A stretch of DNA of 64,000 nucleotides from Spartobacteria bacterium (GTDB lineage: Bacteria > Verrucomicrobiota > Verrucomicrobiia > Chthoniobacterales > UBA6821): positions 1 to 64,000 of the forward strand of contig CANIVT010000006.1 in the NCBI GenBank assembly GCA_947471565.1. The letters are read 5' to 3'. Below are positions 1 through 64,000 of this stretch, in pieces (within the stretch, counting starts at the first letter, position 1; the number at the start of each line of letters is the position of its first letter). The notes under the pieces are model-generated. The model was not told where the DNA came from and ran no database searches. It was given only the letters and a program-made list of their open reading frames with translations. The position numbers and the translations under genes were made by a program.

Positions 1-135
1 AGACTCCACAGAACCTTCCAGCTTTTGAGCATTCATCCCTTTGAGAAGGTGCCTATCCATGAACTACTTACAGAAACCGACTTCAAATCTTATATGCCTC
101 CAGAAAATAACCAGTTGATGCTGTGGGACTTATAA
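1..135 (+). CDS. C-terminal tail of an unidentified protein, possibly a transposase (partial)
   Basis: An open frame runs from the first base to a TAA at 133-135, giving the last 44 residues of a protein whose start lies outside the window. The tail ends in NNQLMLWDL. Short hydrophobic endings of this kind (NQL.L.DL) occur at the C-terminus of several IS4/IS1634-type transposases, so a transposase tail is my guess from that resemblance only. The codons are more AT-rich than the neighbouring genes, which would fit a mobile element. No terminal inverted repeat can be assigned without the rest of the element. Confidence 0.35.
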   Translation, partial: RLHRTFQLLSIHPFEKVPIHELLTETDFKSYMPPENNQLMLWDL

Positions 136-196
136 CCGGACGCTTGTGTAGGCTTCCCTCTAAAGAATTCCCAGTACTATTTTGCTAATTATTCGT

Positions 197-221
197 AACC
201 AACCCTTCCGAAGGGGTGGTT
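197..221 (-). terminator. Hairpin just downstream of the OB-fold gene
   Basis: A 12-base arm (197-208) pairs with 210-221 with one mismatch, starting one base beyond the stop codon of the minus-strand gene at 223. No long T-run follows on the minus strand. A short TTTT follows on the plus strand, so the hairpin may serve either direction between two convergent reading frames. Confidence 0.5.
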
Positions 222-222
222 T

Positions 223-786
223 TCACCGACCTGATTCCAACATCTTGCGTTGTTCGGAGGAGAGCAGCTTGCAGGCGGTCAGGACAATGTCTCCGACCTT
301 GAGATCCTTGAAATCCCCCTTGATGGCCACTTTTTGGTCAACGGAGAGGTATGGTTCGCGCCCAAGGATCATACCGCTGCGGTCACGGCGGATCAGAAAG
401 GCTTGGGAACCGTCGCCAGAAACCTCAATCGAGCTATTCTGCGGCACCGATCCGAACAGGAAGTTGCATTTCACGGCAGGGAGGCTTGCCGAGGCATCCT
501 GCAGGGTGACCACGAGCACCTTGTTCTCGCTGTTGCCATTGCTGAGTGCGGAGACCCGACCGATGACCGTGATCCGTTGATTGGAGTATTTTCCAGAAGC
601 GGCCGTGCCATTCTTAGCAAAATCACCGGCAATTGTGTTGAGGGGAACAACTCGATTGTTCGGGAGGGGCTGGAGGTAAGAGGCCGCATCCATCTGCGCG
701 ATCTTGGAAGGGGCAAAAGTGTCCTGAGCAGCAAGAGGAGCAACTAGGGAGAGGGTGAGCAACAGGAGAATCAGGGGAGATTTCAT
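223..786 (-). CDS. Secreted OB-fold (tRNA_anti-like) domain protein
   Basis: The 187-residue product starts at ATG 784-786, behind a weak GAG ribosome site. Residues 1-22 form a signal peptide (KSPLILLLLTLSL, then APLAAQ). The frame is open further upstream, but that part overlaps crcB on the other strand and has no signal peptide, so it is not used. After a linker, the segment around SNQRITVIGRVSAL and VLVVTLQDAS has the strand pattern of the tRNA_anti-like OB-fold family, common in secreted proteins of unknown role. The gene diverges from crcB with 103 bases between starts. The ligand is unknown; nucleic acid or oligosaccharide binding would both fit an OB fold. Confidence 0.75.
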   Translation of the reverse strand: MKSPLILLLLTLSLVAPLAAQDTFAPSKIAQMDAASYLQPLPNNRVVPLNTIAGDFAKNGTAASGKYSNQRITVIGRVSALSNGNSENKVLVVTLQDASASLPAVKCNFLFGSVPQNSSIEVSGDGSQAFLIRRDRSGMILGREPYLSVDQKVAIKGDFKDLKVGDIVLTACKLLSSEQRKMLESGR

Positions 787-889
787 CGTTTTCACTCTAT
801 CGGCGGCTTTGCTCAAAAACAACCATCCATGGAGGTTCCTCGTTTTAACCTTCCAAAGCACTCTTTTCATCCTTTCTACTTCGCTGCGC

Positions 890-1300
890 ATGAGCGTTCT
901 CTCCTTCCTGTTAAAACACCCCTGGACCATGGCGGCAACAGGTGGCGCCATCGGAGCTGTGGCTCGGGTCATCGTCAGCACCGGGGTGGCACGCTGGACG
1001 GGGGAGGAGTTTCCCTTCGGAACGATCGTGGTCAACGTGACAGGGGCGCTGATCATGGGAATGCTGGCCGGATACGGACAATCGGAGCCCGGTAAATTGG
1101 TTTTCAGCGAACCGGCCCGCACCTTCCTGATGATCGGGGTGCTCGGGGGATACACGACCTTTTCATCCTTCAGCCTCCAGACTTTCCTGCTCCTCGAACA
1201 GGGGAATCTTCTCGGAGCATCCCTGAATGTCCTTCTCTCCGTCCTGCTCTGTATCGCCGGAATCTGGGCCGGTTTTGCGGCGATCCGTCTGTTCGTCTAG
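890..1300 (+). CDS. crcB: Fluoride ion channel CrcB/Fluc
   Basis: This 136-residue protein has four predicted membrane helices and the hallmarks of the Fluc family: GGAIGAVARV in helix 1, FGTIVVNVTGA in helix 2, and the GGYTTFSSFS break in helix 3. Fluc proteins are small dual-topology dimers that export fluoride through the inner membrane. Start ATG 890 gives the usual family length; the frame upstream of it lacks a family match. No fluoride riboswitch is recognisable in the 103 bases upstream. A single gene is present, which suggests a homodimeric channel. Confidence 0.93.
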   Translation: MSVLSFLLKHPWTMAATGGAIGAVARVIVSTGVARWTGEEFPFGTIVVNVTGALIMGMLAGYGQSEPGKLVFSEPARTFLMIGVLGGYTTFSSFSLQTFLLLEQGNLLGASLNVLLSVLLCIAGIWAGFAAIRLFV

Positions 1301-1351
1301 GCCGGTTCCCGGTGTGGTTGCCGAGAAGGTGTTTTTTTCTTCGCCAACGGG

Positions 1352-1972
1352 GTGATATCACGCAATCTCACGGGCTTTCCATCTTTACGCCCACTCCGAG
1401 CATCAGAACTTCCCGTGAGAAAGGGTTTCTCTCTCCTAGAATTACTCTCCGTCCTGGGACTCCTAGGCATGTTGGCAGCACTCTCCTTCCCGGCATGGCG
1501 GTCTTTGTTAAGTTCAGGCGCCCGTCGGACGGGTGAGTCACGGATCATGGATGCCATGGAGCATGCCCGTAGCGAGGCAATCTCCTCCGGTCGGGAGGTT
1601 TGGGTTGTGTTCCGACACAACGGGGCAAAAGGGCCGGATGCCGATCGCATCATGGCAAGAGAGGGTGGAAAAATCGTCCCCTTGGGCGGATGGAATCGAC
1701 TCCCTCAGGGCATCACCTTCCATGCAGGATCGAAAGCCATTCCCGATGCCCGCCCCCCAAAGGAGATTCTGGAGACGGCTGACAATCCAGCCTGTGTGCA
1801 GGATTCCTTCGGAGCGGTGATGTTCCTTCGCTCTGGAACCGTCGGCTGGCCCAAACCGGGCGCAGAAAGCCTCTGCATCCCTCTGGATTCCATGGGCGGG
1901 ACAAGCCTCATCACCCTTTCCAGGGGCACCGGACGAGCAAGTATTTCCCGACCTCAAGGAGGAAACCAATGA
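1352..1972 (+). CDS. vccD: Verru_Chthon cassette protein D (GspH/FimT-like minor pseudopilin)
   Basis: The 206-residue product carries a class III prepilin signal: VRKG before the cleavage point, then FSLLELLSVLGLL, with glutamate at mature position 5 and a hydrophobic helix of about 20 residues. After it comes a globular domain whose size matches GspH/FimT pseudopilins. The start is uncertain. GTG 1352 gives a 25-residue leader, while GTG 1415 would give a leader of only MRKG; neither has a good ribosome site. The stop overlaps the next start by four bases (ATGA), so it is translationally coupled to protein B. The family is known by name from Verrucomicrobia but has no assigned function; the GspH comparison is my inference. 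Confidence 0.85.
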   Translation: MISRNLTGFPSLRPLRASELPVRKGFSLLELLSVLGLLGMLAALSFPAWRSLLSSGARRTGESRIMDAMEHARSEAISSGREVWVVFRHNGAKGPDADRIMAREGGKIVPLGGWNRLPQGITFHAGSKAIPDARPPKEILETADNPACVQDSFGAVMFLRSGTVGWPKPGAESLCIPLDSMGGTSLITLSRGTGRASISRPQGGNQ

Positions 1973-2490
1973 GGAGTACCGACGTGCCCTTGCGCGGATT
2001 CACGCTGCTGGAAATCCTGATTGCCACGGGACTCTTTGCCATTGCGGTGACCGGACTGATCGCCCTGTTTCCAACAGTTCAGCGCGTTTCCCGCGAGGGG
2101 GAGGAAGAGGCGCGGGCAACCCTGATCGCGGAAAACATCCTCGACACCTTGACGCTTCCCTCTCGCCCCGGTGCCTTCTCTCTGGCTACCGGATCATCAG
2201 GTCGCTCGCTCTGCTTTGAACCGCTCGACCCTCGCTTACCCTCGGAGCATTTCGTGGCTTACGGAGCAGCCTGCGAGCCCCTCTTTCCTTTGGAACAAGA
2301 AAAGGCCTGCTTGCCGGCCACTAATCTGGAGGTTCTCGACATCGCGTCCGTCCGTCTGGGAACAAAACCCTCTCTCCCCGGACTGGTGTTGGCGGAAATT
2401 GAGGTCACCTCGCCGGCCTCGGCCCCGGCTTCAGGGCGCTCAACGCAGCGATTCGTCCGCCTCTTTCCGATGCCTCCCGCTCATGACTAG
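1969..2490 (+). CDS. vccB: Verru_Chthon cassette protein B (GspI/PilV-like minor pseudopilin)
   Basis: This 173-residue protein begins with a nine-residue leader ending in RG, then FTLLEILIATGLFAIAV, a clear prepilin peptidase site with Glu5. The residues after the helix (LFPTVQRVSREGEEEARA) resemble PilV/GspI minor pilins, where the helix runs into a polar amphipathic stretch. It overlaps protein D by four bases and protein C by eight, so D, B and C are one coupled unit. It is expected to be inserted in the inner membrane and then built into a pilus-like fibre or tip. No function has been assigned to the family. Confidence 0.85.
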   Translation: MRSTDVPLRGFTLLEILIATGLFAIAVTGLIALFPTVQRVSREGEEEARATLIAENILDTLTLPSRPGAFSLATGSSGRSLCFEPLDPRLPSEHFVAYGAACEPLFPLEQEKACLPATNLEVLDIASVRLGTKPSLPGLVLAEIEVTSPASAPASGRSTQRFVRLFPMPPAHD

Positions 2491-3217
2491 CAGGCTTTCC
2501 CGGATCTCACCTCGAAGGCCGACTGCCGCCTTCACCCTGCTGGAAGTCCTGATTTCATCGGTCATCCTGCTCACGCTGATGGTCCTGCTGCTCGGAGTCT
2601 GCGAAGGGGGCTCTCGTTTCTGGAACCACGCGGAACGACGCAGGGCCCCGCTCCGAGAAGCCGGTGCTTCCCTGCGACTCATTGCTCACGATCTCAGGTC
2701 TGCCGTGATCACGGCCGATCCCTCTTCCCTGGTTATTCAGAGGGGAACAAACGGGATGGACTCGCTTTTTTTTCTCGTTTCACACCCCTCCGATCACCGT
2801 CCCGGAACGAGCGTTGGGGATCTCTGTGCGACAGGATATTTTCTCGCTCCTTCCCAGCATGACCAAGGTGAACAGGCCCTCTACCGCTTCCACGCCTCGG
2901 GTCATGAGGTTCTGGAAGCCCTTGAGTCAGGAACGTTACTGAAGCTTTATGCATCAGCCACACCCGGATCGGCCGACACCGAACTGTTAGCCCGGCATGT
3001 GGCCTCCTTGGATGTGCGCTCTATCGATTCAGGATCCACATCGGACCATCCATCCGCACTGGCGCTGGAAATCATCACCGTCGATGGGAATACCGATAGC
3101 CTGCTTGCCAGAGCGGGATCCGATTGGAATTCCCGGGAAAAATTACTCTCAAAGAACAGCGCGCGCCTCGGCGCCGTGGTATCCCTCCCTCCCGTCCGTC
3201 AACCCGTTCCCCCCTAA
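2483..3217 (+). CDS. vccC: Verru_Chthon cassette protein C (GspJ/PilW-like minor pseudopilin)
   Basis: The 244-residue product starts at ATG 2483, inside the last codons of protein B; the open frame continues upstream but overlaps B out of frame. Residues 15-36 read AAFTLLEVLISSVILLTLM: a prepilin helix with Glu5, but with alanine instead of glycine before the cleavage site. The following RFWNHAERRRAPLREAGASL and RLIAHDLRSAV are typical of GspJ/PilW proteins, where an Arg-rich stretch precedes the globular domain. It ends in TAATG, overlapping the start of protein A by one base. Confidence 0.85.
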   Translation: MTSRLSRISPRRPTAAFTLLEVLISSVILLTLMVLLLGVCEGGSRFWNHAERRRAPLREAGASLRLIAHDLRSAVITADPSSLVIQRGTNGMDSLFFLVSHPSDHRPGTSVGDLCATGYFLAPSQHDQGEQALYRFHASGHEVLEALESGTLLKLYASATPGSADTELLARHVASLDVRSIDSGSTSDHPSALALEIITVDGNTDSLLARAGSDWNSREKLLSKNSARLGAVVSLPPVRQPVPP

Positions 3218-5982
3218 TGAACCGGCGGCAGACCATTTTACTGCGTCATGACAGCCCTGTCGCTTCAGCGGTTGTCTCGGTCCTGATCGTCGTTGCCTTG
3301 CTCAGCATGGTGCTGGTGGGACTGCTTCAGGGAGTGCGCTTGGACAGAAAAAGCTCCTCTTCTTTCGCCCGCGAAACGGAGGCTCGCTTCGCCACGGATT
3401 CCGCAGTTGCTGCGGCAATGACGCGCCTCTCCCTCTGCATTTCCAATGCACCCGCCTTCGTTGTTGGTCTTGCGCACCGCGGTTCGTCGAATGAAGGAGT
3501 TGCCCCTGCACTTGTGCTGAGTGTCACCAACCTCGACAGCACGCAGCAATTGGTGCCGCTCTTCTCCTGCGATCTGAAACCTCTGGCTTCCTATCCGAAG
3601 ATACCGGCCGATTATGCAGAACATCAGATTTCCAACAGCCTCTCGACCAACCCGCTCCTCTGTGTTGATCTGAATGATCCTAAACTTCTCGGATCACCTG
3701 CCGGAGAAGGCACGGCCACTCATCTTCAGGAATGCCTGATCGCGTCCGAAGGAAAATACCCCGCGCTCTGGCAACATCTGACTGATAGCTCGGGCAGAGT
3801 GGTTGCCCGCTATGCCTTCGTGATGACAGACGAATCGTCGCGATTGAATCCGGCACTTGCCGGAAAAGGGACGCGTACGGATCCCATGGATTGGGATCAT
3901 GGACCGGGGGACATTGCTCTGACGAATGCTGCAGGCACCCTTCTCTCTGCCGAGGAGGCGGATCACCTGATCAGGGAAGCCACCATGATGCCGACGGAGG
4001 AGAGTTTCGCGCACGCGTTCGGGGACCAGGAGCGTTTTCAGGAAAAGAGTCATCTGCTTACCCGCGACCTCTGTCTTCTCCCTGACGTGATCCCCGCAGG
4101 CTATCCGGAGGGAGGCCTGCCTAAATACAACATCAACGATATGGCTACCAATCCGGCGTGGGGTGCCACCCCCTATGCCCGGGCAACCAACATTGCCGCC
4201 GTCATCGACCGAAATCTTCCGAAATTCAAACAGCGCGACCCGTCGCTTTCGGCCAACCAAGGGATCCTCTATCTGCAGCGACTCAGTTGCTCCCTTGTGG
4301 ATTACATCTCCGGAGATCCCGAGTCGACGGGAGCATCTCCAGAGGAACCACTGGGTCGTAACCTCGTCCCGTATGTCACGCAGCTGGCGGAGAGGTGCGT
4401 CCGAAAGGAACTCACAAGCAACTCCGTGACCATTGAGAGCCGGTTCTTTGCCGAGGTCTGGAATCCCAATACCTCGGCCATTCCGTCGGGCGGCATTGCC
4501 TCCCTGACCATTACCAACCGAGCGCGCCTTCTCTACGGAACAGGGATCGCCTCACCCTTCCATGATTATCACGGCACGTCTGCGCCCCTGCCCTCAATCC
4601 GCCCCAACGAATTGATCGTGATCGCTTTTCCTCCCCAGGAGCAGACCTGGAGTTCACCGACGACCACGACCTCCGCCCCATACTGGAAGCAGGGACCGCT
4701 TGGCAATGCGAACGACGCGATGCATCAGCCATTCCTCTTCTCGTGGAACGGACGGGTGGCCGACCGCACCCGTCCAGCAGGCATCTCCCCATCGGATCAA
4801 GCCGGGGGCCTCATGCATTTGGAGCAGCAACTCACCAACAGTCTTCCCTACTGGCAGTGCATGACGGTTCCAACAGGCTCCTCGAAATCGGGGGGAGACT
4901 CCGAGGAGGTCGATGCGGACGAGGCGATCTCACCTGGCAGTTACCGTGCGGTCGGGGATCCCCGGCAGACATTTCTCACGACCTACCTCTGGCAGGCAGT
5001 GAAGGATTATCAGGGGAAAACCCGATGGAACGGCGTCAATCCCGCCGGCCTCAGCCAACCGGGATCGATCCTCGACCCAATGAACATCTGGACGAGACGT
5101 GACCGCGTCCCGGTCAATCCCGTCACCGGGATCCGCCCCGCGTCCATCAACCAGACCCCTGAGACGATCGCCAACCCCTATGACCCGGCTCGGGATGGGA
5201 ACCTCGCCCCCTCAGTGATCCGAAAGGGTACGATGAATGCCATCGGGGAGCTTGGAAACATCTATGACCCCGCACAGGCGGACGATGCCGGAGAATCGCC
5301 CAAGGCCGGGGGCAAAGGACGGGAAAACGTCTTCTGCTCAGGCGGCGGGCGCACCCTGCGATTCGGGCAACCCGAATTCCATTCCGCGAACCCGAAATAC
5401 GACTGGGATGTTCCCGGTAAGCGCGCCCTCGATCTGATCGATCTTTTTACGGTGAAGGATATGGGTCGCCAACCCGGTGCCACGATGAGTGGGACGAATG
5501 CCGGCATTCCCGGAAGGATTAATGTGAACACAGCCTCACACGGAGTGCTCACCGCCCTCTTCTCCGGCGTCTCGGTGAGCTCGGACCAACGCTTTACCAA
5601 CTGCACACTCAGCGCTTCAGCCTCTGATCACCTTGCTTCCTTGATCGAGGAACATCGCCCCTTCAACCGGCTCTCGGACCTAGGATTCCTCACCACCGAT
5701 CTGGTCAACGCGGACTCCTATCTCCCGACCCTCTCCCGCAACGCCCCAGGCAGTTCGCCTCCGGCGGCCGATGTCTTTGACAGGGCAAGGGAGGAGGCTT
5801 TTGCCAAAATCATCGGCCATTGCTCCGTCCAGTCTCGCAGTTTTCGGATCGTGGCCGTGGGACAGGCCGTTGATCTTGCGGGAAAACCCGTCTCGACCTC
5901 GGTGATGGAAGGAATCATCCATCTCACCCCCGATACCCGAGGAACACTCGTTCCCTCGCTGCACGACGTCCGCTGGCGCTGA
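3217..5982 (+). CDS. vccA: Verru_Chthon cassette protein A (large GspK-like tip pseudopilin)
   Basis: The 921-residue product starts at ATG 3217, one base into the stop codon of C; the 31 extra upstream codons of the open frame lie within C. The N-terminus (SPVASAVVSVLIVVALLSMV) is a pilin-like helix without Glu5, as in GspK, followed by a heptad-like stretch (FARETEARFATDSAVAAAM). Near residues 767-775 it has GRINVNTAS followed by VLTALF, the helix-hairpin-helix motif of GspK, and around 813 a second such segment (RPFNRLSDLGFLT). It is about three times longer than GspK, with a large central region. By analogy it would cap the fibre; this is inference. Confidence 0.85.
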   Translation: MNRRQTILLRHDSPVASAVVSVLIVVALLSMVLVGLLQGVRLDRKSSSSFARETEARFATDSAVAAAMTRLSLCISNAPAFVVGLAHRGSSNEGVAPALVLSVTNLDSTQQLVPLFSCDLKPLASYPKIPADYAEHQISNSLSTNPLLCVDLNDPKLLGSPAGEGTATHLQECLIASEGKYPALWQHLTDSSGRVVARYAFVMTDESSRLNPALAGKGTRTDPMDWDHGPGDIALTNAAGTLLSAEEADHLIREATMMPTEESFAHAFGDQERFQEKSHLLTRDLCLLPDVIPAGYPEGGLPKYNINDMATNPAWGATPYARATNIAAVIDRNLPKFKQRDPSLSANQGILYLQRLSCSLVDYISGDPESTGASPEEPLGRNLVPYVTQLAERCVRKELTSNSVTIESRFFAEVWNPNTSAIPSGGIASLTITNRARLLYGTGIASPFHDYHGTSAPLPSIRPNELIVIAFPPQEQTWSSPTTTTSAPYWKQGPLGNANDAMHQPFLFSWNGRVADRTRPAGISPSDQAGGLMHLEQQLTNSLPYWQCMTVPTGSSKSGGDSEEVDADEAISPGSYRAVGDPRQTFLTTYLWQAVKDYQGKTRWNGVNPAGLSQPGSILDPMNIWTRRDRVPVNPVTGIRPASINQTPETIANPYDPARDGNLAPSVIRKGTMNAIGELGNIYDPAQADDAGESPKAGGKGRENVFCSGGGRTLRFGQPEFHSANPKYDWDVPGKRALDLIDLFTVKDMGRQPGATMSGTNAGIPGRINVNTASHGVLTALFSGVSVSSDQRFTNCTLSASASDHLASLIEEHRPFNRLSDLGFLTTDLVNADSYLPTLSRNAPGSSPPAADVFDRAREEAFAKIIGHCSVQSRSFRIVAVGQAVDLAGKPVSTSVMEGIIHLTPDTRGTLVPSLHDVRWR

Positions 5983-5998
5983 AATCAATCCCTTTCCC

Positions 5999-6763
5999 AT
6001 GCTCGCCGCATCATTTCTCCTCCTGGCCCAGAGTCTCGCCATCTCGCATGGGACGACGACCGGTCATCGCGTGATGGCGCATTCCCACCATGGTCATCCC
6101 TTCCCCAATCCCTCCGCCACTCCTCAGGTAAAAGTCACCATCGTCAACGCCACCTGCGCCCCCTCCATTGCTCTCTCCGTGTCAGGAACGAATCTTCCCG
6201 TTGCCTATCCCTCTTTTCCGCAGGGGGAATGGACGGCCAATGCAGCCGTCACCAACACGGAGATCCATTACACGGCGCGCTTTCCAGAAGGTCAGGTGAT
6301 CGCCAACAGGATCATCCGTCTCGCTCCGCAATCCTCCCAATTCCTCCTTCTCACTGGGGATCTCAGCCGGAAGGGTCCCTCCGAAAAGCTCCCCCAAATG
6401 ACGCCAACCTCCTGCGAATCACCTCATCCTTGGCCAGCAAACTTTCAGTTCCATCTCTATACCGTCGAATTGGTCACGAAGGATCCCTGCCATTACCGGG
6501 TCGTCAACGCGATGCCGGGGAAAACTCTGACCCTTCTCACGCGAGCGCATGACGGAAAACCGTCACGCCTTCTCGGCCTTCTCGCTCCGGGCAACAGCCT
6601 TCTGCTGACAGGTCAACCCTCCAGCATTGACTGGATCGCCGAGATCGACGGGGAATCCCGTCCGCTGGCGATCACCCAGGAAGGGGCTGTCGGCAACTGC
6701 CTCATCCCCTTTTTCCTGAGAAATGGAAAACCCGATTTCGTGCGGGTCTTTGAAACCCCCTGA
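5999..6763 (+). CDS. Secreted protein of unknown function, linked to the Verru_Chthon cassette
   Basis: A 254-residue protein begins 16 bases after cassette protein A. Residues 1-16 (MLAASFLLLAQSLAIS) look like a short signal peptide, followed by a His-rich stretch (GHRVMAHSHHGHPFP). The rest is predicted beta-rich, with about four repeats of a strand-turn pattern. Three cysteines (in NATCAPS, PTSCESP and DPCHYR) and a fourth near the C-terminus (VGNCLIP) could form disulfides. I do not recognise a family. Its position, strand and spacing suggest that it is co-transcribed with the pseudopilin genes and acts outside the inner membrane. Confidence 0.7.
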   Translation: MLAASFLLLAQSLAISHGTTTGHRVMAHSHHGHPFPNPSATPQVKVTIVNATCAPSIALSVSGTNLPVAYPSFPQGEWTANAAVTNTEIHYTARFPEGQVIANRIIRLAPQSSQFLLLTGDLSRKGPSEKLPQMTPTSCESPHPWPANFQFHLYTVELVTKDPCHYRVVNAMPGKTLTLLTRAHDGKPSRLLGLLAPGNSLLLTGQPSSIDWIAEIDGESRPLAITQEGAVGNCLIPFFLRNGKPDFVRVFETP

Positions 6764-6772
6764 CGAGCAATC

Positions 6773-7489
6773 TCAGGAAGCAAGGATCGTCCGCAGATCC
6801 TCCGGCATGCGTCCCTCGTAGAGAGCGCGACCGATAATGGCTCCGTGGATACCGGGCACCCGTGCCAGATCTCGGATATCCTGTGGACCCGAGACCCCGC
6901 CACTCGCAATCAGATCGCACGGAACGGCATCGGCCATCTCTCGCATGGCGGCAAGATTGGGCCCCTGAAGCATTCCGTCGGTGGCGATGTCGGTGTAGAT
7001 AATCGAGCGGATCCCTGCGTTCACGGCCTGTCGCGCGAGATCAAGAGCCGTAAGTTCCATGGTCTCGACCCATCCCTTCACCGCCACCCTGCCATCCTTG
7101 GCATCGATCCCGACGGCGAGACGGGAAGGGCCGAAGGCACCAGCGGCCTGATCCAGAAACCCCGGTTCCGCAGCCTTGGTCCCGATGATGACACGGCGGA
7201 CGCCGGTTGACAGACCCGCCTCGATGGAGGCGGCGTCACGCATTCCCCCACCTAGCTCGCACGGAACCGAGACGGCTTTCGCGATCTCGCGAATCACCTC
7301 CAGGTTCCGGCTCTTCCCGTCAAAGGCCGCATCCAGGTCAACGAGGTGAATCCAGTCTGCTCCGGAAGCCTCCCATTTCTTGGCCATGGCCACGGGATCA
7401 TCGGAATAAATGGTTTTTTTCTCGGCGAGGCCGCGCTCAAGGCGGACAACCTTGCCATCCATCAGATCAATCGCGGGGTAGAGGAGCAT
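6773..7489 (-). CDS. hisA: Phosphoribosyl-formimino-AICAR-ribotide isomerase HisA
   Basis: HisA catalyses the Amadori rearrangement in the fourth step of histidine synthesis. The 238-residue TIM barrel shows the catalytic aspartates D8 (in PAIDLMDGKVVRL) and D129 (in VGIDAKDG), and the paired phosphate-binding loops CELGGGMRD (77-84) and SGGVSG (196-201), with GRALYEG at 220-226. Length is normal. It is the last gene of a minus-strand unit, 18 bases after hisH. The gap holds a heptamer repeat array that extends into hisH. No Shine-Dalgarno sequence precedes the ATG, so translation may depend on coupling. Confidence 0.97.
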   Translation of the reverse strand: MLLYPAIDLMDGKVVRLERGLAEKKTIYSDDPVAMAKKWEASGADWIHLVDLDAAFDGKSRNLEVIREIAKAVSVPCELGGGMRDAASIEAGLSTGVRRVIIGTKAAEPGFLDQAAGAFGPSRLAVGIDAKDGRVAVKGWVETMELTALDLARQAVNAGIRSIIYTDIATDGMLQGPNLAAMREMADAVPCDLIASGGVSGPQDIRDLARVPGIHGAIIGRALYEGRMPEDLRTILAS

Positions 7490-7524
7490 GAATTTGGGAG
7501 CTGGGAGTTAGGAGATGGAGACCA
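7490..7524 (+). repeat. Degenerate heptamer array between hisA and hisH
   Basis: Five successive seven-base units start at 7490 (for example GGAGCTG, then GGAGTTA, then GGAGATG). The array begins at the base before the hisA start and covers the stop codon and last codons of hisH, so the final residues of HisH (VSIS) are encoded by repeat units. Confidence 0.65.
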
Positions 7525-8155
7525 GCGAATCAATGAAGTTACGGAGCATGGCGAGGCCGAGTGCCTGGCTCTTCTCGGGATGGAACTGAACCGCGCTCAG
7601 ATTGCCCCGGGTGACGCTTGAGGCAAACTCGACGCCGTAGCCGCAGGTCGACGTGACGGTCGTTTTATCCTCCGGCACTGGGTAGTAGGAATGGACGAAG
7701 TAGAAATCAGGATTTTCACCAAGCCCCTTGAGGAGCCGGTCGTCGGGCTTGGTAAGTTGAAGCTGGTTCCATCCCATATGCGGAATTTTCAGGCCGCACT
7801 CCCGGGGAAAATGCACGACCCTCCCCTTGAGCGCACCGAACCCGTCTACTCCGGGTGATTCCTCGCTCGTCTCGAAAAGCAACTGGTAGCCCAGGCAGAT
7901 ACCGAGATAGGGACGGTCCGCCGCAAGCCATTCCTTGAGAAAGTCCCAGAGCCCGGCCTCCCGGAGTTGGCGCGCGCAGTCGCCGAAGGATCCCACGCCG
8001 GGCACAACCAGCGCGGCGCATCCCTCCGCCTCGGCTTCACGGGTGACATGAATCACGTCAGCACCCGCATGTTCGAGGGCGCGCTGGACGCTGCGCAGGT
8101 TCCCGCTGCCGTAGTCGACCAGTCCGATCCTGGGAGAGGACACGTCCCGACTCAC
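7508..8155 (-). CDS. hisH: Imidazole glycerol phosphate synthase glutaminase subunit HisH
   Basis: HisH is a class I glutamine amidotransferase that feeds ammonia to HisF. The 215-residue product has C87 in LGICLGYQ and H192 and E194 in FHPEKS, the full Cys-His-Glu triad, plus the oxyanion loop PGVGSFG. The GTG start at 8153-8155 overlaps the hisB stop by four bases (GTGA) with AAGGG seven bases upstream. A second GTG at 8141-8143 is an alternative giving four fewer residues. hisF is not in the window. The last codons come from a heptamer repeat. Confidence 0.95.
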   Translation of the reverse strand: MSRDVSSPRIGLVDYGSGNLRSVQRALEHAGADVIHVTREAEAEGCAALVVPGVGSFGDCARQLREAGLWDFLKEWLAADRPYLGICLGYQLLFETSEESPGVDGFGALKGRVVHFPRECGLKIPHMGWNQLQLTKPDDRLLKGLGENPDFYFVHSYYPVPEDKTTVTSTCGYGVEFASSVTRGNLSAVQFHPEKSQALGLAMLRNFIDSLVSIS

Positions 8156-8748
8156 AGCACGCCCTTGGTGCTGGGGATACCCTTCACGCGGTCGTCGTGG
8201 GAAACAGCGATGTCCAATGCACGACCCAGCGCCTTGAAAACAGCCTCGGCCATGTGGTGAGCGTCGCGGCCTGCCAAGATCCAGACGTGAAGGGTCAGGC
8301 CGGCATTCACCGCCACTGCCCGGAGGAACTCCTCCACGAGCTGGAACGGGAACAAACCGATCGCCTCCACCCCGCGCGGCGCCTCGTAAGCCAGGAAAGG
8401 CCTGCCACTGCAATCGACCACAACCCGTGCTAGCGCTTCGTCCATGGGCACATACGCGTGTCCGTAACGGCGGATGCCCGTCTTGTCGCCAAGGGCCTTG
8501 GACAAGGCCTGACCCAGCGTGATTCCCACATCCTCCACGGTGTGGTGATAGTCGACCTCGATATCTCCCTTGGCCGCAATTTCCAGATCCAGGAGCCCGT
8601 GACGGCTCAACAGCGTCAGCATGTGGTCGAAAAAGGGAATGCCGGTCCTGATGTCGGACCGCCCCTCCCCGTCGAGAGAAAGACTCAGTTTGATCTGTGT
8701 TTCACCAGTAGTGCGCTCCAGGGAGGCGCTGCGTGCGGGTATCGTCAT
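8152..8748 (-). CDS. hisB: Imidazoleglycerol-phosphate dehydratase HisB
   Basis: HisB dehydrates imidazoleglycerol phosphate to imidazoleacetol phosphate with two Mn ions per site. The 198-residue protein is the monofunctional form, without the N-terminal phosphatase found in enterics. The metal-binding motifs DHM (41-43), HHTVED (68-73) and AHHMAEA (163-169) are all present. Its ATG overlaps the stop of the upstream secreted-protein gene by four bases (ATGA), and its own stop overlaps the hisH start by four. The his genes are therefore coupled to a gene that has no evident link to histidine. Confidence 0.97.
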   Translation of the reverse strand: MTIPARSASLERTTGETQIKLSLSLDGEGRSDIRTGIPFFDHMLTLLSRHGLLDLEIAAKGDIEVDYHHTVEDVGITLGQALSKALGDKTGIRRYGHAYVPMDEALARVVVDCSGRPFLAYEAPRGVEAIGLFPFQLVEEFLRAVAVNAGLTLHVWILAGRDAHHMAEAVFKALGRALDIAVSHDDRVKGIPSTKGVL

Positions 8749-9857
8749 TTTTTGGAGGCGGGTGTGGCCGATGGTTGGGCCTTTTGTCGGGCCGCTTCCG
8801 CAGCCTCGGCCTTGGCCATCTGGTCGACTTGTGCCGTTAGCTTGGCGAGATCATGATTGGCAGGCCAGAGTTTTTGGGCAGAGACAAGCTGATCCTTGGC
8901 CTGTTGAGTCTTGCCCGCGGCAACGAGCTTGGATGCCTCGTCCGTGGCATTGATCCCGTCACGCATGGGTGTTTTCTGAAGAAGGAGAAGCCGGGTGCGC
9001 TCACTGTCGACAAGCGTTTTCAGGGCCTCTAACGCCTCCTTGTTATTGGGAAACACGGGAAAAAACTTTGATCCATCGGATTGGGCTGCGCTGATCGAGG
9101 ACTTGGCAAGGGCTGCGTCCTTATCGAGGGCGTCCTTGATTTCCTTGGCTTGGTCTGCGGGTGCCAGAGCGATCGCTTTCTGGCGCTTCTTGTCGAGAAT
9201 ATCGTAATTGATCCGCGCCTGGGAGAGCTTGTCCTGGAGGACATCCAGCTGCTTGAGTGCCACAACGACCGCATCGGCAAGAATCCTGGATCCGGAATAG
9301 GTCTTTTCAATCAACTCGTAGCCCTGAAGGGCAGCCACGGGATCATTCGCCTGCGCTTTCTCCTTCATGGTGGCGAATTGGATCATCGCCGTCGTCTGAT
9401 AGGGATCCGCCTCAATCGCAGAGACAGTGATCCAGGCCCCGTCGATCTTGCGGTCCCCTTGGCGGATCCTTGAGCGCTCCGCCTCCAGTTGCCCCAGGGC
9501 GGCTCTCAACTCGCCGAGGTGGCGGGAATAGGGATACTTGGCCAGATACTCGGGAATTTTTTTCTCGATCAGGGCATCATGAAAAGAGGTGTCCAGCACG
9601 CTTGGGGGCGCGGTCAGACTCCCCAAATCCGCGAAAGCCTTTTCATCGGGTGGGATAACTGAAATCTTCGCAATCTCATCCTTTGGGATGAGTTTCTGAT
9701 CCTTGATCGTTGCCGTGACATAGTAGTCGATCAGCACCCCATCGGGACCATCACTGATTACCTCGCCTTTGATTTCCTGACCATTCTTCAAAGTGATGGA
9801 ATCGGCAAGGAGAAGGCCGGGTATCTGCACTAAAAGTAGGAGAAAAAGAGGCTTCAT
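8745..9857 (-). CDS. Secreted coiled-coil protein with an N-terminal strand motif, coupled to hisB
   Basis: The 370-residue product opens with a signal peptide (KPLFLLLLVQIPGLLLA, residues 2-18). Next comes a short beta segment, DSITLKNGQEIKGEVI, of a kind found at the mature N-terminus of several verrucomicrobial secreted proteins. The rest is mainly helical and Ala/Lys/Glu/Gln-rich, with likely coiled coils and TPR-like helices (about 90-270), and the tail AEAAEAARQKAQ. It is probably periplasmic. No enzyme motif is visible. The stop overlaps hisB by four bases, making it the first gene of a four-gene unit. I cannot assign a function. Confidence 0.75.
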   Translation of the reverse strand: MKPLFLLLLVQIPGLLLADSITLKNGQEIKGEVISDGPDGVLIDYYVTATIKDQKLIPKDEIAKISVIPPDEKAFADLGSLTAPPSVLDTSFHDALIEKKIPEYLAKYPYSRHLGELRAALGQLEAERSRIRQGDRKIDGAWITVSAIEADPYQTTAMIQFATMKEKAQANDPVAALQGYELIEKTYSGSRILADAVVVALKQLDVLQDKLSQARINYDILDKKRQKAIALAPADQAKEIKDALDKDAALAKSSISAAQSDGSKFFPVFPNNKEALEALKTLVDSERTRLLLLQKTPMRDGINATDEASKLVAAGKTQQAKDQLVSAQKLWPANHDLAKLTAQVDQMAKAEAAEAARQKAQPSATPASKK

Positions 9858-9878
9858 GATCAGGAGGAAGCAGAAAAT

Positions 9879-10682
9879 CTAGCGGTTTCCGTGATAGTTT
9901 CCATCACGAGTTTTCGGTTTTTTTGAGAGAAAACGTAGGAATTCGCGATGCACCGAAATTCTCGAGTCCAACCCTTTCTCGGAGGGAGTCTCCAGCGTGA
10001 ACGTTCTGGCGGCATGATGAAAATGAAGGCGGAAGGACTCCGGGTGGCCGGACATCATGTCGGGACGGATCCTGCGCCTGATGAGCCCTCCGCGAGACCT
10101 GTGGCCATCTATGCGGGAACGACTGTCCGCTGTCATGAATCGGGAAAGTTCCCGGCAGATCTCCTCCCCGAGATGGGGACGGGCCGCCGCGATCTCGTAG
10201 AGGTAGAATCCGCGAGCGTCGTAATCCTCATGCAGGCATGCGGCGACATCAAAACGGCGACCCTTGATCACGTCCAATTGGGAGGTGATTCGGGGGAGCT
10301 TCCGGGAGTTGTAGCACCTGTTGAGATCCCGTCCCTCCGCATCGAATCGGATGTTACGCTCAAGACCCCATGGATTAAGGCAGGGAAAGATTATCAGGTT
10401 CCACGCCTCGAGATGGCCCTTGTTCTCCTCGGCCCAACCGATCAATGCCTCGACCGGGGCCGGTTCGTCGCCGTGAATGCCCGCGGACAAGTAGAGCGAA
10501 GGATTGCCGGGAATTTGGAACGCCGATTCGACGACCATCAGGGGATATCCGTCCGCCTCGGCATAGACTCCCATCGAGAGTCCGCTCTGGCGGCCGCAGA
10601 CCTTCAGCCACCGCTCCATCAGGAGGCGGTAATCGCGGACCTGGTCAGGTTGCGAAGGGATGGCCTGACGGGTGGGTTTCAA
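9879..10682 (-). CDS. M14-family zinc carboxypeptidase
   Basis: The 267-residue cytoplasmic protein has zinc ligands H70 and E73 in AGIHGDEPA and H151 in ACLHEDYDA, with DLNRCYN (119-125) for substrate binding and the catalytic glutamate E231 in FTLETPS. This is the pattern of M14 proteins related to murein-tripeptide amidase MpaA and succinylglutamate desuccinylase. The exact substrate cannot be read from sequence. The only reasonable start is TTG 10680-10682, nine bases after the hydrolase gene; the first internal ATG would remove the conserved RDYRLL region. It is probably co-transcribed with the hydrolase. Confidence 0.85.
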   Translation of the reverse strand: MKPTRQAIPSQPDQVRDYRLLMERWLKVCGRQSGLSMGVYAEADGYPLMVVESAFQIPGNPSLYLSAGIHGDEPAPVEALIGWAEENKGHLEAWNLIIFPCLNPWGLERNIRFDAEGRDLNRCYNSRKLPRITSQLDVIKGRRFDVAACLHEDYDARGFYLYEIAAARPHLGEEICRELSRFMTADSRSRIDGHRSRGGLIRRRIRPDMMSGHPESFRLHFHHAARTFTLETPSEKGLDSRISVHREFLRFLSKKPKTRDGNYHGNR

Positions 10683-10691
10683 GAGTGCTCG

Positions 10692-11630
10692 TTAATCGAT
10701 GAACCGCCTCTCAATGCCTCCATAGGCGTCGATGCGACGATCCCGGAGGAAAGGCCAGTGGGTGCGCTGGGTGTCGGCGAAGTTCCGGTCGAGATCGACA
10801 AGGAGGACAGTCTCCTCGTCGGCCGGCGCCTCGGCGATGATCTTGCCGTTGGGAGCTGCCACGAAGGTGCCTCCCCAGAATTCCAATCCAGCGCCGCCTG
10901 CCGGGGCCTCGTGCCCGATGCGGTTGACCCCGCAGACATAACACCCGTTGGCCAGCGCATGGGCTCGCTGGGCAAGTTGCCACGCGTCCTTCTGGTCGGC
11001 ACCGTATTTCTTCTTCTCGGAGGGATGCCAGCCGATTGCCGTGGGATAGAAGAGCACCTCGGCCCCCTGCAGTGCCGTCAGGCGGGCGGCCTCGGGATAC
11101 CACTGATCCCAGCAGATCAGGACCCCGAGATCACCGGCCGAGGTCTTCCAGTTGCGAAAGCCGAGATCGCCCGGAGTGAAGTAGAATTTCTCGTAGAAGA
11201 GCGGATCGTCCGGGATGTGCATCTTCCGGTACTTGCCGAGATACTTCCCATCTGCTTCGAGAACCGCGGTCGTGTTGTGGTACAGTCCGGGAGCGCGCCT
11301 CTCAAAAAGCGAGGCGATGAGGACAACCCCGAGTTCCTTGGCCACCTTGCCTAGCGACGTCGTGGAGGGACCGGGGATCGGTTCGGCAAGTTTGAAGTAG
11401 TCGTGATCCTCACTCTGGCAAAAGTACTCGCTCAGGAAGAGTTCCGGCAGACAGACGACGGCGGCCCCCTTGGCGGCGGCTTCGCGGATCATTTTCACCG
11501 CCTTTTTCATATTCTCGGCGGGCGAGGCGGAGCAGCGCATCTGGACGAGTCCGACGCGAAGGACATCGGGCGTGGAGAGGGGTTTCAATCCCCTCTTTGA
11601 GGAGACTGGTGATTTGGCTTTCTTTGGCAC
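10692..11630 (-). CDS. Carbon-nitrogen hydrolase, N-carbamoylputrescine amidase type
   Basis: The 312-residue protein has the nitrilase-superfamily triad E63 ([10 protein letters not shown]), K136 (GKYRKMHIP) and C173 (ICWDQWYPE). The regions around the cysteine and the C-terminal [16 protein letters not shown] match N-carbamoylputrescine amidase (AguB), which releases putrescine, CO2 and ammonia in the agmatine route to polyamines. No agmatine deiminase gene lies nearby. The start is GTG 11628-11630, giving a 23-residue Lys-rich tail before the domain; a later start is possible. It is the first gene of a pair with the M14 peptidase. Confidence 0.88.
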
Positions 11631-11657
11631 GCCTCCCTGCTACCCAATAGCGGCCTC

Positions 11658-12245
11658 ATGAAAAAGACACTTTTCACCATTCCCGCGATTCTCTCCATGG
11701 CCCCCGGCATCGCCGGAGCCGCCAATCCCGCCGCTCCGGTCCAGGATATCCGGATCGTTGTCCACACCTCCCGGGGCGACATCCACGCGACCCTCTTCGC
11801 CTCTAAGGCTCCCGTCACCGTGGCGAACTTCCTCAACCTCGCCCACCGTGGCTTCTACAACGGCATCAAGTTCCACCGCGTCATCCCCGACTTCATGATC
11901 CAGGGCGGCGACCCGACCGGCACCGGCATGGGTGGGCCCGGCTACAAGTTTGCCGATGAGTTCGCCCCCGGCCTCAAGCATGACCGTGGTGGTCTCTTCT
12001 CAATGGCCAATGCCGGCCCCGGCACCAACGGCAGTCAGTTCTTCATCACCCATGTCCCCACCCCGTGGCTCGACGGCAAGCATGCGATCTTCGGCGCCGT
12101 CGACGGCGCGAAGGACCAAGACGTCGTCAACGCCGTCAAACAGGGCGACACCATCACCTCGATCGACATCGTCGATTCGCCCGAGCCACTCTTCGCTGCC
12201 CAGTCTGCGCAGATCGCCGCCTGGAACAAGGTGCTCGGCAAGTAA
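11658..12245 (+). CDS. Exported cyclophilin-type peptidyl-prolyl isomerase
   Basis: A 195-residue protein has a signal peptide ([20 protein letters not shown], residues 2-21) followed by a compact bacterial cyclophilin domain. Conserved active-site segments are [36 protein letters not shown] and [10 protein letters not shown], so the catalytic Arg, Phe, Gln and His positions are kept. It would speed proline isomerisation of periplasmic proteins. It diverges from the carbon-nitrogen hydrolase gene (27 bases between starts) and leads the plus-strand run to ubiB-like and later genes. Confidence 0.94.
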
Positions 12246-12269
12246 GGGCGACCTGTCGCCTTCAGAACG

Positions 12270-13970
12270 GTGATCCCGGAGATCCAGTCCACGGTGGGCT
12301 TTGCCAAAAGCCTGCCACGCTACCACGCGATCATCGGGATCCTGTTCAAGTACGGCTTTGCAGATGTCCTCAAACTCGTCGCCCTCCAGCAGGTGCTGGG
12401 TCTGGAAAAGACCCAACTGCAGAAGCACGAGACGGGCATCCTCTCCAAGCCTCCCCAGGAACGACTGCGCCTCGCGCTCGAGGAACTCGGGCCGACCTTC
12501 ATCAAGTTCGGCCAGATCCTGAGTTCGCGGCGCGACCTGATCCCCTCGGAGTACTACGCCGAGCTGCGCCAACTCCAGGACGAGGTCCCACCCTTTGACG
12601 GGGAACTAGCAAAGCGGATCTTCCTCGAGGAGATCGGCATCCCGGCGGAAGAGGCCTTCGCGGAGTTCGACGTCCATCCGATCGCGGGGGCTTCCATCGC
12701 CCAGGTGCACAGGGCCGTGACACGGCAGGGAGAGACCGTGGCCGTCAAGATCCAGCGGCCGGACATTCGCCCCATGATCGAGCAGGATCTGGTCATCCTG
12801 ATGGATCTTGCGCGCTTCACGGAGGCCTGCGTCCCCGCGCTGGCAGCCCTCAATCCGGTGGCGACGGTCCGCGAGTTTGCTGCCTCGCTCTCCCGCGAAC
12901 TCGACTTCACCCACGAGGCCGAGAACTCCATCCGATTCGCCCGTCAATTTCAAGGCAATCCCGGCCTCAAGGTTCCGCGTCTCTTCCCAGATCTCAGCAA
13001 GATCAGGGTGCTCACCATGGAGTTCATCTCGGGGCATGCGGTGACCGACGTGGAGACCATGAGAAACGAAGGAGTCGACCCCGCCGCCCTCTCCGAGAGG
13101 ATCTCGGTGTTGATCTTCGAGCAGGTGCTGGTCCACGGCTTCTTCCACGGGGATCCACACCCCGGCAACATGACCCTCCTGCCTGGCGGAGTCCTGGGGC
13201 TCTACGACTTCGGGATGATGGGGGAACTCTCCACATCGTTCAGGGCCAGCATCGCCAACCTTTTGGCGGGACTCTCCACGCGTGATCACCGGCAGGTCAT
13301 GAACGCCCTGCTCGAGATGTCCGAGGAGGGAAGCGTCGGCGATCCTGACGCGATGCTCCGGGGCATCGAGAGCTTCAGCACGCGTCATCTGGGGGAATCG
13401 ATCTCCAAGGTCCGCCTCACCGTGGTTTTCAACGCCCTGCTGGAGCTTCTCCAGACACACCACCTCCGCATGAAGGGTGCCTTTTACCTCGGGATCAAGG
13501 CACTCACCCAGATCGAGGCGGTCGGACTGGAGCTTAACCCTGGTCTGAACTTTGTCGAAATCGGCCGGCCCTACGCCGAGAAAATCATCCTGAGCCGATA
13601 CACCCCCGGCCACATCGCGGAGATCCTCAAGAGACTGGCCACCGAGTCGGTCGGGTTCCTCGAAGTCCTGCCCGATGATTTCCACCAGTTCTGGATCCGT
13701 CTCCGCAGGGGGGAGATCAGTATTCCCATTGAGCATAAGATCGACCCCAAGGGATTCGAGCCGATCCGCACCACGGTCGATTCCGTGGCGAACAGGCTGG
13801 CCAACTCCATCCTCGCAGCCTCCGTCCTGATCTGTTCCTCGATCATCATCCATTCCCGCATTCCTCCCAGGATCTGGGACATTCCGATCCTGGGCCTCGT
13901 CGGGCTGATCTGCGGCGCCCTCATGACCTTCCGCCTGGTCATGTCGATCTGGAAGCACGGGGGTCTATGA
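12270..13970 (+). CDS. ABC1/UbiB-family atypical protein kinase
   Basis: The 566-residue protein has the UbiB/ADCK signature: KFGQILSSRRDLIP (the KxGQ segment that blocks the active site), an Ala-rich nucleotide loop AGASIAQVHRA, AVKIQRP, the catalytic HGFFHGDPHPGNM and the metal-binding YDFGMMGEL. Two C-terminal membrane helices follow (about 510-530 and 537-560). Members support quinone synthesis or membrane-lipid handling. A menaquinone-type methyltransferase is present at 34.5 kb, but no direct link can be drawn. The start is GTG 12270. It overlaps the decarboxylase gene by four bases (ATGA), so the two are translationally coupled. Confidence 0.92.
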   Translation: MIPEIQSTVGFAKSLPRYHAIIGILFKYGFADVLKLVALQQVLGLEKTQLQKHETGILSKPPQERLRLALEELGPTFIKFGQILSSRRDLIPSEYYAELRQLQDEVPPFDGELAKRIFLEEIGIPAEEAFAEFDVHPIAGASIAQVHRAVTRQGETVAVKIQRPDIRPMIEQDLVILMDLARFTEACVPALAALNPVATVREFAASLSRELDFTHEAENSIRFARQFQGNPGLKVPRLFPDLSKIRVLTMEFISGHAVTDVETMRNEGVDPAALSERISVLIFEQVLVHGFFHGDPHPGNMTLLPGGVLGLYDFGMMGELSTSFRASIANLLAGLSTRDHRQVMNALLEMSEEGSVGDPDAMLRGIESFSTRHLGESISKVRLTVVFNALLELLQTHHLRMKGAFYLGIKALTQIEAVGLELNPGLNFVEIGRPYAEKIILSRYTPGHIAEILKRLATESVGFLEVLPDDFHQFWIRLRRGEISIPIEHKIDPKGFEPIRTTVDSVANRLANSILAASVLICSSIIIHSRIPPRIWDIPILGLVGLICGALMTFRLVMSIWKHGGL

Positions 13971-15688
13971 GCGAACTGCATTCCTCCACGGCCCCCACGG
14001 TCGCCGAGTATGCCGTGGCCAGGATCGCCGCTCTAGGAATCGGGCATGTCTTCGGATTGCCGGGCGATTTCTCCTTCCCCATTAACGACGCGATCGAGGA
14101 TCACCCCGATCTCGAGTGGATCCTCTCGAGCAACGAACTCAACGCCGCCTACAGCGCCGACGGCTACGCCCGCGTCCACGGTGCGGGAATGATCACGACC
14201 ACCTTCGGGGTCGGGGAACTCAGCGCACTCAACGGACAGATGGGCTGTATGGCCGAGCGCCTTCCCGTCTTCCACCTCGTCGGTGCGCCGAGCAGCAGGA
14301 TCATGCGTGCCCGGCGGGTGATGCACCACTCTCTGGGCGATGGACGCTACGACCATTTTACTCCCATCATGGCCGCTGCCTCCTGCGCCCACGCGGTGCT
14401 TGATCCAGGGAACGCCGTTGCGGAACTCGAACGCGTCATCGACACCGCCCTGCGCGAACGCCGACCCGCCTACCTGCTCTTTCCCGAGGATTACGCCCGA
14501 ATGCCGGTGCTGGGGTCGATTCCTGAACCGTATTCCCTGCAGACATGGCGCCCTCCTGTCAGCGAACCCGGCGAACTGAAAGCCGCCTTGCGGTTGATCC
14601 TCGACCGGTTGGCGAAGGCTCGCCGACCCGTAATCCTGCCGACCTTCACGCTGGCACGCTACGGGATGGAGAATCTGGTCGACCGACTACTGCAAAAGAC
14701 CGGTATCCCCTTCGCCACCGGTGTCATGGACAAGTCCGTCCTCGGGGAGCGCCATCCTGCATACATGGGGAGCTACCGCGGGGAGTTTTCCAATCCCGAG
14801 GTGCGCGCCTATGTCGAGGGAGCCGACCTGATCCTCGATCTCGGCGGTCTGCTCTTCGACGACCTCTCCACCGGCTTCTCTAGTTCCCATCTCAGCCGGG
14901 AAAAATTCATCTCGGTCCAACCGACACAGATCGTGCTGGGCGAGAACGGGACGGAGATCCAGTCCTACACCCGCTCCTTCTCTCCGGTCTGGATCGGCGA
15001 CGTGCTCGAGGGCCTGCTTGCGGAGACGATCGCCGTGACGTGTGTGGAAAAACCACCCCTTCCCGTCCCGGCTCCGGGTGCTGGAACCCCGGAGGAACTC
15101 ATCACCTTTCCCTCGCTCAGGACACGCATCCAGTCCTTCCTGAAGGATGGAGATCTACTCATCGCCGAGACCGGCACCTCATCGCTCCAACTCTCCTCGA
15201 TCCTTCTCCCTAAGGATGCACGCTACCTGAATCAATCGCTCTGGGGATCGATCGGCTGGGCGACCCCGGCAACACTGGGAGTCTGCCTGGCGGCACCCGA
15301 CCGCCGCGTGATCCTGGTCACCGGCGACGGATCCCACCAGCTGACTGCCACGGAAATCGGCGTCATGGGCAAATACGGGGTGAAACCGATCATCCTCGTG
15401 GCCAACAACCGCCTCTTCGGCATTGAAGAGTTCCTGGAGGGCAACGCCTCCCGGGACTACAACAAGATCGCGCGCTGGCGCTATGCCGATCTCCCGGCGA
15501 CGATGGGTTGCGACGGCTGGTTTACGATGATTGTCCGGACCAACGGCGAACTGGAGGAGGCACTGGATCGGGCACGCCGGGATGACAAGGCCGCCTATAT
15601 CGAGGTGGACATGGGCGAACCGCTCTTGGCTCCCCTTCCGCCTGAACTCCTCGCCAAAGAATACCAGCTCGAGCCTCCGATCGCTTGA
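13967..15688 (+). CDS. Thiamine-diphosphate 2-oxoacid decarboxylase (pyruvate/indolepyruvate type)
   Basis: The 573-residue protein has the three-domain ThDP layout of pyruvate and indolepyruvate decarboxylases. E57 (SSNELNAAYSADGYAR) is the cofactor-activating glutamate. H120 and H121 (MHHSLGDG) are the paired histidines that separate decarboxylases from acetolactate synthases. The ThDP motif runs from GDGSHQLTATEIG (about 453) to VANN (about 480). The product would be acetaldehyde or an aryl acetaldehyde; sequence alone cannot decide which. True decarboxylases of this class are patchy in bacteria. It is coupled to the UbiB-like gene. Confidence 0.88.
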   Translation: MSELHSSTAPTVAEYAVARIAALGIGHVFGLPGDFSFPINDAIEDHPDLEWILSSNELNAAYSADGYARVHGAGMITTTFGVGELSALNGQMGCMAERLPVFHLVGAPSSRIMRARRVMHHSLGDGRYDHFTPIMAAASCAHAVLDPGNAVAELERVIDTALRERRPAYLLFPEDYARMPVLGSIPEPYSLQTWRPPVSEPGELKAALRLILDRLAKARRPVILPTFTLARYGMENLVDRLLQKTGIPFATGVMDKSVLGERHPAYMGSYRGEFSNPEVRAYVEGADLILDLGGLLFDDLSTGFSSSHLSREKFISVQPTQIVLGENGTEIQSYTRSFSPVWIGDVLEGLLAETIAVTCVEKPPLPVPAPGAGTPEELITFPSLRTRIQSFLKDGDLLIAETGTSSLQLSSILLPKDARYLNQSLWGSIGWATPATLGVCLAAPDRRVILVTGDGSHQLTATEIGVMGKYGVKPIILVANNRLFGIEEFLEGNASRDYNKIARWRYADLPATMGCDGWFTMIVRTNGELEEALDRARRDDKAAYIEVDMGEPLLAPLPPELLAKEYQLEPPIA

Positions 15689-15714
15689 TCCACCGTCTTC
15701 ATGCCGGCGGTTGG

Positions 15715-15756
15715 CAATCCGGTTGAGAAATGGGAATCCGGAAGATAGGATGAAGC
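15715..15756 (+). repeat. Weak seven-base periodic tract before recJ
   Basis: The short space between the decarboxylase and recJ contains degenerate seven-base units with a recurring GGAA core (such as GGGAATC and CGGAAGA). The periodicity is weaker than in the other arrays. Its last units include AGGA, which may act as the recJ ribosome binding site. Confidence 0.4.
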
Positions 15757-17460
15757 ATGCAGCGTCGCTGGATGTTCCCCTCCCCACCTGACGGGACCGA
15801 CTCCCTCCTTTCCAGGGAACTCGGGATCACCGGAATCGTGGCGGCCCTACTCTCCACTCGCGGGATCGCTTCCCCTGAAGAGGCGGCCCTCTTCCTCGAT
15901 CCCAAGCTTGCATCCCTGAGACCTCCTGAGGAGATCCCAGGCATCACACGGGCCGCCGAGCGGATTCTCGCCGCGATTGCTTCCGGCGAGCGAATCACCC
16001 TCTATGGCGATTACGACGTGGACGGTGTCACCTCGGTGACCATCCTCACGCGCTATCTGCGCGCCGCCGGAGCCAAGGCCGAATGCTTCATCCCCGAAAG
16101 GGCCGCCGAGGGTTACGGACTAAGCACGGCCGGCGTGAGCCGTTGCCTCGGGGAATCCCGACCCGAGTTGGTCGTGGCCGTTGACTGCGGCACGAATTCC
16201 CGGATGGAGGCTCTGCAACTCCGCGACGCCGGGTGCGACCTGGTCGTCCTCGATCACCACGAACCGGATGCGGAAAACGTCGCGGATCTCTGCGATGCAC
16301 TGGTGAATCCGAAGTTTGGTGCAGACTTCCACTACCTCTGCAGCGCAGGGATCGCCTTCAAACTCTGCCACGCCCTGCAGAAAAACCGACCCGTTCCGGG
16401 ACTCGATCTCCGCGATTATCTCGACCTCGTTGCTATCGGCACCGTCGCCGACATCGTTCCCCTCCGCGGAGAGAACCGCATCTTTGTGAAGGCCGGGCTT
16501 CGTCGTCTGGAGCATTCCCGCTGGCCGGGACTTCAGGCCCTGTTGCACGTCTCCGGCGCCACAGCACCGTTCGATCCCTCCGACGTGGGATTCAAGCTGG
16601 GACCGAGGATCAATGCCGCGGGACGACTCGCCAGCGCCGCCGAGGCCCTCTCCCTCCTGCTCACCGACGACATGGACGAGGCCTTCCGGATCGCGGCCCG
16701 GCTCGATCTCCAGAACCGCGAGCGGCAGTCGGTGGAACGTGACGTCACGCTGCAGGCGGAAGAATGGGTCGAGGCCCACTTCGACCCCGCCCGCCATGCG
16801 ACCATCGTTGCGGGACGCCGTGACTGGCACCAGGGTGTTGTCGGGATCGTGGCATCGCGCGTTTCCCGCCGTTGGCATCGGCCGACACTCATCATCGGGT
16901 TTGATGACTCGGGAGCCGGCAAGGGCAGCGGACGGAGCATCGAGGGACTCCCCCTCGTTGAGGCGCTTGGCCGCTGTTCCGAACTCCTCGATACCTTCGG
17001 TGGGCACGATATGGCCGCGGGGCTCAGCCTTCAGGAGTCACGACTCGACGACCTTCGGGAAAATTTTGAGCGCGCTGCGCGGGAACTTCTCAGCGAGGAG
17101 GACCTGATCCCAAGACTCCGTCTTGATGCGGAACTGGATCTCGGCCTAGCTGACGAAGCTTGGCTGGAGACGCAGGAGCAGCTTGCCCCCTTCGGTACCG
17201 CCAATGCGCAGCCGATCCTTTTTTCACGCGGAGTCACCCCCCTCACGACACCCAAAGTCCTGAAAGAAAAGCACCTACGCCTCGATCTTCGGAGTGTGGG
17301 AGGACGCAGGCAGGCGATCTGGTTCAACGGAGCGCTCGACGAACTCCCCCGCCCTCCTTGGGACGTCGCCTACACGGTGAACCGCAATACCTGGCAGGGC
17401 CGGGACGAGGCCCAGATCCAGATCGTCGCCGTCCGTAGCTGCGTAGAGGACGCGGCGTGA
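15757..17460 (+). CDS. recJ: Single-stranded-DNA exonuclease RecJ
   Basis: RecJ degrades single-stranded DNA 5' to 3' in recombination and mismatch repair. The 567-residue protein has the DHH-family metal site: YGDYDVDG (83-90, with D85, D87 and D89), D143 in VDCGTNS and the DHH triplet 166-168. GPRINAAGRLASA and the DHHA1 region with GGHDMAAG follow, then an OB-like C-terminal part. Length is normal. ATG 15757 is preceded by AGGA. The stop overlaps the recG start, so the two recombination genes are coupled. Confidence 0.96.
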   Translation: MQRRWMFPSPPDGTDSLLSRELGITGIVAALLSTRGIASPEEAALFLDPKLASLRPPEEIPGITRAAERILAAIASGERITLYGDYDVDGVTSVTILTRYLRAAGAKAECFIPERAAEGYGLSTAGVSRCLGESRPELVVAVDCGTNSRMEALQLRDAGCDLVVLDHHEPDAENVADLCDALVNPKFGADFHYLCSAGIAFKLCHALQKNRPVPGLDLRDYLDLVAIGTVADIVPLRGENRIFVKAGLRRLEHSRWPGLQALLHVSGATAPFDPSDVGFKLGPRINAAGRLASAAEALSLLLTDDMDEAFRIAARLDLQNRERQSVERDVTLQAEEWVEAHFDPARHATIVAGRRDWHQGVVGIVASRVSRRWHRPTLIIGFDDSGAGKGSGRSIEGLPLVEALGRCSELLDTFGGHDMAAGLSLQESRLDDLRENFERAARELLSEEDLIPRLRLDAELDLGLADEAWLETQEQLAPFGTANAQPILFSRGVTPLTTPKVLKEKHLRLDLRSVGGRRQAIWFNGALDELPRPPWDVAYTVNRNTWQGRDEAQIQIVAVRSCVEDAA

Positions 17461-19568
17461 TGACGCTGGAAACCCCGGGCCCGAAACCCGCCGCACGGCG
17501 CGGAAAAGCGAAGATACTCCCCGCGACGCCTCCTCACGATCCCGGAATACCGCTCACCCGCCTGGGCTGGATCCGCCGCCCCCAACTCACCGCACTCGAG
17601 AAGCTCGGTATCACGACGCTCCGCGACTTGCTTGAGCATTATCCCAGGCGACACGAGGACCGCAGGCGCTTCGATCATTTCCCGGACACGGAGGGGGAGC
17701 GGACCTATTGCCTCAACGGTATCGTCTGCAAGACGGTCTTCCGTCGCTTCGGACGGATGCGGAGCTTCGAGGCACAACTGCAGGAGACTCCCGATTCCCC
17801 CCTCTCCGCCGTCATCATCCTGCGCTGGTTCAATCTCTTCCATGTCCAGAAGAGCGTCCTGACCGGCTCACGCCTTATTGTGCACGGCAGAGTTCGCCTG
17901 CGGGGAAAGCGCCTCTGCATGGAGCATCCGGAATTCGAGATCGTCACCGAGGAGGACCGCAAGAGCATCCATCTCGATCGGGTCGTTCCGGTGCATCCTG
18001 CTGGGGACGGGATCAGCGTCCGGGTAATCCGTGGCATCATCCACCGTGCCCTTGCAGAATGCGACTGGGGCTCCTGGAACGATCCCCTTGCCGAGCGCGG
18101 GGTCGACTGGGGAGGGGCTCTTCGTTCCATCCACTTCCCTGTGGAACCGGAAGAGATCGAACCAGCCCGACGCGAACTCGCCCTGCGCGAACTGCTCGGC
18201 ATCCAGACTCTCGTGACGATCCGCAGGCAGTCGGTCCTGCGACCCAGAGGATCACCAAAGCAAGTCCCGGGAACCCTCCTCAGGCAATGCCTCGACTTTT
18301 TACCCTTCACCCCCACCGCCGCGCAATTACGCTCCATCTCCGAGATCCGTGCCGATATGGAGCGCCCGCACAGGATGCATCGCCTACTGCAGGGGGATGT
18401 CGGTTCGGGAAAGACGCTTGTCGCTGCCGCCTCGATGCTTCTGGCGCTGGAAGCCGGCCACCGTGCCATTCTCATGGCCCCGACCCAGATCCTGGCCGAG
18501 CAGCATTTCCGGACCTTCGAAGCCTGGTTCGCACCGCTCGGGATCCCGGTCACGCTCGTCACCTCCTCGGGAAAGAAATCCTCGGCATCCCGGGGAGATC
18601 GTGCCGGTGCGGTGATCGGCACTCATGCACTCCTTCATGACGACACCATCCTCGAGGGGGCCGGACTGGTAGTCATCGACGAGCAGCATAAGTTCGGCGT
18701 CCTCCAGCGCGCCCGACTCGCGACACTCCCCTCAGCCCCGGATGTGCTCGTGATGACCGCGACGCCGATCCCTCGCACGCTGGCCCAAACCCTCTATGGA
18801 GATCTCGATTTCTCGCTTCTCGACGAGCGACCTCCCGGACGCGGCGTGCTTCGCACCGCCGCACGGGGCCTGGAAAAACTTCCGGAGATCGTGGCCTACA
18901 TGCGGGAGCGTCTGGAAAAGGGACGGCAGGCTTACGTGGTCTATCCTCTGGTGGAGCAGTCCGAGAAACTCTCCGCCAAGGCGGCCGAGGAAGAAATAAC
19001 ATCATGGCAGGAACGCCTCTTCTCGATCCCCTGCGCCCTGCTTCATGGAAAAATGAAATCCTCCGAGAAGGAGTCCGTCATGGAATCGTTCCGATCCGGG
19101 AAAACCCGTGTACTTGTCACCACCTCGGTGATCGAGGTCGGCGTCGATGTCCCCAACGCCACCCTTCTCCTCGTCGAGAACGCGGAGCGATTCGGCCTAG
19201 CCCAGCTTCACCAACTCCGCGGCCGCATCGGCCGGGGAGAGTATGCCTCGACCTGCGTCCTACTGGAGGGAAGCGGGAGCCCGGAGGCCTTGGAGCGCCT
19301 GCGGATCCTGGAACGAAGCAACGATGGCTTCGTCATCGCCGAAGAGGACCTGCGCCTCCGAGGGGCGGGTGACATCCTCGGCACCGAGCAGAGCGGCCTT
19401 CCCCCACTCCGCCTCGCCGACCTCCACCGCGATGCGGATCTCCTTCCCATGGCATCAGCAGAGGCCGCGCGGATCCTAGAGGAGGACCCCCTTCTGGAAC
19501 TCCCTCAGCATTCCCGCCTGCGACAACTCAGGGATGCGAATTCGGGACTCCTCCGGGGAATAGATTGA
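17460..19568 (+). CDS. recG: ATP-dependent DNA helicase RecG
   Basis: RecG remodels stalled forks and branched DNA. The 702-residue product has an N-terminal wedge OB-fold (about 80-180), Walker A in QGDVGSGKT, the DEQH box in VVIDEQHKFG, motif III MTATPIPRTL, and the C-terminal helicase motifs SVIEVGVDVPNAT and LHQLRGRIGRG, then the RecG-specific tail with GAGDILGTEQSG. ATG 17460 overlaps the recJ stop by one base; a GTG at 17457 directly before it is an alternative. GAGGA at 17446-17450 can serve either. Confidence 0.97.
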   Translation: MTLETPGPKPAARRGKAKILPATPPHDPGIPLTRLGWIRRPQLTALEKLGITTLRDLLEHYPRRHEDRRRFDHFPDTEGERTYCLNGIVCKTVFRRFGRMRSFEAQLQETPDSPLSAVIILRWFNLFHVQKSVLTGSRLIVHGRVRLRGKRLCMEHPEFEIVTEEDRKSIHLDRVVPVHPAGDGISVRVIRGIIHRALAECDWGSWNDPLAERGVDWGGALRSIHFPVEPEEIEPARRELALRELLGIQTLVTIRRQSVLRPRGSPKQVPGTLLRQCLDFLPFTPTAAQLRSISEIRADMERPHRMHRLLQGDVGSGKTLVAAASMLLALEAGHRAILMAPTQILAEQHFRTFEAWFAPLGIPVTLVTSSGKKSSASRGDRAGAVIGTHALLHDDTILEGAGLVVIDEQHKFGVLQRARLATLPSAPDVLVMTATPIPRTLAQTLYGDLDFSLLDERPPGRGVLRTAARGLEKLPEIVAYMRERLEKGRQAYVVYPLVEQSEKLSAKAAEEEITSWQERLFSIPCALLHGKMKSSEKESVMESFRSGKTRVLVTTSVIEVGVDVPNATLLLVENAERFGLAQLHQLRGRIGRGEYASTCVLLEGSGSPEALERLRILERSNDGFVIAEEDLRLRGAGDILGTEQSGLPPLRLADLHRDADLLPMASAEAARILEEDPLLELPQHSRLRQLRDANSGLLRGID

Positions 19569-19595
19569 GTCTTGAGACACCGCTTAGAACGCCCC

Positions 19596-19625
19596 TTGTG
19601 TCACCCGAGGGCTTCTGCGTATGCT
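19596..19625 (+). promoter_or_regulatory. Possible promoter of tRNA-Cys
   Basis: TTGTGT (19596-19601) and TATGCT (19620-19625) are separated by 18 bases and lie 21 bases before the mature tRNA. This is a fair sigma-70-like match. It lies directly after recG, so read-through from recG is also possible. Confidence 0.3.
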
Positions 19626-19646
19626 TTGCATTCACCTGTGGTGAAC

Positions 19647-19721
19647 GGCGGGGTAGCCAAGTGGTAAGGCCGGGCTCTGCAAAAGCCCCATGCGACGGTT
19701 CGATTCCGTCCCCCGCCTCCA
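19647..19721 (+). tRNA. tRNA-Cys (anticodon GCA)
   Basis: The seven-pair acceptor stem GGCGGGG/CCCCGCC, anticodon stem GGGCT/AGCCC around loop CTGCAAA (anticodon GCA), and T stem GACGG/CCGTC with loop TTCGATT are all perfect. The discriminator T is followed by an encoded CCA (19719-19721). The other two tRNA genes here lack an encoded CCA. Confidence 0.96.
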
Positions 19722-19860
19722 TTTCCAAATCTGTGTAGGGACCAGGACCACGGCATGCCGCCACTCTCCATCGGATGGCCTTTAGTGGCTATGAATCGAG
19801 TACCCCTCCGACGCTTCCTGACTAATCTTGGTCAAGAAGAGTGAGGAGGTTCTCGTCGCC

Positions 19861-20013
19861 TTACTCGGCGGGGGTTGTTTCCGGACGATCATCAGGACCA
19901 TCCGTGGATCCGGAAGATTTCTTGGCTGCTTTCGCCTTGAGCTTCTCCTCTTTCTTTTTCTTTTTCTCCATCTCCTTGCGGCGTTTTTCGAATCCGTAAT
20001 TGATGTTGGCCAT
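19861..20013 (-). CDS. Small conserved Lys-rich protein (50 residues)
   Basis: The 50-residue protein starts MANINYGFEKRRKEMEKK, continues with an almost unbroken run of Lys and Glu (a charged single helix), and ends acidic and Pro/Thr-rich (DDRPETTPAE). Short proteins with the opening MANxNYGFEKRxKE recur across several bacterial phyla, which is why I trust this frame. Their function is unknown to me; a nucleic-acid-linked role would be a guess. It diverges from the RRM protein gene. Confidence 0.75.
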   Translation of the reverse strand: MANINYGFEKRRKEMEKKKKKEEKLKAKAAKKSSGSTDGPDDRPETTPAE

Positions 20014-20399
20014 GGTCGTCTGTGCTCAGAGAGCGGGATGCGGGATCGCCTTTTCCGGCGCTTCCCTGGTGAAATCCGCCCATCGGGCTGTCCGATTCCG
20101 GACAGCAATGCCATGAAATGCCTGCCGTGGAGTGGGGTTTGTCGGTGGGATGATTGCATGACGATACGCCGGCTCGGCTGCTTCTGCGAACGATTTCTCG
20201 GCCTGCACCAACAGAGTAGAATGCATCTTGCGACTAATTCGCCTTGCGGAAGGAACGAACTATACTACGTTGTTTGCGTTCGAATTTAACGATTGGTTGC
20301 GTGGTGAATTGTCAGTTGAGTTTCTCAACGGTGATTTGAAACCCGGTTCTCGGGAACGGCTCTGATTAGTGGAATTTCGTCACCAACACACACAACACC
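20014..20399. other. 386-base divergent intergenic region with hairpins and the rbp leader
   Basis: No convincing coding frame is seen. It holds a perfect eight-pair inverted repeat (20087-20106, loop ATTC), a likely minus-10 box TATACT at 20261-20266, two small hairpins in the presumed rbp leader (GTTGAG/CTCAAC at 20315-20329 and CCCG/CGGG near 20341-20353), and a G-free CA-rich stretch just before the rbp ATG. The length and hairpins suggest a regulated 5' leader for the RNA-binding protein, perhaps temperature dependent or autoregulated; this is inference. Confidence 0.5.
20087..20106. promoter_or_regulatory. Perfect 8-bp inverted repeat between divergent genes
   Basis: GCTGTCCG and CGGACAGC are separated by ATTC. 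There is no T-run on either strand, so a terminator is unlikely. The 20-bp length and exact symmetry fit a dimeric repressor site upstream of the small-protein gene, about 74 bases from its start. Confidence 0.4.
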
Positions 20400-20717
20400 A
20401 TGAAACTCTACGTAGGAAATCTCTCCTTCGACACCAATGACCAGGATCTGCGCGAACTCTTCGGGCAGTATGGCAACCCAACCGATGTCTTCATCATGTC
20501 CGACCGCGAGACCGGCCGCTCACGCGGATTCGGCTTTGTCACGATGAGCAGTTCCGAGGAGGGACAGGCCGCCATCAATGCCCTCGAGGGCAAGGAATTC
20601 CAGGGCCGCAACCTGCACGTCAACGAGGCACGCCCCCGCGAGGAGCGTCCCCAGGGTGGCGGCGGAGGCCGTTCCTTCGGCGGCGGCAACCGCGACCGCG
20701 GTCCCCGTCGGTACTAA
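20400..20717 (+). CDS. RRM-type RNA-binding protein with Gly/Arg-rich tail
   Basis: The 105-residue protein is a single RNA recognition motif (residues 1-80) with RNP2 KLYVGNL and RNP1 [10 protein letters not shown], followed by a tail of Gly, Arg and Pro ([15 protein letters not shown]). Such small RRM proteins are found in cyanobacteria and several other phyla and are often cold-induced. The start is preceded by a CA-rich, G-free leader with no Shine-Dalgarno sequence. A terminator follows 12 bases after the stop. Confidence 0.95.
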
Positions 20718-20728
20718 TCGCCTTCATC

Positions 20729-20765
20729 AAAAGGCGGGGCCTCCTCACGGGGGTCCCGCTTTTTT
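20729..20765 (+). terminator. Intrinsic terminator of the RRM gene
   Basis: The stem GCGGGGCC/GGTCCCGC with one G-T pair and a loop of about ten bases is followed by six T residues. It lies between the convergent RRM gene and rmuC, in plus orientation. Confidence 0.8.
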
Positions 20766-20777
20766 GTGCCGTGATTC

Positions 20778-22091
20778 CTAGCTTTCCCCGAGCTTGGGGA
20801 GGTCTTCGAGGGATTTCTCAATGAGTGACTCCGGGAGGGATTTCTTGGGCTTCACCCCGAGTTGGACGAGCTTCTGGGCCTGGCGGATCGCGTTGTCCTT
20901 GCCGGTCGACAGCTTGGAATAGGCGCCTTCGTAGGATTCCTGGGCCTGACGGAGGCGGCTGCCCAGGTCGTCAAGGTCCTTCACAAACCCCGCGAGTTTC
21001 TCGTAGAGGGAGGCCCCCTGCTCGGCGATTTCCTGCGCGTTGCGGGTCTGGGCTTCCTGCCTCCAGAGATGGGCGACCGTGCGCACCACGAAGAGCAGGG
21101 TGGAGGGGCTTACCAGGAGCACATTGCGGTTCCATGCATCCCCGAAGAGGTCCCTCTGGTTAGTGACAGCCATCATAAAGGCCGGCTCCAGCGGCACGAA
21201 CATGATCACGAAGTCGAGAGACTTGAGACCGTAGAGCTTCTGGTAGTTCTTCTCGGAGAGACCGCGGATATGGGTCTGGAGCGAGGCGATATGGGCCTTG
21301 AGCGAGACTTCGCGTTCGGCGTCATTCTCCGCCGTCACGGCCTGCTGATAGGCGTCGAGTGAGATCTTGGAATCGATCACCAGACGGCGGTCGCCCGGCA
21401 ACTCGATCACCACGTCGGGCTGCAGGCGGCGGCCCTCCTCGGTCGTGTGGCTGACCTGCACGTGGTACTCGTGCCCCTTGCGGAGGCCGGATGCCTCAAG
21501 GACCTTCTCAAGGATGAGCTCCCCGTAGTTACCCTGGACCTTGTTGGATCCCTGAAGGGCTGTGGTGAGGTTGCGGGCCTCCTCCCCGATGGTCCGGTTG
21601 AGTTCGGCGAGCATCTCAACCTGCTTCTTGAGCTCCACGCGGTCCTTGCCCTCCTGCACGTAGACTTCCTCCACCTTTTTGCGGAATTCCCCGAGCTGGA
21701 GCTTGAGCGGGTCGAGGAGAGTCCCGAGGCTTTCCTGGTTCTGCTCGGAGAAGCGCTTCGATTTCTCCTCGAGGATTTCGCCGGCGAGGGCCTTAAATTG
21801 ATTGGAAAGAGCCTCCCTGGCCTCGGTAAGGAGCTGGATCTTCTCGGCAGCACTCTCACGCTCCTTGGTCAGCGCGGTCTCCGCGCCCGTCCTAGCGACA
21901 CTCTCCTGCTCCATGCGGGAGCGGACCAGCGAGAGTTCCGAATCAAGCTCATCGATCCTCTGCTCCCTGAGCGAGAGCCGCTCCCTCATCGCGCCGTTAT
22001 CAGATTCCCCTCCGGCCTTCCGCAGCAGAAGGAGCACGAATGGGATCAGACCAATCAAGAGGCCCAGAAGCGCCGTGAGGATGGGATTCAT
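20778..22091 (-). CDS. rmuC: DNA recombination protein RmuC homologue
   Basis: The 437-residue protein has an N-terminal membrane anchor (residues 1-25, LTALLGLLIGLIPFVLLLL), a long coiled coil (about 35-170) and the RmuC nuclease-like core with GNYGELILEKVLEASGL, QPDVVIELPGDRRLVIDSK and FVPLEPAFM. RmuC limits inversion rearrangements; its biochemical role is not settled. ATG 22089-22091 is chosen because it begins the membrane segment; the frame extends 38 codons further into the space before glmS without homology. It follows glmS by 34 bases. Confidence 0.93.
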   Translation of the reverse strand: MNPILTALLGLLIGLIPFVLLLLRKAGGESDNGAMRERLSLREQRIDELDSELSLVRSRMEQESVARTGAETALTKERESAAEKIQLLTEAREALSNQFKALAGEILEEKSKRFSEQNQESLGTLLDPLKLQLGEFRKKVEEVYVQEGKDRVELKKQVEMLAELNRTIGEEARNLTTALQGSNKVQGNYGELILEKVLEASGLRKGHEYHVQVSHTTEEGRRLQPDVVIELPGDRRLVIDSKISLDAYQQAVTAENDAEREVSLKAHIASLQTHIRGLSEKNYQKLYGLKSLDFVIMFVPLEPAFMMAVTNQRDLFGDAWNRNVLLVSPSTLLFVVRTVAHLWRQEAQTRNAQEIAEQGASLYEKLAGFVKDLDDLGSRLRQAQESYEGAYSKLSTGKDNAIRQAQKLVQLGVKPKKSLPESLIEKSLEDLPKLGES

Positions 22092-22125
22092 GCTGGAAAG
22101 AGGAGTCTCATCCTCCGGCGATTTC

Positions 22126-23976
22126 TTATTCGACAGTAACGCTCTTGGCCAGATTCCGAGGCTTGTCGACGTCGCAGCCGAGTTCGACAGCGATGTGGTA
22201 GGCAAAGATCTGAAGGACGATCGAGGTCAGGATCGGGGTAAGGATCTCTGGGGCCTGAGGAATCAGGATGACGTCGTCGCAGATGAGCGAGAGCTCGCCG
22301 CCCTTACCTTCGGTGCCGATCGCAATCACCGGACCGCCGCGGGCCTTCACCTCCTCGATGTTGCTCAGGTTCTTATGGAAGACGGCGTCATCTGGCGCAA
22401 TGAAGACCGAGGGGGTCTCCGCGTTGACCAGGGCGATGACACCGTGCTTGAGTTCGGCGCTGGGGTAGCCGCTGGCGGCGATGTAGCTGATCTCCTTGAG
22501 CTTGAGGGCACCCTCGAGGGCGACGGGATAGTTCAGTTGGCGGCCCATGAAGAGCATCACCTTGGTCTGTGCGTAGCGGCGGGCGACCGCGGCGATTTCC
22601 TCCTCCTTCACCAGCACCTTGGCGACCAGATCGGGCAGCGCCTCCATCTCGGAGATGATCCGGCTACCGGCGGCGCTGGAAAGGTTGCGAATACGGCCCA
22701 GCAGCAGGGCGATGAGCGCGAGCACCGTCACTTGTGATGTAAAGGACTTTGTGGCTGCAACACCGATCTCCGGACCGGCATGCATGTAGACGCCGCCGTC
22801 GCTCTCACGGGCGATGGTGCTGGCGACATTGTTGCAGATGCCGAGGGTGCGGTGTCCCTTGCGTTTGCTCTCGCGCAGGGCGGCCAGCGTGTCGGCGGTC
22901 TCGCCGCTCTGACTCATCACAAAGACCAGCGTGTCCTTGGTCATCGGCAAGTTGCGGTAGCGGAATTCGCTGGCGAACTCGCACTCGGTCGGAACCTGAG
23001 CCAGATGCTCGATCAGATACTCGCCAACCATCGCGGCGTGGAGTGCCGTGCCGCAGCCGGTCAGGACAATGCGCTCCACGGAACGGAGCTCCGCGTTAGT
23101 CATATTGAGGCCGCCAAGCTTGGCGGTAGCCTCCTCATGGGAGAGGCGTCCGCGCATGGCGTCGGTGACGCTGCGGACCTGCTCGTGGATCTCCTTGAGC
23201 ATAAAGTGGGCGTACTCCCCCTTGCCGACGTCCTCGTCGGTCATGTCGACCGTGGTGACGTTGTAATCGGCACCCAGACCCTCGACCGTCGAGAGAGTGA
23301 AACCCTCACCGGTGATGGCGGCGATCTCGTAGTCGTTGAGGTAGACCACATCCCGGGTGTGGGAGACGATCGCGCTCACATCACTTGCCAGGAAGTGCTC
23401 CCCCTTGCCGATACCGAGAACCAGCGGGCTGCCACGGCGGGCCCCGATAATCAGCCCAGGAAGCTCCGCATGGACCACGCCGATCCCGTAGGTGCCGGTG
23501 ACCTGCCGCAGTGCGTCGCGGACTGCCGCCACCAGCGCTCCCTGGGTGCGCTCGGACGAACGGTCGAAGGCCCTTCCCACCAAGTGGGCGAGGACCTCCG
23601 TATCGGTCTGGGACTGGAAGACATGTCCCTCCTCCTCGAGTTGGGCGCGGAGTGAGGCGTAGTTCTCGATCACGCCGTTGTGGACGAGGGCCAGCTTGCC
23701 GGAGCGATCGAAATGGGGATGGGCGTTCTCCCGGGTGACCTTGCCGTGGGTGGCCCATCGGGTATGACTGATGCCTGTCGTGCCGCCGATGGGGTGGGAC
23801 CCAATCGCCTTCTTCAGGTCGTCGATCCGGCCCACCTCCTTGCGGACGGAAACGCATCCTTCCTCCAGGGTGGCCACACCGGCCGAGTCATAGCCACGGT
23901 ATTCAAGGCGTCTCAGCCCCTCCAGGAGAATGGGCGCCGCTTCGGCGCGTCCGACATAGCCTACGATTCCGCACAT
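22126..23976 (-). CDS. glmS: Glutamine--fructose-6-phosphate aminotransferase GlmS
   Basis: GlmS makes glucosamine-6-phosphate for peptidoglycan and LPS. The 616-residue protein starts MCGIVGYVG, so after Met removal C2 is the N-terminal nucleophile of the glutaminase domain. HTRWATHG and HNGVIENY are present, then two SIS sugar-isomerase domains with TGCGTALHA and MSQSGETADTLAAL, and the C-terminal SVTVE. No glmS ribozyme is recognisable in the 96 bases upstream, so another control is expected. It diverges from glgC. Confidence 0.98.
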   Translation of the reverse strand: MCGIVGYVGRAEAAPILLEGLRRLEYRGYDSAGVATLEEGCVSVRKEVGRIDDLKKAIGSHPIGGTTGISHTRWATHGKVTRENAHPHFDRSGKLALVHNGVIENYASLRAQLEEEGHVFQSQTDTEVLAHLVGRAFDRSSERTQGALVAAVRDALRQVTGTYGIGVVHAELPGLIIGARRGSPLVLGIGKGEHFLASDVSAIVSHTRDVVYLNDYEIAAITGEGFTLSTVEGLGADYNVTTVDMTDEDVGKGEYAHFMLKEIHEQVRSVTDAMRGRLSHEEATAKLGGLNMTNAELRSVERIVLTGCGTALHAAMVGEYLIEHLAQVPTECEFASEFRYRNLPMTKDTLVFVMSQSGETADTLAALRESKRKGHRTLGICNNVASTIARESDGGVYMHAGPEIGVAATKSFTSQVTVLALIALLLGRIRNLSSAAGSRIISEMEALPDLVAKVLVKEEEIAAVARRYAQTKVMLFMGRQLNYPVALEGALKLKEISYIAASGYPSAELKHGVIALVNAETPSVFIAPDDAVFHKNLSNIEEVKARGGPVIAIGTEGKGGELSLICDDVILIPQAPEILTPILTSIVLQIFAYHIAVELGCDVDKPRNLAKSVTVE

Positions 23977-24072
23977 AATGTTCGTTGGGTTGCCCGAGGA
24001 GTCCGTTTTCCCGTTTTTGGGGACATTTTCCTAGGATGAAAGAGACTGACAAACGCGGAGAGCCTCCGCAAG

Positions 24073-25395
24073 ATGCAAGAGCAGAACCCTTTCCGGATCA
24101 TGTCCATCAAACACGTCCTCGCGCCGGCCGCACGCACCCTTGCCATCATCATGGGAGGGGGTGCCGGAACACGGCTTTTTCCCCTCACCAAGGACCGCGC
24201 GAAGCCCGCTGTCCCGATCGGTGGAAAATACCGCTTGGTGGACGTGCCCATCAGCAACTGCCTGAACTCCGGAATCCGAGGCATCTACGTGTTGACCCAG
24301 TTCAACAGCACCTCTCTCCACCGGCATATCAACGCGAGCTACAAGTTCGACAACTTCAGCCCCAGTTTCGTCGAAATTCTGGCGGCGCAGCAGACCCCGG
24401 AGGGATCCACTTGGTATCAGGGAACGGCGGACGCCGTGCGCCAGAACCTCCGCACCTTTCTCGAGGGGACCCACGAATACTTCATTATCCTGTCAGGCGA
24501 CCAACTTTACCGCATGGATTACCGTGATCTGCTCCAGCAGCACATCCAAGGAGGTGCGGAGCTCACCATCGCCTGTATCCCGGTGAACCGCGAAGCGGCC
24601 ACAGGCTTCGGCATCATGGAGACCGACGCCACACGCAGGATCAACCGCTTCGTAGAAAAGCCCAAGGATCCCGCCCTTCTCGGCGAGTTGCGGATGAAAC
24701 CCCAACTGCTCCGCGAACTTGAGGAATGGGACCAGCAGGAACTTTATCTGGCCAACATGGGGATCTACATCTTCAACCGTCAGGTCCTCGCCGACTGCCT
24801 CGACAACGAACTCGAAGACTTCGGCAAGCACATCATCCCTGCCGCCATCGGCTCCCGCAACGTACAGGCCCACATCTTCCGGGGCTACTGGGAGGATATC
24901 GGGACGATCCGATCGTTTTTCGACGCCAACCTCAATCTCTGTGACGCCGACCCGCAGTACAGCTTTTACGCGCCCGGAGCCCCCATTTACACACAGTCGC
25001 GCTTCCTTCCGGCCAGTGTTGTTCAGGACACCGTGGTGAACGGGGCGATGATTTCAGACGGATGTCAGATCCTCTCCGCCAAGCTGGAACGCTGCATCGT
25101 CGGCATCCGGAGCCTGATTCATCCCGGAGCACACCTGCGCAATGTCATCGTGATGGGAGCAGACTTCTACGAGAGTGACAAAGGCGGCACCCCTCCGGGC
25201 GAGATTCCGATAGGCATCGGACGCGACTGCGTGATCGAGGACGCAATCATCGATAAGAACGCCCGGGTCGGCGACGGCGTCGTGATCACCCCCCACGAGA
25301 AAGATGCCAATTCGGAGGGGCCGGGCTACTTCATCCGCGACGGCATTGTGGTGATCCCCAAGAACTCGGTGATTCCCCCGGGAACAAAGATCTAG
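24073..25395 (+). CDS. glgC: Glucose-1-phosphate adenylyltransferase GlgC
   Basis: GlgC makes ADP-glucose, the committed step of glycogen synthesis. The 440-residue protein has the pyrophosphorylase loop GGGAGTRLFPLT, the substrate-site KPAVPIGGKYRLVDVPI, DQLYRMDY, FVEKPKDP, and a C-terminal left-handed beta helix. The sequence resembles plant/cyanobacterial-type subunits (PNCLNSG-like region, LxFYxPxxPIYT). ATG 24073 has GGAGAG about ten bases upstream; a second ATG ten codons in lacks one. The lipoprotein gene follows after 32 bases. Confidence 0.97.
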   Translation: MQEQNPFRIMSIKHVLAPAARTLAIIMGGGAGTRLFPLTKDRAKPAVPIGGKYRLVDVPISNCLNSGIRGIYVLTQFNSTSLHRHINASYKFDNFSPSFVEILAAQQTPEGSTWYQGTADAVRQNLRTFLEGTHEYFIILSGDQLYRMDYRDLLQQHIQGGAELTIACIPVNREAATGFGIMETDATRRINRFVEKPKDPALLGELRMKPQLLRELEEWDQQELYLANMGIYIFNRQVLADCLDNELEDFGKHIIPAAIGSRNVQAHIFRGYWEDIGTIRSFFDANLNLCDADPQYSFYAPGAPIYTQSRFLPASVVQDTVVNGAMISDGCQILSAKLERCIVGIRSLIHPGAHLRNVIVMGADFYESDKGGTPPGEIPIGIGRDCVIEDAIIDKNARVGDGVVITPHEKDANSEGPGYFIRDGIVVIPKNSVIPPGTKI

Positions 25396-25427
25396 ACCCC
25401 CAACGCGACGCGGCACCGACTCTTTTC

Positions 25428-26018
25428 ATGAACCGACTCCGGATCCTTGCCTCACCCCTACTCCTCGGAGCCCTCCTCCTGCTCTCGGGATGCCTCTACG
25501 ACAATCCCCCCTCTGGTCCCTCCCAAAACATCGACACATGGCTCGTCGGCCAATGGGACGCCAAGGATAAATCCGGCCACGACTACCACGCGGTTGTCGC
25601 CCCATCCTCCCCGAGTCACTACCGAATCACCCTGACCCGGCATGGCATCCCAACAGGCGACTACGACGCCTGGATCAGCCGGGTCGACGGATTCACGATT
25701 CTCGTAGCCAAATTCCTTTCCGGACAATCCACCGGTAAATACGCGCTGTTCCATTACGAACTCCTCGCTCCGGCAACTCCTCCACCAGGAGGCGTCGGCG
25801 CCACGCGAATCCGCCTGAGCGAACTGCAACTCGACCCCTCTGCCGAGACGCTCGACTCCTACCACCTGCGCCGCGACATCCGTGACGCGCTCAAAGCGGG
25901 AACCTTGCTCACTCCTTACGACGTGGTCATCGATCGAAAGCACGGCGGCGACACGATCCCCGGCAGCGTGATCTGGACCAAATCGGGCGGCGTCGCCCTG
26001 AGTGGCGAGGCATTTTGA
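25428..26018 (+). CDS. Lipoprotein of unknown function
   Basis: The 196-residue product has a lipoprotein signal: ILASPLLLGALLLLSGC, with the lipobox LLSGC and lipidation at C22. The mature part (WLVGQWDAKDKSGHDYHAVV) starts with a pattern seen in lipocalin-like extracytoplasmic domains, and is beta-rich throughout. No residue after the lipobox is an obvious Lol-avoidance aspartate, so outer-membrane sorting is plausible. It sits downstream of glgC, but I see no functional link. I do not recognise the family. Confidence 0.75.
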   Translation: MNRLRILASPLLLGALLLLSGCLYDNPPSGPSQNIDTWLVGQWDAKDKSGHDYHAVVAPSSPSHYRITLTRHGIPTGDYDAWISRVDGFTILVAKFLSGQSTGKYALFHYELLAPATPPPGGVGATRIRLSELQLDPSAETLDSYHLRRDIRDALKAGTLLTPYDVVIDRKHGGDTIPGSVIWTKSGGVALSGEAF

Positions 26019-26034
26019 TGCCCTGCTAGGCGGA

Positions 26035-26063
26035 TAGACTGAAGACTCTCAGGCTGTTAGATG
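26035..26063 (+). repeat. Heptamer array, AGRCTGN class (left arm)
   Basis: Units TAGACTG, AAGACTC and AGGCTGT follow each other with one extra base between the second and third. It forms an inverted pair with the array at 26099-26124, so the region before glyS could fold into an imperfect stem. Confidence 0.55.
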
Positions 26064-26098
26064 TTTTGTCGTTTACGGCTCCCATCGTTTTTCACCAA

Positions 26099-26124
26099 CT
26101 AGTCTAAAAGCCTTCAGCCTAAAC
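26099..26124 (-). repeat. Heptamer array, AGRCTGN class (right arm)
   Basis: Read on the minus strand, the units are TTTAGGC, TGAAGGC and TTTTAGA. It lies 12 bases before the glyS start and is the opposite-strand partner of the array at 26035. Confidence 0.5.
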
Positions 26125-26135
26125 CCCATTTTATC

Positions 26136-27905
26136 ATGTCCAAACCGCCCGCCAACGACACCCGCATGGAGAAGCTTGTCAGCCTCTGCAAGAGACGCGG
26201 CATCATTTACCAGTCCTCGGAGATCTACGGCGGCATCGGCGGCTTCTGGGATTACGGCCCGCTGGGTGCCGAACTGAAGCGCAACCTCCGCGATACCTGG
26301 TGGCGCGCAATGACCCGCGAGCGCGACGACGTTGTGGGTCTCGACGCCACCATCATCATGCATCCGGCCATCTGGAAGGCCAGCGGCCATGTCGACACCT
26401 TCGCCGACATGATGCGTGAATGCACCCTCTCCAACAAACGCGTCCGCGCCGACCATGTCGAACCTCAGTCGGGATCGATCATGCGCTTCAAGGGTGCAAA
26501 GGCCTCAACTGGCTGGGCCCTCGATCGGGAACTGACGGTCCTGATGCGCCAGGGAGAGCACATCGACAGCTTCCGTAAGCGCGTCCGCATCCTCGTCTCC
26601 CAGAACGCGGGAGCCGCCGCCGGTAAGGCCGAGGAAATCGAACTGCTTGGCGAAGAGCGTCTCGAGGTTACCGAAGGATCTGTCGATTTCCATCCCGAGA
26701 CCGGGGGACTGCTCAACGAGGCGCGGCCATTCAACCTGATGCTCCGCACCTACGTCGGACCCACCGCCACGGAGAATGATATCGCCTACCTGCGCCCTGA
26801 GACGGCACAGGCCATCTTCGCCCAGTTCAAGAATGTCTGCGACTCCTCCCGGGTGAAGGTCCCCTTTGGCATCGGCCAGATTGGAAAGGCCTTCCGCAAC
26901 GAGGTGACGCCCAAGAACTTTACCTTCCGTTCCCGCGAATTCGAGCAGATGGAACTCGAGTTCTTCATCAAGCCCGATGAGGCCGTGAAGCTCATCCATG
27001 GCAAGGTCGCCGCCTGGAGCGAAGGGGCCGATCTATCGGAGCCCCAGCCCGATTGGGGGTGGGAAATGTGGCATCGCTACTGGGTCGCGCAGCGCACCGC
27101 CTACTACAAGTCGATCGGGTTGGACACCGACGTTCTCGACTACTACTGGCAGTCGAAGGCCGACCTCGCCCACTACGCCCGTGCCTGCGTCGACATTCTC
27201 TTTAAATTCCCCTTCGGCACCGACGAACTCGAGGGGATCGCCGCGCGAGGCGCCTTCGACCTCACCCAGCACCAGACCCACTCCGGAAAGCAGCTCGAGT
27301 ATTTCGATGAGGAACTCAAGGCCGCCTGCGACGCGATGAGCGAAGAGCAGAAAAAATCCTTTATCGAGGAGACCTACGCCTCCCGCACCCGCCCCGAGAT
27401 CACGCGCGAGGAGATCGAGGCCCAATGCGCGAAGCTCTTCAAGGGACTCTACATTCCCCATGTCATCGAGCCCTCGGCCGGACTCGACCGCCTCGCGCTA
27501 GCGATCCTCGCCAGCGCCTACGACGAGGAAGAGGTCACCGACGAGAAGGGCAAGAGCGAGACCCGCACCGTCCTGCGCTTCCATCCCCGTGTCGCCCCCG
27601 TAAAGGTCGGCATCTTCCCTCTGCTCAAGAACAAGCCGGAGCTTGTGGCCAAGGCAAAGGAGATCGTCGCCCTGCTACGTCCCCATATGAGCGTCTTCTA
27701 CGACGAGACTGCAGCGATCGGACGCCGCTACCGCCGTCAGGACGAGGTCGGCACTCCCTTTGGTGTTACGATCGACTTCGAGACGCTCGGTGAGGGGGAT
27801 GGTTCGCAGAAGGACACCGTCACCCTGCGCGAGCGAGACTCCATGGAACAGCGCCGCATCCCGATCGCGGAGCTGCTTCCCTTCCTTTTGGGCAAGATAC
27901 TCTAG
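26136..27905 (+). CDS. glyS: Glycyl-tRNA synthetase, homodimeric class II type
   Basis: The 589-residue enzyme is the alpha2 type (single chain), not the alpha/beta heterotetramer of E. coli. It has YGGIGGFWDYGPLG near the N-terminus, class II motif 2 (GKAFRNEVTPKNFTFRSREF), motif 3 with IEPSAGLDRLALAIL, and a C-terminal anticodon-binding domain (about 490-589). A longer insertion of about 80 residues sits before motif 1. The preceding 117 bases contain the paired heptamer arrays and no T-box. Confidence 0.96.
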   Translation: MSKPPANDTRMEKLVSLCKRRGIIYQSSEIYGGIGGFWDYGPLGAELKRNLRDTWWRAMTRERDDVVGLDATIIMHPAIWKASGHVDTFADMMRECTLSNKRVRADHVEPQSGSIMRFKGAKASTGWALDRELTVLMRQGEHIDSFRKRVRILVSQNAGAAAGKAEEIELLGEERLEVTEGSVDFHPETGGLLNEARPFNLMLRTYVGPTATENDIAYLRPETAQAIFAQFKNVCDSSRVKVPFGIGQIGKAFRNEVTPKNFTFRSREFEQMELEFFIKPDEAVKLIHGKVAAWSEGADLSEPQPDWGWEMWHRYWVAQRTAYYKSIGLDTDVLDYYWQSKADLAHYARACVDILFKFPFGTDELEGIAARGAFDLTQHQTHSGKQLEYFDEELKAACDAMSEEQKKSFIEETYASRTRPEITREEIEAQCAKLFKGLYIPHVIEPSAGLDRLALAILASAYDEEEVTDEKGKSETRTVLRFHPRVAPVKVGIFPLLKNKPELVAKAKEIVALLRPHMSVFYDETAAIGRRYRRQDEVGTPFGVTIDFETLGEGDGSQKDTVTLRERDSMEQRRIPIAELLPFLLGKIL

Positions 27906-27909
27906 ACTT

Positions 27910-28057
27910 TTTCGCGCGGAGGCGCGGAGATCGCGGAGTCTTTAAAGGAACCTAATGGAACGTCTTCCCTAGCGAATCATCATCCCCGTTAGGTGATGAG
28001 TATCACCATGCGCTTCCTTTTTCTTCTCTGCGTGCTCCGCGCCTCTGCGCGCTACAC
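27910..28057. repeat. GCGGAG-rich palindromic intergenic element
   Basis: The left end (about 27911-27938) repeats GCGGAG at eight-base steps; the right end (about 28028-28057) is its inverted copy (CTCCGCGCCTCTGCG). The pair flanks about 90 bases without a gene, between convergent glyS and xseA. A related single arm (GCGCGGAGTCGCGGAG) occurs near 47106. It could act as a bidirectional terminator or a repetitive extragenic palindrome. Confidence 0.55.
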
Positions 28058-28100
28058 AGTCCCTCTTTAAAACGGTTCTTCAGGAGGAACCGAAACCCTT

Positions 28101-29639
28101 CTAATCTTTCACCTCGGCTTCGACCTCGCCATCGGCGAACTGCGTCCGCAGACGATCACCCTGCTTCAGGGATATTGCCGAGGTGATCACCCGACCTTCG
28201 GCCGTGCGGGTGATGCTGAATCCACGCCTGAGCGTCGCCTCGGGACTCAGCGCCGAGAGCGCCGACTCCACACGGGCAAGTCGCCCCGCTTCCCGTTCCC
28301 GCAAGCGGTGGAGATGATTTTTTAAACGATCGCTCAGAGCGGCCGCCTGCTGGCGCATCACGACGATCCGCTGATCGGGGCGCACGGAGGAAAGCTGAAT
28401 CTCCGAGGTCGAGAGCCTGTTCCTGATACCCTCCAGACGATTGCCGAGCACCCCATCCAAATCATCCTCGGCTCGGTCTAGGGTCTGGCCGATCTCAGCG
28501 ATGCGCCGGGCCGGTTCACGGAAAAGAGTTGAGGAGAAGGCCAGATCGGTCCGCGAGACAAGCCTCTCTCGGAAACTCACGGCCTCGCGCCCAATCCTGA
28601 GGGCCAGTGCCCGGCATCGCTCCAGCAATTCTCCTCCATCAGCGGCCAGGATCTCGGCGGCCGCGCTCGGTGTGGGTGCGCGGAAATCGGCGACAAAATC
28701 GGCGATTGTGAAGTCGATCTCATGGCCGACAGCACTGACCACGGGAACGGAGCAGGAGGTAATCGCGCGGGCCACGACTTCCTCGTTGAATTCCCAGAGA
28801 TCTTCAATGCTGCCTCCTCCACGGGTCACCACGACCACGTCGACAGCACCGATGCCCTCGAATCCTACGGAAAAGTCAGAGATCGCAGCGGCGATCTCAT
28901 CGGCGGCACCCTTTCCTTGCACGCGGACAGGATGGATCACCACCCTTAGTCCAGGATGACGGCGGTGGAGCACGTTGAGAAAATCCCGGATCGCAGCGCC
29001 GGTCGGGGAAGTCACTACCCCGATCCGCCGAGGGAATCGTGGGAGAGGTCTCTTCCTCTCCGCGGCAAAGAGACCTTCGGCTTCGAGACGGCGCTTCAGC
29101 TCCTCGAAGCGTGCCTGAAGCAGCCCGACACCCTTTTCCTGAACGAGACGAACGATGAGCTGGTATTGGCCACGCGGTTCGTAAACCCCGATCTTGCCCT
29201 GCAATTGAACCTGCTGGCCGTCGCGCAGCCTGATGGCGATCCCGGATGCTGTCCGTGCAAAAAGCACGCAAGAGAGCTGTGAGGACGAGTCCTTCAGCGT
29301 GAAATAGATATGCCCTGAGGACTGGATGCGGAGATTGGAAACCTCCCCTTCCACCCAGACCGATCCGATTCCTTCCTCCAGCAGATCCGCGATGTGGCGC
29401 GTTAACCGAGTGACGGAGAGGACTTCAGGCCCGCTGGATCCTGAAGTCGGGTGATGGGGAATGGGCGATTGGGAATCGGGAACCGAAGTCAGAGGAGCGG
29501 CCTCGAATGTCGTAACGGAAGGTGAAGGAGTTGATCTCTGCTCTCTGACACCTGATGGCTGACGTTTTTTTCCGGGTAGGACTGGGGCCATGTCAAAGCC
29601 CAGTAGCATCTCTCCATCGTCGCTTCCGTCACGTTTCAT
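28101..29639 (-). CDS. xseA: Exodeoxyribonuclease VII large subunit XseA
   Basis: XseA with XseB degrades single-stranded DNA. After a 75-residue extension, the protein (512 residues) has the OB-fold nucleic-acid-binding domain (VWVEGEVSNLRIQSSGHIYF), the catalytic core (FPRRIGVVTSPTGAAIRDFL, VTRGGGSIEDLW, VGHEIDFTIADFVAD) and a coiled-coil C-terminus. The start ATG 29637-29639 overlaps the upstream stop (TGATG), which supports it. The extension is low-complexity (Ser, Pro, Thr) and is encoded by two heptamer repeat arrays, unusual for this family. xseB is not in the window. Confidence 0.94.
   Translation of the reverse strand: MKRDGSDDGEMLLGFDMAPVLPGKKRQPSGVREQRSTPSPSVTTFEAAPLTSVPDSQSPIPHHPTSGSSGPEVLSVTRLTRHIADLLEEGIGSVWVEGEVSNLRIQSSGHIYFTLKDSSSQLSCVLFARTASGIAIRLRDGQQVQLQGKIGVYEPRGQYQLIVRLVQEKGVGLLQARFEELKRRLEAEGLFAAERKRPLPRFPRRIGVVTSPTGAAIRDFLNVLHRRHPGLRVVIHPVRVQGKGAADEIAAAISDFSVGFEGIGAVDVVVVTRGGGSIEDLWEFNEEVVARAITSCSVPVVSAVGHEIDFTIADFVADFRAPTPSAAAEILAADGGELLERCRALALRIGREAVSFRERLVSRTDLAFSSTLFREPARRIAEIGQTLDRAEDDLDGVLGNRLEGIRNRLSTSEIQLSSVRPDQRIVVMRQQAAALSDRLKNHLHRLREREAGRLARVESALSALSPEATLRRGFSITRTAEGRVITSAISLKQGDRLRTQFADGEVEAEVKD
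29449..29490 (+). repeat. Heptamer array inside xseA (GGGAATN class)
   Basis: Six seven-base units in phase (such as GGGTGAT, GGGGAAT, TGGGAAT) lie within the coding sequence for the XseA N-terminal extension, encoding DSQSPIPHHP. Because seven is not a multiple of three, the repeats encode no repeated peptide. Confidence 0.65.
29532..29566 (+). repeat. Second heptamer array inside xseA (TGAYNNC class)
   Basis: Five units start with TG every seven bases (TGATCTC, TGCTCTC, TGACACC, TGATGGC, TGACGTT). They encode the part of the XseA extension around SGVREQRSTPS. Confidence 0.65.
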
Positions 29640-30247
29640 CAGGAGAGCTGCAGTTTTAGTCCCGCAAGAAGCTTCTCAAGACGCCTCGGAATCTCGGTCT
29701 CCTCCAGCAGTGACTGGCGGACGGAGGAATCCGCGATGAGTGTCGAGGCGACCAGATCGGTGATCACCCCGATATCAGTGATCTGATTCAGATAGGCCTC
29801 GAACTGCGAGGGGAGGTCGATCCCCTGCTCCTTGAAACGCGAGCAAAGGGCATGCAGGCGCGTGACCTGAGCAGTCAGATCGACCGGCTCTCCCTCAGTG
29901 CTTGGCAACCGCTCGATCCGGGCGATGCGGTAGGGTTCCTTCTGGTCCCAGCCAATGAACCGGACGCGTGCGACCCCCTGAAGGATGAGGTTCGAGGTGC
30001 CATCCTCGTTGCGGATGCAGGCCCTCACAAGCCCCGCCCCGGCTACCGACTCAACCTCCCGCTCCTCCTCGTCGCGCGGCATTGCCATCGCAAGCATACG
30101 GGAATCGCCCAGTGCTTCCTCCAACATCACGCGGTAGCGTGGCTCAAAGATGTGAAGTGGCAGCAGCGCGTTCGGAAAGAGAGTCACTCCGGGAAGCACC
30201 ATCACGGGAATGCTCTGGGGCAGTTCCTGGATGTTCACCTTACTCAT
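29639..30247 (-). CDS. Lon N-terminal (substrate-binding) domain protein
   Basis: The 202-residue protein is a free-standing Lon N-domain without ATPase or protease domains. Typical segments are VMVLPGVTLFPNALLPLHIFEPRYRVML and GVARVRFI. Such proteins are widespread; their role is presumed to be peptide or protein binding. It leads a two-gene unit: its stop overlaps the xseA start by one base. Confidence 0.9.
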   Translation of the reverse strand: MSKVNIQELPQSIPVMVLPGVTLFPNALLPLHIFEPRYRVMLEEALGDSRMLAMAMPRDEEEREVESVAGAGLVRACIRNEDGTSNLILQGVARVRFIGWDQKEPYRIARIERLPSTEGEPVDLTAQVTRLHALCSRFKEQGIDLPSQFEAYLNQITDIGVITDLVASTLIADSSVRQSLLEETEIPRRLEKLLAGLKLQLS

Positions 30248-30354
30248 GGGCAGAGCATAGAATCCCCTCGTCCCTACAGAAACCCCAAAGACGAAAATCC
30301 CTCCCGGAAACTCCGAAAATGAACTTTCTGATGGACGCTGGGGAGCTGAGATTG

Positions 30355-30375
30355 CATCCTTTTCACCCCTTCATC
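30355..30375 (-). repeat. Short heptamer-like tract before tRNA-Tyr
   Basis: Three minus-strand units resembling GGATGAA, GGGGTGA and AAAGGAT. This is short and less certain than the array after the tRNA. Confidence 0.35.
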
Positions 30376-30395
30376 CACGGATGAAGAAGGAAACG

Positions 30396-30478
30396 GGTAG
30401 GTACCGAAGTGGCCAAACGGGGCGGACTGTAAATCCGCTGGCTTACGCCTTCAGTGGTTCGAATCCACTCCTGCCCAG
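30396..30478 (+). tRNA. tRNA-Tyr (anticodon GTA)
   Basis: The acceptor stem GGGTAGG/CCTGCCC has one G-T pair, the anticodon stem GCGGA/TCCGC encloses CTGTAAA (anticodon GTA), a long variable arm follows (class II), and the T arm is GTGG-TTCGAAT-CCAC. The discriminator is A and no CCA is encoded. Confidence 0.95.
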
Positions 30479-30488
30479 TCTCTGCCAA

Positions 30489-30523
30489 AAGGATGAAGGC
30501 AGAAGGATGAATGATGAAACAAG
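30489..30523 (+). repeat. Heptamer array, AAGGATG class
   Basis: Four clean seven-base units (AAGGATG, AAGGCAG, AAGGATG, AATGATG) and a degenerate fifth begin eleven bases after tRNA-Tyr. Confidence 0.65.
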
Positions 30524-30640
30524 CCAAAGGGGACCGGCGCTTAAAACTGCGAAGAAGTGGTAACATAAAGGAACTCCGCCTCAGCGGATTGCGGGAGGCA
30601 AGTATTGTCAAACAAGATAGCAGGAGAATCTCTCCCTGAG

Positions 30641-30675
30641 CTAACAGCCTACAGCCTAAATCGCTAAACGCCTGC
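30641..30675 (-). repeat. Heptamer array, AGRCTGN class, after the lipoprotein cyclophilin
   Basis: On the plus strand the units are CTAACAG, CCTACAG and CCTAAAT, so the minus strand reads as repeats of CTGTAGG, the same class as at 26035 and 41907. The tract ends 17 bases from the cyclophilin stop. Confidence 0.6.
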
Positions 30676-30692
30676 CAGGCTTAAGCCTGACA

Positions 30693-31340
30693 TCACTCCA
30701 TCCGGATGGTCCGGATGATGATGGGATCCGCAGGAAAGTCGTTACTGTCGGTGGGCGAGGCGCTGATTGCATCAAGGACATCAAGCCCCTCGGTCACATG
30801 TCCAAAAACGGTGTACTGGCCGTTGAGTTGCGTCATGGGGGAGATGCAGACGAAAAACTGGCTGCCGTTGGAGAGTCGGGCGGGGTTGATCGAATCGGGT
30901 AGGCGAGCGGCGGCCACAGCCCCCTTGTCGAGTTTGAGGCGGATCTCGGGCGGCAAGGTGTAACCGGGACCCCCGGTACCAACACGAGCGTTATCGCCAA
31001 TATCCAGACCCACCTTCTGAAGGACGCTTACAGCAACCCCTTCGCGGCTCTTGGGATCCCCGGTCTGGACGAGTTGATGCGGGAAAGCGCGGTGGAAGCG
31101 CATCCCGTCGTAGTAATGACGCGCGATCAACGTGCGGAAATTCTCTGCGGCCCCCGGGGCCGACCTGTCGTCGAGTTGGATCACGACGCGCGCGGTCTCG
31201 GTCTTCTGTTTCTTTTTCGGGAAAGCAATCGTCATCACAGCGACCTGTGGTCCTGTTCCCGCGGTCTTGGGGGCCGTGGAGCATCCGGTCACGAGAAGGG
31301 CGATTAGGATGGCGAAGGCAGTGAGGTATCTCGAATTCAT
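30693..31340 (-). CDS. Lipoprotein cyclophilin-type peptidyl-prolyl isomerase
   Basis: The 215-residue protein has a lipoprotein signal (AILIALLVTGC, lipidation at C20) and a bacterial cyclophilin domain with AAENFRTLIARHYYDGMRFHRAF, NGSQFFVCI and LNGQYTVFGHV. It is divergent from the exported cyclophilin at 11.7 kb, with an insertion of about 25 residues before NGSQFF. Start ATG 31338-31340 overlaps the ygfZ stop by four bases, and it begins exactly at the signal peptide; the frame extends further upstream only through overlap with ygfZ. Confidence 0.92.
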   Translation of the reverse strand: MNSRYLTAFAILIALLVTGCSTAPKTAGTGPQVAVMTIAFPKKKQKTETARVVIQLDDRSAPGAAENFRTLIARHYYDGMRFHRAFPHQLVQTGDPKSREGVAVSVLQKVGLDIGDNARVGTGGPGYTLPPEIRLKLDKGAVAAARLPDSINPARLSNGSQFFVCISPMTQLNGQYTVFGHVTEGLDVLDAISASPTDSNDFPADPIIIRTIRME

Positions 31341-32224
31341 GTGCCGAAGGTTGCCGTGATGCTGAGCGGTGTCCCCTCCCCGGTCAAGGGATCGGAGGCA
31401 AAAAGAGGCTCTCCAGTGCCCCGGGGAAGGTAGCCCAGGGCGACACATCCCGATGTTCCCGGCAAGCCGCCCACGCTGGTCAATGTCCCGAGTTCGCTTC
31501 CCACAGGTGAGAGGATCTTCATGCCCGAGCGCAGCCCATCACCACGGAAGCCGTGCAACAGACGGTTCACGCGGCCGATGCTTTTGAGTCGTGAGATGAC
31601 CTCCTGGCCCGGGTAGCAGCCGCGGTCGTAATCGATCGCGGTACGGTCAAGCCCGGCCTCGGGTGGCAGGGTCTCCGGTCCGAGTTCGCATCCCCATAAT
31701 GGAATACCCCGCTCGATACGCAGGATTTCGACGATCGCGGGATCCAGCACCTCGACTCCAGGATCCAAGGATTCCTCAGGAACATCGAATCCGAGCACTC
31801 CGAGTCGGCTCACGACAACAACATCCGAGGACTCATCTGCCAAGGATCGCTTGGCCTGCTCGGCGGCATCGCCGAAGAGATGAATCCGCTCCGGCCAGGA
31901 TTCCTCCGTGATCACCACATCATCGGCCACAAGGTAGCGTTTCAATCGTTCCCTCAGGGGCACGCCGACTTCCGTATCCGATTCGACGATCAGGTCACTG
32001 CCCGCACGATGGATTGAGAGGAGAGCGCACAATTTTCCCTTGGGCGTCAGAATGCATGCCGGGAGTGCCTCGTGATCACCCAGACGCTTGAGATCCCGGG
32101 TGATCTGTCCGTTAAGATAACGGAAAGCATCGGCACCCGAGATTCTCAGACGGATACCGGGCGTGACTCGGAAGACACCACCCTCAAGCCGAGCCCTCTC
32201 CAGTTGAGCGGTTTCAAGAGCCAT
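31337..32224 (-). CDS. ygfZ: YgfZ/GcvT-domain folate-binding protein
   Basis: The 295-residue protein has the YgfZ signature with the conserved cysteine: DYDRGCYPGQEVISR. The N-terminal half (SGADAFRYLNGQITRDL) is the folate-binding GcvT-like domain. YgfZ supports repair or assembly of Fe-S clusters in enzymes such as MiaB. It lies between a beta-hydroxyacid dehydrogenase gene (14 bases) and the cyclophilin (overlap), in one minus-strand unit. Confidence 0.92.
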   Translation of the reverse strand: MALETAQLERARLEGGVFRVTPGIRLRISGADAFRYLNGQITRDLKRLGDHEALPACILTPKGKLCALLSIHRAGSDLIVESDTEVGVPLRERLKRYLVADDVVITEESWPERIHLFGDAAEQAKRSLADESSDVVVVSRLGVLGFDVPEESLDPGVEVLDPAIVEILRIERGIPLWGCELGPETLPPEAGLDRTAIDYDRGCYPGQEVISRLKSIGRVNRLLHGFRGDGLRSGMKILSPVGSELGTLTSVGGLPGTSGCVALGYLPRGTGEPLFASDPLTGEGTPLSITATFGT

Positions 32225-32238
32225 AATCAGACGACCGC

Positions 32239-33228
32239 CTAGGATGGATCGGTCTTGGGCGCGAACAATCCAAAGAGTCCTTTTTTCTTGGGAGCCGAAC
32301 TGTCATCCCTAGAGGAAGCGACGGACTTGTCTTGTTTTTCCCACGCCGTCTTGGAAACAACGGGCTCCTTCACCGAACCGGGATAGGCGTAGTGACGGGC
32401 TAGTGACGCAAAATCGTCCTGAGCCCAGCCCGCCTGGACGGCACCGAGCAGTGCTCCGGCCGTGGCGGAGGTAGCGGGCAGATCGATCTCCTTACCCTCG
32501 ACGGAGCGGAGGGCGATCTGCAGGTCCTTGAGCATATTCCTCACGGAGAATCGCGTCTCGAAGTCACCCGAGAGCATGAGCGGAAGTTTGGCCGCGATGA
32601 CGCCGGAGTTGGCGAGGTTGTATTCGAGTGCTTCGCGGAGGCGCTCGAGCGGAACCCCTCCCCTGTGCAGGAGGGCAAGGGCCTCCGCCAGCACCTCGAC
32701 CTGGGCGGCGCTGATCATGTTCGTCGCGACCTTCACATAAGTGGCAGCCCCGACGGGCCCCATATGGAGGATCGCCTTGGCCGAGGCCTCAAGCACGGGG
32801 CAGGCTCGCTCCAGCACGGACTCCTCGCCGCCGACGTAGTAGACGATCTGTCCCTCGCCGGCCGCATCGCGGCTTCCGGTGAACGGAGCATCCAGAAAAG
32901 CGGCGCCGCGCTCGGCCACCAGACGTGCCGCCTCCAGGGTCTCTCCTGGACTGACTGTCGCGTGATTCATCACGACATGGGACTCGCCGAGCGAGTTGCC
33001 CATCGCTGCGATCACCTCAAGCAGAGCGGGACCGTCCGAGACAAAGATCTGGAGGAAGTCGGCCGATTCGGCGACTTCCCGGGCGGAGGAGAGAAAACTC
33101 GGTTCAGGCCGCGGGGAACGGCTCCAGACAGAGACGGGGTGGCCGGAGCGCCGAAGCGCGGCCGCCACCCGGCTCCCAATGATTCCAAGCCCGATGACCC
33201 CGACGGATGTCCTGGACGTCTTCTCCAT
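32239..33228 (-). CDS. NAD(P)-dependent beta-hydroxyacid dehydrogenase family protein
   Basis: The 329-residue protein has the Rossmann motif GVIGLGIIGSRVA, the substrate-site segment DAPFTGSRDAAGEG (the GSx3A motif of this family) and the catalytic lysine in AATYVKVATNMI. This is the 3-hydroxyisobutyrate/tartronate-semialdehyde reductase fold, also shared with succinic-semialdehyde reductases. An unusual charged tail of about 40 residues follows (SSAPKKKGLFGLFAPKTDPS). The substrate cannot be given. Confidence 0.88.
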   Translation of the reverse strand: MEKTSRTSVGVIGLGIIGSRVAAALRRSGHPVSVWSRSPRPEPSFLSSAREVAESADFLQIFVSDGPALLEVIAAMGNSLGESHVVMNHATVSPGETLEAARLVAERGAAFLDAPFTGSRDAAGEGQIVYYVGGEESVLERACPVLEASAKAILHMGPVGAATYVKVATNMISAAQVEVLAEALALLHRGGVPLERLREALEYNLANSGVIAAKLPLMLSGDFETRFSVRNMLKDLQIALRSVEGKEIDLPATSATAGALLGAVQAGWAQDDFASLARHYAYPGSVKEPVVSKTAWEKQDKSVASSRDDSSAPKKKGLFGLFAPKTDPS

Positions 33229-33252
33229 CGGGGACGTGAGGCGCGTGGCGCC

Positions 33253-34260
33253 TTACTTTGCCGGAGCGGCAGCTGCGGCGGTGGGAGCTGGGAGGTTCGT
33301 CTCGATCTTGGCCGACTGACGGAGCTCCTGCATGATTCCCTTGAAGATCTCGCGGCGCTTCTGGGCCTGAAGGAACTGGAGAATCTGGGGCCTGGCCTCG
33401 GCAAAGGTAGCGGTGCCGGCAGGCTTCTTGTCGGTCACCTTGATGACATGATAGCCGAACTTGGTCTTGACCGGGGTAGCGCTGACGGAGCCGACTTTCT
33501 GGGCGAAGGCGGCGTTGGCAAACTCGGGGACCATCTTCTCCTTGGGGAAGTAGCCGAGATCACCACCACGCTGAGCGGCTCCTGGCTCCTCGGAGAGTTC
33601 ACCCGCGAGCTTACCGAAGTCCTCCCCCTTATTGGCGCGGACGATCGCAGCCTTGGCCTTGTTCTCGGCGGCCTTGAGCTGTTCAGGGGTGGCTCCCTCC
33701 GGCGTGCGGATGAGAATGTGGCTGGCACGGACGAGGTCGGGGTTGGCGAATTCCTTGGTGTTGGCGTCGTAGAACTTCTTGGCGTCGTCGTCGGTCACGG
33801 TGTCCTTGCCCTGGACCTGGGACTGCATCCACTTGCTCTGGCGAATCGACTTGGTGAGATTCGCGGTGAATTTCTCGGCGGTGAGGCCGGCCTTCTTCAT
33901 CTCGTCCTGGAAAACCTGCTCGGAGGGGAACTGGGACTTGATCTTGGCGAGTTGGGCGTCGATATCAGCCTGCTCGACCTTGATGCCGGCGGAGGCCTTG
34001 TCGACGAGCTTTTCCATGATCATGCCGTCGAGGATCTGGCGATAGCCCTGGAGCTTCTGATCGGAGGTGAGCGTGGCGGTGTTGGCGCCGCTGGCGTTGA
34101 GGGCCTCGCCGAAGTTTTTCTCGAGGTCAGCCTTGGAAATCTTCTCGCCGTTGACAACGGCAACGGGATCCTTCAGCGGGACGGTGGTGGAGGAGGATTG
34201 GGCGCGGCAGAGGGTTGCCGAGAGGATCAGGGTGAGGACGGTAAGGAAACGATGGCTCAT
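33253..34260 (-). CDS. SurA/PrsA-like parvulin peptidyl-prolyl isomerase
   Basis: The 335-residue protein has a signal peptide (residues 1-20, ending CRAQ), an N-terminal SurA-like chaperone domain (residues 25-170) and one parvulin domain (about 180-285) with VRASHILIRTP, RGGDLGYFPKEKMVPEF and FGYHVIKV. SurA-type chaperones help beta-barrel proteins reach the outer membrane, fitting the barrel gene at 35.4 kb. ATG 34258-34260 begins the signal peptide; the frame reaches ten codons further upstream. Confidence 0.93.
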   Translation of the reverse strand: MSHRFLTVLTLILSATLCRAQSSSTTVPLKDPVAVVNGEKISKADLEKNFGEALNASGANTATLTSDQKLQGYRQILDGMIMEKLVDKASAGIKVEQADIDAQLAKIKSQFPSEQVFQDEMKKAGLTAEKFTANLTKSIRQSKWMQSQVQGKDTVTDDDAKKFYDANTKEFANPDLVRASHILIRTPEGATPEQLKAAENKAKAAIVRANKGEDFGKLAGELSEEPGAAQRGGDLGYFPKEKMVPEFANAAFAQKVGSVSATPVKTKFGYHVIKVTDKKPAGTATFAEARPQILQFLQAQKRREIFKGIMQELRQSAKIETNLPAPTAAAAAPAK

Positions 34261-34361
34261 GGGATGTGGTGTGAAACCTCTACTTTGCACGGGTAAGGGA
34301 CTCTTGCCAGAGGATTTTCACGATCCCCCCGGGATCACCCCCAATCGGCTTACCTTCGGGG

Positions 34362-34389
34362 TTTACTTTCCTCTGTGAGGGGGTATTCT
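34362..34389 (+). promoter_or_regulatory. Possible promoter of tRNA-Leu
   Basis: TTTACT (34362-34367) and TATTCT (34384-34389) are 16 bases apart and lie ten bases before the mature tRNA 5' end. Confidence 0.35.
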
Positions 34390-34399
34390 CCACTCCCTT

Positions 34400-34481
34400 G
34401 CTCACGTGGCGAAACTGGCAGACGCGTACGTCTCAGAAGCGTATGGGGAAACCCATGGAGGTTCGATTCCTCTCGTGAGCA
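34400..34481 (+). tRNA. tRNA-Leu (anticodon CAG)
   Basis: The acceptor stem GCTCACG/CGTGAGC is perfect. The anticodon stem TACGT/GCGTA holds CTCAGAA with anticodon CAG at 34434-34436. A class II variable arm and GAGG-TTCGATT-CCTC T arm follow. The discriminator is A, with no encoded CCA. Confidence 0.95.
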
Positions 34482-34531
34482 CTTTTCCCCTTTTCCCAGC
34501 CCGTCCGGGCTTTATTCGCCCCCACTGACCC

Positions 34532-35221
34532 ATGGAGATCAGCAAAGAACATCCCGACTCCGTCCGAGGACTTTTCGCCTCCATCGCGGGACGCTACCAG
34601 ACGGTCAACCATGTCTTGAGTGGCGGACTCGACTGGTACTGGCGCGCGGTCGCTGTACGCCTCATGCGCCCGTGGAATCCCGGCCTCGTGCTGGATGTCG
34701 CCACGGGCAGCGGCGACCTTGCCTCCGCGATAGGGAAACATTTCCAGGGATGCCGCGTGGTCGGGGCCGATTTCTGCCGACCGATGCTGGAAGTCGCGAG
34801 ACGACGTGGATTGCCGGAACTGGTGGAGGCAGATGGGCTGAAACTCCCCTTTCCCGATGGCACTTTCCACGCAGTAACGGTCGCCTTCGGCCTGCGCAAC
34901 ATGGCTTCTTGGGAGGGAGGACTGAAGGAAATGGCCCGGGTGCTCAAACCCGGCGGACATCTGCTCGTTCTCGACTTTTCACTGCCGACGCTCCCCGTCA
35001 TCCGCTCCCTCTACCGTTTCTATTTGCACCGGATCCTGCCGATCGTGGCAGGAATCGCGACCGGGCGGATGGATGCCTACGAATACCTCGGAGGCTCCAT
35101 CGAGAAGTTCCCCTCGGGGGAAACCATGTCCTCCCTGATCAGAAACTGCGGCTTCACCGAAGCCACCGCCAAGCCGCTCTCTCTCGGAACGGTTTCGATT
35201 TACACGGCGACACGGGCCTGA
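34532..35221 (+). CDS. ubiE: Demethylmenaquinone/ubiquinone C-methyltransferase MenG/UbiE
   Basis: The 229-residue SAM-dependent methyltransferase has FASIAGRYQTVNHVLS, motif I LDVATGSGDLA, VVGADFCRPMLEVA, and the UbiE-specific end segments VAFGLRNMASW and GEYxxxL-like YEYLGGSIEKFPSGE. It methylates the naphthoquinone ring in the last step of menaquinone synthesis. Verrucomicrobia mostly use menaquinone, so MenG is the likelier activity. The start is ATG 34532 with no Shine-Dalgarno sequence. Confidence 0.93.
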   Translation: MEISKEHPDSVRGLFASIAGRYQTVNHVLSGGLDWYWRAVAVRLMRPWNPGLVLDVATGSGDLASAIGKHFQGCRVVGADFCRPMLEVARRRGLPELVEADGLKLPFPDGTFHAVTVAFGLRNMASWEGGLKEMARVLKPGGHLLVLDFSLPTLPVIRSLYRFYLHRILPIVAGIATGRMDAYEYLGGSIEKFPSGETMSSLIRNCGFTEATAKPLSLGTVSIYTATRA

Positions 35222-35319
35222 AGCGCCCTTGTCGATTCCAGCGGTAGCGGCTGGGGATTTTTAAAGGACCTGCGCCAGATCTCTGCAGGATGAAAATCGC
35301 AGGGATCACCCAAAAATCA

Positions 35320-35345
35320 GAAGGGGGTGCTTTCGCACCCCCTTC
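35320..35345 (-). terminator. Intrinsic terminator of the autotransporter gene
   Basis: An 11-bp perfect stem (GAAGGGGGTGC/GCACCCCCTTC) with a four-base loop is followed on the minus strand by TGATTTTT. It lies about 70 bases past the stop codon at 35413. Confidence 0.8.
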
Positions 35346-35412
35346 CTTCAGTTCCTTCGCGGCTTGATGCCTCAACGACGCGCGATGAAACCAACCACTT
35401 GAACAAAGTTTC

Positions 35413-36768
35413 TTAGAACTTCCAGTTGATGCCTCCCGAGATCGCCTGGCTGAAGATCTTCTGGTCTCCGTTGATGAGGTTACAGACAGCGTACGCACTC
35501 ACGCTCTTGCTGAAGACCAGATTGCCGCCGATGGCAGCGATGAACTGATCACGACCGGGGTTCATGGTCTGGAAGTTGTAGTTCTGGCCGAGGATCTGCG
35601 AACCAACGTTGTAGTTGTTCTGCATGAACTCATGCTGCCAGGCAAAGCTGCCATACGGCTGGAGGATCACCGACTGGGTCAGGTTGATGTCGTAGTGGGC
35701 CTGACCACCGAGGGTGCCGAGGACACTGGCGGCATTCTGGGAATTGATGTTCTGGTTGAGGATACCAGCATTCTTTTCCGAAACGCTTCCGAGCTGCAGG
35801 TAGGTGTACTGGAGGCTGGACATAGGACCGAAGGTCAGCTTGCCAGCCTTGAACTCGTAGCCCGTGCCGAGCATGGTGTCGAACTCACCACCCGCAGTGG
35901 TACCATTCGCCTGCGCGCTGTAGCCCGGGATATTGTAGCCATGGGTGACATTGGCCGAGTTGTAGGCCCCGCCGATGATGCCATCCGTATACCATCCGCC
36001 TTTGCGGAACTCACTGAAGAGACCGTAGCGCAGGCTGTTGAGGGTGGCGGCACTGTTGCCACCGTTGATGGTGTTGTAGCTGACACGTGTGCCCTGGTAG
36101 CCGATGTAGGGTCCAAAGCTCAGATCCTTGGTGATCTCGCGGCTAGCACCGATCTGGACGCCGCCACCGTAGGTGTTGTACCCGGGAAGGTTATTGATGC
36201 TCTGGGCCTGGGACCAGATTCCGTTGCCATCCACGAAGGTGACCCACTTCTGATCAGCCTCCACTGCTGGCGCCACGACCTTCTTGCCCTGCAAGGAGGC
36301 GCTGTTGCCATCACCCTGACCATCACTCACTCGGGAATCACTGGCCATTCCAGCGCGAACCGCCCAGAGACGCTGCTGGATCTGGGTATTCTGGATATTG
36401 GCGCTGTTGAAGAGGATGGTCGGCAACACGGTGTAGAGACCAGGGGTGACTTGGTTGAAGAGTTGCGCTCCAAGAACTGGATCAACATTCAAATCAAATT
36501 CATCCGCATTTGGTACGTTATTGAGAAGTGCTGCAGGATCGGGACTGATGGCACTGTAAATCGCAACGAATTGATTAGCAGCTTGCTGAGATGGAGCTGC
36601 CTGTCCTCCGAATAGATACGGAGCCAGACCGTTTCGAAGTGCTCCCGAAGCATTGATAGGATTCTGCTGCATATTCACGGTGATCTGAGCGTGGGCCGAC
36701 GAAAGCGTCAGTCCGAGGACACCAAGCAGCGCAAAGGCCGCCGGGCGGAGTGTTTTGAGGTGGTTCAT
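35413..36768 (-). CDS. Autotransporter-like outer-membrane beta-barrel protein
   Basis: The 451-residue protein has a signal peptide (to SSAHAQ, residue 28), a passenger of about 150 residues rich in Asn, Gln and Ala, and a C-terminal barrel (about 190-451) of alternating strands with aromatic girdle residues (FGPYIGYQG, YGLFSEFRKGG, SISGGINWKF-type ending). The final phenylalanine is the usual BAM signal. The passenger is short and lacks the repeats of adhesins, so a structural or sensing role is as likely as adhesion. It is preceded by a 58-base G-poor leader and a small RHH-like gene. Confidence 0.85.
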   Translation of the reverse strand: MNHLKTLRPAAFALLGVLGLTLSSAHAQITVNMQQNPINASGALRNGLAPYLFGGQAAPSQQAANQFVAIYSAISPDPAALLNNVPNADEFDLNVDPVLGAQLFNQVTPGLYTVLPTILFNSANIQNTQIQQRLWAVRAGMASDSRVSDGQGDGNSASLQGKKVVAPAVEADQKWVTFVDGNGIWSQAQSINNLPGYNTYGGGVQIGASREITKDLSFGPYIGYQGTRVSYNTINGGNSAATLNSLRYGLFSEFRKGGWYTDGIIGGAYNSANVTHGYNIPGYSAQANGTTAGGEFDTMLGTGYEFKAGKLTFGPMSSLQYTYLQLGSVSEKNAGILNQNINSQNAASVLGTLGGQAHYDINLTQSVILQPYGSFAWQHEFMQNNYNVGSQILGQNYNFQTMNPGRDQFIAAIGGNLVFSKSVSAYAVCNLINGDQKIFSQAISGGINWKF

Positions 36769-36826
36769 GGTTGTGTGTTTGGTTGTGGGTTGGGTTTGTT
36801 CTGGTTTTTGCTGGTGGTTGTTCGGA
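36769..36826 (-). promoter_or_regulatory. CA-rich, G-free leader of the autotransporter gene
   Basis: On the minus strand the 32 bases before the ATG contain no G and run in short A/C blocks (ending ACACACAACC). There is no Shine-Dalgarno sequence. Similar leaders precede rbp, metK and ahcY. Confidence 0.45.
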
Positions 36827-37045
36827 CTAAGAATTCAACAAGGCAAAGGCGCGCGTGATGGCCTCCCTTGCAATGACCTGCTCCGGCAAACGCGTTGTGG
36901 CAGAAACGTGCCGGACCTTCCGGGCAAGGAGCTCCGAAACCCCCATACGCATGGGAGAAGCGAGCCTCTCCCGAGCGGATTCGGAGTCCTTTGGTTGTTT
37001 GCCGATACGTTGCATTTCGTATTTCTGGTAAATATTGCCAGACAT
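36827..37045 (-). CDS. Small protein with a possible ribbon-helix-helix end
   Basis: The 72-residue product (start ATG 37043-37045) ends in SATTRLPEQVIAREAITRAF, which has the strand-helix pattern of an RHH DNA-binding domain; the first half is polar and less ordered. No ribosome site precedes it. It lies upstream of the autotransporter gene on the same strand and diverges from the gene at 37070 with only 24 bases between starts, so one of the two starts may be misplaced. Existence as a gene is not certain. Confidence 0.4.
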   Translation of the reverse strand: MSGNIYQKYEMQRIGKQPKDSESARERLASPMRMGVSELLARKVRHVSATTRLPEQVIAREAITRAFALLNS

Positions 37046-37069
37046 GTCAACACATTGGTTTGGTAATTT

Positions 37070-37426
37070 TTGATCGATCGGTGGAAATTCCCCTCCGTGA
37101 AGCAACAGCCAGCGGAAAAGGGCAAACCAAGGAGAGTCAAAAAGCCCTCCTCGGGGACGACCATCGCCGTGCATCTGCCCGCGGATCTGCGTGCCCGGAT
37201 TGATGGGGCTGCCACCAAGAGTGGACTCTCCAAGCAGGATTATTACCGTCTCTGTCTGGAGATCGGAATGATCTTCTGGGATGAGGCGGGCTCCGTTGCC
37301 TTCACCCTCCATGATGCGGGTAAGAATCCCGAGTCCGTGGCCAAAGTCCGAACCATCTGCGCCGACTACGGTCTCTATCTCCCCGAGGAAATCACCGCCC
37401 TTCGTGCCGCGGAGTCAGCGGAGTAA
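37070..37426 (+). CDS. Ribbon-helix-helix-like protein
   Basis: About 118 residues. The central segment TTIAVHLPADLRARIDGAAT, then KSGLSKQDYYRLCLEIGM, is a strand followed by two helices, as in CopG/Arc-type regulators. The N-terminus is basic (EKGKPRRVKK). The first in-frame start is TTG 37070, and GTG 37097 is a better-spaced alternative; no ATG precedes the domain. It converges with the HepT gene 15 bases later, so it is not an antitoxin in that operon. Confidence 0.6.
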   Translation: MIDRWKFPSVKQQPAEKGKPRRVKKPSSGTTIAVHLPADLRARIDGAATKSGLSKQDYYRLCLEIGMIFWDEAGSVAFTLHDAGKNPESVAKVRTICADYGLYLPEEITALRAAESAE

Positions 37427-37441
37427 TGCGGATCCTGACCT

Positions 37442-37780
37442 CTATCCCTTCAGCAATGTCTCAAGATCGCTTAGCAGGCAAGGCAGAGATTCCTCGATGA
37501 TTCCCCAAACGATCCTGTCCTCCACGGTGTCATAGCAATGGGCCAGGATGTTCCGGAAGGAGATGATTCTACGGTAGTGAGGGATGCCCTCAATCCGTTC
37601 AGGGTCGATTTTGTACGACCGGTTCAGGGCTTCACCGATGATCTCAAAAGATCTCTCCACGGCCAAACGGGTCTTTTCGTCGGCGGAATACTGCTCCAAG
37701 GACATTCCCGCAACGAATCCTTGGATGTCGCGCCCATGTCGAAGCGCGTCTTCCAGATTCTCCCGCAGTTCAGGCTTCAT
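37442..37780 (-). CDS. hepT: HepT-like HEPN ribonuclease toxin
   Basis: The 112-residue protein has the HEPN catalytic motif R76-N-I-L-A-H81-C-Y83 (R-x4-H-x-Y), with helical flanks typical of HepT (DUF86). HepT toxins cut or modify RNA and are blocked by their MntA partner through AMPylation of the Tyr in that motif. ATG 37778-37780 overlaps the MntA gene by 11 bases; a GTG 12 bases further upstream is possible. Confidence 0.88.
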   Translation of the reverse strand: MKPELRENLEDALRHGRDIQGFVAGMSLEQYSADEKTRLAVERSFEIIGEALNRSYKIDPERIEGIPHYRRIISFRNILAHCYDTVEDRIVWGIIEESLPCLLSDLETLLKG

Positions 37781-38069
37781 ACACCGTGACACCCTGCTCG
37801 CGGATATTCTTTTCGAGTGAAGGCCGGGTCACACTCCGGGGCGTCAGCAAATCGACTTCGGAACCCACGGCATCCTGGATCTCGTGCAAAAGATCGAAAT
37901 AGTGTCCGGCATATTCCGTAGGGGACAAATCCTTGAACTGGACCAGAAGATCCAGATCGCTTCCCTCGCGGGCCTCACCGCGAGCAACAGAACCAAAGAC
38001 TGTGAGACTCTTGACCGGATGCCGACTGCACGGCCCAGCCAGGATCTCTTTGAGTTCGGCGAGGGACAT
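37770..38069 (-). CDS. mntA: MntA-like minimal nucleotidyltransferase antitoxin
   Basis: The 99-residue protein is a minimal nucleotidyltransferase. GSVARGEAREGSDLDLLV gives the GS motif (26-27) and metal ligands D38 and D40, and EVDLL provides the third aspartate D73. All three aspartates are kept, so it should be active. It precedes hepT, as usual for this toxin-antitoxin pair. Confidence 0.9.
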   Translation of the reverse strand: MSLAELKEILAGPCSRHPVKSLTVFGSVARGEAREGSDLDLLVQFKDLSPTEYAGHYFDLLHEIQDAVGSEVDLLTPRSVTRPSLEKNIREQGVTVYEA

Positions 38070-38153
38070 GACTGTGCTATAATCGACGGATCGGGCCAGA
38101 GAAAGGCCGAATCACCAGAGCAGACGTCCTTTTTTTCCTGATTTCCTGATCAA

Positions 38154-39086
38154 TCAACCAGCCTTTAACCCCGTCGCAAGGATCGTCTGGAAATTCGGGG
38201 CCTGCTGTTCGCGGGCGACGACGCTGACCTCGAGGTCGGAGAATCCCGACTTCTCGAGCATGGCGTGGAGTTCGACACCGGAGAAGCCGAGCCAGACGTG
38301 GGCATACAGTTCCTTGGCCTGTTCGTAGGTGTGGCTGGCCAGATCGAGGATCAGAATACGCCCACCCGGCTTGAGGATCCGGAAGGCGCTCTCCACGGCG
38401 CGCTGCGGACGGGCGGCATGATGGAGGGCTTGACTGAAGAGCACGAGGTCGACGCTGGCAGGATCGATCGGCGGCTCCTCGATGTCACCGAGGCGGTACT
38501 CGAGATTCGTGAAGCCGTTCTCTTGGGCAATCTTGGCCCCGTACTCGACCATCTTCTGCGAGTTATCGATGGCAATGACCCGCTTCGCCTGCTTGGCCAG
38601 GAGTTGGGAGAGTGTCCCTTCACCCGCCCCCATGTCGGCGATGACGAGCGGCGGCAGGAGACGCAGGAGCCCGTGGGCAAGGGCCTGCCAGGAGCGTCCC
38701 GGCACGTAGGTGCGGCCGAACTTTCCTGCGAGTTTGTCGAAATAATCGGCGGCACGGTCGCGTCGTTTGTTGAGCACCAACTGAAGGGCCTGTCGGTCTC
38801 GTTCGGCCTCGGCAAGTTCGACCAGAGCGGCAGTAAGGGCCTGTCGGAGAGGAGCCACGGCGGCAGGGACGGCGGCATAATGGATGTTCTTCCCCACGCG
38901 GCGGTCGAGGACGAGCCCCTGACGGCGGAGCTGGCCGAGACTCGCGGAGATGCGCGACTGCCCCATGCCGAGGGCCTCCTGCAACTCGGCAACGGTGAGT
39001 TCCTCCTCAAGCAGGAGGGCAAGCAGTCGGAGGCGTGTCGGATCCGAGAGAGTCTTGAGCGACTGGAGAATTGACGCCATACCCAT
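38154..39086 (-). CDS. ArsR-family regulator fused to a SAM methyltransferase domain
   Basis: The 310-residue protein has an ArsR winged helix-turn-helix (about 10-75; SDPTRLRLLALLLEEELTV, then ELQEALGMGQSRISASLGQL) and a class I methyltransferase domain (about 115-300) with motif I ADMGAGEGTLS, VIAIDNSQ, and LKPGGRILILDL. It lacks ArsR metal-binding cysteines. It diverges from metK-ahcY, and proteins of this fusion type are commonly next to those genes, so sensing SAM or SAH is a sensible hypothesis. ATG 39086 or ATG 39080 could be used. Confidence 0.88.
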   Translation of the reverse strand: MGMASILQSLKTLSDPTRLRLLALLLEEELTVAELQEALGMGQSRISASLGQLRRQGLVLDRRVGKNIHYAAVPAAVAPLRQALTAALVELAEAERDRQALQLVLNKRRDRAADYFDKLAGKFGRTYVPGRSWQALAHGLLRLLPPLVIADMGAGEGTLSQLLAKQAKRVIAIDNSQKMVEYGAKIAQENGFTNLEYRLGDIEEPPIDPASVDLVLFSQALHHAARPQRAVESAFRILKPGGRILILDLASHTYEQAKELYAHVWLGFSGVELHAMLEKSGFSDLEVSVVAREQQAPNFQTILATGLKAG

Positions 39087-39115
39087 TTACATATATGGAT
39101 ATGTTCATAAGTAAA
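39086..39115. promoter_or_regulatory. Palindromic operator between the ArsR fusion and metK
   Basis: ACATAT and ATATGT (39089-39104) form a perfect inverted repeat with a four-base spacer, and TTTAC/GTAAA (39086-39115) form an outer pair. AT-rich palindromes of this size are typical ArsR sites. It touches the start codon of the regulator gene, so autoregulation is likely, and it lies 70 bases before metK. Confidence 0.6.
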
Positions 39116-39135
39116 GCTTCGGTACTCGCCTCGGC

Positions 39136-39173
39136 CTTACCCAACCCACATCCACACCCAACCCATCCCTACC
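39136..39173 (+). promoter_or_regulatory. G-free leader of metK
   Basis: The 37 bases before the metK ATG contain only C, A and T (blocks of CCCA and CCAACC). No Shine-Dalgarno sequence and no SAM riboswitch are visible. Confidence 0.45.
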
Positions 39174-40385
39174 ATGCCCCGCAGCTACATCTTCTCCTCC
39201 GAGTCCGTCGGCGAAGGCCATCCCGACAAGGTCTGCGACACGATTTCCGATGCCATCCTCGACGCCTGCCTGGCGCTTGATCCCACAAGTCGCGTCGCCT
39301 GCGAGACCTACGCCAAGAGCAACATCGTGGTCGTCGGCGGCGAGATCACCGTTCCTAAACTCGGCAACAAGTCCCTCGAGTCGGCGATCAACATCGGCAA
39401 GATCGTCCGCGACGCGATCCGCGAGATCGGCTACGTCAACAGCGACGACGTCTTCCACGCCGACACCGTCTTCATCAACAACATCATCACCTCCCAGAGC
39501 GCCGACATCGCGCAGGGTGTCGATGCCAAGAAGGCCGAGGGCAAGAAGACCGCCGAGCAGGGTGCCGGCGATCAGGGCCTGATGTTCGGATATGCCTGCA
39601 ACGAGACGCCGGAGCTGATGCCGGCGCCGATCATGTTCGCTCACCGCCTCGGGCGCGAGTTGACCCGCCTCCGCAAGACGGGAGTTGCCAAGTGGCTCCG
39701 CCCCGACGCGAAGAGCCAAGTCTCCGTCGAATACGTCGACGGCAAGCCGACACGCATCGTCAACGTCGTGATCTCCACCCAGCACGCGGAAGGCATCTCC
39801 CACAAGGAGATCGAGAAGTTCTGCATCGAAAAGGTCATCCGCAAGGTCCTGCCCGCCAAGATGCTCACCAAGAAGACGGAATTTTTGATTAACCCGACCG
39901 GCCGTTTCGTCATCGGCGGACCCCAAGGCGACACCGGACTCACTGGCCGCAAGATCATCGTCGACACCTATGGTGGCATGGGTCGTCACGGCGGAGGTGC
40001 TTTCTCCGGCAAGGATCCGACCAAGGTCGACCGCTCCGCCGCCTACATGGGCCGCTACGTCGCCAAGAACGTCGTGGCCGCCGGCCTCGCTGCGCGCTGC
40101 GAGGTTCAGTTCGCCTACGCGATCGGTCATCCCAACCCAGTTTCCATCCACATCGACACCTTCGGTACCGCCACGGTACCCGAAGAGGCGATCGAGATCG
40201 CCGTGAAAAAGACCTTCGGATTCAAGCCCTCCGAGATCATCAGCCAACTCAAGCTGCGCCGCCCGATCTACTCCAAGACCACCAACTACGGTCACTTCGG
40301 CAAGAACGATGCCGACATCACTTGGGAGAAGACCGACAAGGCCGCTGCCCTCAAGAAGGCCGCCCTCGCCGCTGCCAAACTTTGA
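39174..40385 (+). CDS. metK: S-adenosylmethionine synthetase MetK
   Basis: MetK makes SAM from methionine and ATP. The 403-residue protein has GEGHPDK (13-19), the [12 protein letters not shown] loop (about 130) and the P-loop-like [16 protein letters not shown] (about 265-281). All metal ligands appear kept. It starts 87 bases from the ArsR-methyltransferase gene on the other strand and precedes ahcY by 103 bases. Confidence 0.98.
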
Positions 40386-40488
40386 TGATGTTAAAACCGT
40401 TCCAACGTTAAAAAAGTTACAACGACCAAAAACCACAACACCGAAGGCCTCACCTTTTAACCCTTTAACTCTTCAACCCTTTTAACAC
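40386..40488 (+). promoter_or_regulatory. G-poor spacer and leader before ahcY
   Basis: The last 41 bases before the ahcY ATG have no G and consist of CCTTTTAA-like blocks. I see no SAH riboswitch pattern, which would need G-rich helices. Confidence 0.4.
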
Positions 40489-41901
<1,413 letters not shown>

Positions 41902-41906
41902 GTAAA

Positions 41907-41934
41907 TAGGCTGGAGACTAAAGGCTGCTAGCCG
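41907..41934 (+). repeat. Heptamer array, AGRCTGN class, after ahcY
   Basis: Four seven-base units (TAGGCTG, GAGACTA, AAGGCTG, CTAGCCG) begin five bases after the ahcY stop. Confidence 0.65.
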
Positions 41935-41951
41935 ACAGATCCGAAACTTCG

Positions 41952-41987
41952 AAAGCCCCGGTTACCGCAAGGTGACCGGGGCTTTTT
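41952..41987 (+). terminator. Intrinsic terminator of metK-ahcY
   Basis: A 14-bp stem with a GCAA loop (AAGCCCCGGTTACC with GGTGACCGGGGCTT, one mismatch) is followed by six T residues. Confidence 0.9.
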
Positions 41988-42036
41988 TGTGGGTTGTGGA
42001 GATATCAATCAGTGATTACGGCTTGAGAATCGCACC

Positions 42037-42495
42037 ATGAAAAGATTCACCCCCCTCCTACTCGTCGCCCTTGTTTTCGGAATCGGCGGCTACTTTGTAG
42101 GTGTCCAATCCACCATCAATACGCTGAAAAGCGCCGACATTTCCGCCCTGATGTGGATCACAAGCATCCATCAGTTTTTGGAGAGAGGGAAATATGAGCA
42201 GGCCAATAGAATCTGTTTTGATGCTGCCAACATCCATTTCCACGTGCTCCAACAAATGGATGAACATCCATGGTCATATCTGTGCGTCGTGCCTCTGTGG
42301 CAATTTTTAGGGCAAGACAAACAACGTAATGATGGAATCCTGACTCGTTCCAAAGCCTTTTACCTCCCAATGGCATCAAAAATGGAACCCAATTCGAGAA
42401 CCTATCTTGAAAATATCAAAGATGTGTCTTTGCCTCCATCCTGCTGCTCCAATTCAGCCTCAGCCAACGGCTCTACTCCTTCACCGACTCCTTAG
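42037..42495 (+). CDS. Small membrane-anchored or secreted protein, unknown
   Basis: The 152-residue product begins with a hydrophobic segment (FTPLLLVALVFGIGGYFVGV) serving as an uncleaved anchor or signal. The rest is alpha-helical (residues 45-100), and the C-terminus is Ser/Pro-rich with a CC pair (PPSCCSNSASANGS). Codon use is more AT-rich than in neighbouring genes. No family is recognised. Its position between ahcY and a repeat element suggests a recent insertion. Confidence 0.5.
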   Translation: MKRFTPLLLVALVFGIGGYFVGVQSTINTLKSADISALMWITSIHQFLERGKYEQANRICFDAANIHFHVLQQMDEHPWSYLCVVPLWQFLGQDKQRNDGILTRSKAFYLPMASKMEPNSRTYLENIKDVSLPPSCCSNSASANGSTPSPTP

Positions 42496-42514
42496 GTAAA
42501 CTCGCTTTTAGGCA

Positions 42515-42616
42515 AAGGCTTGGATGTCGGGATGACGCGCTAGGCGCACGAGCGAAGCTGTAGTGTACTACTGCGAGTGAGCAGCAACAACGCGCGGAGC
42601 CCGAATCCTAAGCCTT
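42515..42616. repeat. Nested palindromic repeat element, copy 1
   Basis: Outer arms AAGGCTT with GGATGTCGGG (42515-42531) pair with CCCGAATCC and AAGCCTT (42601-42616), with one or two offsets. An inner hairpin GTAGT-GT-ACTAC lies at 42560-42571, followed by GCGAGTGAGCA. The layout matches the element at 47149-47253 (about 100 bp, same inner core GAGNGNAGCNGTAG and AGTGAG/AAG). It sits between convergent genes. Confidence 0.65.
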
Positions 42617-42622
42617 AAAAAA

Positions 42623-44005
42623 TCAGAGCGAGAGGGTTCTGTAATCCTCACACTGAAAAATCCTGATCGTGACCGTCTTCCCATTCAGTGTGATCGGCTG
42701 TTCCTTGAGCAATCCCACCGCGCCAAAGGCTCCGGTGATCGTCTGGGGGAGTTCCTCTTTCGTCTCGGTCGTCATGTAGAGGGCGTTACGGCCGATGAAG
42801 GGGCTGGCCGATTTCTCCTCGGTGTACAAGTTATCAGCCTTACCGGCGGCAACGGCATCCGGGTAAGAGGGCCAGAAAGCGTAGGAACTAGCCATGCTGG
42901 GCGACTCGGCAGCAAAGACCGAGGGCGCACCCGGGCGCTCAGGATAATCCAAGGTGATCCGTGATCCAAGCAGGGCGGCCAGTCCCGGCGTGGAGGCGAT
43001 CAGGAACGAGGGCTGCCCCTTGGAATCGCGTCGCTCCCCTCGAAGCTGCAGCACGACCTGGGTCAGCGTGCCCAGTCCCCTCACCCCGAGCGGCGATGGA
43101 AGGCCCACAGGGATGGTCCCGGGAAACATCAGCCAAAGACCATTCAGCGAGGCTCCAGCAATAGCCACAGCTAGGATCACGACACTCCAAATCCGGGATC
43201 GGAGAGCCAGGACCACGAGCCACGGCACCACGAGGGCACTCACGGCAACCAGCAGTCCGAACGAGAAATAAAATCCACCGATGGTGAAGACATCCCATCC
43301 CTGAGCGACCCCATACCAGCCGATCCAGTGGTTCTTGGCATTCCAGGCAATCGGCGCGATCCAGCCAAGAATCAGGAATCCGAGGGCTAGTAGGCTTCCT
43401 CGCCACGGGAACTCGCTCAATCCACGGCGAACGAAGGCACCTCCGAGCACCGGGATCAGGATGAGTCCGGCGGGAAGCCAGAAGAAGGTCGTCACTCCGA
43501 TCGCGATACCGAAGAGCGACCAGTCAGCGAGTCCCTGTCCGCGGGAGTGAGCGGCATGCCATCCCGCGACCACGGAGAGCAGAAGGAGTGAGGCCGTGAC
43601 AGCAGCGCCATTCATGACGAGGGAAGCCAGGTTCACCTGAGGAAGGGCATTCACCGCAAGGAGTGACCAGAGGGCAACCGCCGGGCGGTGGGGAGCGACG
43701 CGGCGTCCGATCCACCAGACACACCACGAGAGCAGCAGGATCGCCAGCACGGGAATCCAGCGGAGGGCTGGGAAGCCCGCATGGATCAAGCTGATCAGTA
43801 GCGGCGCCCCGGCAGCCCCCTCGACATAACCGCCGGCTGGATGAGCAGCACAGGCCATCAAAAGCGCCTCCTGCTCGGTGGGTGCCCCTCCCGTCGCGAC
43901 CGAGAGACGCAGGAAGCTTACGGCCAGCACCGCAGCCCAGACGAGGAATGCCAGAGGAAGGGACTGCTTGGCAGGGTGTGCGGCGTGTTTTTTATTCGTC
44001 GTCAT
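42623..44005 (-). CDS. Membrane glycosyltransferase of the GT39/ArnT type, divergent
   Basis: The 460-residue protein has about nine membrane helices followed by a globular domain, like GT-C glycosyltransferases of the GT39 family that use polyprenyl-phosphate sugars. The first outer loop, which usually reads DEAYYW and DHPP, is here EQEALLMACAAHPAGGYVEG, so the usual catalytic Asp is not conserved and only Glu residues remain. It is the last of a minus-strand unit with PAP2 and M20 genes. Function is family-level only. Confidence 0.75.
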   Translation of the reverse strand: MTTNKKHAAHPAKQSLPLAFLVWAAVLAVSFLRLSVATGGAPTEQEALLMACAAHPAGGYVEGAAGAPLLISLIHAGFPALRWIPVLAILLLSWCVWWIGRRVAPHRPAVALWSLLAVNALPQVNLASLVMNGAAVTASLLLLSVVAGWHAAHSRGQGLADWSLFGIAIGVTTFFWLPAGLILIPVLGGAFVRRGLSEFPWRGSLLALGFLILGWIAPIAWNAKNHWIGWYGVAQGWDVFTIGGFYFSFGLLVAVSALVVPWLVVLALRSRIWSVVILAVAIAGASLNGLWLMFPGTIPVGLPSPLGVRGLGTLTQVVLQLRGERRDSKGQPSFLIASTPGLAALLGSRITLDYPERPGAPSVFAAESPSMASSYAFWPSYPDAVAAGKADNLYTEEKSASPFIGRNALYMTTETKEELPQTITGAFGAVGLLKEQPITLNGKTVTIRIFQCEDYRTLSL

Positions 44006-44006
44006 C

Positions 44007-44705
44007 TTAAGATGATCTCAGAAGCGAGGGATAGCGGAGGGAAAGGGCGGGGACCAGACGCGGTCCTAAGTGCCGCCAGAGGATCTCCACCACATTGACC
44101 GCAAGAATTCCCCCGATCAGCCCGAGTAGGAATCCTCCTAGCACATCGAGCGGCCAATGGGCCCCCGTGTAGATCCGGGCGTAGCCGATAAGAAGGGCAA
44201 AGGGGAGGTAGAGCGCCCCGCGCCACCCAAAAAAGAGGATGAGCACCGTGGCCATGGCCATGTTGTTGGCGGCATGTCCTGAGGGGAACGATTTACCGCT
44301 AATTCCCTCCGCCGCGAGCTGACCTGAGACTTCAGGTCCCTCCGTTCCGTGGGGAAAGCTCACCATCGGTTCAGCCAGCAAGCCGGCGATTTTTGGAAAC
44401 CCACAGGGAGCAGGGCCGAGCGCGACCATCCGCACTCCGGGCTCAACCTGACTCGGACGTGGGCGGGCAACAGCGTGCTTGAGGAGATTCACCCCAATCC
44501 CGTCGGAGAGGCCGATCGCCAGTCCCGCCGCAAGGATTGCCGCACGCAGTCGGAAATTCCCGAACACCACGGCCAGCACGACGAGCAGGAGAAGCCAGAT
44601 TTTCCATGCACCGAAATCCGAAACGAAGGCCAGCATCCGGTCGGCCCACGGCGCCGTCCAGACGCGGTTGATCAGGATCTCAAAATACTGATCCAGAGAA
44701 AACAT
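44007..44705 (-). CDS. PAP2-family membrane phosphatase
   Basis: The 232-residue protein has six helices and the three acid phosphatase motifs: K-x6-RP in KHAVARPRP, PSGH in GKSFPSGHA, and R-x5-H-x3-D in ARIYTGAHWPLDV. Likely substrates are undecaprenyl pyrophosphate or phosphatidic lipids. ATG 44703-44705 starts five bases after the M20 stop; a longer frame overlaps that gene. One base separates it from the glycosyltransferase gene. Confidence 0.88.
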   Translation of the reverse strand: MFSLDQYFEILINRVWTAPWADRMLAFVSDFGAWKIWLLLLVVLAVVFGNFRLRAAILAAGLAIGLSDGIGVNLLKHAVARPRPSQVEPGVRMVALGPAPCGFPKIAGLLAEPMVSFPHGTEGPEVSGQLAAEGISGKSFPSGHAANNMAMATVLILFFGWRGALYLPFALLIGYARIYTGAHWPLDVLGGFLLGLIGGILAVNVVEILWRHLGPRLVPALSLRYPSLLRSS

Positions 44706-44709
44706 GCGA

Positions 44710-45813
44710 TCAGAGGGATCCAAGGAACTTTGCGAAGAAGTCGGCGCCGGCCTCAAGGTCGGCGACGGAGATCCATTCATCGGCGGTGTGGGCCTGCGCG
44801 ATGGATCCGGGACCTAGCGCGACGGCGGGCATTCCCTTCTCGGCAAAGACCGCCGCATCGCAGAACCACGGTGCACCGACGGGCACGGCACCATGCGCTG
44901 CGAGTTTCATGATGAGCGGGTGGGTCGGATCTGTGTAAAGGGGAGCCGATCCCTGATGGTCGAGTATGACCAGCGGAGCGGCCTCCCGCAGGAGGGCAAT
45001 GAGGCGATCTGGATCCTCACCCGGGATGACCCGGATATCGATGGTCGCCTCACCATAATCGGGGACAATGTTCGTCTTGGATCCGCCACGGATGGTTCCC
45101 AAGCTCAGGGTGGAGCGGCCGAGGAGTGGATGCTCACAGCGGAAGAGTTCGGGGATCACCGTCGCACGAATCGCCTCGATGGCTGAGGTCAGCTTGTAGA
45201 TAGCATTCTCTCCGCGCTCTGGTGCAGAGGCATGGACGGCCTTGCCATGGGCGGTCAGGGTGACCCAGAGGGAGCCCTTGTGGGCGTGGACGGTCTTGAG
45301 ATCCGTGGGCTCTCCGGCGATCACGAAGTCAAAATTCTCTTGCGCGGCGAGTGCCTTGGCTCCGTGCTGGCCTGATTCCTCGCCCATCAGTCCGGCGAAC
45401 CAGATCTCGTAACCCAGCGTCGGCAGGATATCGCGGCATCGGGCAAGGCCGGCAAGCATCGTGGCCATCGGCCCCTTGGTGTCGCTGGCACCTCGTCCCC
45501 AGAGCTTGCCGTCGCGCACCTCTCCGGAGAAAGGGTCGATCGTCATCCCGACCACGCTGACGGTATCGGTGTGGGGGGCCAGAAGAAGCCGGGGCTTCCC
45601 CGGACGATCCGAGGGGAAGCGGGCAACCACGTTGGGACGCCCCGTCAAAACCTCGCGGAGGGAAGCCTCGGCACCAAACCCCTTCAGGATATCGGCCAGA
45701 TGCTCGGCAATACGGGCCTCACCCGGCTCGGAAACACCGGGATCCCCCTCGGGATTCACACTCGGGATACGGATCAGGTCCCCGAGGAGCGAAACCGGGG
45801 AGAGAGTTGTCAT
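44710..45813 (-). CDS. M20-family metallopeptidase (ArgE/DapE type)
   Basis: The 367-residue protein has the zinc ligands H81 (in LLAPHTDTVSV), D111 (RGASDTKGP), E145/E146 (GEESGQHG), E168 (IAGEPTD) and a C-terminal His in IAQAHTADEW. Deacetylation of acetylornithine or a dipeptide, or desuccinylation of SDAP, is possible; the sequence does not decide between ArgE and DapE, and no arg or dap genes are adjacent. It diverges from alr. Confidence 0.9.
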   Translation of the reverse strand: MTTLSPVSLLGDLIRIPSVNPEGDPGVSEPGEARIAEHLADILKGFGAEASLREVLTGRPNVVARFPSDRPGKPRLLLAPHTDTVSVVGMTIDPFSGEVRDGKLWGRGASDTKGPMATMLAGLARCRDILPTLGYEIWFAGLMGEESGQHGAKALAAQENFDFVIAGEPTDLKTVHAHKGSLWVTLTAHGKAVHASAPERGENAIYKLTSAIEAIRATVIPELFRCEHPLLGRSTLSLGTIRGGSKTNIVPDYGEATIDIRVIPGEDPDRLIALLREAAPLVILDHQGSAPLYTDPTHPLIMKLAAHGAVPVGAPWFCDAAVFAEKGMPAVALGPGSIAQAHTADEWISVADLEAGADFFAKFLGSL

Positions 45814-45948
45814 GGTGAGGCAGGATAGGGCGAGCCCTTGGTCTTGAAAAGTGAAACAGCCCTCCTCTTTAGGGGATCATTTTTAGACGATCGGATTTGC
45901 ATGAATCCGATGCTTTTCCCGAAAAATACTCTGAGGCATGATCAGGGA

Positions 45949-47058
45949 ATGCCTCGACGTCTTTCAACCGCCCCCGACCGAACTTGGCTCGAGATCGATC
46001 GTAGCGCGCTCCGCCACAACCTGAAGGCCATCCGAAAGCTGGCCGGCAAGGCTGGGATCATGGCGGTGGTCAAAGCCAATGCCTACGGCCACGGACTCGA
46101 AGAGGTCGCTCGAGTCCTCGCTGGCGGTGTGGAGGTCTTTGCCGTGGCCTCGCTGGGGGAAGCCATCCAACTCCGAAAGGTACTGAAGAGGGTTCCGATC
46201 CTACTCCTTAGCGCCGCCCTCCCAGCGGAATACCGTGAAATCGCACGGCAAGGCTTCATCCCAACTCTTTCCTCCATCGAGGAGGCACGTCTTTTTGCCC
46301 GCTCGGCTCCCAAGGAAGCCCCAGTCCACTTCAAGGTCGACACCGGCATGGGACGCCTCGGAGCCCTGCCTCACGAGGCGCTTACGATACTCAAGGCCAT
46401 CCTCAAGGCGGGGCTTCAAGTCCAAAGCATCTCGACCCATCTCTCCTCCGCAGATAGCGACGTGAAGACCACACGCCGTCAGTTGGCAACCTTCGCCGAC
46501 CTCCTTGAAGAACTCCAACAACTCGCGCCGAAGGCGGCGATCCACGCGCTCAATTCCGCAGGCACCATGCTCCATGCCTCCGAGGAGGGGGATCTGGTCC
46601 GTATTGGACTCGCGCTCTACGGAGTTTCTCCACTTCCATCATTCCAGAAGCTGTTACGCCCCGTCCTCTCCTGGAAGGCGCGGATCACCTTTCTGAACGA
46701 TATCCCGAAGGGCCACCGCGTCAGCTACGGCGGCACCTTCACCGCACCCCGTGCCATGAAGGTCGCGGTCCTTCCCGCAGGATATGCCGACGGCTATCCC
46801 CGACAGGTTTCGGGCAAGGGGGCGGAAGTCCTCATCCGGGGGAAACATTGTCCCGTGATCGGCCGCGTCACCATGGATCAGATCATGATTGATGTGTCAA
46901 AAATCCGTGGAGTAAAAGTCGGCGACGAGGCGGTCCTTGTCGGCAAACAGGGGCGCGAGGAACTCACCGCCACCGAGGTCGCCGCTAAGGCCGACACGAT
47001 TCCCTGGCATCTGTTCTGCGGGATTACCGGCCGCGTGGCCTACCGATACAAAGGTTGA
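45949..47058 (+). CDS. alr: Alanine racemase Alr
   Basis: Alr interconverts L- and D-alanine for peptidoglycan. The 369-residue PLP enzyme has K42 in VVKANAYGHG (the Schiff-base lysine), the catalytic tyrosine in SYGGTFTAP, and PAGYADGYPRQV. ATG 45949 puts the family-typical WLEIDRSAL near residue 13; earlier starts add a tail with no match. The ribosome site is weak. It converges with the EIIA-like gene across a repeat element. Confidence 0.94.
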   Translation: MPRRLSTAPDRTWLEIDRSALRHNLKAIRKLAGKAGIMAVVKANAYGHGLEEVARVLAGGVEVFAVASLGEAIQLRKVLKRVPILLLSAALPAEYREIARQGFIPTLSSIEEARLFARSAPKEAPVHFKVDTGMGRLGALPHEALTILKAILKAGLQVQSISTHLSSADSDVKTTRRQLATFADLLEELQQLAPKAAIHALNSAGTMLHASEEGDLVRIGLALYGVSPLPSFQKLLRPVLSWKARITFLNDIPKGHRVSYGGTFTAPRAMKVAVLPAGYADGYPRQVSGKGAEVLIRGKHCPVIGRVTMDQIMIDVSKIRGVKVGDEAVLVGKQGREELTATEVAAKADTIPWHLFCGITGRVAYRYKG

Positions 47059-47148
47059 GGCGTCCGGAGGACGCGAGAAGGCTGTTAGGAAAAACTGCAG
47101 GACCTCGCGCGGAGTCGCGGAGAACGCAGGGGGGGCTTCGGATCTCCA

Positions 47149-47253
47149 GGACGCGTTAAGATTGGATGCAGGGCAAGGCGGCCGAGTGCAGCCGTAGCAA
47201 AACCTACGGCAAGTGAAGACCAACGCCGCCGTGCGCCAATCTTACGCGCTCCT
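47149..47253. repeat. Nested palindromic repeat element, copy 2
   Basis: The outer arm CAGGACGCGTTAAGATTGG (47149-47167) pairs with the copy at 47235-47253 with small offsets. Inside are GGCGGC/GCCGCC and the inner hairpin CCGTAG-CAAAAC-CTACGG. It matches copy 1 in size and core. The right arm overlaps the last codons and stop of the EIIA-like gene. Confidence 0.65.
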
Positions 47254-48039
47254 GTAGGCGATGCAGGAGTGCAGGACGCGCTCCTTCGCATAATGCTCGC
47301 TAGAACGCAGGACCACATGGAGCTTCTCCTTGGAAGCGCGTCCCTGCTTGGAAAGCTCTACGGCGAGATCGGCAACCTGCTCGATCTCGGCGACAAGTTC
47401 GGCATTCTGGCCAAGGATCACCGGGGCGGCACCAGCTGAAAGAAGGATGCTGACGGGGTAAATCATCCCGGAGACGGCTCCAGGAATTTCGGTGATTCGG
47501 GCCTCGGCCCCTGCAGCTGCCTCGGCGTGACGGACCTCGAGCTGGATCATCCGCGCGCGGGCCTCGGGGGTCACCGACTCGATGGCATGGGTGATCGCAT
47601 CAAGCAGGGCATGCCGGACGTCCGAGAGATCCTCGAGTTCCTGGAGTTTTTGAAGTTCCTCGTTCTGATGGATGGCCTTGGCCAATTGGGAAATTTCCTT
47701 GAGATAGGAATTCCTCTGGGAATCGGGAACGAGGTACATCACCACCAGATGAACGGGCACCCCGTCGGGTGACCCGTAATCGATACCGGTCGGGCTCCAA
47801 CCGACCGAACAGAGCACCTCGCCGTCGTTTTCCGAGGTGGCATGGGGGCAGGCCCACCCCTTGCCGATACCGGTATTATGGAGTTTCTCCCTGCTCAGCG
47901 CTTTCTCGGTAATCCCCTCCTCGCTGACTTCGGGCACTGCCTCCAGCAGGGTCCCTAGGAATTCGAGGGCATCGGTCTTGATATTGTCGGGAAGTTCGAC
48001 AAGACGACCTTCTTGGAGAGCGTTGAGGAGAGCTTTCAT
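47242..48039 (-). CDS. PTS EIIA (nitrogen/fructose type)-like regulatory protein
   Basis: The 265-residue protein has an N-terminal EIIA type-2 domain (residues 1-150) with the phospho-accepting H66 in GWACPHATSE. The C-terminal 110 residues are a helical extension not typical of PtsN (around GAEARITEIPGAVSG). No sugar permease gene is adjacent, so it is likely regulatory like PtsN, which in other bacteria acts on K and Mg transport. It follows the Mg ATPase gene by 21 bases. Its last codons overlap a palindromic repeat. Confidence 0.82.
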   Translation of the reverse strand: MKALLNALQEGRLVELPDNIKTDALEFLGTLLEAVPEVSEEGITEKALSREKLHNTGIGKGWACPHATSENDGEVLCSVGWSPTGIDYGSPDGVPVHLVVMYLVPDSQRNSYLKEISQLAKAIHQNEELQKLQELEDLSDVRHALLDAITHAIESVTPEARARMIQLEVRHAEAAAGAEARITEIPGAVSGMIYPVSILLSAGAAPVILGQNAELVAEIEQVADLAVELSKQGRASKEKLHVVLRSSEHYAKERVLHSCIAYRSA

Positions 48040-48060
48040 GGAAACAGGCAGGGGGTTGTC

Positions 48061-50763
48061 TTAATCAATACCGAACTTCCTGGCAAACCATGCATTCACA
48101 GAATGCGTCAGGGTCACATAGCAGAGGATGGTGGCCAGGATGAAGAGCCAGAAAACCGGGGGAAGCGGCACCATGCCCAGGTACTTGGCAACGGGGGGGA
48201 TGTAGGGAATCGAGGAGCCGATGGCGATGATGATCGCGGTGGAAAGAATGAGTGCCGGGCTGGCGCAGCTACCGAAGAAGGGAATCTTACGGGTGCGGAT
48301 GACATGGACAATGAGTGTCTGGGTGATGATCGACTCAACAAACCAACCGGAATGGAAGAGCGAGGCGGCGTAGGTGTCGTCATTAGCGACTCCGGGGCCT
48401 CCCGCAAAGCGGTGAAGCAACTCGGCCGGGGCGGCAAGATTGAGGTTGCTGCACTTGAAGAACCAGAGCATCACGGCAAACGTCGTGTAATCGAAAAGGG
48501 AGCTGGTTGGTCCGACACACATCATGAACTTCTGGATATTTCCGAGATTCCACTTGCGGGGCTTCTGCATGTACTCCTCATCAACGTTGTCGTAAGGAAT
48601 ACCGATCTGGGAGAAGTCGTAGAGCAAATTGTTGACCAGTACCTGAACGGGAAGCATTGGGAGGAACTTCAGGAAGTAGCTGCTTCCGACCATGGAGAAC
48701 ATGTTGCCGAAGTTGGAACTCGCGCCCATCCGGATGTACTTGATGATGTTGGCGAAGACCTTGCGCCCCTCCAGGATGCCGTCCTCAAGAACCATCAGGC
48801 TGCGTTCGAGCAGGATGATGTCGGCCGATTCCTTCGCAACGTCCACAGCCGTGTCGACCGAAATGCCCACATCGGCGACGCGCATCGAGAGGGCGTCATT
48901 GATGCCGTCCCCCATATAGCCGACGACATGGCCTCGCTTCTGGAGGGCGACGATGATGCTTTCTTTCTGGGCGGGTGAGAGTCTAGCGAAAACGCTGGTC
49001 TTCTCGGCCAGTTCGCCGAGTGCCGCCTCGTCCATACCGACGATCATGTCGCCGGTGATGATTTTCCCAGCCTCGAGATGCACATCGCGGCAGATCTTGC
49101 CGGTGACAAGCGCGTTGTCGCCGGTGAGGATCTTGGTCGTCACCCCGTAATGGGCGAGCGAGGCGATCGCCTTCTGCGCGGACTCCTTTGGAGGATCCAG
49201 AAAGGCGATGTATCCGAGCAGGATCAGGTCGCTTTCGTCGGCGATGGAGAAACTTCCCTTATCGCGCGGAAACTCGCGGTAGGCGATGCCGAGCACGCGG
49301 TATCCGTCACGACTCAGGGCCTCGAACTCCTCGAGAAGGTCGTTCTTGATGAGATCGATCATCATGTAGACCTCGTCGTCGACCTGATAGTGGGTGCACG
49401 ACTTGAAGATGTCCTCAACCGCCCCCTTGCAGATGAGGACGTGGTCTCCCTCGTAATCGACCACCACGGACATCCGCTTCCGCTGGAAATCAAACGGGAT
49501 CTCGTCCACCTTGCGGCAGCCTCGGTCGACATCAAGATCGGTGTGCGAAAGAACAGAGTTATCCAGCAGGTTCCGCAACCCCGTCTGGTAGTAGCTGTTC
49601 ATGTAGGCGTAGCGCAGGACGTCCTCGCTCTGCCTGCCGGTCACATCGACATATTTCTCCAGGATCACGCGGTCCTGGGTCAGTGTGCCGGTCTTGTCGG
49701 TGCAGAGAATGTCGATCGCCCCGAAGTTCTGGATCGCGTGGAGTTTCTTCACGATCACCTTTTTGCGGGACATGGCCAGCGCCCCCTTGGCGAGGTTCAC
49801 CGCCACCATCATCGGCAGCATTTCCGGCGTCATGCCGAGGGAGACCGCCAGACCGAACATCAGGGCGCCCGACCAATCATGCTTTGTGACCCCGATGATC
49901 AGGAACACGACGCTCACCATCACGAGCATGAACCTGATCATGAGCCAGGTGAATCCGGCGATACCGCGGTCGAAACTCGTCAGGACGGGAGCACTGCCGA
50001 GTTTCTCGGAAATGGATCCGAAATGGGTGCGTGTGCCGGTATTGACGACGACCGCCTTGGCGGTGCCGCTGACAACGTTGCTTCCCTGGAAGACGGCGTT
50101 CGTCATCTCGATCACCGCTTTGGAAGGTTCTACGGGCGTCTCTGCGTGTTTCTCGACCGGCATCGACTCACCGGTAAGCGATGATTGGCTAACAAAGAAA
50201 TCCTTTGCAGTAAGCAGTCTCAAATCCGCCGGAATGATCGAACCGGCCTGCAGGACCACGATATCGCCGGGAACGATTTCGGCCATCGGGATCTCCTTCT
50301 CCACGCCGCTGCGGATAACATGGCAGTTCGTCTGGACCATGGCGTTGAGAGCCTCGACCGCCTTGCCCGACTTGCTCTCCTGATAGTAGGAAAGACCCAC
50401 GGAGATCACCACCATCAGACCGACGATCGTTGCCGAGGCCGGATCGCCTGTGGCCATGGAGATAGCGGCGATGACCAGAAGTTGGATGACGAGCGGGTTC
50501 TTACACCTCGTCAGGATCTCCATGATGAATCCGTGCTTCTTTTTCTGCCCGAGGTCGTTGCTTCCCCATTCAGCCCGGAGTGACTCCACCTCCGATTCGT
50601 TCAACCCCTCGTCCCGTGTCTTCATGAGGAACAGCGAGTTCTCGGGTTGCTTGCAGCAGACTTCCAGCAACCTCTGCTCGTGCTCGGTGACGCTCTGGGA
50701 AGCCTCCTGTTTTGCCTTGGAAAGGCTGGCCGGGGTGATTTTTCCGAAGAGATTCTTGGTCAT
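48061..50763 (-). CDS. mgtA: Magnesium-importing P-type ATPase (MgtA/MgtB type)
   Basis: The 900-residue P3B ATPase has TGES (197-200), the phosphorylated D356 in CTDKTGTLTQD, MGDGIND in the P domain, and about ten membrane segments. P3B members import Mg into the cytoplasm. ATG 50763 has AAGG eight bases upstream; the frame continues upstream to a TTG. No Mg riboswitch leader is visible. It is first in a two-gene unit with the EIIA-like gene. Confidence 0.94.
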   Translation of the reverse strand: MTKNLFGKITPASLSKAKQEASQSVTEHEQRLLEVCCKQPENSLFLMKTRDEGLNESEVESLRAEWGSNDLGQKKKHGFIMEILTRCKNPLVIQLLVIAAISMATGDPASATIVGLMVVISVGLSYYQESKSGKAVEALNAMVQTNCHVIRSGVEKEIPMAEIVPGDIVVLQAGSIIPADLRLLTAKDFFVSQSSLTGESMPVEKHAETPVEPSKAVIEMTNAVFQGSNVVSGTAKAVVVNTGTRTHFGSISEKLGSAPVLTSFDRGIAGFTWLMIRFMLVMVSVVFLIIGVTKHDWSGALMFGLAVSLGMTPEMLPMMVAVNLAKGALAMSRKKVIVKKLHAIQNFGAIDILCTDKTGTLTQDRVILEKYVDVTGRQSEDVLRYAYMNSYYQTGLRNLLDNSVLSHTDLDVDRGCRKVDEIPFDFQRKRMSVVVDYEGDHVLICKGAVEDIFKSCTHYQVDDEVYMMIDLIKNDLLEEFEALSRDGYRVLGIAYREFPRDKGSFSIADESDLILLGYIAFLDPPKESAQKAIASLAHYGVTTKILTGDNALVTGKICRDVHLEAGKIITGDMIVGMDEAALGELAEKTSVFARLSPAQKESIIVALQKRGHVVGYMGDGINDALSMRVADVGISVDTAVDVAKESADIILLERSLMVLEDGILEGRKVFANIIKYIRMGASSNFGNMFSMVGSSYFLKFLPMLPVQVLVNNLLYDFSQIGIPYDNVDEEYMQKPRKWNLGNIQKFMMCVGPTSSLFDYTTFAVMLWFFKCSNLNLAAPAELLHRFAGGPGVANDDTYAASLFHSGWFVESIITQTLIVHVIRTRKIPFFGSCASPALILSTAIIIAIGSSIPYIPPVAKYLGMVPLPPVFWLFILATILCYVTLTHSVNAWFARKFGID

Positions 50764-50862
50764 GGCAGACACCTTCTGTGCCAGTTCCGGCAAGGGTCGG
50801 GCAAGCCCCAACTCCCTGACGCGGCGATTATGGTAAAATTGTTACAGGAACCTCAGTCGACC

Positions 50863-52041
50863 TTAGCCGATCCGCACTGCGTTGCGGCGATCCAACTTGA
50901 GAACACCGGCTTCCCCGACCGGAATGATTGCCTTCGGATCGGTAACCTTTTCTCCTTTCCAGGAAACACTCCCACCCTCCACGAGACGGCGGAGATCGCT
51001 CTTGGATTTCTTCCCCCCGAGCACACTCTCAAAGGCATTCACGCCCAGGGTAATGATGTCACGGGGCAGGTCGGAAGGCGGGTTGTAGGAAGGGAGGTCG
51101 GCGGACTCGAGATCTTTTTTCGAGAAACGAAGCTCGAACTCCTCGCGGGCTCGCCCGGCCTCCGCAGTGGAGTGGAATCGGGCGGTCAGACGCTCGGCGA
51201 GGGACTTCTTGGCCTCCATAGGATGGGAATCTGCCGGGATCCGCTCATGGAGCAGGAGTCGGTAGTATTCCTCCATCTGGGCATCGGAGATGCTCATGAG
51301 TTTGCCAAACATTTCCCCGGCGGACTCGGTCACCCCGACGGCGTTGCCGAGGCTCTTGCTCATCTTCTGGACACCGTCGAGACCGGTCAGGATCGGCAGC
51401 ATCATGGCCACCTGCTGGTGCATCCCCTCCTCGTGCTGGAGATCGCGGCCGACGAGGATATTGAAAAGCTGGTCGGTGCCGCCGAGTTCGACATCGGCCT
51501 TGATCACGACCGAATCCCACCCCTGCATGATCGGGTACTGGATCTCGTGGGCGCGGACGGGCTGTCCCTTGTCGATGCGTTCCCGGAAATCCTCGCGCTG
51601 GAGCATCTGCTGGAGCGTCACGCGGCTGTCGAGGCGCATCACGTCCTGAAAGGTCATCTTGCCGAACCACTCGCCGTTGTAGCGGATCTCGGTCTTCTCC
51701 GGATCGAGGATCCGGAACGCCTGTTCCTGATAGGTCTTGGCATGTTCCATCACCTGCTCGTGCGTGAGGTGGGGACGAGTCGCCGACCGACCGCTCGGAT
51801 CACCGATCATCGCGGTGAAGTCGCCGATGATCAGAATGGCCTCGTGACCGAGCTCCTGGAACTGACGGAGCTTGGACAACCCGACCGTGTGCCCCAGATG
51901 AATGTCGGGAGAGGTGGGGTCGACCCCGAGTTTCACACGGAGCGGACGGCCCAAGGCGAGCTTGGCGGTAAGTTCCTTCTCGCTGAGAATCTGGGCGCAG
52001 CCCTGCATCAGGGCGGAAAGTTGTTCGGAAAACCGGCTCAT
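50863..52041 (-). CDS. tyrS: Tyrosyl-tRNA synthetase TyrS
   Basis: The 392-residue class I enzyme has the HIGH-type motif HLGH (48-51) within VDPTSPDIHLGH, KMSKS at 226-230, and a C-terminal S4-like domain (about 325-385; KSKSDLRRLVEGG). The length and the HLGH spacing match the TyrZ-like subgroup more than E. coli TyrS. It runs opposite to no close partner; the next genes are 100 bases away on each side. Confidence 0.97.
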   Translation of the reverse strand: MSRFSEQLSALMQGCAQILSEKELTAKLALGRPLRVKLGVDPTSPDIHLGHTVGLSKLRQFQELGHEAILIIGDFTAMIGDPSGRSATRPHLTHEQVMEHAKTYQEQAFRILDPEKTEIRYNGEWFGKMTFQDVMRLDSRVTLQQMLQREDFRERIDKGQPVRAHEIQYPIMQGWDSVVIKADVELGGTDQLFNILVGRDLQHEEGMHQQVAMMLPILTGLDGVQKMSKSLGNAVGVTESAGEMFGKLMSISDAQMEEYYRLLLHERIPADSHPMEAKKSLAERLTARFHSTAEAGRAREEFELRFSKKDLESADLPSYNPPSDLPRDIITLGVNAFESVLGGKKSKSDLRRLVEGGSVSWKGEKVTDPKAIIPVGEAGVLKLDRRNAVRIG

Positions 52042-52124
52042 GGCAGGAGGCGAATAAACCGCATTGCGGCGATTGCTGCAAACCTTTGGATCTCGCCGGT
52101 ATTCGCATTCACCCGACGATTCCT

Positions 52125-52700
52125 TTACTCGGACGGACTACCCGGCTTGTTAAGCAGCCGTTTCACATCGTCGATCGAGAGTCCCTTCCGGATGGATTGC
52201 TGGAGTTTCTGATCGTTATCGATCGCACCTTGGGTCTTTCCCTTGAGCGTTATTTCCTTGGTGGCAAAGCTCTCGCGACCGGCATAGGGATCGTTTTTTT
52301 TCGCTGGATCGAAATCCTTGGTCTTGAAGCTTCCCGTCTCGAAGTTTTTGGAGGCGTCGCGGTTGCCTCCCTTTAGGTTCTCGGGGAGCTTCTTGGAAGC
52401 AAACAGTTTGCCAAACCAGCTCTTTCCAGAGTCGCTGAAGGCTTTGGTGGCAAAGTCCTTTGACCCGTAATTCTTCACCCCGGCATACTCTCCGGCGTTA
52501 AATTTTTTATCCGTGAAGGCGCCTTTGGTCTGGAACTGCTTCCCCTGAAAAGCGGTTTTGGGCGCCTTGGGATCGTTCCAGGAATAGAACTGCATGATCC
52601 GATCCATCATCCCCTTCTCCTTGGGTTGATTATCTGATGGGGCGCCATAAAGCACCCCGTAACAGCAGAGCATGAGAATTAGGATCCGCAGTATTTTCAC
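52125..52700 (-). CDS. Secreted protein of unknown function
   Basis: The 191-residue product starts at GTG 52698-52700 with signal peptide KILRILILMLCCYGVLYGA. The mature part has recurring short units with K, F and T (FATKAF, FETGSFKTKDF, FATKEITLKGK, FQTKGAFTDKKF), giving a loosely repetitive, Lys-rich chain, and a helical end (SIRKGLSIDDVKRLLN). No known domain is recognised. The repeated F-x-T-K pattern may mark a surface or matrix protein. Confidence 0.7.
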   Translation of the reverse strand: MKILRILILMLCCYGVLYGAPSDNQPKEKGMMDRIMQFYSWNDPKAPKTAFQGKQFQTKGAFTDKKFNAGEYAGVKNYGSKDFATKAFSDSGKSWFGKLFASKKLPENLKGGNRDASKNFETGSFKTKDFDPAKKNDPYAGRESFATKEITLKGKTQGAIDNDQKLQQSIRKGLSIDDVKRLLNKPGSPSE

Positions 52701-52747
52701 CCGATAATGGTATCCGGTGCAGAGTTCTCTGCCAACAGATCGGGGCA

Positions 52748-52786
52748 AGAAAAAAGCCGCCACGGATCACTCCGGGCGGCTCTTTT
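52748..52786 (-). terminator. Intrinsic terminator after rpsD
   Basis: On the minus strand, GAGCCGCC and GGCGGCTTTTTTC form an eight-pair stem with a loop of 13 bases and six T residues. It lies 16 bases past the rpsD stop and ends the ribosomal cluster. Confidence 0.85.
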
Positions 52787-52801
52787 GGAAAGGAATACAG
52801 A

Positions 52802-53413
52802 TTAGCGGGAATAGAGCTCGACGACGAGCTGCTCATTCACCACGGGATTGATCTCCTCGCGGGTCGGGATTCGAACAACCTTGCCGCTGAGAGCCTCCTT
52901 ATCAACCAGAAGCCAATCCGGAGCCTCGACGATCTGGGTTTGGTCTAGGCCACGCTGGGCGAGGCGCTTGGAGCCATCCTTCGCACGGACGGAAACCGTG
53001 TCACCGACCTTCAGTGTCGCCGAGGAGATGTCGCACTTGCGTCCGTTCACGGCAATGTGACCATGGGCGACCATCTGACGGGATGCCGAGCGGGTCTTGG
53101 CAAAACCCATACGGTAGACGACGTTGTCGAGACGGGTCTCAAGGAGCTGCAGAAGGATCAGACCGGTGACGCCACGGGTCTTGAGCGCGGTCTCGAAGTA
53201 GCGGCGGAACTGTCGCTCCAGAACGCCATACTGGAAGCGGAGCTTCTGCTTCTCGGCGAGGGCGGTGCCATATTCGGAAACCTTGCGGCGGGCACCCTTG
53301 GGGCCGTGCTGACCGGGAGGATAGGCCTTGTGCTCGAAGGCGCGGCCGGAGCCGGCGAGAAGGACGCCGTAGCGGCGGCTGACTTTGGTTTTGGGTCCAG
53401 TGTAACGGGCCAT
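52802..53413 (-). CDS. rpsD: 30S ribosomal protein S4
   Basis: The 203-residue protein has the S4 N-terminal domain (ARYTGPKTKVSRRYG, then KAYPPGQHG) and the S4 RNA-binding fold (LETRLDNVVYRMGFAKTRS). S4 initiates 30S assembly. It lacks the zinc-binding cysteines of the C+ form. A terminator follows, so rpoA and rplQ, which come next in most bacteria, are not here. Confidence 0.98.
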   Translation of the reverse strand: MARYTGPKTKVSRRYGVLLAGSGRAFEHKAYPPGQHGPKGARRKVSEYGTALAEKQKLRFQYGVLERQFRRYFETALKTRGVTGLILLQLLETRLDNVVYRMGFAKTRSASRQMVAHGHIAVNGRKCDISSATLKVGDTVSVRAKDGSKRLAQRGLDQTQIVEAPDWLLVDKEALSGKVVRIPTREEINPVVNEQLVVELYSR

Positions 53414-53457
53414 GATGAATCGGTGCTAGTAAATGGGTGATCGTGTCTCTGTGTAAA

Positions 53458-54057
53458 TCAGACGCGGCGCTGCTTGGGAGGACGGCAACCGTTGTGGGGA
53501 ACAGGGGTCACGTCCTGGATCAGGTTGATCTCGAGGCCGATCGCCTGCATGGCGCGGACAGCGGATTCGCGACCTGAACCGGGGCCCTTGATGCGGACCT
53601 CGACCTCTTTGAGGCCGTGTCCCATGGCCTGACGGCAGGCATCCTGGGCGACGAGCTGGGCGGCATAGGCCGTGCTCTTACGGGATCCCTTGAATCCCAT
53701 CTTGCCAGCGGTTGACCAACCGAGCACTGCACCACGGAGGTCGGTGACGCTCACGATAGTGTTGTTGAAGGTGGCCTGAACGTGGGCGATACCTTGGGTG
53801 ATATTCTTGCTTCCCTTGGCCTTGACGATCTTGGGTGGCTCGATCGGATCATCGAGATTGAAGCTGACAGGGGCGGCAGGTGCTGCCTCTTCGGTCTTCT
53901 TTTCTTTGGACTTCTTGGGTGCCTTGGGCTTCTCAGCCTTGGCGGCTGCAGGAGCAGCCTCGGCGGATGCAGGTGCTGCAGGAGCGGCCTCGGCAGGCGC
54001 TGCGGGAGCGGCCGGGATCTCGGGATTCTCTGGTGTGACGGGCGTTTCTTCGGACAT
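53458..54057 (-). CDS. rpsK: 30S ribosomal protein S11 with N-terminal extension
   Basis: The core (residues 81-199) is ordinary S11, with [24 protein letters not shown] and the C-terminal [11 protein letters not shown]. Before it lie about 80 residues made mainly of Ala, Pro, Glu and Lys ([14 protein letters not shown], then [13 protein letters not shown]). Usual S11 is 125-130 residues. The ATG at 54055-54057 is the only start in frame with no break. Confidence 0.95.
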
Positions 54058-54076
54058 GAATCAGTGAGGCTGTGGA

Positions 54077-54454
54077 TTAATCCTTGGAACGGACGACGCC
54101 GACGGTCTTGCGCGGTCCCTTGCGGGTGCGGGCGTTGGTCTGGGTGCGCTGACCCCGCACGGGCAGGCCGCGGCGGTGGCGGATACCACGGTAGCAGTTG
54201 ATCGCCTGGAGGCGCTTCAGGTTGGACTGAAGTTCGCGGCGCAGGTCACCCTCGATGACGACTTTCTGGGCGGTGATGGCCGAGATGATCGAACCGATCT
54301 GCTCGGGGCTGAGTTCCTTGGCCCGGGTGTCGGGGTTGATATTGGCCTGTTCGAGGACGCGCTTGGAGGTCTTGGGTCCGATTCCGTAGATGTAACGAAG
54401 GGAGGCCTCGATGCGCTTGTCACCGGGAATTTCTACGCCGAGAAGTCGTGGCAT
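54077..54454 (-). CDS. rpsM: 30S ribosomal protein S13
   Basis: The 125-residue protein has [24 protein letters not shown] and the conserved [20 protein letters not shown] tail that contacts 23S and tRNA. Normal length. It follows rpmJ by 42 bases. Confidence 0.98.
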
Positions 54455-54496
54455 GGTCGTGTGGTATTAGGGATGGAAAGGGGTCTCGAAAAGGGG

Positions 54497-54610
54497 TCAG
54501 CCCTGACGCTGTTTATGGCGGGGGTTCTTGCAGACGACGCGCACCACGTTATTGCGGCGGACGATCTTGCAGGTTTCGCAAAGACGTTTAACGGAAGCTC
54601 GGACTTTCAT
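54497..54610 (-). CDS. rpmJ: 50S ribosomal protein L36
   Basis: This 37-residue frame reads [19 protein letters not shown] and ends PRHKQRQG. C11, C14, C27 and H32 form the zinc site of the C+ type L36. It lies between infA and rpsM, as usual. Confidence 0.97.
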
Positions 54611-54650
54611 GCGCGGGGCGTCGGCGTTTTCGCGCCGGCGGGTGTCGGTG

Positions 54651-54893
54651 TCAGGTGTTGTGTTCGGATGATGACTGCGGGAGTCGCTGGATGATGGTTC
54701 CTTGGTCCAGGTCGTAGGGAGAAACGCTGATGATCACCCGGTGTCCGGGGGCGATGCGCGTGAAGCTCAAACGCAGCCGACCGGAGACCGTAGCCCGCAT
54801 TCTTCTGCCTCCGGCAAGCTCCACTCGGAAGCGGGCCATGGACAGTCTCTCTACGACTAGGGCCTGGTGTTTTAAGCTATCGGGGGTAGGCAT
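54651..54893 (-). CDS. infA: Translation initiation factor IF-1
   Basis: The 80-residue OB-fold protein contains [27 protein letters not shown] and [10 protein letters not shown], matching IF-1. It is divergent (HISGKMR is TVSGRLR here) and has a longer C-terminus. The start overlaps the end of map by 22 bases. Confidence 0.93.
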
Positions 54894-55636
54894 GTCAACA
54901 CCTCAGGTTCATTTTCCGTCACAAGGACGGTATGCTCGAAATGGGCCGACGGCTTGCCATCCTCCGTGACCACGGTCCACCCGTCGTCCAGGATCCTGAC
55001 CTTCTCGACGCCGAGGTTGATCATCGGTTCGATGGCGAGGGTCATCCCCGCCTTCAGCTTCGGCCCGGAGCCCTTGCGGCCGTAGTTGGGAATCTGCGGT
55101 TCCTCGTGGAGTTTGCGGCCGACGCCATGCCCCACAAACTCACGGACAACGCCCAACCCCAACTTGACGGCCTCGGTCTCAATGTAGTTGGAAAGATCAC
55201 CCAGACGGCGCCCGGCGACAGCAAAGGGAATTGCCCCCTCGAGGATCCTCTTTGTCGCGATGCAAAGCCGCTCAGTCTCCGGATCAACGGCCCCGCAGGG
55301 AACTGAGGTTGCCGTGTCCCCGATCCAGCCGTCCAGAATGATGCCGGTGTCGATCTTGACGAGATCACCGTACGCTAACCGGCGGGCACCGCCGATCCCG
55401 TGGACAACTTCCTCGTTCACCGAGATGCAGGTCTGGGCGGGAAAACCACGATAGCCCAAGAATGCACTACGACATCCCAGTTCCGCCATGAATTCCCCGG
55501 CAGCGCGATCGATCTCGCCGGTTGTCACACCGGGCGCGACAAGCTTTGCCAGACGATCCAGCACGATGGCGGCCGTACGCCCGGCGGCGCGCATTTTGAC
55601 AATGTCCGCGGGTGATTTGATGGGGATGGAAGACAT
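54872..55636 (-). CDS. map: Methionine aminopeptidase, type I
   Basis: The 254-residue enzyme has the metal ligands DTGIILDGWIGDTA (two Asp), HGVGRKLHEEP (His), E in AIEPMI and E near HFEHTVLV. It removes initiator methionine. It is placed between adk and infA as in many spc clusters and overlaps the infA start. Confidence 0.97.
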   Translation of the reverse strand: MSSIPIKSPADIVKMRAAGRTAAIVLDRLAKLVAPGVTTGEIDRAAGEFMAELGCRSAFLGYRGFPAQTCISVNEEVVHGIGGARRLAYGDLVKIDTGIILDGWIGDTATSVPCGAVDPETERLCIATKRILEGAIPFAVAGRRLGDLSNYIETEAVKLGLGVVREFVGHGVGRKLHEEPQIPNYGRKGSGPKLKAGMTLAIEPMINLGVEKVRILDDGWTVVTEDGKPSAHFEHTVLVTENEPEVLTCLPPIA

Positions 55637-55641
55637 GGCGG

Positions 55642-55683
55642 GAAAATGATTAAGGCAAAATGAAGAATGAAAAATGAAAAACG
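55642..55683 (+). repeat. Heptamer array, AAAATGN class (left arm)
   Basis: Six seven-base units (GAAAATG, CAAAATG, AAGAATG, AAAAATG and variants) begin six bases before the map start. It is an inverted partner of the array at 55770-55804. Confidence 0.65.
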
Positions 55684-55769
55684 TCGGCCAAGGTTAAATG
55701 GTACAGGACAAGCTACTGCCTCGGTGTGACGGAACGCACAAACCTACCGATTGCCTCTCTGGGAGTGGT

Positions 55770-55804
55770 TTTTGCATTTTTCATTTCTCCTTTTGCATTT
55801 CCCC
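55770..55804 (-). repeat. Heptamer array, AAAATGN class (right arm), into adk
   Basis: Plus-strand units TTTTGCA, TTTTTCA, TTTCTCC and TTTTGCA are the inverted form of the left arm. The array covers the adk stop codon and the last residues (EMQKEK). Confidence 0.6.
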
Positions 55805-56458
55805 GCAGACCAGCGTGGAGAGTTTTTTGAAAATTATGTCACTCTCCTCACCCGCATCGATCTTATGGAAAATACCGGGAACCTTTTCCCGATAATACAC
55901 GACAACCGGAAGGGTTGATTCGCGGTAGACGCGCAGACGTTCGGTGAGCGCTTCCTCGGTGTCGTCATTGCGGCGGATGAGATCACCGCCGCACGACGGG
56001 CAAGCATCGCCGATCTTCAACCCGTGAAGCGATCCCCCGAAGGTTGTTCCACATGCCGCACAGGTGAGACGATCCAGAATTCTACGGCGAATTTCCTCCT
56101 CGCTGAGATCGAGGAAGATCACGAGTTCGATCGGGGTCTTTGCGGCATCCAGCGCCTTGTCAAGATGCTCCGCCTGACCTGTTGTCCTCGGAAACCCATC
56201 GAAAAGAAACCGAGGCCCGTTTCCCGCCATCCATGCCGTGATCACACGGACCGCCAGTTCATCGGGCACCAAGAGACCGCGACTTGTCCAGGAATCAGCC
56301 TCAATCCCTAACGGCGTTCCGCGCGCGCACTCGGAGCGCAACAAAGCGCCGGTGGAGACGTGAGGGATCCCGAATGCCCGAGAAAGATGATCAGCCTGCG
56401 TCCCCTTCCCCGAGGCCGGCGGACCCAGCAACAGGATCCGCTGCTTGGAAGCATTCAC
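55781..56458 (-). CDS. adk: Adenylate kinase with zinc-binding LID
   Basis: The 225-residue enzyme has the P-loop GPPASGKGTQ (12-21), FDGFPRT and the LID zinc site C133, C136, C153, C156. It interconverts AMP, ADP and ATP. The last codons fall in a heptamer repeat, so the tail may be younger than the core. It follows secY by 13 bases. Confidence 0.96.
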   Translation of the reverse strand: MNASKQRILLLGPPASGKGTQADHLSRAFGIPHVSTGALLRSECARGTPLGIEADSWTSRGLLVPDELAVRVITAWMAGNGPRFLFDGFPRTTGQAEHLDKALDAAKTPIELVIFLDLSEEEIRRRILDRLTCAACGTTFGGSLHGLKIGDACPSCGGDLIRRNDDTEEALTERLRVYRESTLPVVVYYREKVPGIFHKIDAGEESDIIFKKLSTLVCGEMQKEK

Positions 56459-56471
56459 GGCGACTCCGACC

Positions 56472-57974
56472 TCAGCGGTGGGTCGTGATGTAGGCTGTCA
56501 CTCCGGCGATGACAAGGAATCCCACTCCGGCGTAGAGCCAGACAAGCGAGGTGTCACTGACGGCGGATCCACCCACGGAGGAGCGAGCCATGCTGCGACC
56601 GCGAATCTTTCCTTTCCGGAGGAAACCGTCGTAGTGACGCTGGAGCAGGAAGGTCTCGACCTGGCGCATGGTATCAAGGGTGACACCAACAATGATGAGC
56701 AGTCCCGTGCCGCCGAAGAACTGGGCGGCCATGTAGGGAACATTCAGCGCACGGCTGAGGAGTTGGGGAAGAACCGCGATGATGACAAGGAAAATGGCAC
56801 CGGCGAAGGTGAGTCGACCCATCGTGTGGTCGAGGAAGTCCGCCGTCGGCTTGCCCGGACGCACACCAGGAATGAAGCCGCCGTACTTCTTGAGATCATC
56901 GGCGATCTGGGCAGGCTGAAACTGGGTGGCGACCCAGAAATAGCTGAAAGCAAAGATCAGCAATGCATAGAGACTGTAATGAATCCATCCGGTGGAGAGC
57001 TGGTTGGCCCAGTAAACCGCCCATGGCTTGTGGCCGAAGGCCATGTTCAGGATGGTTGATGGGAAAAGTAGGATGGCTTGGGCAAAAATAATCGGCATGA
57101 CACCCGCATAGTTGACCTTGAGCGGCATGTATTGAGTCTGACCTCCATAGACCTTGCGTCCCACCACGCGCTTGGCGTACTGGACACTGACTCGGCGAGT
57201 CGCCTGCGTTACCGCGATGACCGAGGCGATCACCAGAAAGAGGAATGCGCAGAGGATGACCAGCACCACCGGGCTGACGGTCGAGGCCTCGCCACCGCTC
57301 GGAACAAAGGTGCGCCAAGCCTGGACGAGTCCGGCCGGAAGCTGTGCCAGGATGCCGATAGTGATGATGACGGAGATGCCGTTGCCCACGCCGCGCTCGG
57401 TGATCTGGTCACCGATCCACATCAGCAACAAGGTGCCGGCCGTCATGATCAGGACGGTCAGTAGGCGGAATGCGAGTCCCGGATCGGAGACAAGTGGGAT
57501 TCCCATGCGGTTGATCGTCTCGGTGATGCCGGGCAGGAAGGGATTCGATGCGGGGCTCTCGAAGGAGAGGGCCAGAAGCCACCCTTGGAAGAAGCAAAGG
57601 GCGATCGTCACATAACGGGTGTACTGGGCGATCTTCTGCCGTCCACCATCCTCACGGGCAAGGCGGCCGAGCTTTGGAATCACGGCTCCGAGCAACTGGA
57701 GCATGATCGAAGCGCTGATGAAGGGCATGATGCCCAGCGAAAAAACGGCGCAGTTACCGAGTGCGCCACCCGAGAAGAGATTGAAGAGGGCAGCCGCACC
57801 GCCGCCGGCACTATGGTCGGCGACGTTGAGGAACCATTCGCGCAGGACCTGTGCATTGACGCCCGGAGTGGTGATCGCGGCGCCGATGCGCATGATCACG
57901 ATCATCCCGAAGGTGAAGAGGACACGCTGCCTCAGTTCGGGAATCTTGAAGATGTTGGCAAAGGCCGAAATCAT
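56472..57974 (-). CDS. secY: Preprotein translocase subunit SecY
   Basis: The 500-residue channel protein has ten membrane helices, with the plug region near SAGGGAAALFNLFSGG and conserved cytoplasmic loops (PVQYAKR-like VSVQYAKRVVGRKVYGG, DDLKKYGGFIPGVRPGKPT). It forms the Sec pore with SecE and SecG. Slightly longer than E. coli SecY (443) at the C-terminus. Confidence 0.98.
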   Translation of the reverse strand: MISAFANIFKIPELRQRVLFTFGMIVIMRIGAAITTPGVNAQVLREWFLNVADHSAGGGAAALFNLFSGGALGNCAVFSLGIMPFISASIMLQLLGAVIPKLGRLAREDGGRQKIAQYTRYVTIALCFFQGWLLALSFESPASNPFLPGITETINRMGIPLVSDPGLAFRLLTVLIMTAGTLLLMWIGDQITERGVGNGISVIITIGILAQLPAGLVQAWRTFVPSGGEASTVSPVVLVILCAFLFLVIASVIAVTQATRRVSVQYAKRVVGRKVYGGQTQYMPLKVNYAGVMPIIFAQAILLFPSTILNMAFGHKPWAVYWANQLSTGWIHYSLYALLIFAFSYFWVATQFQPAQIADDLKKYGGFIPGVRPGKPTADFLDHTMGRLTFAGAIFLVIIAVLPQLLSRALNVPYMAAQFFGGTGLLIIVGVTLDTMRQVETFLLQRHYDGFLRKGKIRGRSMARSSVGGSAVSDTSLVWLYAGVGFLVIAGVTAYITTHR

Positions 57975-58040
57975 TCGGTGCGTCCTTGTCTGGGTGCCCT
58001 TAAGACTCTGATGACTCTTGGGGGCTCAAGTGGTTGGCGA

Positions 58041-58550
58041 TCAGGCTGCCTTGGCAGCCTTCACGACAGCACGGGTGGCAATCTTGGTCGGGCGCTCGCG
58101 CAGGATCAGGGACCCACCGGCAGCCTCGAGTTTCTCCTTGGCTGCAGCGCTCGACTTGTCGACCTCGACTGTGAACTTCTTGGTCACGGTGCCGCGGGCG
58201 AGCAACTTGATCCCGTCATTGCGGCCATGAACCAAACGGAGGGAGCGCAGGGCCGCCTCGTTGATCGTGGCACCCGACTCGAATCGAGCCTCGAGTGTGT
58301 CGAGGTTGATCACAACGTAAACGGGCTTGAAATCGGTGTTGTTAAAACCGCGCTTAGGCAGACGGCGGATGAGGGGCATCTGGCCACCCTCGAAACCGAG
58401 ACGGACGCTTCCGCCCGAACGGGCGCGCTGTCCCTTGTGGCCACGGCCGGAGGTCTTTCCGTGTCCGCTGCTTTCGCCGATACCGAGGCGCTTGCGGCGG
58501 TGCTTGGCACCGGGACGGGGGGCGAGGTTGTGAAGGCGCATGGTGGTCAT
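58041..58550 (-). CDS. rplO: 50S ribosomal protein L15
   Basis: The 169-residue protein starts MTTMRLHNLAPRPGA and has GIGESSGHGKTSGRGHKGQRARSGG, the L15 signature. It directly follows rpsE with a 13-base gap, so rpmD (L30), usually between them, is absent. Confidence 0.97.
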   Translation of the reverse strand: MTTMRLHNLAPRPGAKHRRKRLGIGESSGHGKTSGRGHKGQRARSGGSVRLGFEGGQMPLIRRLPKRGFNNTDFKPVYVVINLDTLEARFESGATINEAALRSLRLVHGRNDGIKLLARGTVTKKFTVEVDKSSAAAKEKLEAAGGSLILRERPTKIATRAVVKAAKAA

Positions 58551-58563
58551 GGTCTAAAAAAGA

Positions 58564-59121
58564 TTAGGCTGCCGCGGGAGCCTCCTCGGGGGCGGCGGTG
58601 CGGACCTTCTTGCCACGGAGCTTCATGATCTCATGGCGAGGACGAAGACTGGTGAGGGCCGAGAGGGTGGCCTTGACGACGTTGGCATGGTTGCTCGAGC
58701 CGAGTGACTTGGCCAGGACGTCGCGGATACCGGCCGCCTCGATGACGGCGCGGACGCCTCCACCGGCGATGATGCCGGTACCGGGCGAGGCGGGACGAAG
58801 GAGGACGCGGCCACCGCCGTGCTCGCCGAAGGTCTCGTGCGGGATGGTGTTCTCGGCGACAGCGACGGGGATCATGGCCTTGCGGGCGGCCTCGGAACCC
58901 TTGCGGATGGCCTCGCTGACCTCATTGGCCTTGCCGAAGCCGATGCCGACGCGTCCCTTCATGTCACCGGTGACGATGAGGGCGCTAAAGCTGAAGCGAC
59001 GGCCGCCCTTGACGACCTTGGCGCATCGGTTGATGAAGACGACCTTCTCGATCGTGTCCTTAGGGGTCTCGTCGACCGGCTTGTCGCGGCGGGGTCCGCG
59101 TTTGGGGCGTTTTTCGTCCAT
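58564..59121 (-). CDS. rpsE: 30S ribosomal protein S5
   Basis: The 185-residue protein contains the S5 signature [21 protein letters not shown] and EVSEAIRKG, and ends in a short Ala-rich tail (APEEAPAAA). The N-terminus is charged ([16 protein letters not shown]). Confidence 0.98.
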
Positions 59122-59129
59122 AGTAATTT

Positions 59130-59486
59130 TTAGAACTGGAGTCCTCCCTCACGGGCTGCATCGGCGAGAGCCTTCACCTTGCCGTGATACATGAAACCGC
59201 CTCTGTCGAAGACAACCTTCTCGATCTTCTTGGCGAGGCCACGCTCGGCGATGAGTTTGCCGACCTTGGTGGCCGTCGCGACGTTGGCGCGGCTGGTAGG
59301 ATCCTTTTTGAAGGATTCCTCGGTTGTGTTGACACTGGCCAGAGTGATGCCGGCCAGATCGTCGATGACCTGGGCAGTAATATGCTGGCCCGAGAAGTGG
59401 ATGGCGAGACGGGGACGCTCGGCGGTGCCGGCAACCTTCTTGCGAAGGCGGACGTGGCGGAGTTTGCGGGAGCTGGTGGCGGACAT
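59130..59486 (-). CDS. rplR: 50S ribosomal protein L18
   Basis: The 118-residue protein has [18 protein letters not shown] and [26 protein letters not shown], the L18 5S-RNA-binding fold. Normal length. Confidence 0.97.
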
Positions 59487-59504
59487 GGTATTCTGTGCCT
59501 TGGG

Positions 59505-60044
59505 TTACTGGACGGTCTTGCCCTCCTTGCGGCGGACCTGCTCGTCGGAATAGCGGATTCCCTTACCCTTGTAAGGCTCGGGCGGATAGTAGGCGCGGAT
59601 GTCGGCGGCCACCTGGCCGACGAGTTGGCGATCGATTCCCTCGATGGAGATCTTGGTGTTGTCGGTGACGGCGATCTTGATCTCGTTGGGGATCGAGAAG
59701 AGGACAGGGTGGGAGTAACCGATGGAAAGATCGAGCTTGTCACCCTTGACGGCGGCGCGGAATCCCACGCCTTGGATCTCAAGGTCGCGACGGAACCCCG
59801 TGCTTACCCCTGTGACCATGTTGTTGACGAGCGCACGGGACAGGCCGTGAAGGGCGCGGACATCGCGGGCGTCGCTGGAGCGGGTCAAAACAGCCTTGTT
59901 CTCCTCGACGGAGAGCGTGACTTCCTTGGGAAGGGTCCAGCTGAGTTTGCCCTTGGGGCCCTCGACGGTAATCAGGCCTCCGTCGGCGACGGTGACTTTG
60001 ACCTTGTCGGGGAGGGTGACGGGAGTTTTTCCGATACGTGACAT
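59505..60044 (-). CDS. rplF: 50S ribosomal protein L6
   Basis: The 179-residue protein (ATG 60042-60044) starts MSRIGKTPVTLPDKVKV and ends with the L6 segment PEPYKGKGIRYSDEQVRRKEGK. The frame continues upstream but overlaps rpsH. Confidence 0.97.
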   Translation of the reverse strand: MSRIGKTPVTLPDKVKVTVADGGLITVEGPKGKLSWTLPKEVTLSVEENKAVLTRSSDARDVRALHGLSRALVNNMVTGVSTGFRRDLEIQGVGFRAAVKGDKLDLSIGYSHPVLFSIPNEIKIAVTDNTKISIEGIDRQLVGQVAADIRAYYPPEPYKGKGIRYSDEQVRRKEGKTVQ

Positions 60045-60063
60045 GACGGGAAAGTGGTTGGTG

Positions 60064-60462
60064 TTACCAGATGTAGGCGAGTAGTTCGCCGCCGACCTTC
60101 TGCTTGCGGGCCTCGTGTCCGGAGAGCACACCGCGGGAGGTCGAGAGGATGGAGATGCCAAGGCCGCCGAGCACGCGGGGAATTTCCTCGCTGCCGACGT
60201 AGCGGCGGAGACCGGGACGGCTGATGCGGCGGAGACCGGCGATCGCAGGAGTCTTGCCGACATAGCGGGGACGAATGCGGAGTCTCGGGTGAGTCTCCTT
60301 GTTGTCGAGCTCATACTCCTCGATGTAACCCTCGCGCTGGAGGATGGCGATGATGTCGCTCTTGATCTTGGAATATGGGACGAAGAACTCCTCCTTCTGC
60401 ACGCTCACGGCGTTGCGGACTCGGGTGAGCAGGTCGGCGATGGGATCTGTCAGGGCACTCAT
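60064..60462 (-). CDS. rpsH: 30S ribosomal protein S8
   Basis: The 132-residue protein starts MSALTDPIADLLTRVRNA and has GLRRYVGSEEIPRVLGGLG with the C-terminal STSRGVLSGHEARKQKVGGE. It follows rplE by five bases; rpsN, usually in between, is absent. Confidence 0.97.
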   Translation of the reverse strand: MSALTDPIADLLTRVRNAVSVQKEEFFVPYSKIKSDIIAILQREGYIEEYELDNKETHPRLRIRPRYVGKTPAIAGLRRISRPGLRRYVGSEEIPRVLGGLGISILSTSRGVLSGHEARKQKVGGELLAYIW

Positions 60463-60467
60463 GGTAA

Positions 60468-61070
60468 TCAGGCGGCTGCGGTTTCGGTCTTGGCCGTCTC
60501 GGGCTTCTTGGCGGCATTGCGTCCGGCGAAGGGCATGCCGAGCTCGGTGAGCAGGGCGCGGGCCTCGTCATTGGAGCTGGCGGAGGTGACGATAGTAATG
60601 TCGAACCCGATGTTCTTCTTGATCTTATCAAGCTCGATCTCGGGGAAGATCGACTGGTCGGTGACACCGAGGGTGTAGTTCCCGTTGCCGTCGAAGGCGC
60701 GTGTCGAGACGCCGCGAAAATCGCGGATCCTTGGGAGGGCCGTCTTGATGAGGCGCTCGAGGAACTCGTACATGAGGCGGCCGCGGAGGGTCACCTTGGC
60801 CCCGATGGCCTGACCGGCGCGGAGCTTGAAGTTTGAGATGGCCTTCTTGGCGATGGTCTCGACGGGCTTCTGGCCGGTGATGGTCTCGAGCTCGTCCTTC
60901 GCGATTTCAAGGGCGGCCTTGACGTCGGGCGAGGAGGCGATGGAAGTGTTGATAACGACCTTCACGAGGCGGGGAACCTGGTGGGCGTTCTTATAACCCC
61001 TCTTCTCCTTGAGAGCGGGGATGATACGCGTGGCGTATTCGTTCTGAAGTTCGGCAATGGGCAGTGACAT
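60468..61070 (-). CDS. rplE: 50S ribosomal protein L5
   Basis: The 200-residue protein has VPRLVKVVINTS, ITGQKPVETIAKKAISNFKLR and RIRDFRGVSTRAFDGNGNYTLG. An Ala/Glu/Thr/Lys tail (KKPETAKTETAAA) extends past the usual end. Confidence 0.97.
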   Translation of the reverse strand: MSLPIAELQNEYATRIIPALKEKRGYKNAHQVPRLVKVVINTSIASSPDVKAALEIAKDELETITGQKPVETIAKKAISNFKLRAGQAIGAKVTLRGRLMYEFLERLIKTALPRIRDFRGVSTRAFDGNGNYTLGVTDQSIFPEIELDKIKKNIGFDITIVTSASSNDEARALLTELGMPFAGRNAAKKPETAKTETAAA

Positions 61071-61106
61071 GTCGCTGTATCCTTTGATGCGGGAGCTTCC
61101 CTGGGT

Positions 61107-61457
61107 TTATTCAGCCTTGTCGGCCTTTGGAGCCTTCGCCTTCTTCGCGGCGGGCTTTTTGGCGGCCTTGGGCTTTGCTTCCTTCCCTTCCTTGGCGGCG
61201 GCCTCACGGACACCCTTCTGAAGGAGCTTGACGTTGGAAATATGGATGGGTCCCTCGCGCTCGATGATCGCACCGTTGGGCTGCTCCTGGGAGCGGCGCA
61301 CGTGCTTCTTGATCATGCGGACACCTTCGACGATGACCTGGTGCTTGGCACGGTTGACCTGGAGGATTTTCCCCTCGGAACCGCGATGGTTCCCGGAGAT
61401 GACCTTCACGAGGTCGCCGGCGTGGACGTGGGTTTTGATGAGCTGGTAAGCAGGCAT
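61107..61457 (-). CDS. rplX: 50S ribosomal protein L24
   Basis: The 116-residue protein starts [20 protein letters not shown] (KOW motif) and ends in a long Lys/Ala tail ([17 protein letters not shown]). ATG 61455-61457 is preferred to a further start that overlaps rplN. Confidence 0.95.
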
Positions 61458-61470
61458 GGACGTGTCGGGA

Positions 61471-61836
<366 letters not shown>

Positions 61837-61864
61837 GGTATGGGGTCCTGAAAAATGTGGCGGA

Positions 61865-62146
61865 TCAGTGGCGGATCACCTCGACGAGGCGCCAGCGCTT
61901 GAGGCGGCTGAGGGGGCGGGTCTCCATGATGGAAACTCGGTCACCAACCTTGGCCTCGTTCTTCTCGTCATGGACATGGAACTTCTTGACCTGCTTGATG
62001 ATCTTGCCGAAGAGCGGGTGCGGGACGCGGGTGATGGTCTTGACGACGATGGTCTTGTCCATCTTGTCGGAAATGACCTCGCCCACGCGGGTCTTGCGGA
62101 GGGAGCGTTCCTCGGATTTCGGGGAAGTGGTGGCTGTGTCGTTCAT
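61865..62146 (-). CDS. rpsQ: 30S ribosomal protein S17
   Basis: The 93-residue protein has [18 protein letters not shown] and [18 protein letters not shown]. It has a 15-residue polar lead before the OB-fold. Confidence 0.97.
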
Positions 62147-62178
62147 TCGGTTCGGTGCCTGGTGGCTGAAAAGTTGGT

Positions 62179-62382
62179 TCAGGAGGCCTTGGATGCGCCG
62201 GTCTTGGTAGACAGGACGGTCTCAAGACGGGCGATCTCTCGGCGGAGAGTCCGCAGGAGATGGGGCTTCTCCAGCTGGCCGGCCTGCTGCTGAAGGCGGA
62301 GGTGGAAGATCTCCTGCCGCAGCTCCTTCTTGCGTGAAGAGAGTTCAGTAGGCGTCAATTCGCGGATTTCGTCAAGATTCAT
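62179..62382 (-). CDS. rpmC: 50S ribosomal protein L29
   Basis: The 67-residue protein (ATG 62380-62382) starts [20 protein letters not shown] and forms two long helices. AGGA lies eight bases upstream of the start. Confidence 0.96.
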
Positions 62383-62404
62383 ATCTGTGTTCCTCGGCGC
62401 TCCT

Positions 62405-62824
62405 TTAGGAAGCGTGGTGGCGGGTGACAAACTTCGTGCGGATCGGCAGCTTGTTGGCGGCGAGTCGCAGGGACTCGCGGGCCACGGTCTCGGAGATGCC
62501 GTCGAGCTCGAAGAGGATGTTGCCGGGGCGAACCGTGGCAACCCAGTACTCGGGCTGTCCCTTACCCTTACCCATTCGGGTTTCAGGCGGACGGGCGGTC
62601 ACCGACTTATCGGGGAAGATGCGGATCCAGAGCTTGCCTTTGCGCTTCATGTTGCGGGTCAGCGCAACGCGGGCGGCCTCGATCTGGGTATTGGTGATCC
62701 AGGCGCGCTCCAGGGTCTGGAGTCCGAATTCACCGAAATCAATGTTGATGTTCCGCGAGGCGGTCCCGGAGCGGCTACCGCGCTGGGTCTTGCGGTACTT
62801 GACTCGTTTGGGCATCAGGGGCAT
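62405..62824 (-). CDS. rplP: 50S ribosomal protein L16
   Basis: The 139-residue protein has [13 protein letters not shown] and [31 protein letters not shown] lies upstream, one of the few clear Shine-Dalgarno sites in the cluster. Confidence 0.97.
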
Positions 62825-62867
62825 GGCGTGTCTCCTTTAGAGGTTGAAAGGGTTGGAATTTGGTGAA

Positions 62868-63554
62868 TCAGGCGACGCTCTCGGCCGTCTCGGGGGCCGC
62901 AGCACGGGGTTCGCGGGGCTCGGGAAGCTTCTCGGGCTTCTTGCAGATCCAGCACTTGACCCCGATCTTGCCGGCAACGGTGTCGGCCTCGGCAAAGCCG
63001 TAGTCGATCGTGGTGCGGAGCGTGTGGAGCGGGATGGTGCCGGCGCGGACGACTTCGGTGCGGGCGATTTCGGCCCCGCCAAGACGACCACTGGCGCGGA
63101 TCTTGATTCCGTCGGCACCCATGTCCATGGCGATCTGCATCGCCTTCTTCATGGCGCGGCGAAACCCGATGCGACGCTCAAGTTGTCCGGCGACGCTCTC
63201 GGCGACGAGGGTCGCGTCGAGTTCGGGTTGCTTGATCTCGACGATGTCGATCTTGGCCTGCTTGCCGCCGGCCAGGTCGCTGACCTTCTTGGTCATGGTC
63301 TCGATTTCGCTGCCCTTGCGTCCGATGACGATGCCGGGGCGTGCGGTGAAGATGGTCACGCGGACGCTGTTCCAGGCGCGCTCGATGACGATGCGGGAGA
63401 CAGCGGCGGTCTTGAGCTTCTTCTTAAGCCAGCCGCGGATCTGCTGGTCGGCGTAGAGGAAGTCTGCGAATTCCTTCTCGCCGGCATACCAGCGTGAGGA
63501 CCAGTCGCGGGTGACGGGAAGGCGGAAGCCAATCGGGTTAACTTTTTGTCCCAT
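62868..63554 (-). CDS. rpsC: 30S ribosomal protein S3
   Basis: The 228-residue protein starts [20 protein letters not shown] and has the KH-domain [15 protein letters not shown]. It ends in an Ala/Glu/Pro tail ([17 protein letters not shown]), and the CWICKKPEK pair of cysteines near residue 200 is unusual. Confidence 0.97.
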
Positions 63555-63590
63555 GATGAGAGGTCGGTTGGAGTTGGGGAGGCGTCTTGC

Positions 63591-64000
63591 TTACGCGTTG
63601 GATTCGGTGGAGGCTGCCTCAGGAGTAGGAGTGGAGGTTTCCACAACGGCGGCCTTGGGAGCCTTCTTGGCCTTGTCCTTACCGGAGGTCTTGGGCTTGT
63701 CGGAGCGGCGGACGATCGGCACCTCGTCGGTGAGGACGATGCGGATATGGCTGTTGCGCTTACGAACCGGTCCGGCGCTGCCGCGTGCCTTGGGGCGGAC
63801 GCGCTTGATGGTCGGAGCCTCGCCGCAGACAGCTTCCTTCACCACGAGAAGCTCGGGGCGGACGTTATTGTTGTGCTCTGCATTGGCGATGGCGCTCTTG
63901 AGAACCTTGCCGACGAGCGGGGCGGCCTTCTTGGGAACGAAGGCCAGCAACTGGAGGGCGTCGATGGCGGGAAGGCCCTGGATCTCGCGGGTGACCTCGC
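63591..64000 (-). CDS. rplV: 50S ribosomal protein L22 (N-terminus beyond the window)
   Basis: The reading frame enters from the right edge as EVTREIQGLPAIDALQLLAF, then VPKKAAPLVGKVL and the conserved loop RVRPKARGSAGPVRKRNSHI. A long tail follows the usual end (KAKKAPKAAVVETSTPTPEA). The N-terminal codons lie outside. Confidence 0.95.
   Translation of the reverse strand, partial: EVTREIQGLPAIDALQLLAFVPKKAAPLVGKVLKSAIANAEHNNNVRPELLVVKEAVCGEAPTIKRVRPKARGSAGPVRKRNSHIRIVLTDEVPIVRRSDKPKTSGKDKAKKAPKAAVVETSTPTPEAASTESNA

Follow-up and report, generated by a model that had tools for sequence, protein, structure and literature searches.

A stand-alone Verrucomicrobiota gene cassette as a candidate GspH-I-J-K-like tip set with a greatly enlarged GspK-like protein

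The closest described counterpart of the locus analyzed here is the GspH-I-J-K set of the type II secretion system (T2SS; 3CI0, 2RET, 5VTM), with which it has in common the gene order, a glutamate at position +5 (Glu5) in three proteins though not in the last, and a largest member encoded last. Efficient filament assembly needs Glu5, and the signature of a tip pilin is the absence of this residue, a larger size and the last place in the gene cluster (PMC5207764). GspK has been proposed as a substrate contact, and the minor-pilin clusters of type IV pili are commonly stand-alone with one of their four proteins lacking Glu5, as illustrated by the three type IVa pilus clusters of Myxococcus xanthus, each of the FimU-PilV-PilW-PilX(-PilY1) kind (PMC7541494). 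PilX of Pseudomonas aeruginosa lacks the large insertion of GspK, and the minor pilin ComZ of Thermus thermophilus contains a large DNA-binding domain as an insertion (PMC7248040). By annotation, the nearest named family is the same four-gene set, Verru_Chthon A–D (TIGR02600, TIGR02598, TIGR02599 and TIGR02596), which is curated as being of unknown function; a literature search for 'Verru_Chthon cassette' found no paper.

Gene layout and the prepilins D, B and C

The window is a stretch of 64,000 nucleotides on contig C6 of a freshwater Verrucomicrobia bacterium, and the D-B-C-A gene set occupies positions 1352–5982 of its forward strand. Gene D (1352..1972, + strand; 206 aa, GTG start) encodes a GspH-like prepilin with the site G/FSLLE, gene B (1969..2490, +; 173 aa) a GspI-like prepilin with G/FTLLE, gene C (2483..3217, +; 244 aa) a GspJ-like prepilin with A/FTLLE, and gene A (3217..5982, +; 921 aa) a GspK-like protein with A/SAVVSV, in which Ser stands at +5. 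The overlaps of 4, 8 and 1 bases by which a sequence-only reading of this DNA had described the genes as coupled are exact on these coordinates, and Glu5 is present in D, B and C and absent from A, as that reading had noted. Among relatives, the alignment shows Glu5 kept in every D (13/13), B (18/18) and C (19/19), and Glu at +5 was seen in no relative's A among the proteins with an available N-terminus. All four genes are under purifying selection, with dN/dS of 0.12–0.25 against the nearest relative; these values, together with conservation of the cassette in 20 of 22 family genomes, rule out chance or decayed open reading frames.

The proposed correspondence to an H-I-J-K gene order with a large K last is matched by the coordinates and by the best-partner matrix, in which profiles compared with the T2SS of the same genomes paired D with GspH, B with GspI (96.6%, in the N-terminal helix), C with GspJ and A with GspK. 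The further claim that protein sizes rise in gene order failed, as there is a dip at B. Since the genome's own GspH, GspI, GspJ and GspK (∼144–152, 128, 218 and 320 aa) show the same dip and then rise, the size pattern suits H-I-J-K better than had been claimed.

The profile similarity of the four proteins to GspH, I, J and K lies mostly in the N-terminal helix, and once this helix was removed the profile comparison gave no sequence signal for the D–H, B–I and C–J pairs. None of the four reaches the curated NCBIfam cut-offs for GspH, I, J or K, and the genome's own GspH, I, J and K likewise fall under the NCBIfam equivalog cut-offs. D exceeds the cut-off of the Pfam GspH domain (PF12019; 23.6 bits vs 21), and B scores 27.8–29.7 bits on the XpsI, PilV and GspI models, each below cut-off. 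C gave a good AlphaFold2 model (pLDDT 84) whose top Foldseek matches are the GspJ chains 2ret, 3cfi and 3ci0_J (E 1e-5 to 2e-4), so that the whole predicted fold of C is the GspJ fold.

Two GspK motifs and an enlarged segment in A

When A was searched against GspK, all 16 of 16 A proteins matched both NCBIfam GspK (best 2.7e-11) and Pfam T2SSK (best 2e-5). The window's own A reached 2.6e-6 on NCBIfam GspK, which is under cut-off, and its T2SSK match covers residues 768–789. Two motifs of GspK are present in A, and they follow one another as they do in GspK and in XcpX. Motif 1, YAFVMTDESSRLNP (3811..3852, +; residues 199–212), aligns with YTVTLGDDSGLINP in the organism's own GspK, a match equalled by 3 of 100 shuffles, and is carried by XcpX as well. 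Motif 2 is the helix-hairpin-helix (HHH) segment GRINVNTASHGVLTALFSGV...HRPFNRLSDL (5512..5706, +; residues 766–830), whose counterpart in XcpX is LNVNTASVPVLAAMF and whose similarity to the organism's own GspK was reached by 0 of 100 column shuffles. The GRINVNTAS motif that had been reported for A is indeed present, but one residue away from the place given, at 766–774 rather than 767–775. The two motifs stand ∼567 residues apart in A compared with ∼114 in GspK, the enlarged segment between them measures ∼560 residues, and A as a whole is ∼3 times the size of the genome's own GspK.

The HHH motif alone is unspecific for GspK, because the RNA-binding protein Tex has it: a six-frame search of the genome with T2SSK matched, apart from the A proteins of both cassettes, only Tex, and the third of these matches, on contig C16, was rejected as a GspK since its sequence reads as Tex. 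The C-terminal strands gave no signal between A and GspK (48 of 100 shuffles equally good), and a profile of A matched no PDB sequence at E≤10. Full-length A modeled by AlphaFold2 with 19 sequences gave a poor structure (pLDDT 55), for which Foldseek returned only insignificant matches, several of them GH2 enzymes at E ∼0.05–0.2 and none GspK; because the model is so poor and its matches insignificant, it was counted neither for nor against a GspK fold.

Family, distribution and filament machines

The label 'Verru_Chthon cassette', which the sequence-only reading had applied, holds as the nearest annotation but not as membership by the curated cut-offs, which all four proteins miss by far (D on TIGR02596, 23 bits vs 70; B on TIGR02598, 16.5 vs 51.4; C on TIGR02599, 30.1 vs 256.5; A on TIGR02600, 35.7 vs 332.3). 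The TIGR02600 cut-off is passed in only 7 of 289 genomes, most A proteins of the phylum lying below it, and a canonical TIGR02600 member matches the GspK model too. A second cassette lies on contig C18 of the same genome, and protein B there passes TIGR02598 (61.7 bits vs 51.4). The D-B-C-A order, the prepilin pattern and a downstream gene E recur within the genus, and relatives of the cassette family occur in about half of the genomes in the Verrucomicrobiota sample.

GspE, GspF and GspG genes, which a tip set on its own would have to find elsewhere, were sought and are present in the genome, which encodes both a T2SS and a system for type IV pili. The T2SS lies on contig C7 with its own H-I-J-K, apart from the cassette; the pilus system is of the Amuc_1098 type; and the assembly ATPase, platform, major pilin and one single prepilin peptidase are all encoded. 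An N_methyl search for prepilins returned, besides the T2SS, only the two cassettes as H-I-J-K-like sets. Cassettes in genomes devoid of a prepilin peptidase would have spoken against a pseudopilin role, and a peptidase was found in 156 of the 157 A-positive genomes, the exception being 84% complete.

A stand-alone tip and its alternatives

The observed side of the tip reading consists of the prepilin sites, the Glu5 pattern, the gene order, the profile pairing, the GspJ fold predicted for C and the GspK motifs of A.

We consider it probable, at roughly 0.7, that D-B-C-A is a four-protein minor pilin tip (priming or capping) complex equivalent to GspH-I-J-K. The earlier idea of a stand-alone set of this kind gains support from the GspK and T2SSK matches, the C fold and the machines encoded elsewhere. 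In the mechanism we propose, the single prepilin peptidase would cleave D, B, C and A, after which B, C and A would build a staggered tip with A on top, where it is placed because it lacks Glu5 and is too bulky to enter elsewhere. D would connect the major pilin with this tip. The assembled set would prime a filament, either of the T2SS or of the type IV pilus, which an assembly ATPase and platform from other loci would push. A itself would be a GspK with a grown segment between its motifs, presumably displayed by the tip or binding a substrate or surface. This resembles ComZ in being a pilin with a large inserted domain expected at the tip only; the comparison concerns insert size and expected tip place, whereas DNA binding belongs to ComZ.

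Myxococcus tip clusters that share one machine are a precedent for a stand-alone tip. The cassette is like them in being a separate set of four minor pilins of which one lacks Glu5, with several sets to one core machine and, as predicted here, an extra secreted protein alongside. It is possible, if somewhat short of an even chance, that the Amuc_1098-type pilus uses the cassette as its type IV minor-pilin set (FimU-PilV-PilW-PilX type), the large segment of A being a tip adhesin in the role that PilY1 has elsewhere. B fits PilV as well as GspI (29.0 vs 27.8 bits), A scores weakly on PilX_N (18.5 bits, below the cut-off of 25.5, which a relative passes at 28.2), the T2SS already owns an H-I-J-K, and genomes positive for A have Amuc_1098-like secretins more often (126/157 vs 76/132). 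Against it, A carries the HHH/T2SSK motif and a huge insertion, unlike P. aeruginosa PilX, and an Amuc_1098-like secretin is missing from 31 of the A-positive genomes, which also rules out an exclusive partnership with that pilus. No PilY1 counterpart was identified, the small protein E being unrelated to PilY1 in the searches run.

The likeness of A to GspK and of C to GspJ would also suit an alternative T2SS pseudopilus tip, exchanged in for the secretion of particular substrates, in keeping with the contact proposed for GspK and with a canonical T2SS GspK in 20 of 22 family genomes. We regard this only as a tentative option, for the T2SS cluster and the cassette are unlinked, no substrate gene was identified, and one genome (G004, 97% complete) has T2SS GspK but no A, which means that the T2SS can do without the cassette. 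That the four are prepilin-like membrane proteins which kept the helix for export and form a separate cell-surface complex outside any filament would account for a similarity mostly confined to that helix and for a bulk of A unlike any solved structure, yet it is improbable given that the predicted fold of C is entirely that of GspJ, that all D, B and C proteins retain Glu5 and A alone is devoid of it, and that the HHH motif persists in A.

New here are the link to a tip for the 'Verru_Chthon cassette', which gives a curated family a testable function, and a GspK-like protein of greatly increased size that is widespread across the Verrucomicrobiota. More speculatively, the phylum might carry interchangeable pilus or pseudopilus tips, often in several copies. 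Their GspK-like cap, enlarged to ∼700–1700 residues, would itself do the binding or act as the effector, and a single core machine could in this way be fitted with a choice of heads, each suited to particular substrates or surfaces. Swappable tip complexes would be a possible way of re-targeting one filament machine, and the enlarged GspK-like proteins the first place to seek what Verrucomicrobiota filaments bind or secrete.

Directly after A lies the conserved partner gene E (5999..6763, +; 254 aa), which matched no NCBIfam or Pfam family and whose protein, judged by eye from its sequence, is probably exported; it could serve the tip as a partner or be its cargo. Within the genus, E directly follows A on every contig that extends far enough, G015 (locus L043), where it was not found, being the exception. 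It follows A in locus L097 as well, and the copy there is the only one with a weak DUF4397 match.

Cassette organization and identity of D, B and C

The four cassette genes lie on the forward strand as the sequence-only reading had placed them: D at 1352–1972 (GTG start, 206 aa), B at 1969–2490 (173 aa), C at 2483–3217 (244 aa) and A at 3217–5982 (921 aa), with overlaps of 4, 8 and 1 bases. In accordance with that reading, D, B and C carry prepilin sites with glutamate at position 5 after the cleavage site (Glu5; G/FSLLE, G/FTLLE and A/FTLLE), while A has serine at this position (A/SAVVSV). Its proposed GRINVNTAS motif is present in A, at residues 766–774 rather than 767–775. Protein sizes do not rise strictly along the cassette as claimed, since B is smaller than D; the GspH, I, J and K proteins of the same genome's canonical T2SS dip likewise at the second position, so the size pattern supports the proposed likeness to GspH-I-J-K.

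All four proteins resemble the Verru_Chthon cassette families of NCBIfam with scores far under the curated cut-offs, and D exceeds the Pfam GspH cut-off (23.6 against 21 bits). When cassette profiles were compared with those of canonical T2SS genes collected from the same genomes, the best partners were GspH for D, GspI for B, GspJ for C and GspK for A, with the signal mostly in the N-terminal helix; D, B and C profiles stripped of this helix retained no signal against the T2SS profiles. An AlphaFold2 model of C built from 17 sequences (pLDDT 84) matched, in a Foldseek search of the PDB, the GspJ chains 2ret, 3cfi and 3ci0_J and the Thermus pilin TTHA1219 (E 1e-5 to 6e-4), with no other match below 0.1, and in a sequence search of the PDB the C profile likewise matched TTHA1219 best (1e-6). 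The predicted structure is evidence for the GspJ likeness of C that is independent of the helix-dominated profile signal.

A compared with GspK

The proposed relationship of A to GspK held in profile searches, where each of the 16 A sequences in the family alignment matched the NCBIfam GspK model (best 2.7e-11) and Pfam T2SSK (best 2e-5); the match of the window's A to T2SSK (residues 768–789, E 0.0084) is under the cut-off. A six-frame T2SSK search of the whole genome at E<=1 hit three places only, namely the A proteins of two cassettes and Tex, which carries a helix-hairpin-helix (HHH) of the same kind as A. Compared with the genome's own GspK, the HHH segment of A outscored 100 of 100 column shuffles, the score of a motif upstream of it (YAFVMTDESSRLNP in A, YTVTLGDDSGLINP in GspK) was reached by 3 of 100, and the C-terminal strands gave no signal in this test. 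Both motifs occur in the same order in Pseudomonas aeruginosa XcpX (5vtm), as RVRIEDPSGRFNLN then LNVNTASVPVLAAMF. The distance between them is ∼114 residues in the genome's own GspK, ∼341 in the A protein of locus L147, 567 in the window's A and ∼1010 in that of the second cassette, so A reads as a GspK in which the segment between the two motifs is greatly enlarged. The full-length A model was poor (pLDDT 55) and gave no significant fold match; in PDB sequence searches the A profile matched no chain, and the own-GspK profile found XcpX at 0.007.

A proposed tip complex and the machines it could serve

The genome (2.28 Mb, 97% complete) contains the separate GspE, F and G genes that a stand-alone tip would call for: a T2SS cluster on contig C7 (G, H, I, J, K, M, D and E), and, on C1, a GspF/PilC gene accompanied by one for a GspG-like pilin. 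There are also two adjacent PilB-type and four PilT-type ATPases and, on C21, pilus genes of the Amuc_1098 to Amuc_1101 type; C23 carries the single A24 prepilin peptidase. On C18 (L007 6967–13725) lies a second, diverged D-B-C-A cassette, whose B is over the TIGR02598 cut-off and whose A has ∼1400 aa; this brings the H-I-J-K-like sets of the genome to three, alongside two kinds of machine. The next gene after the second cassette encodes a 250-aa protein unlike E, the gene downstream of the window's A.

These data support the reading of D-B-C-A as a tip complex of minor pilins, which gives the Verru_Chthon family, so far of unknown function, a useful functional assignment. After cleavage, B, C and A would most likely assemble as a GspI-J-K-like cap, with D as the connector between this cap and the major pilin; the resulting complex would prime the filament of a machine encoded elsewhere. 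The gene anatomy, the homology of the parts and the presence of the machines are observed; complex formation, tip position, the machine served and the roles of the enlarged segment of A and of E are inferred. Absence of Glu5, larger size and the last position in the gene cluster have been proposed to mark the minor pilin at the tip (PMC5207764), and the GspK insertion is thought to restrict GspK to the tip (PMC7248040). Stand-alone tips have a precedent in Myxococcus, where one machine has three stand-alone FimU-PilV-PilW-PilX-PilY1 clusters (PMC7541494). Of the 'stand-alone pseudopilus tip' of the sequence-only reading, the tip complex is upheld; the machine served may be a T2SS, for which 'pseudopilus' in the strict sense would hold, or a T4P. 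These alternatives are versions of the tip-complex explanation rather than competitors to it. T2SS and T4P minor pilins can substitute for one another (PMC7248040).

Elsewhere in the genome, a second Amuc_1098-type secretin (748.6 bits) besides the C21 copy lies at a contig edge (C3:11–2146). A 2452-aa open frame, which may encode a large protein that is secreted or surface-exposed, adjoins the T2SS cluster on the opposite strand (C7, L005 12610–19968). C44, a contig of 3.3 kb, carries a lone Glu5 prepilin of 261 aa (L011 1841–2626) that may stem from another, fragmented cassette.

Conservation and distribution

A is present in 20 of the 22 available family genomes. D-B-C-A order is constant in the genus, where most junctions are short overlaps or gaps, and is kept in a second genus, where D can precede B by 0.8 to 2.8 kb (∼0.85 kb in locus L096, ∼2.8 kb in L098). 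In comparison with the closest relative, the window's genes have dN/dS values of 0.22 for D, 0.17 for B, 0.25 for C and 0.12 for A, which marks them as real coding sequence. Neither crcB nor the his genes that flank the cassette were seen in the relatives, whose loci are short (∼1.5 kb of flank); this leaves D-B-C-A, plus E in the first genus, as the conserved unit. E (5999–6763, forward strand, 254 aa) lies downstream of A throughout the genus and in locus L097, and no copy was detected in the second genus; its only family match is a weak one of the L097 copy to DUF4397, and it is possibly a tip partner or cargo. The window's A subfamily extends past the family and occurs in 32 of 197 genomes from across the order; one 97% complete genome (G004) has a T2SS GspK and no A, showing that the cassette is dispensable.

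Across Verrucomicrobiota, the TIGR02600 model picks out A-type proteins in 157 of 289 genomes, mostly by their N-terminal part and in only 7 genomes over the cut-off, often with many candidates each; since many matches are short and N-terminal, this counts A-like proteins rather than verified complete cassettes. The sequence-only reading had named cassettes in genomes devoid of a prepilin peptidase as evidence against it; an A24 peptidase is present in 156 of the 157 A-positive genomes (the exception, G283, is 84% complete), and all eight near-complete genomes without one also lack A (Fisher p=0.003, uncorrected for ancestry). T2SSE-type ATPases, present in 288 of 289 genomes, are therefore uninformative. 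Amuc_1098-like secretins are enriched among A-positive genomes, 31 of which lack one. The GspK model matched every one of 10 diverse A proteins, one of them a canonical TIGR02600 member; many of the diverse A loci also show Glu5 prepilins upstream and, late in A, an HHH-like motif. Three loci (L137, L143 and L144) exceed the four-gene cassette, with four or five consecutive Glu5 prepilins beside a giant A-type protein.
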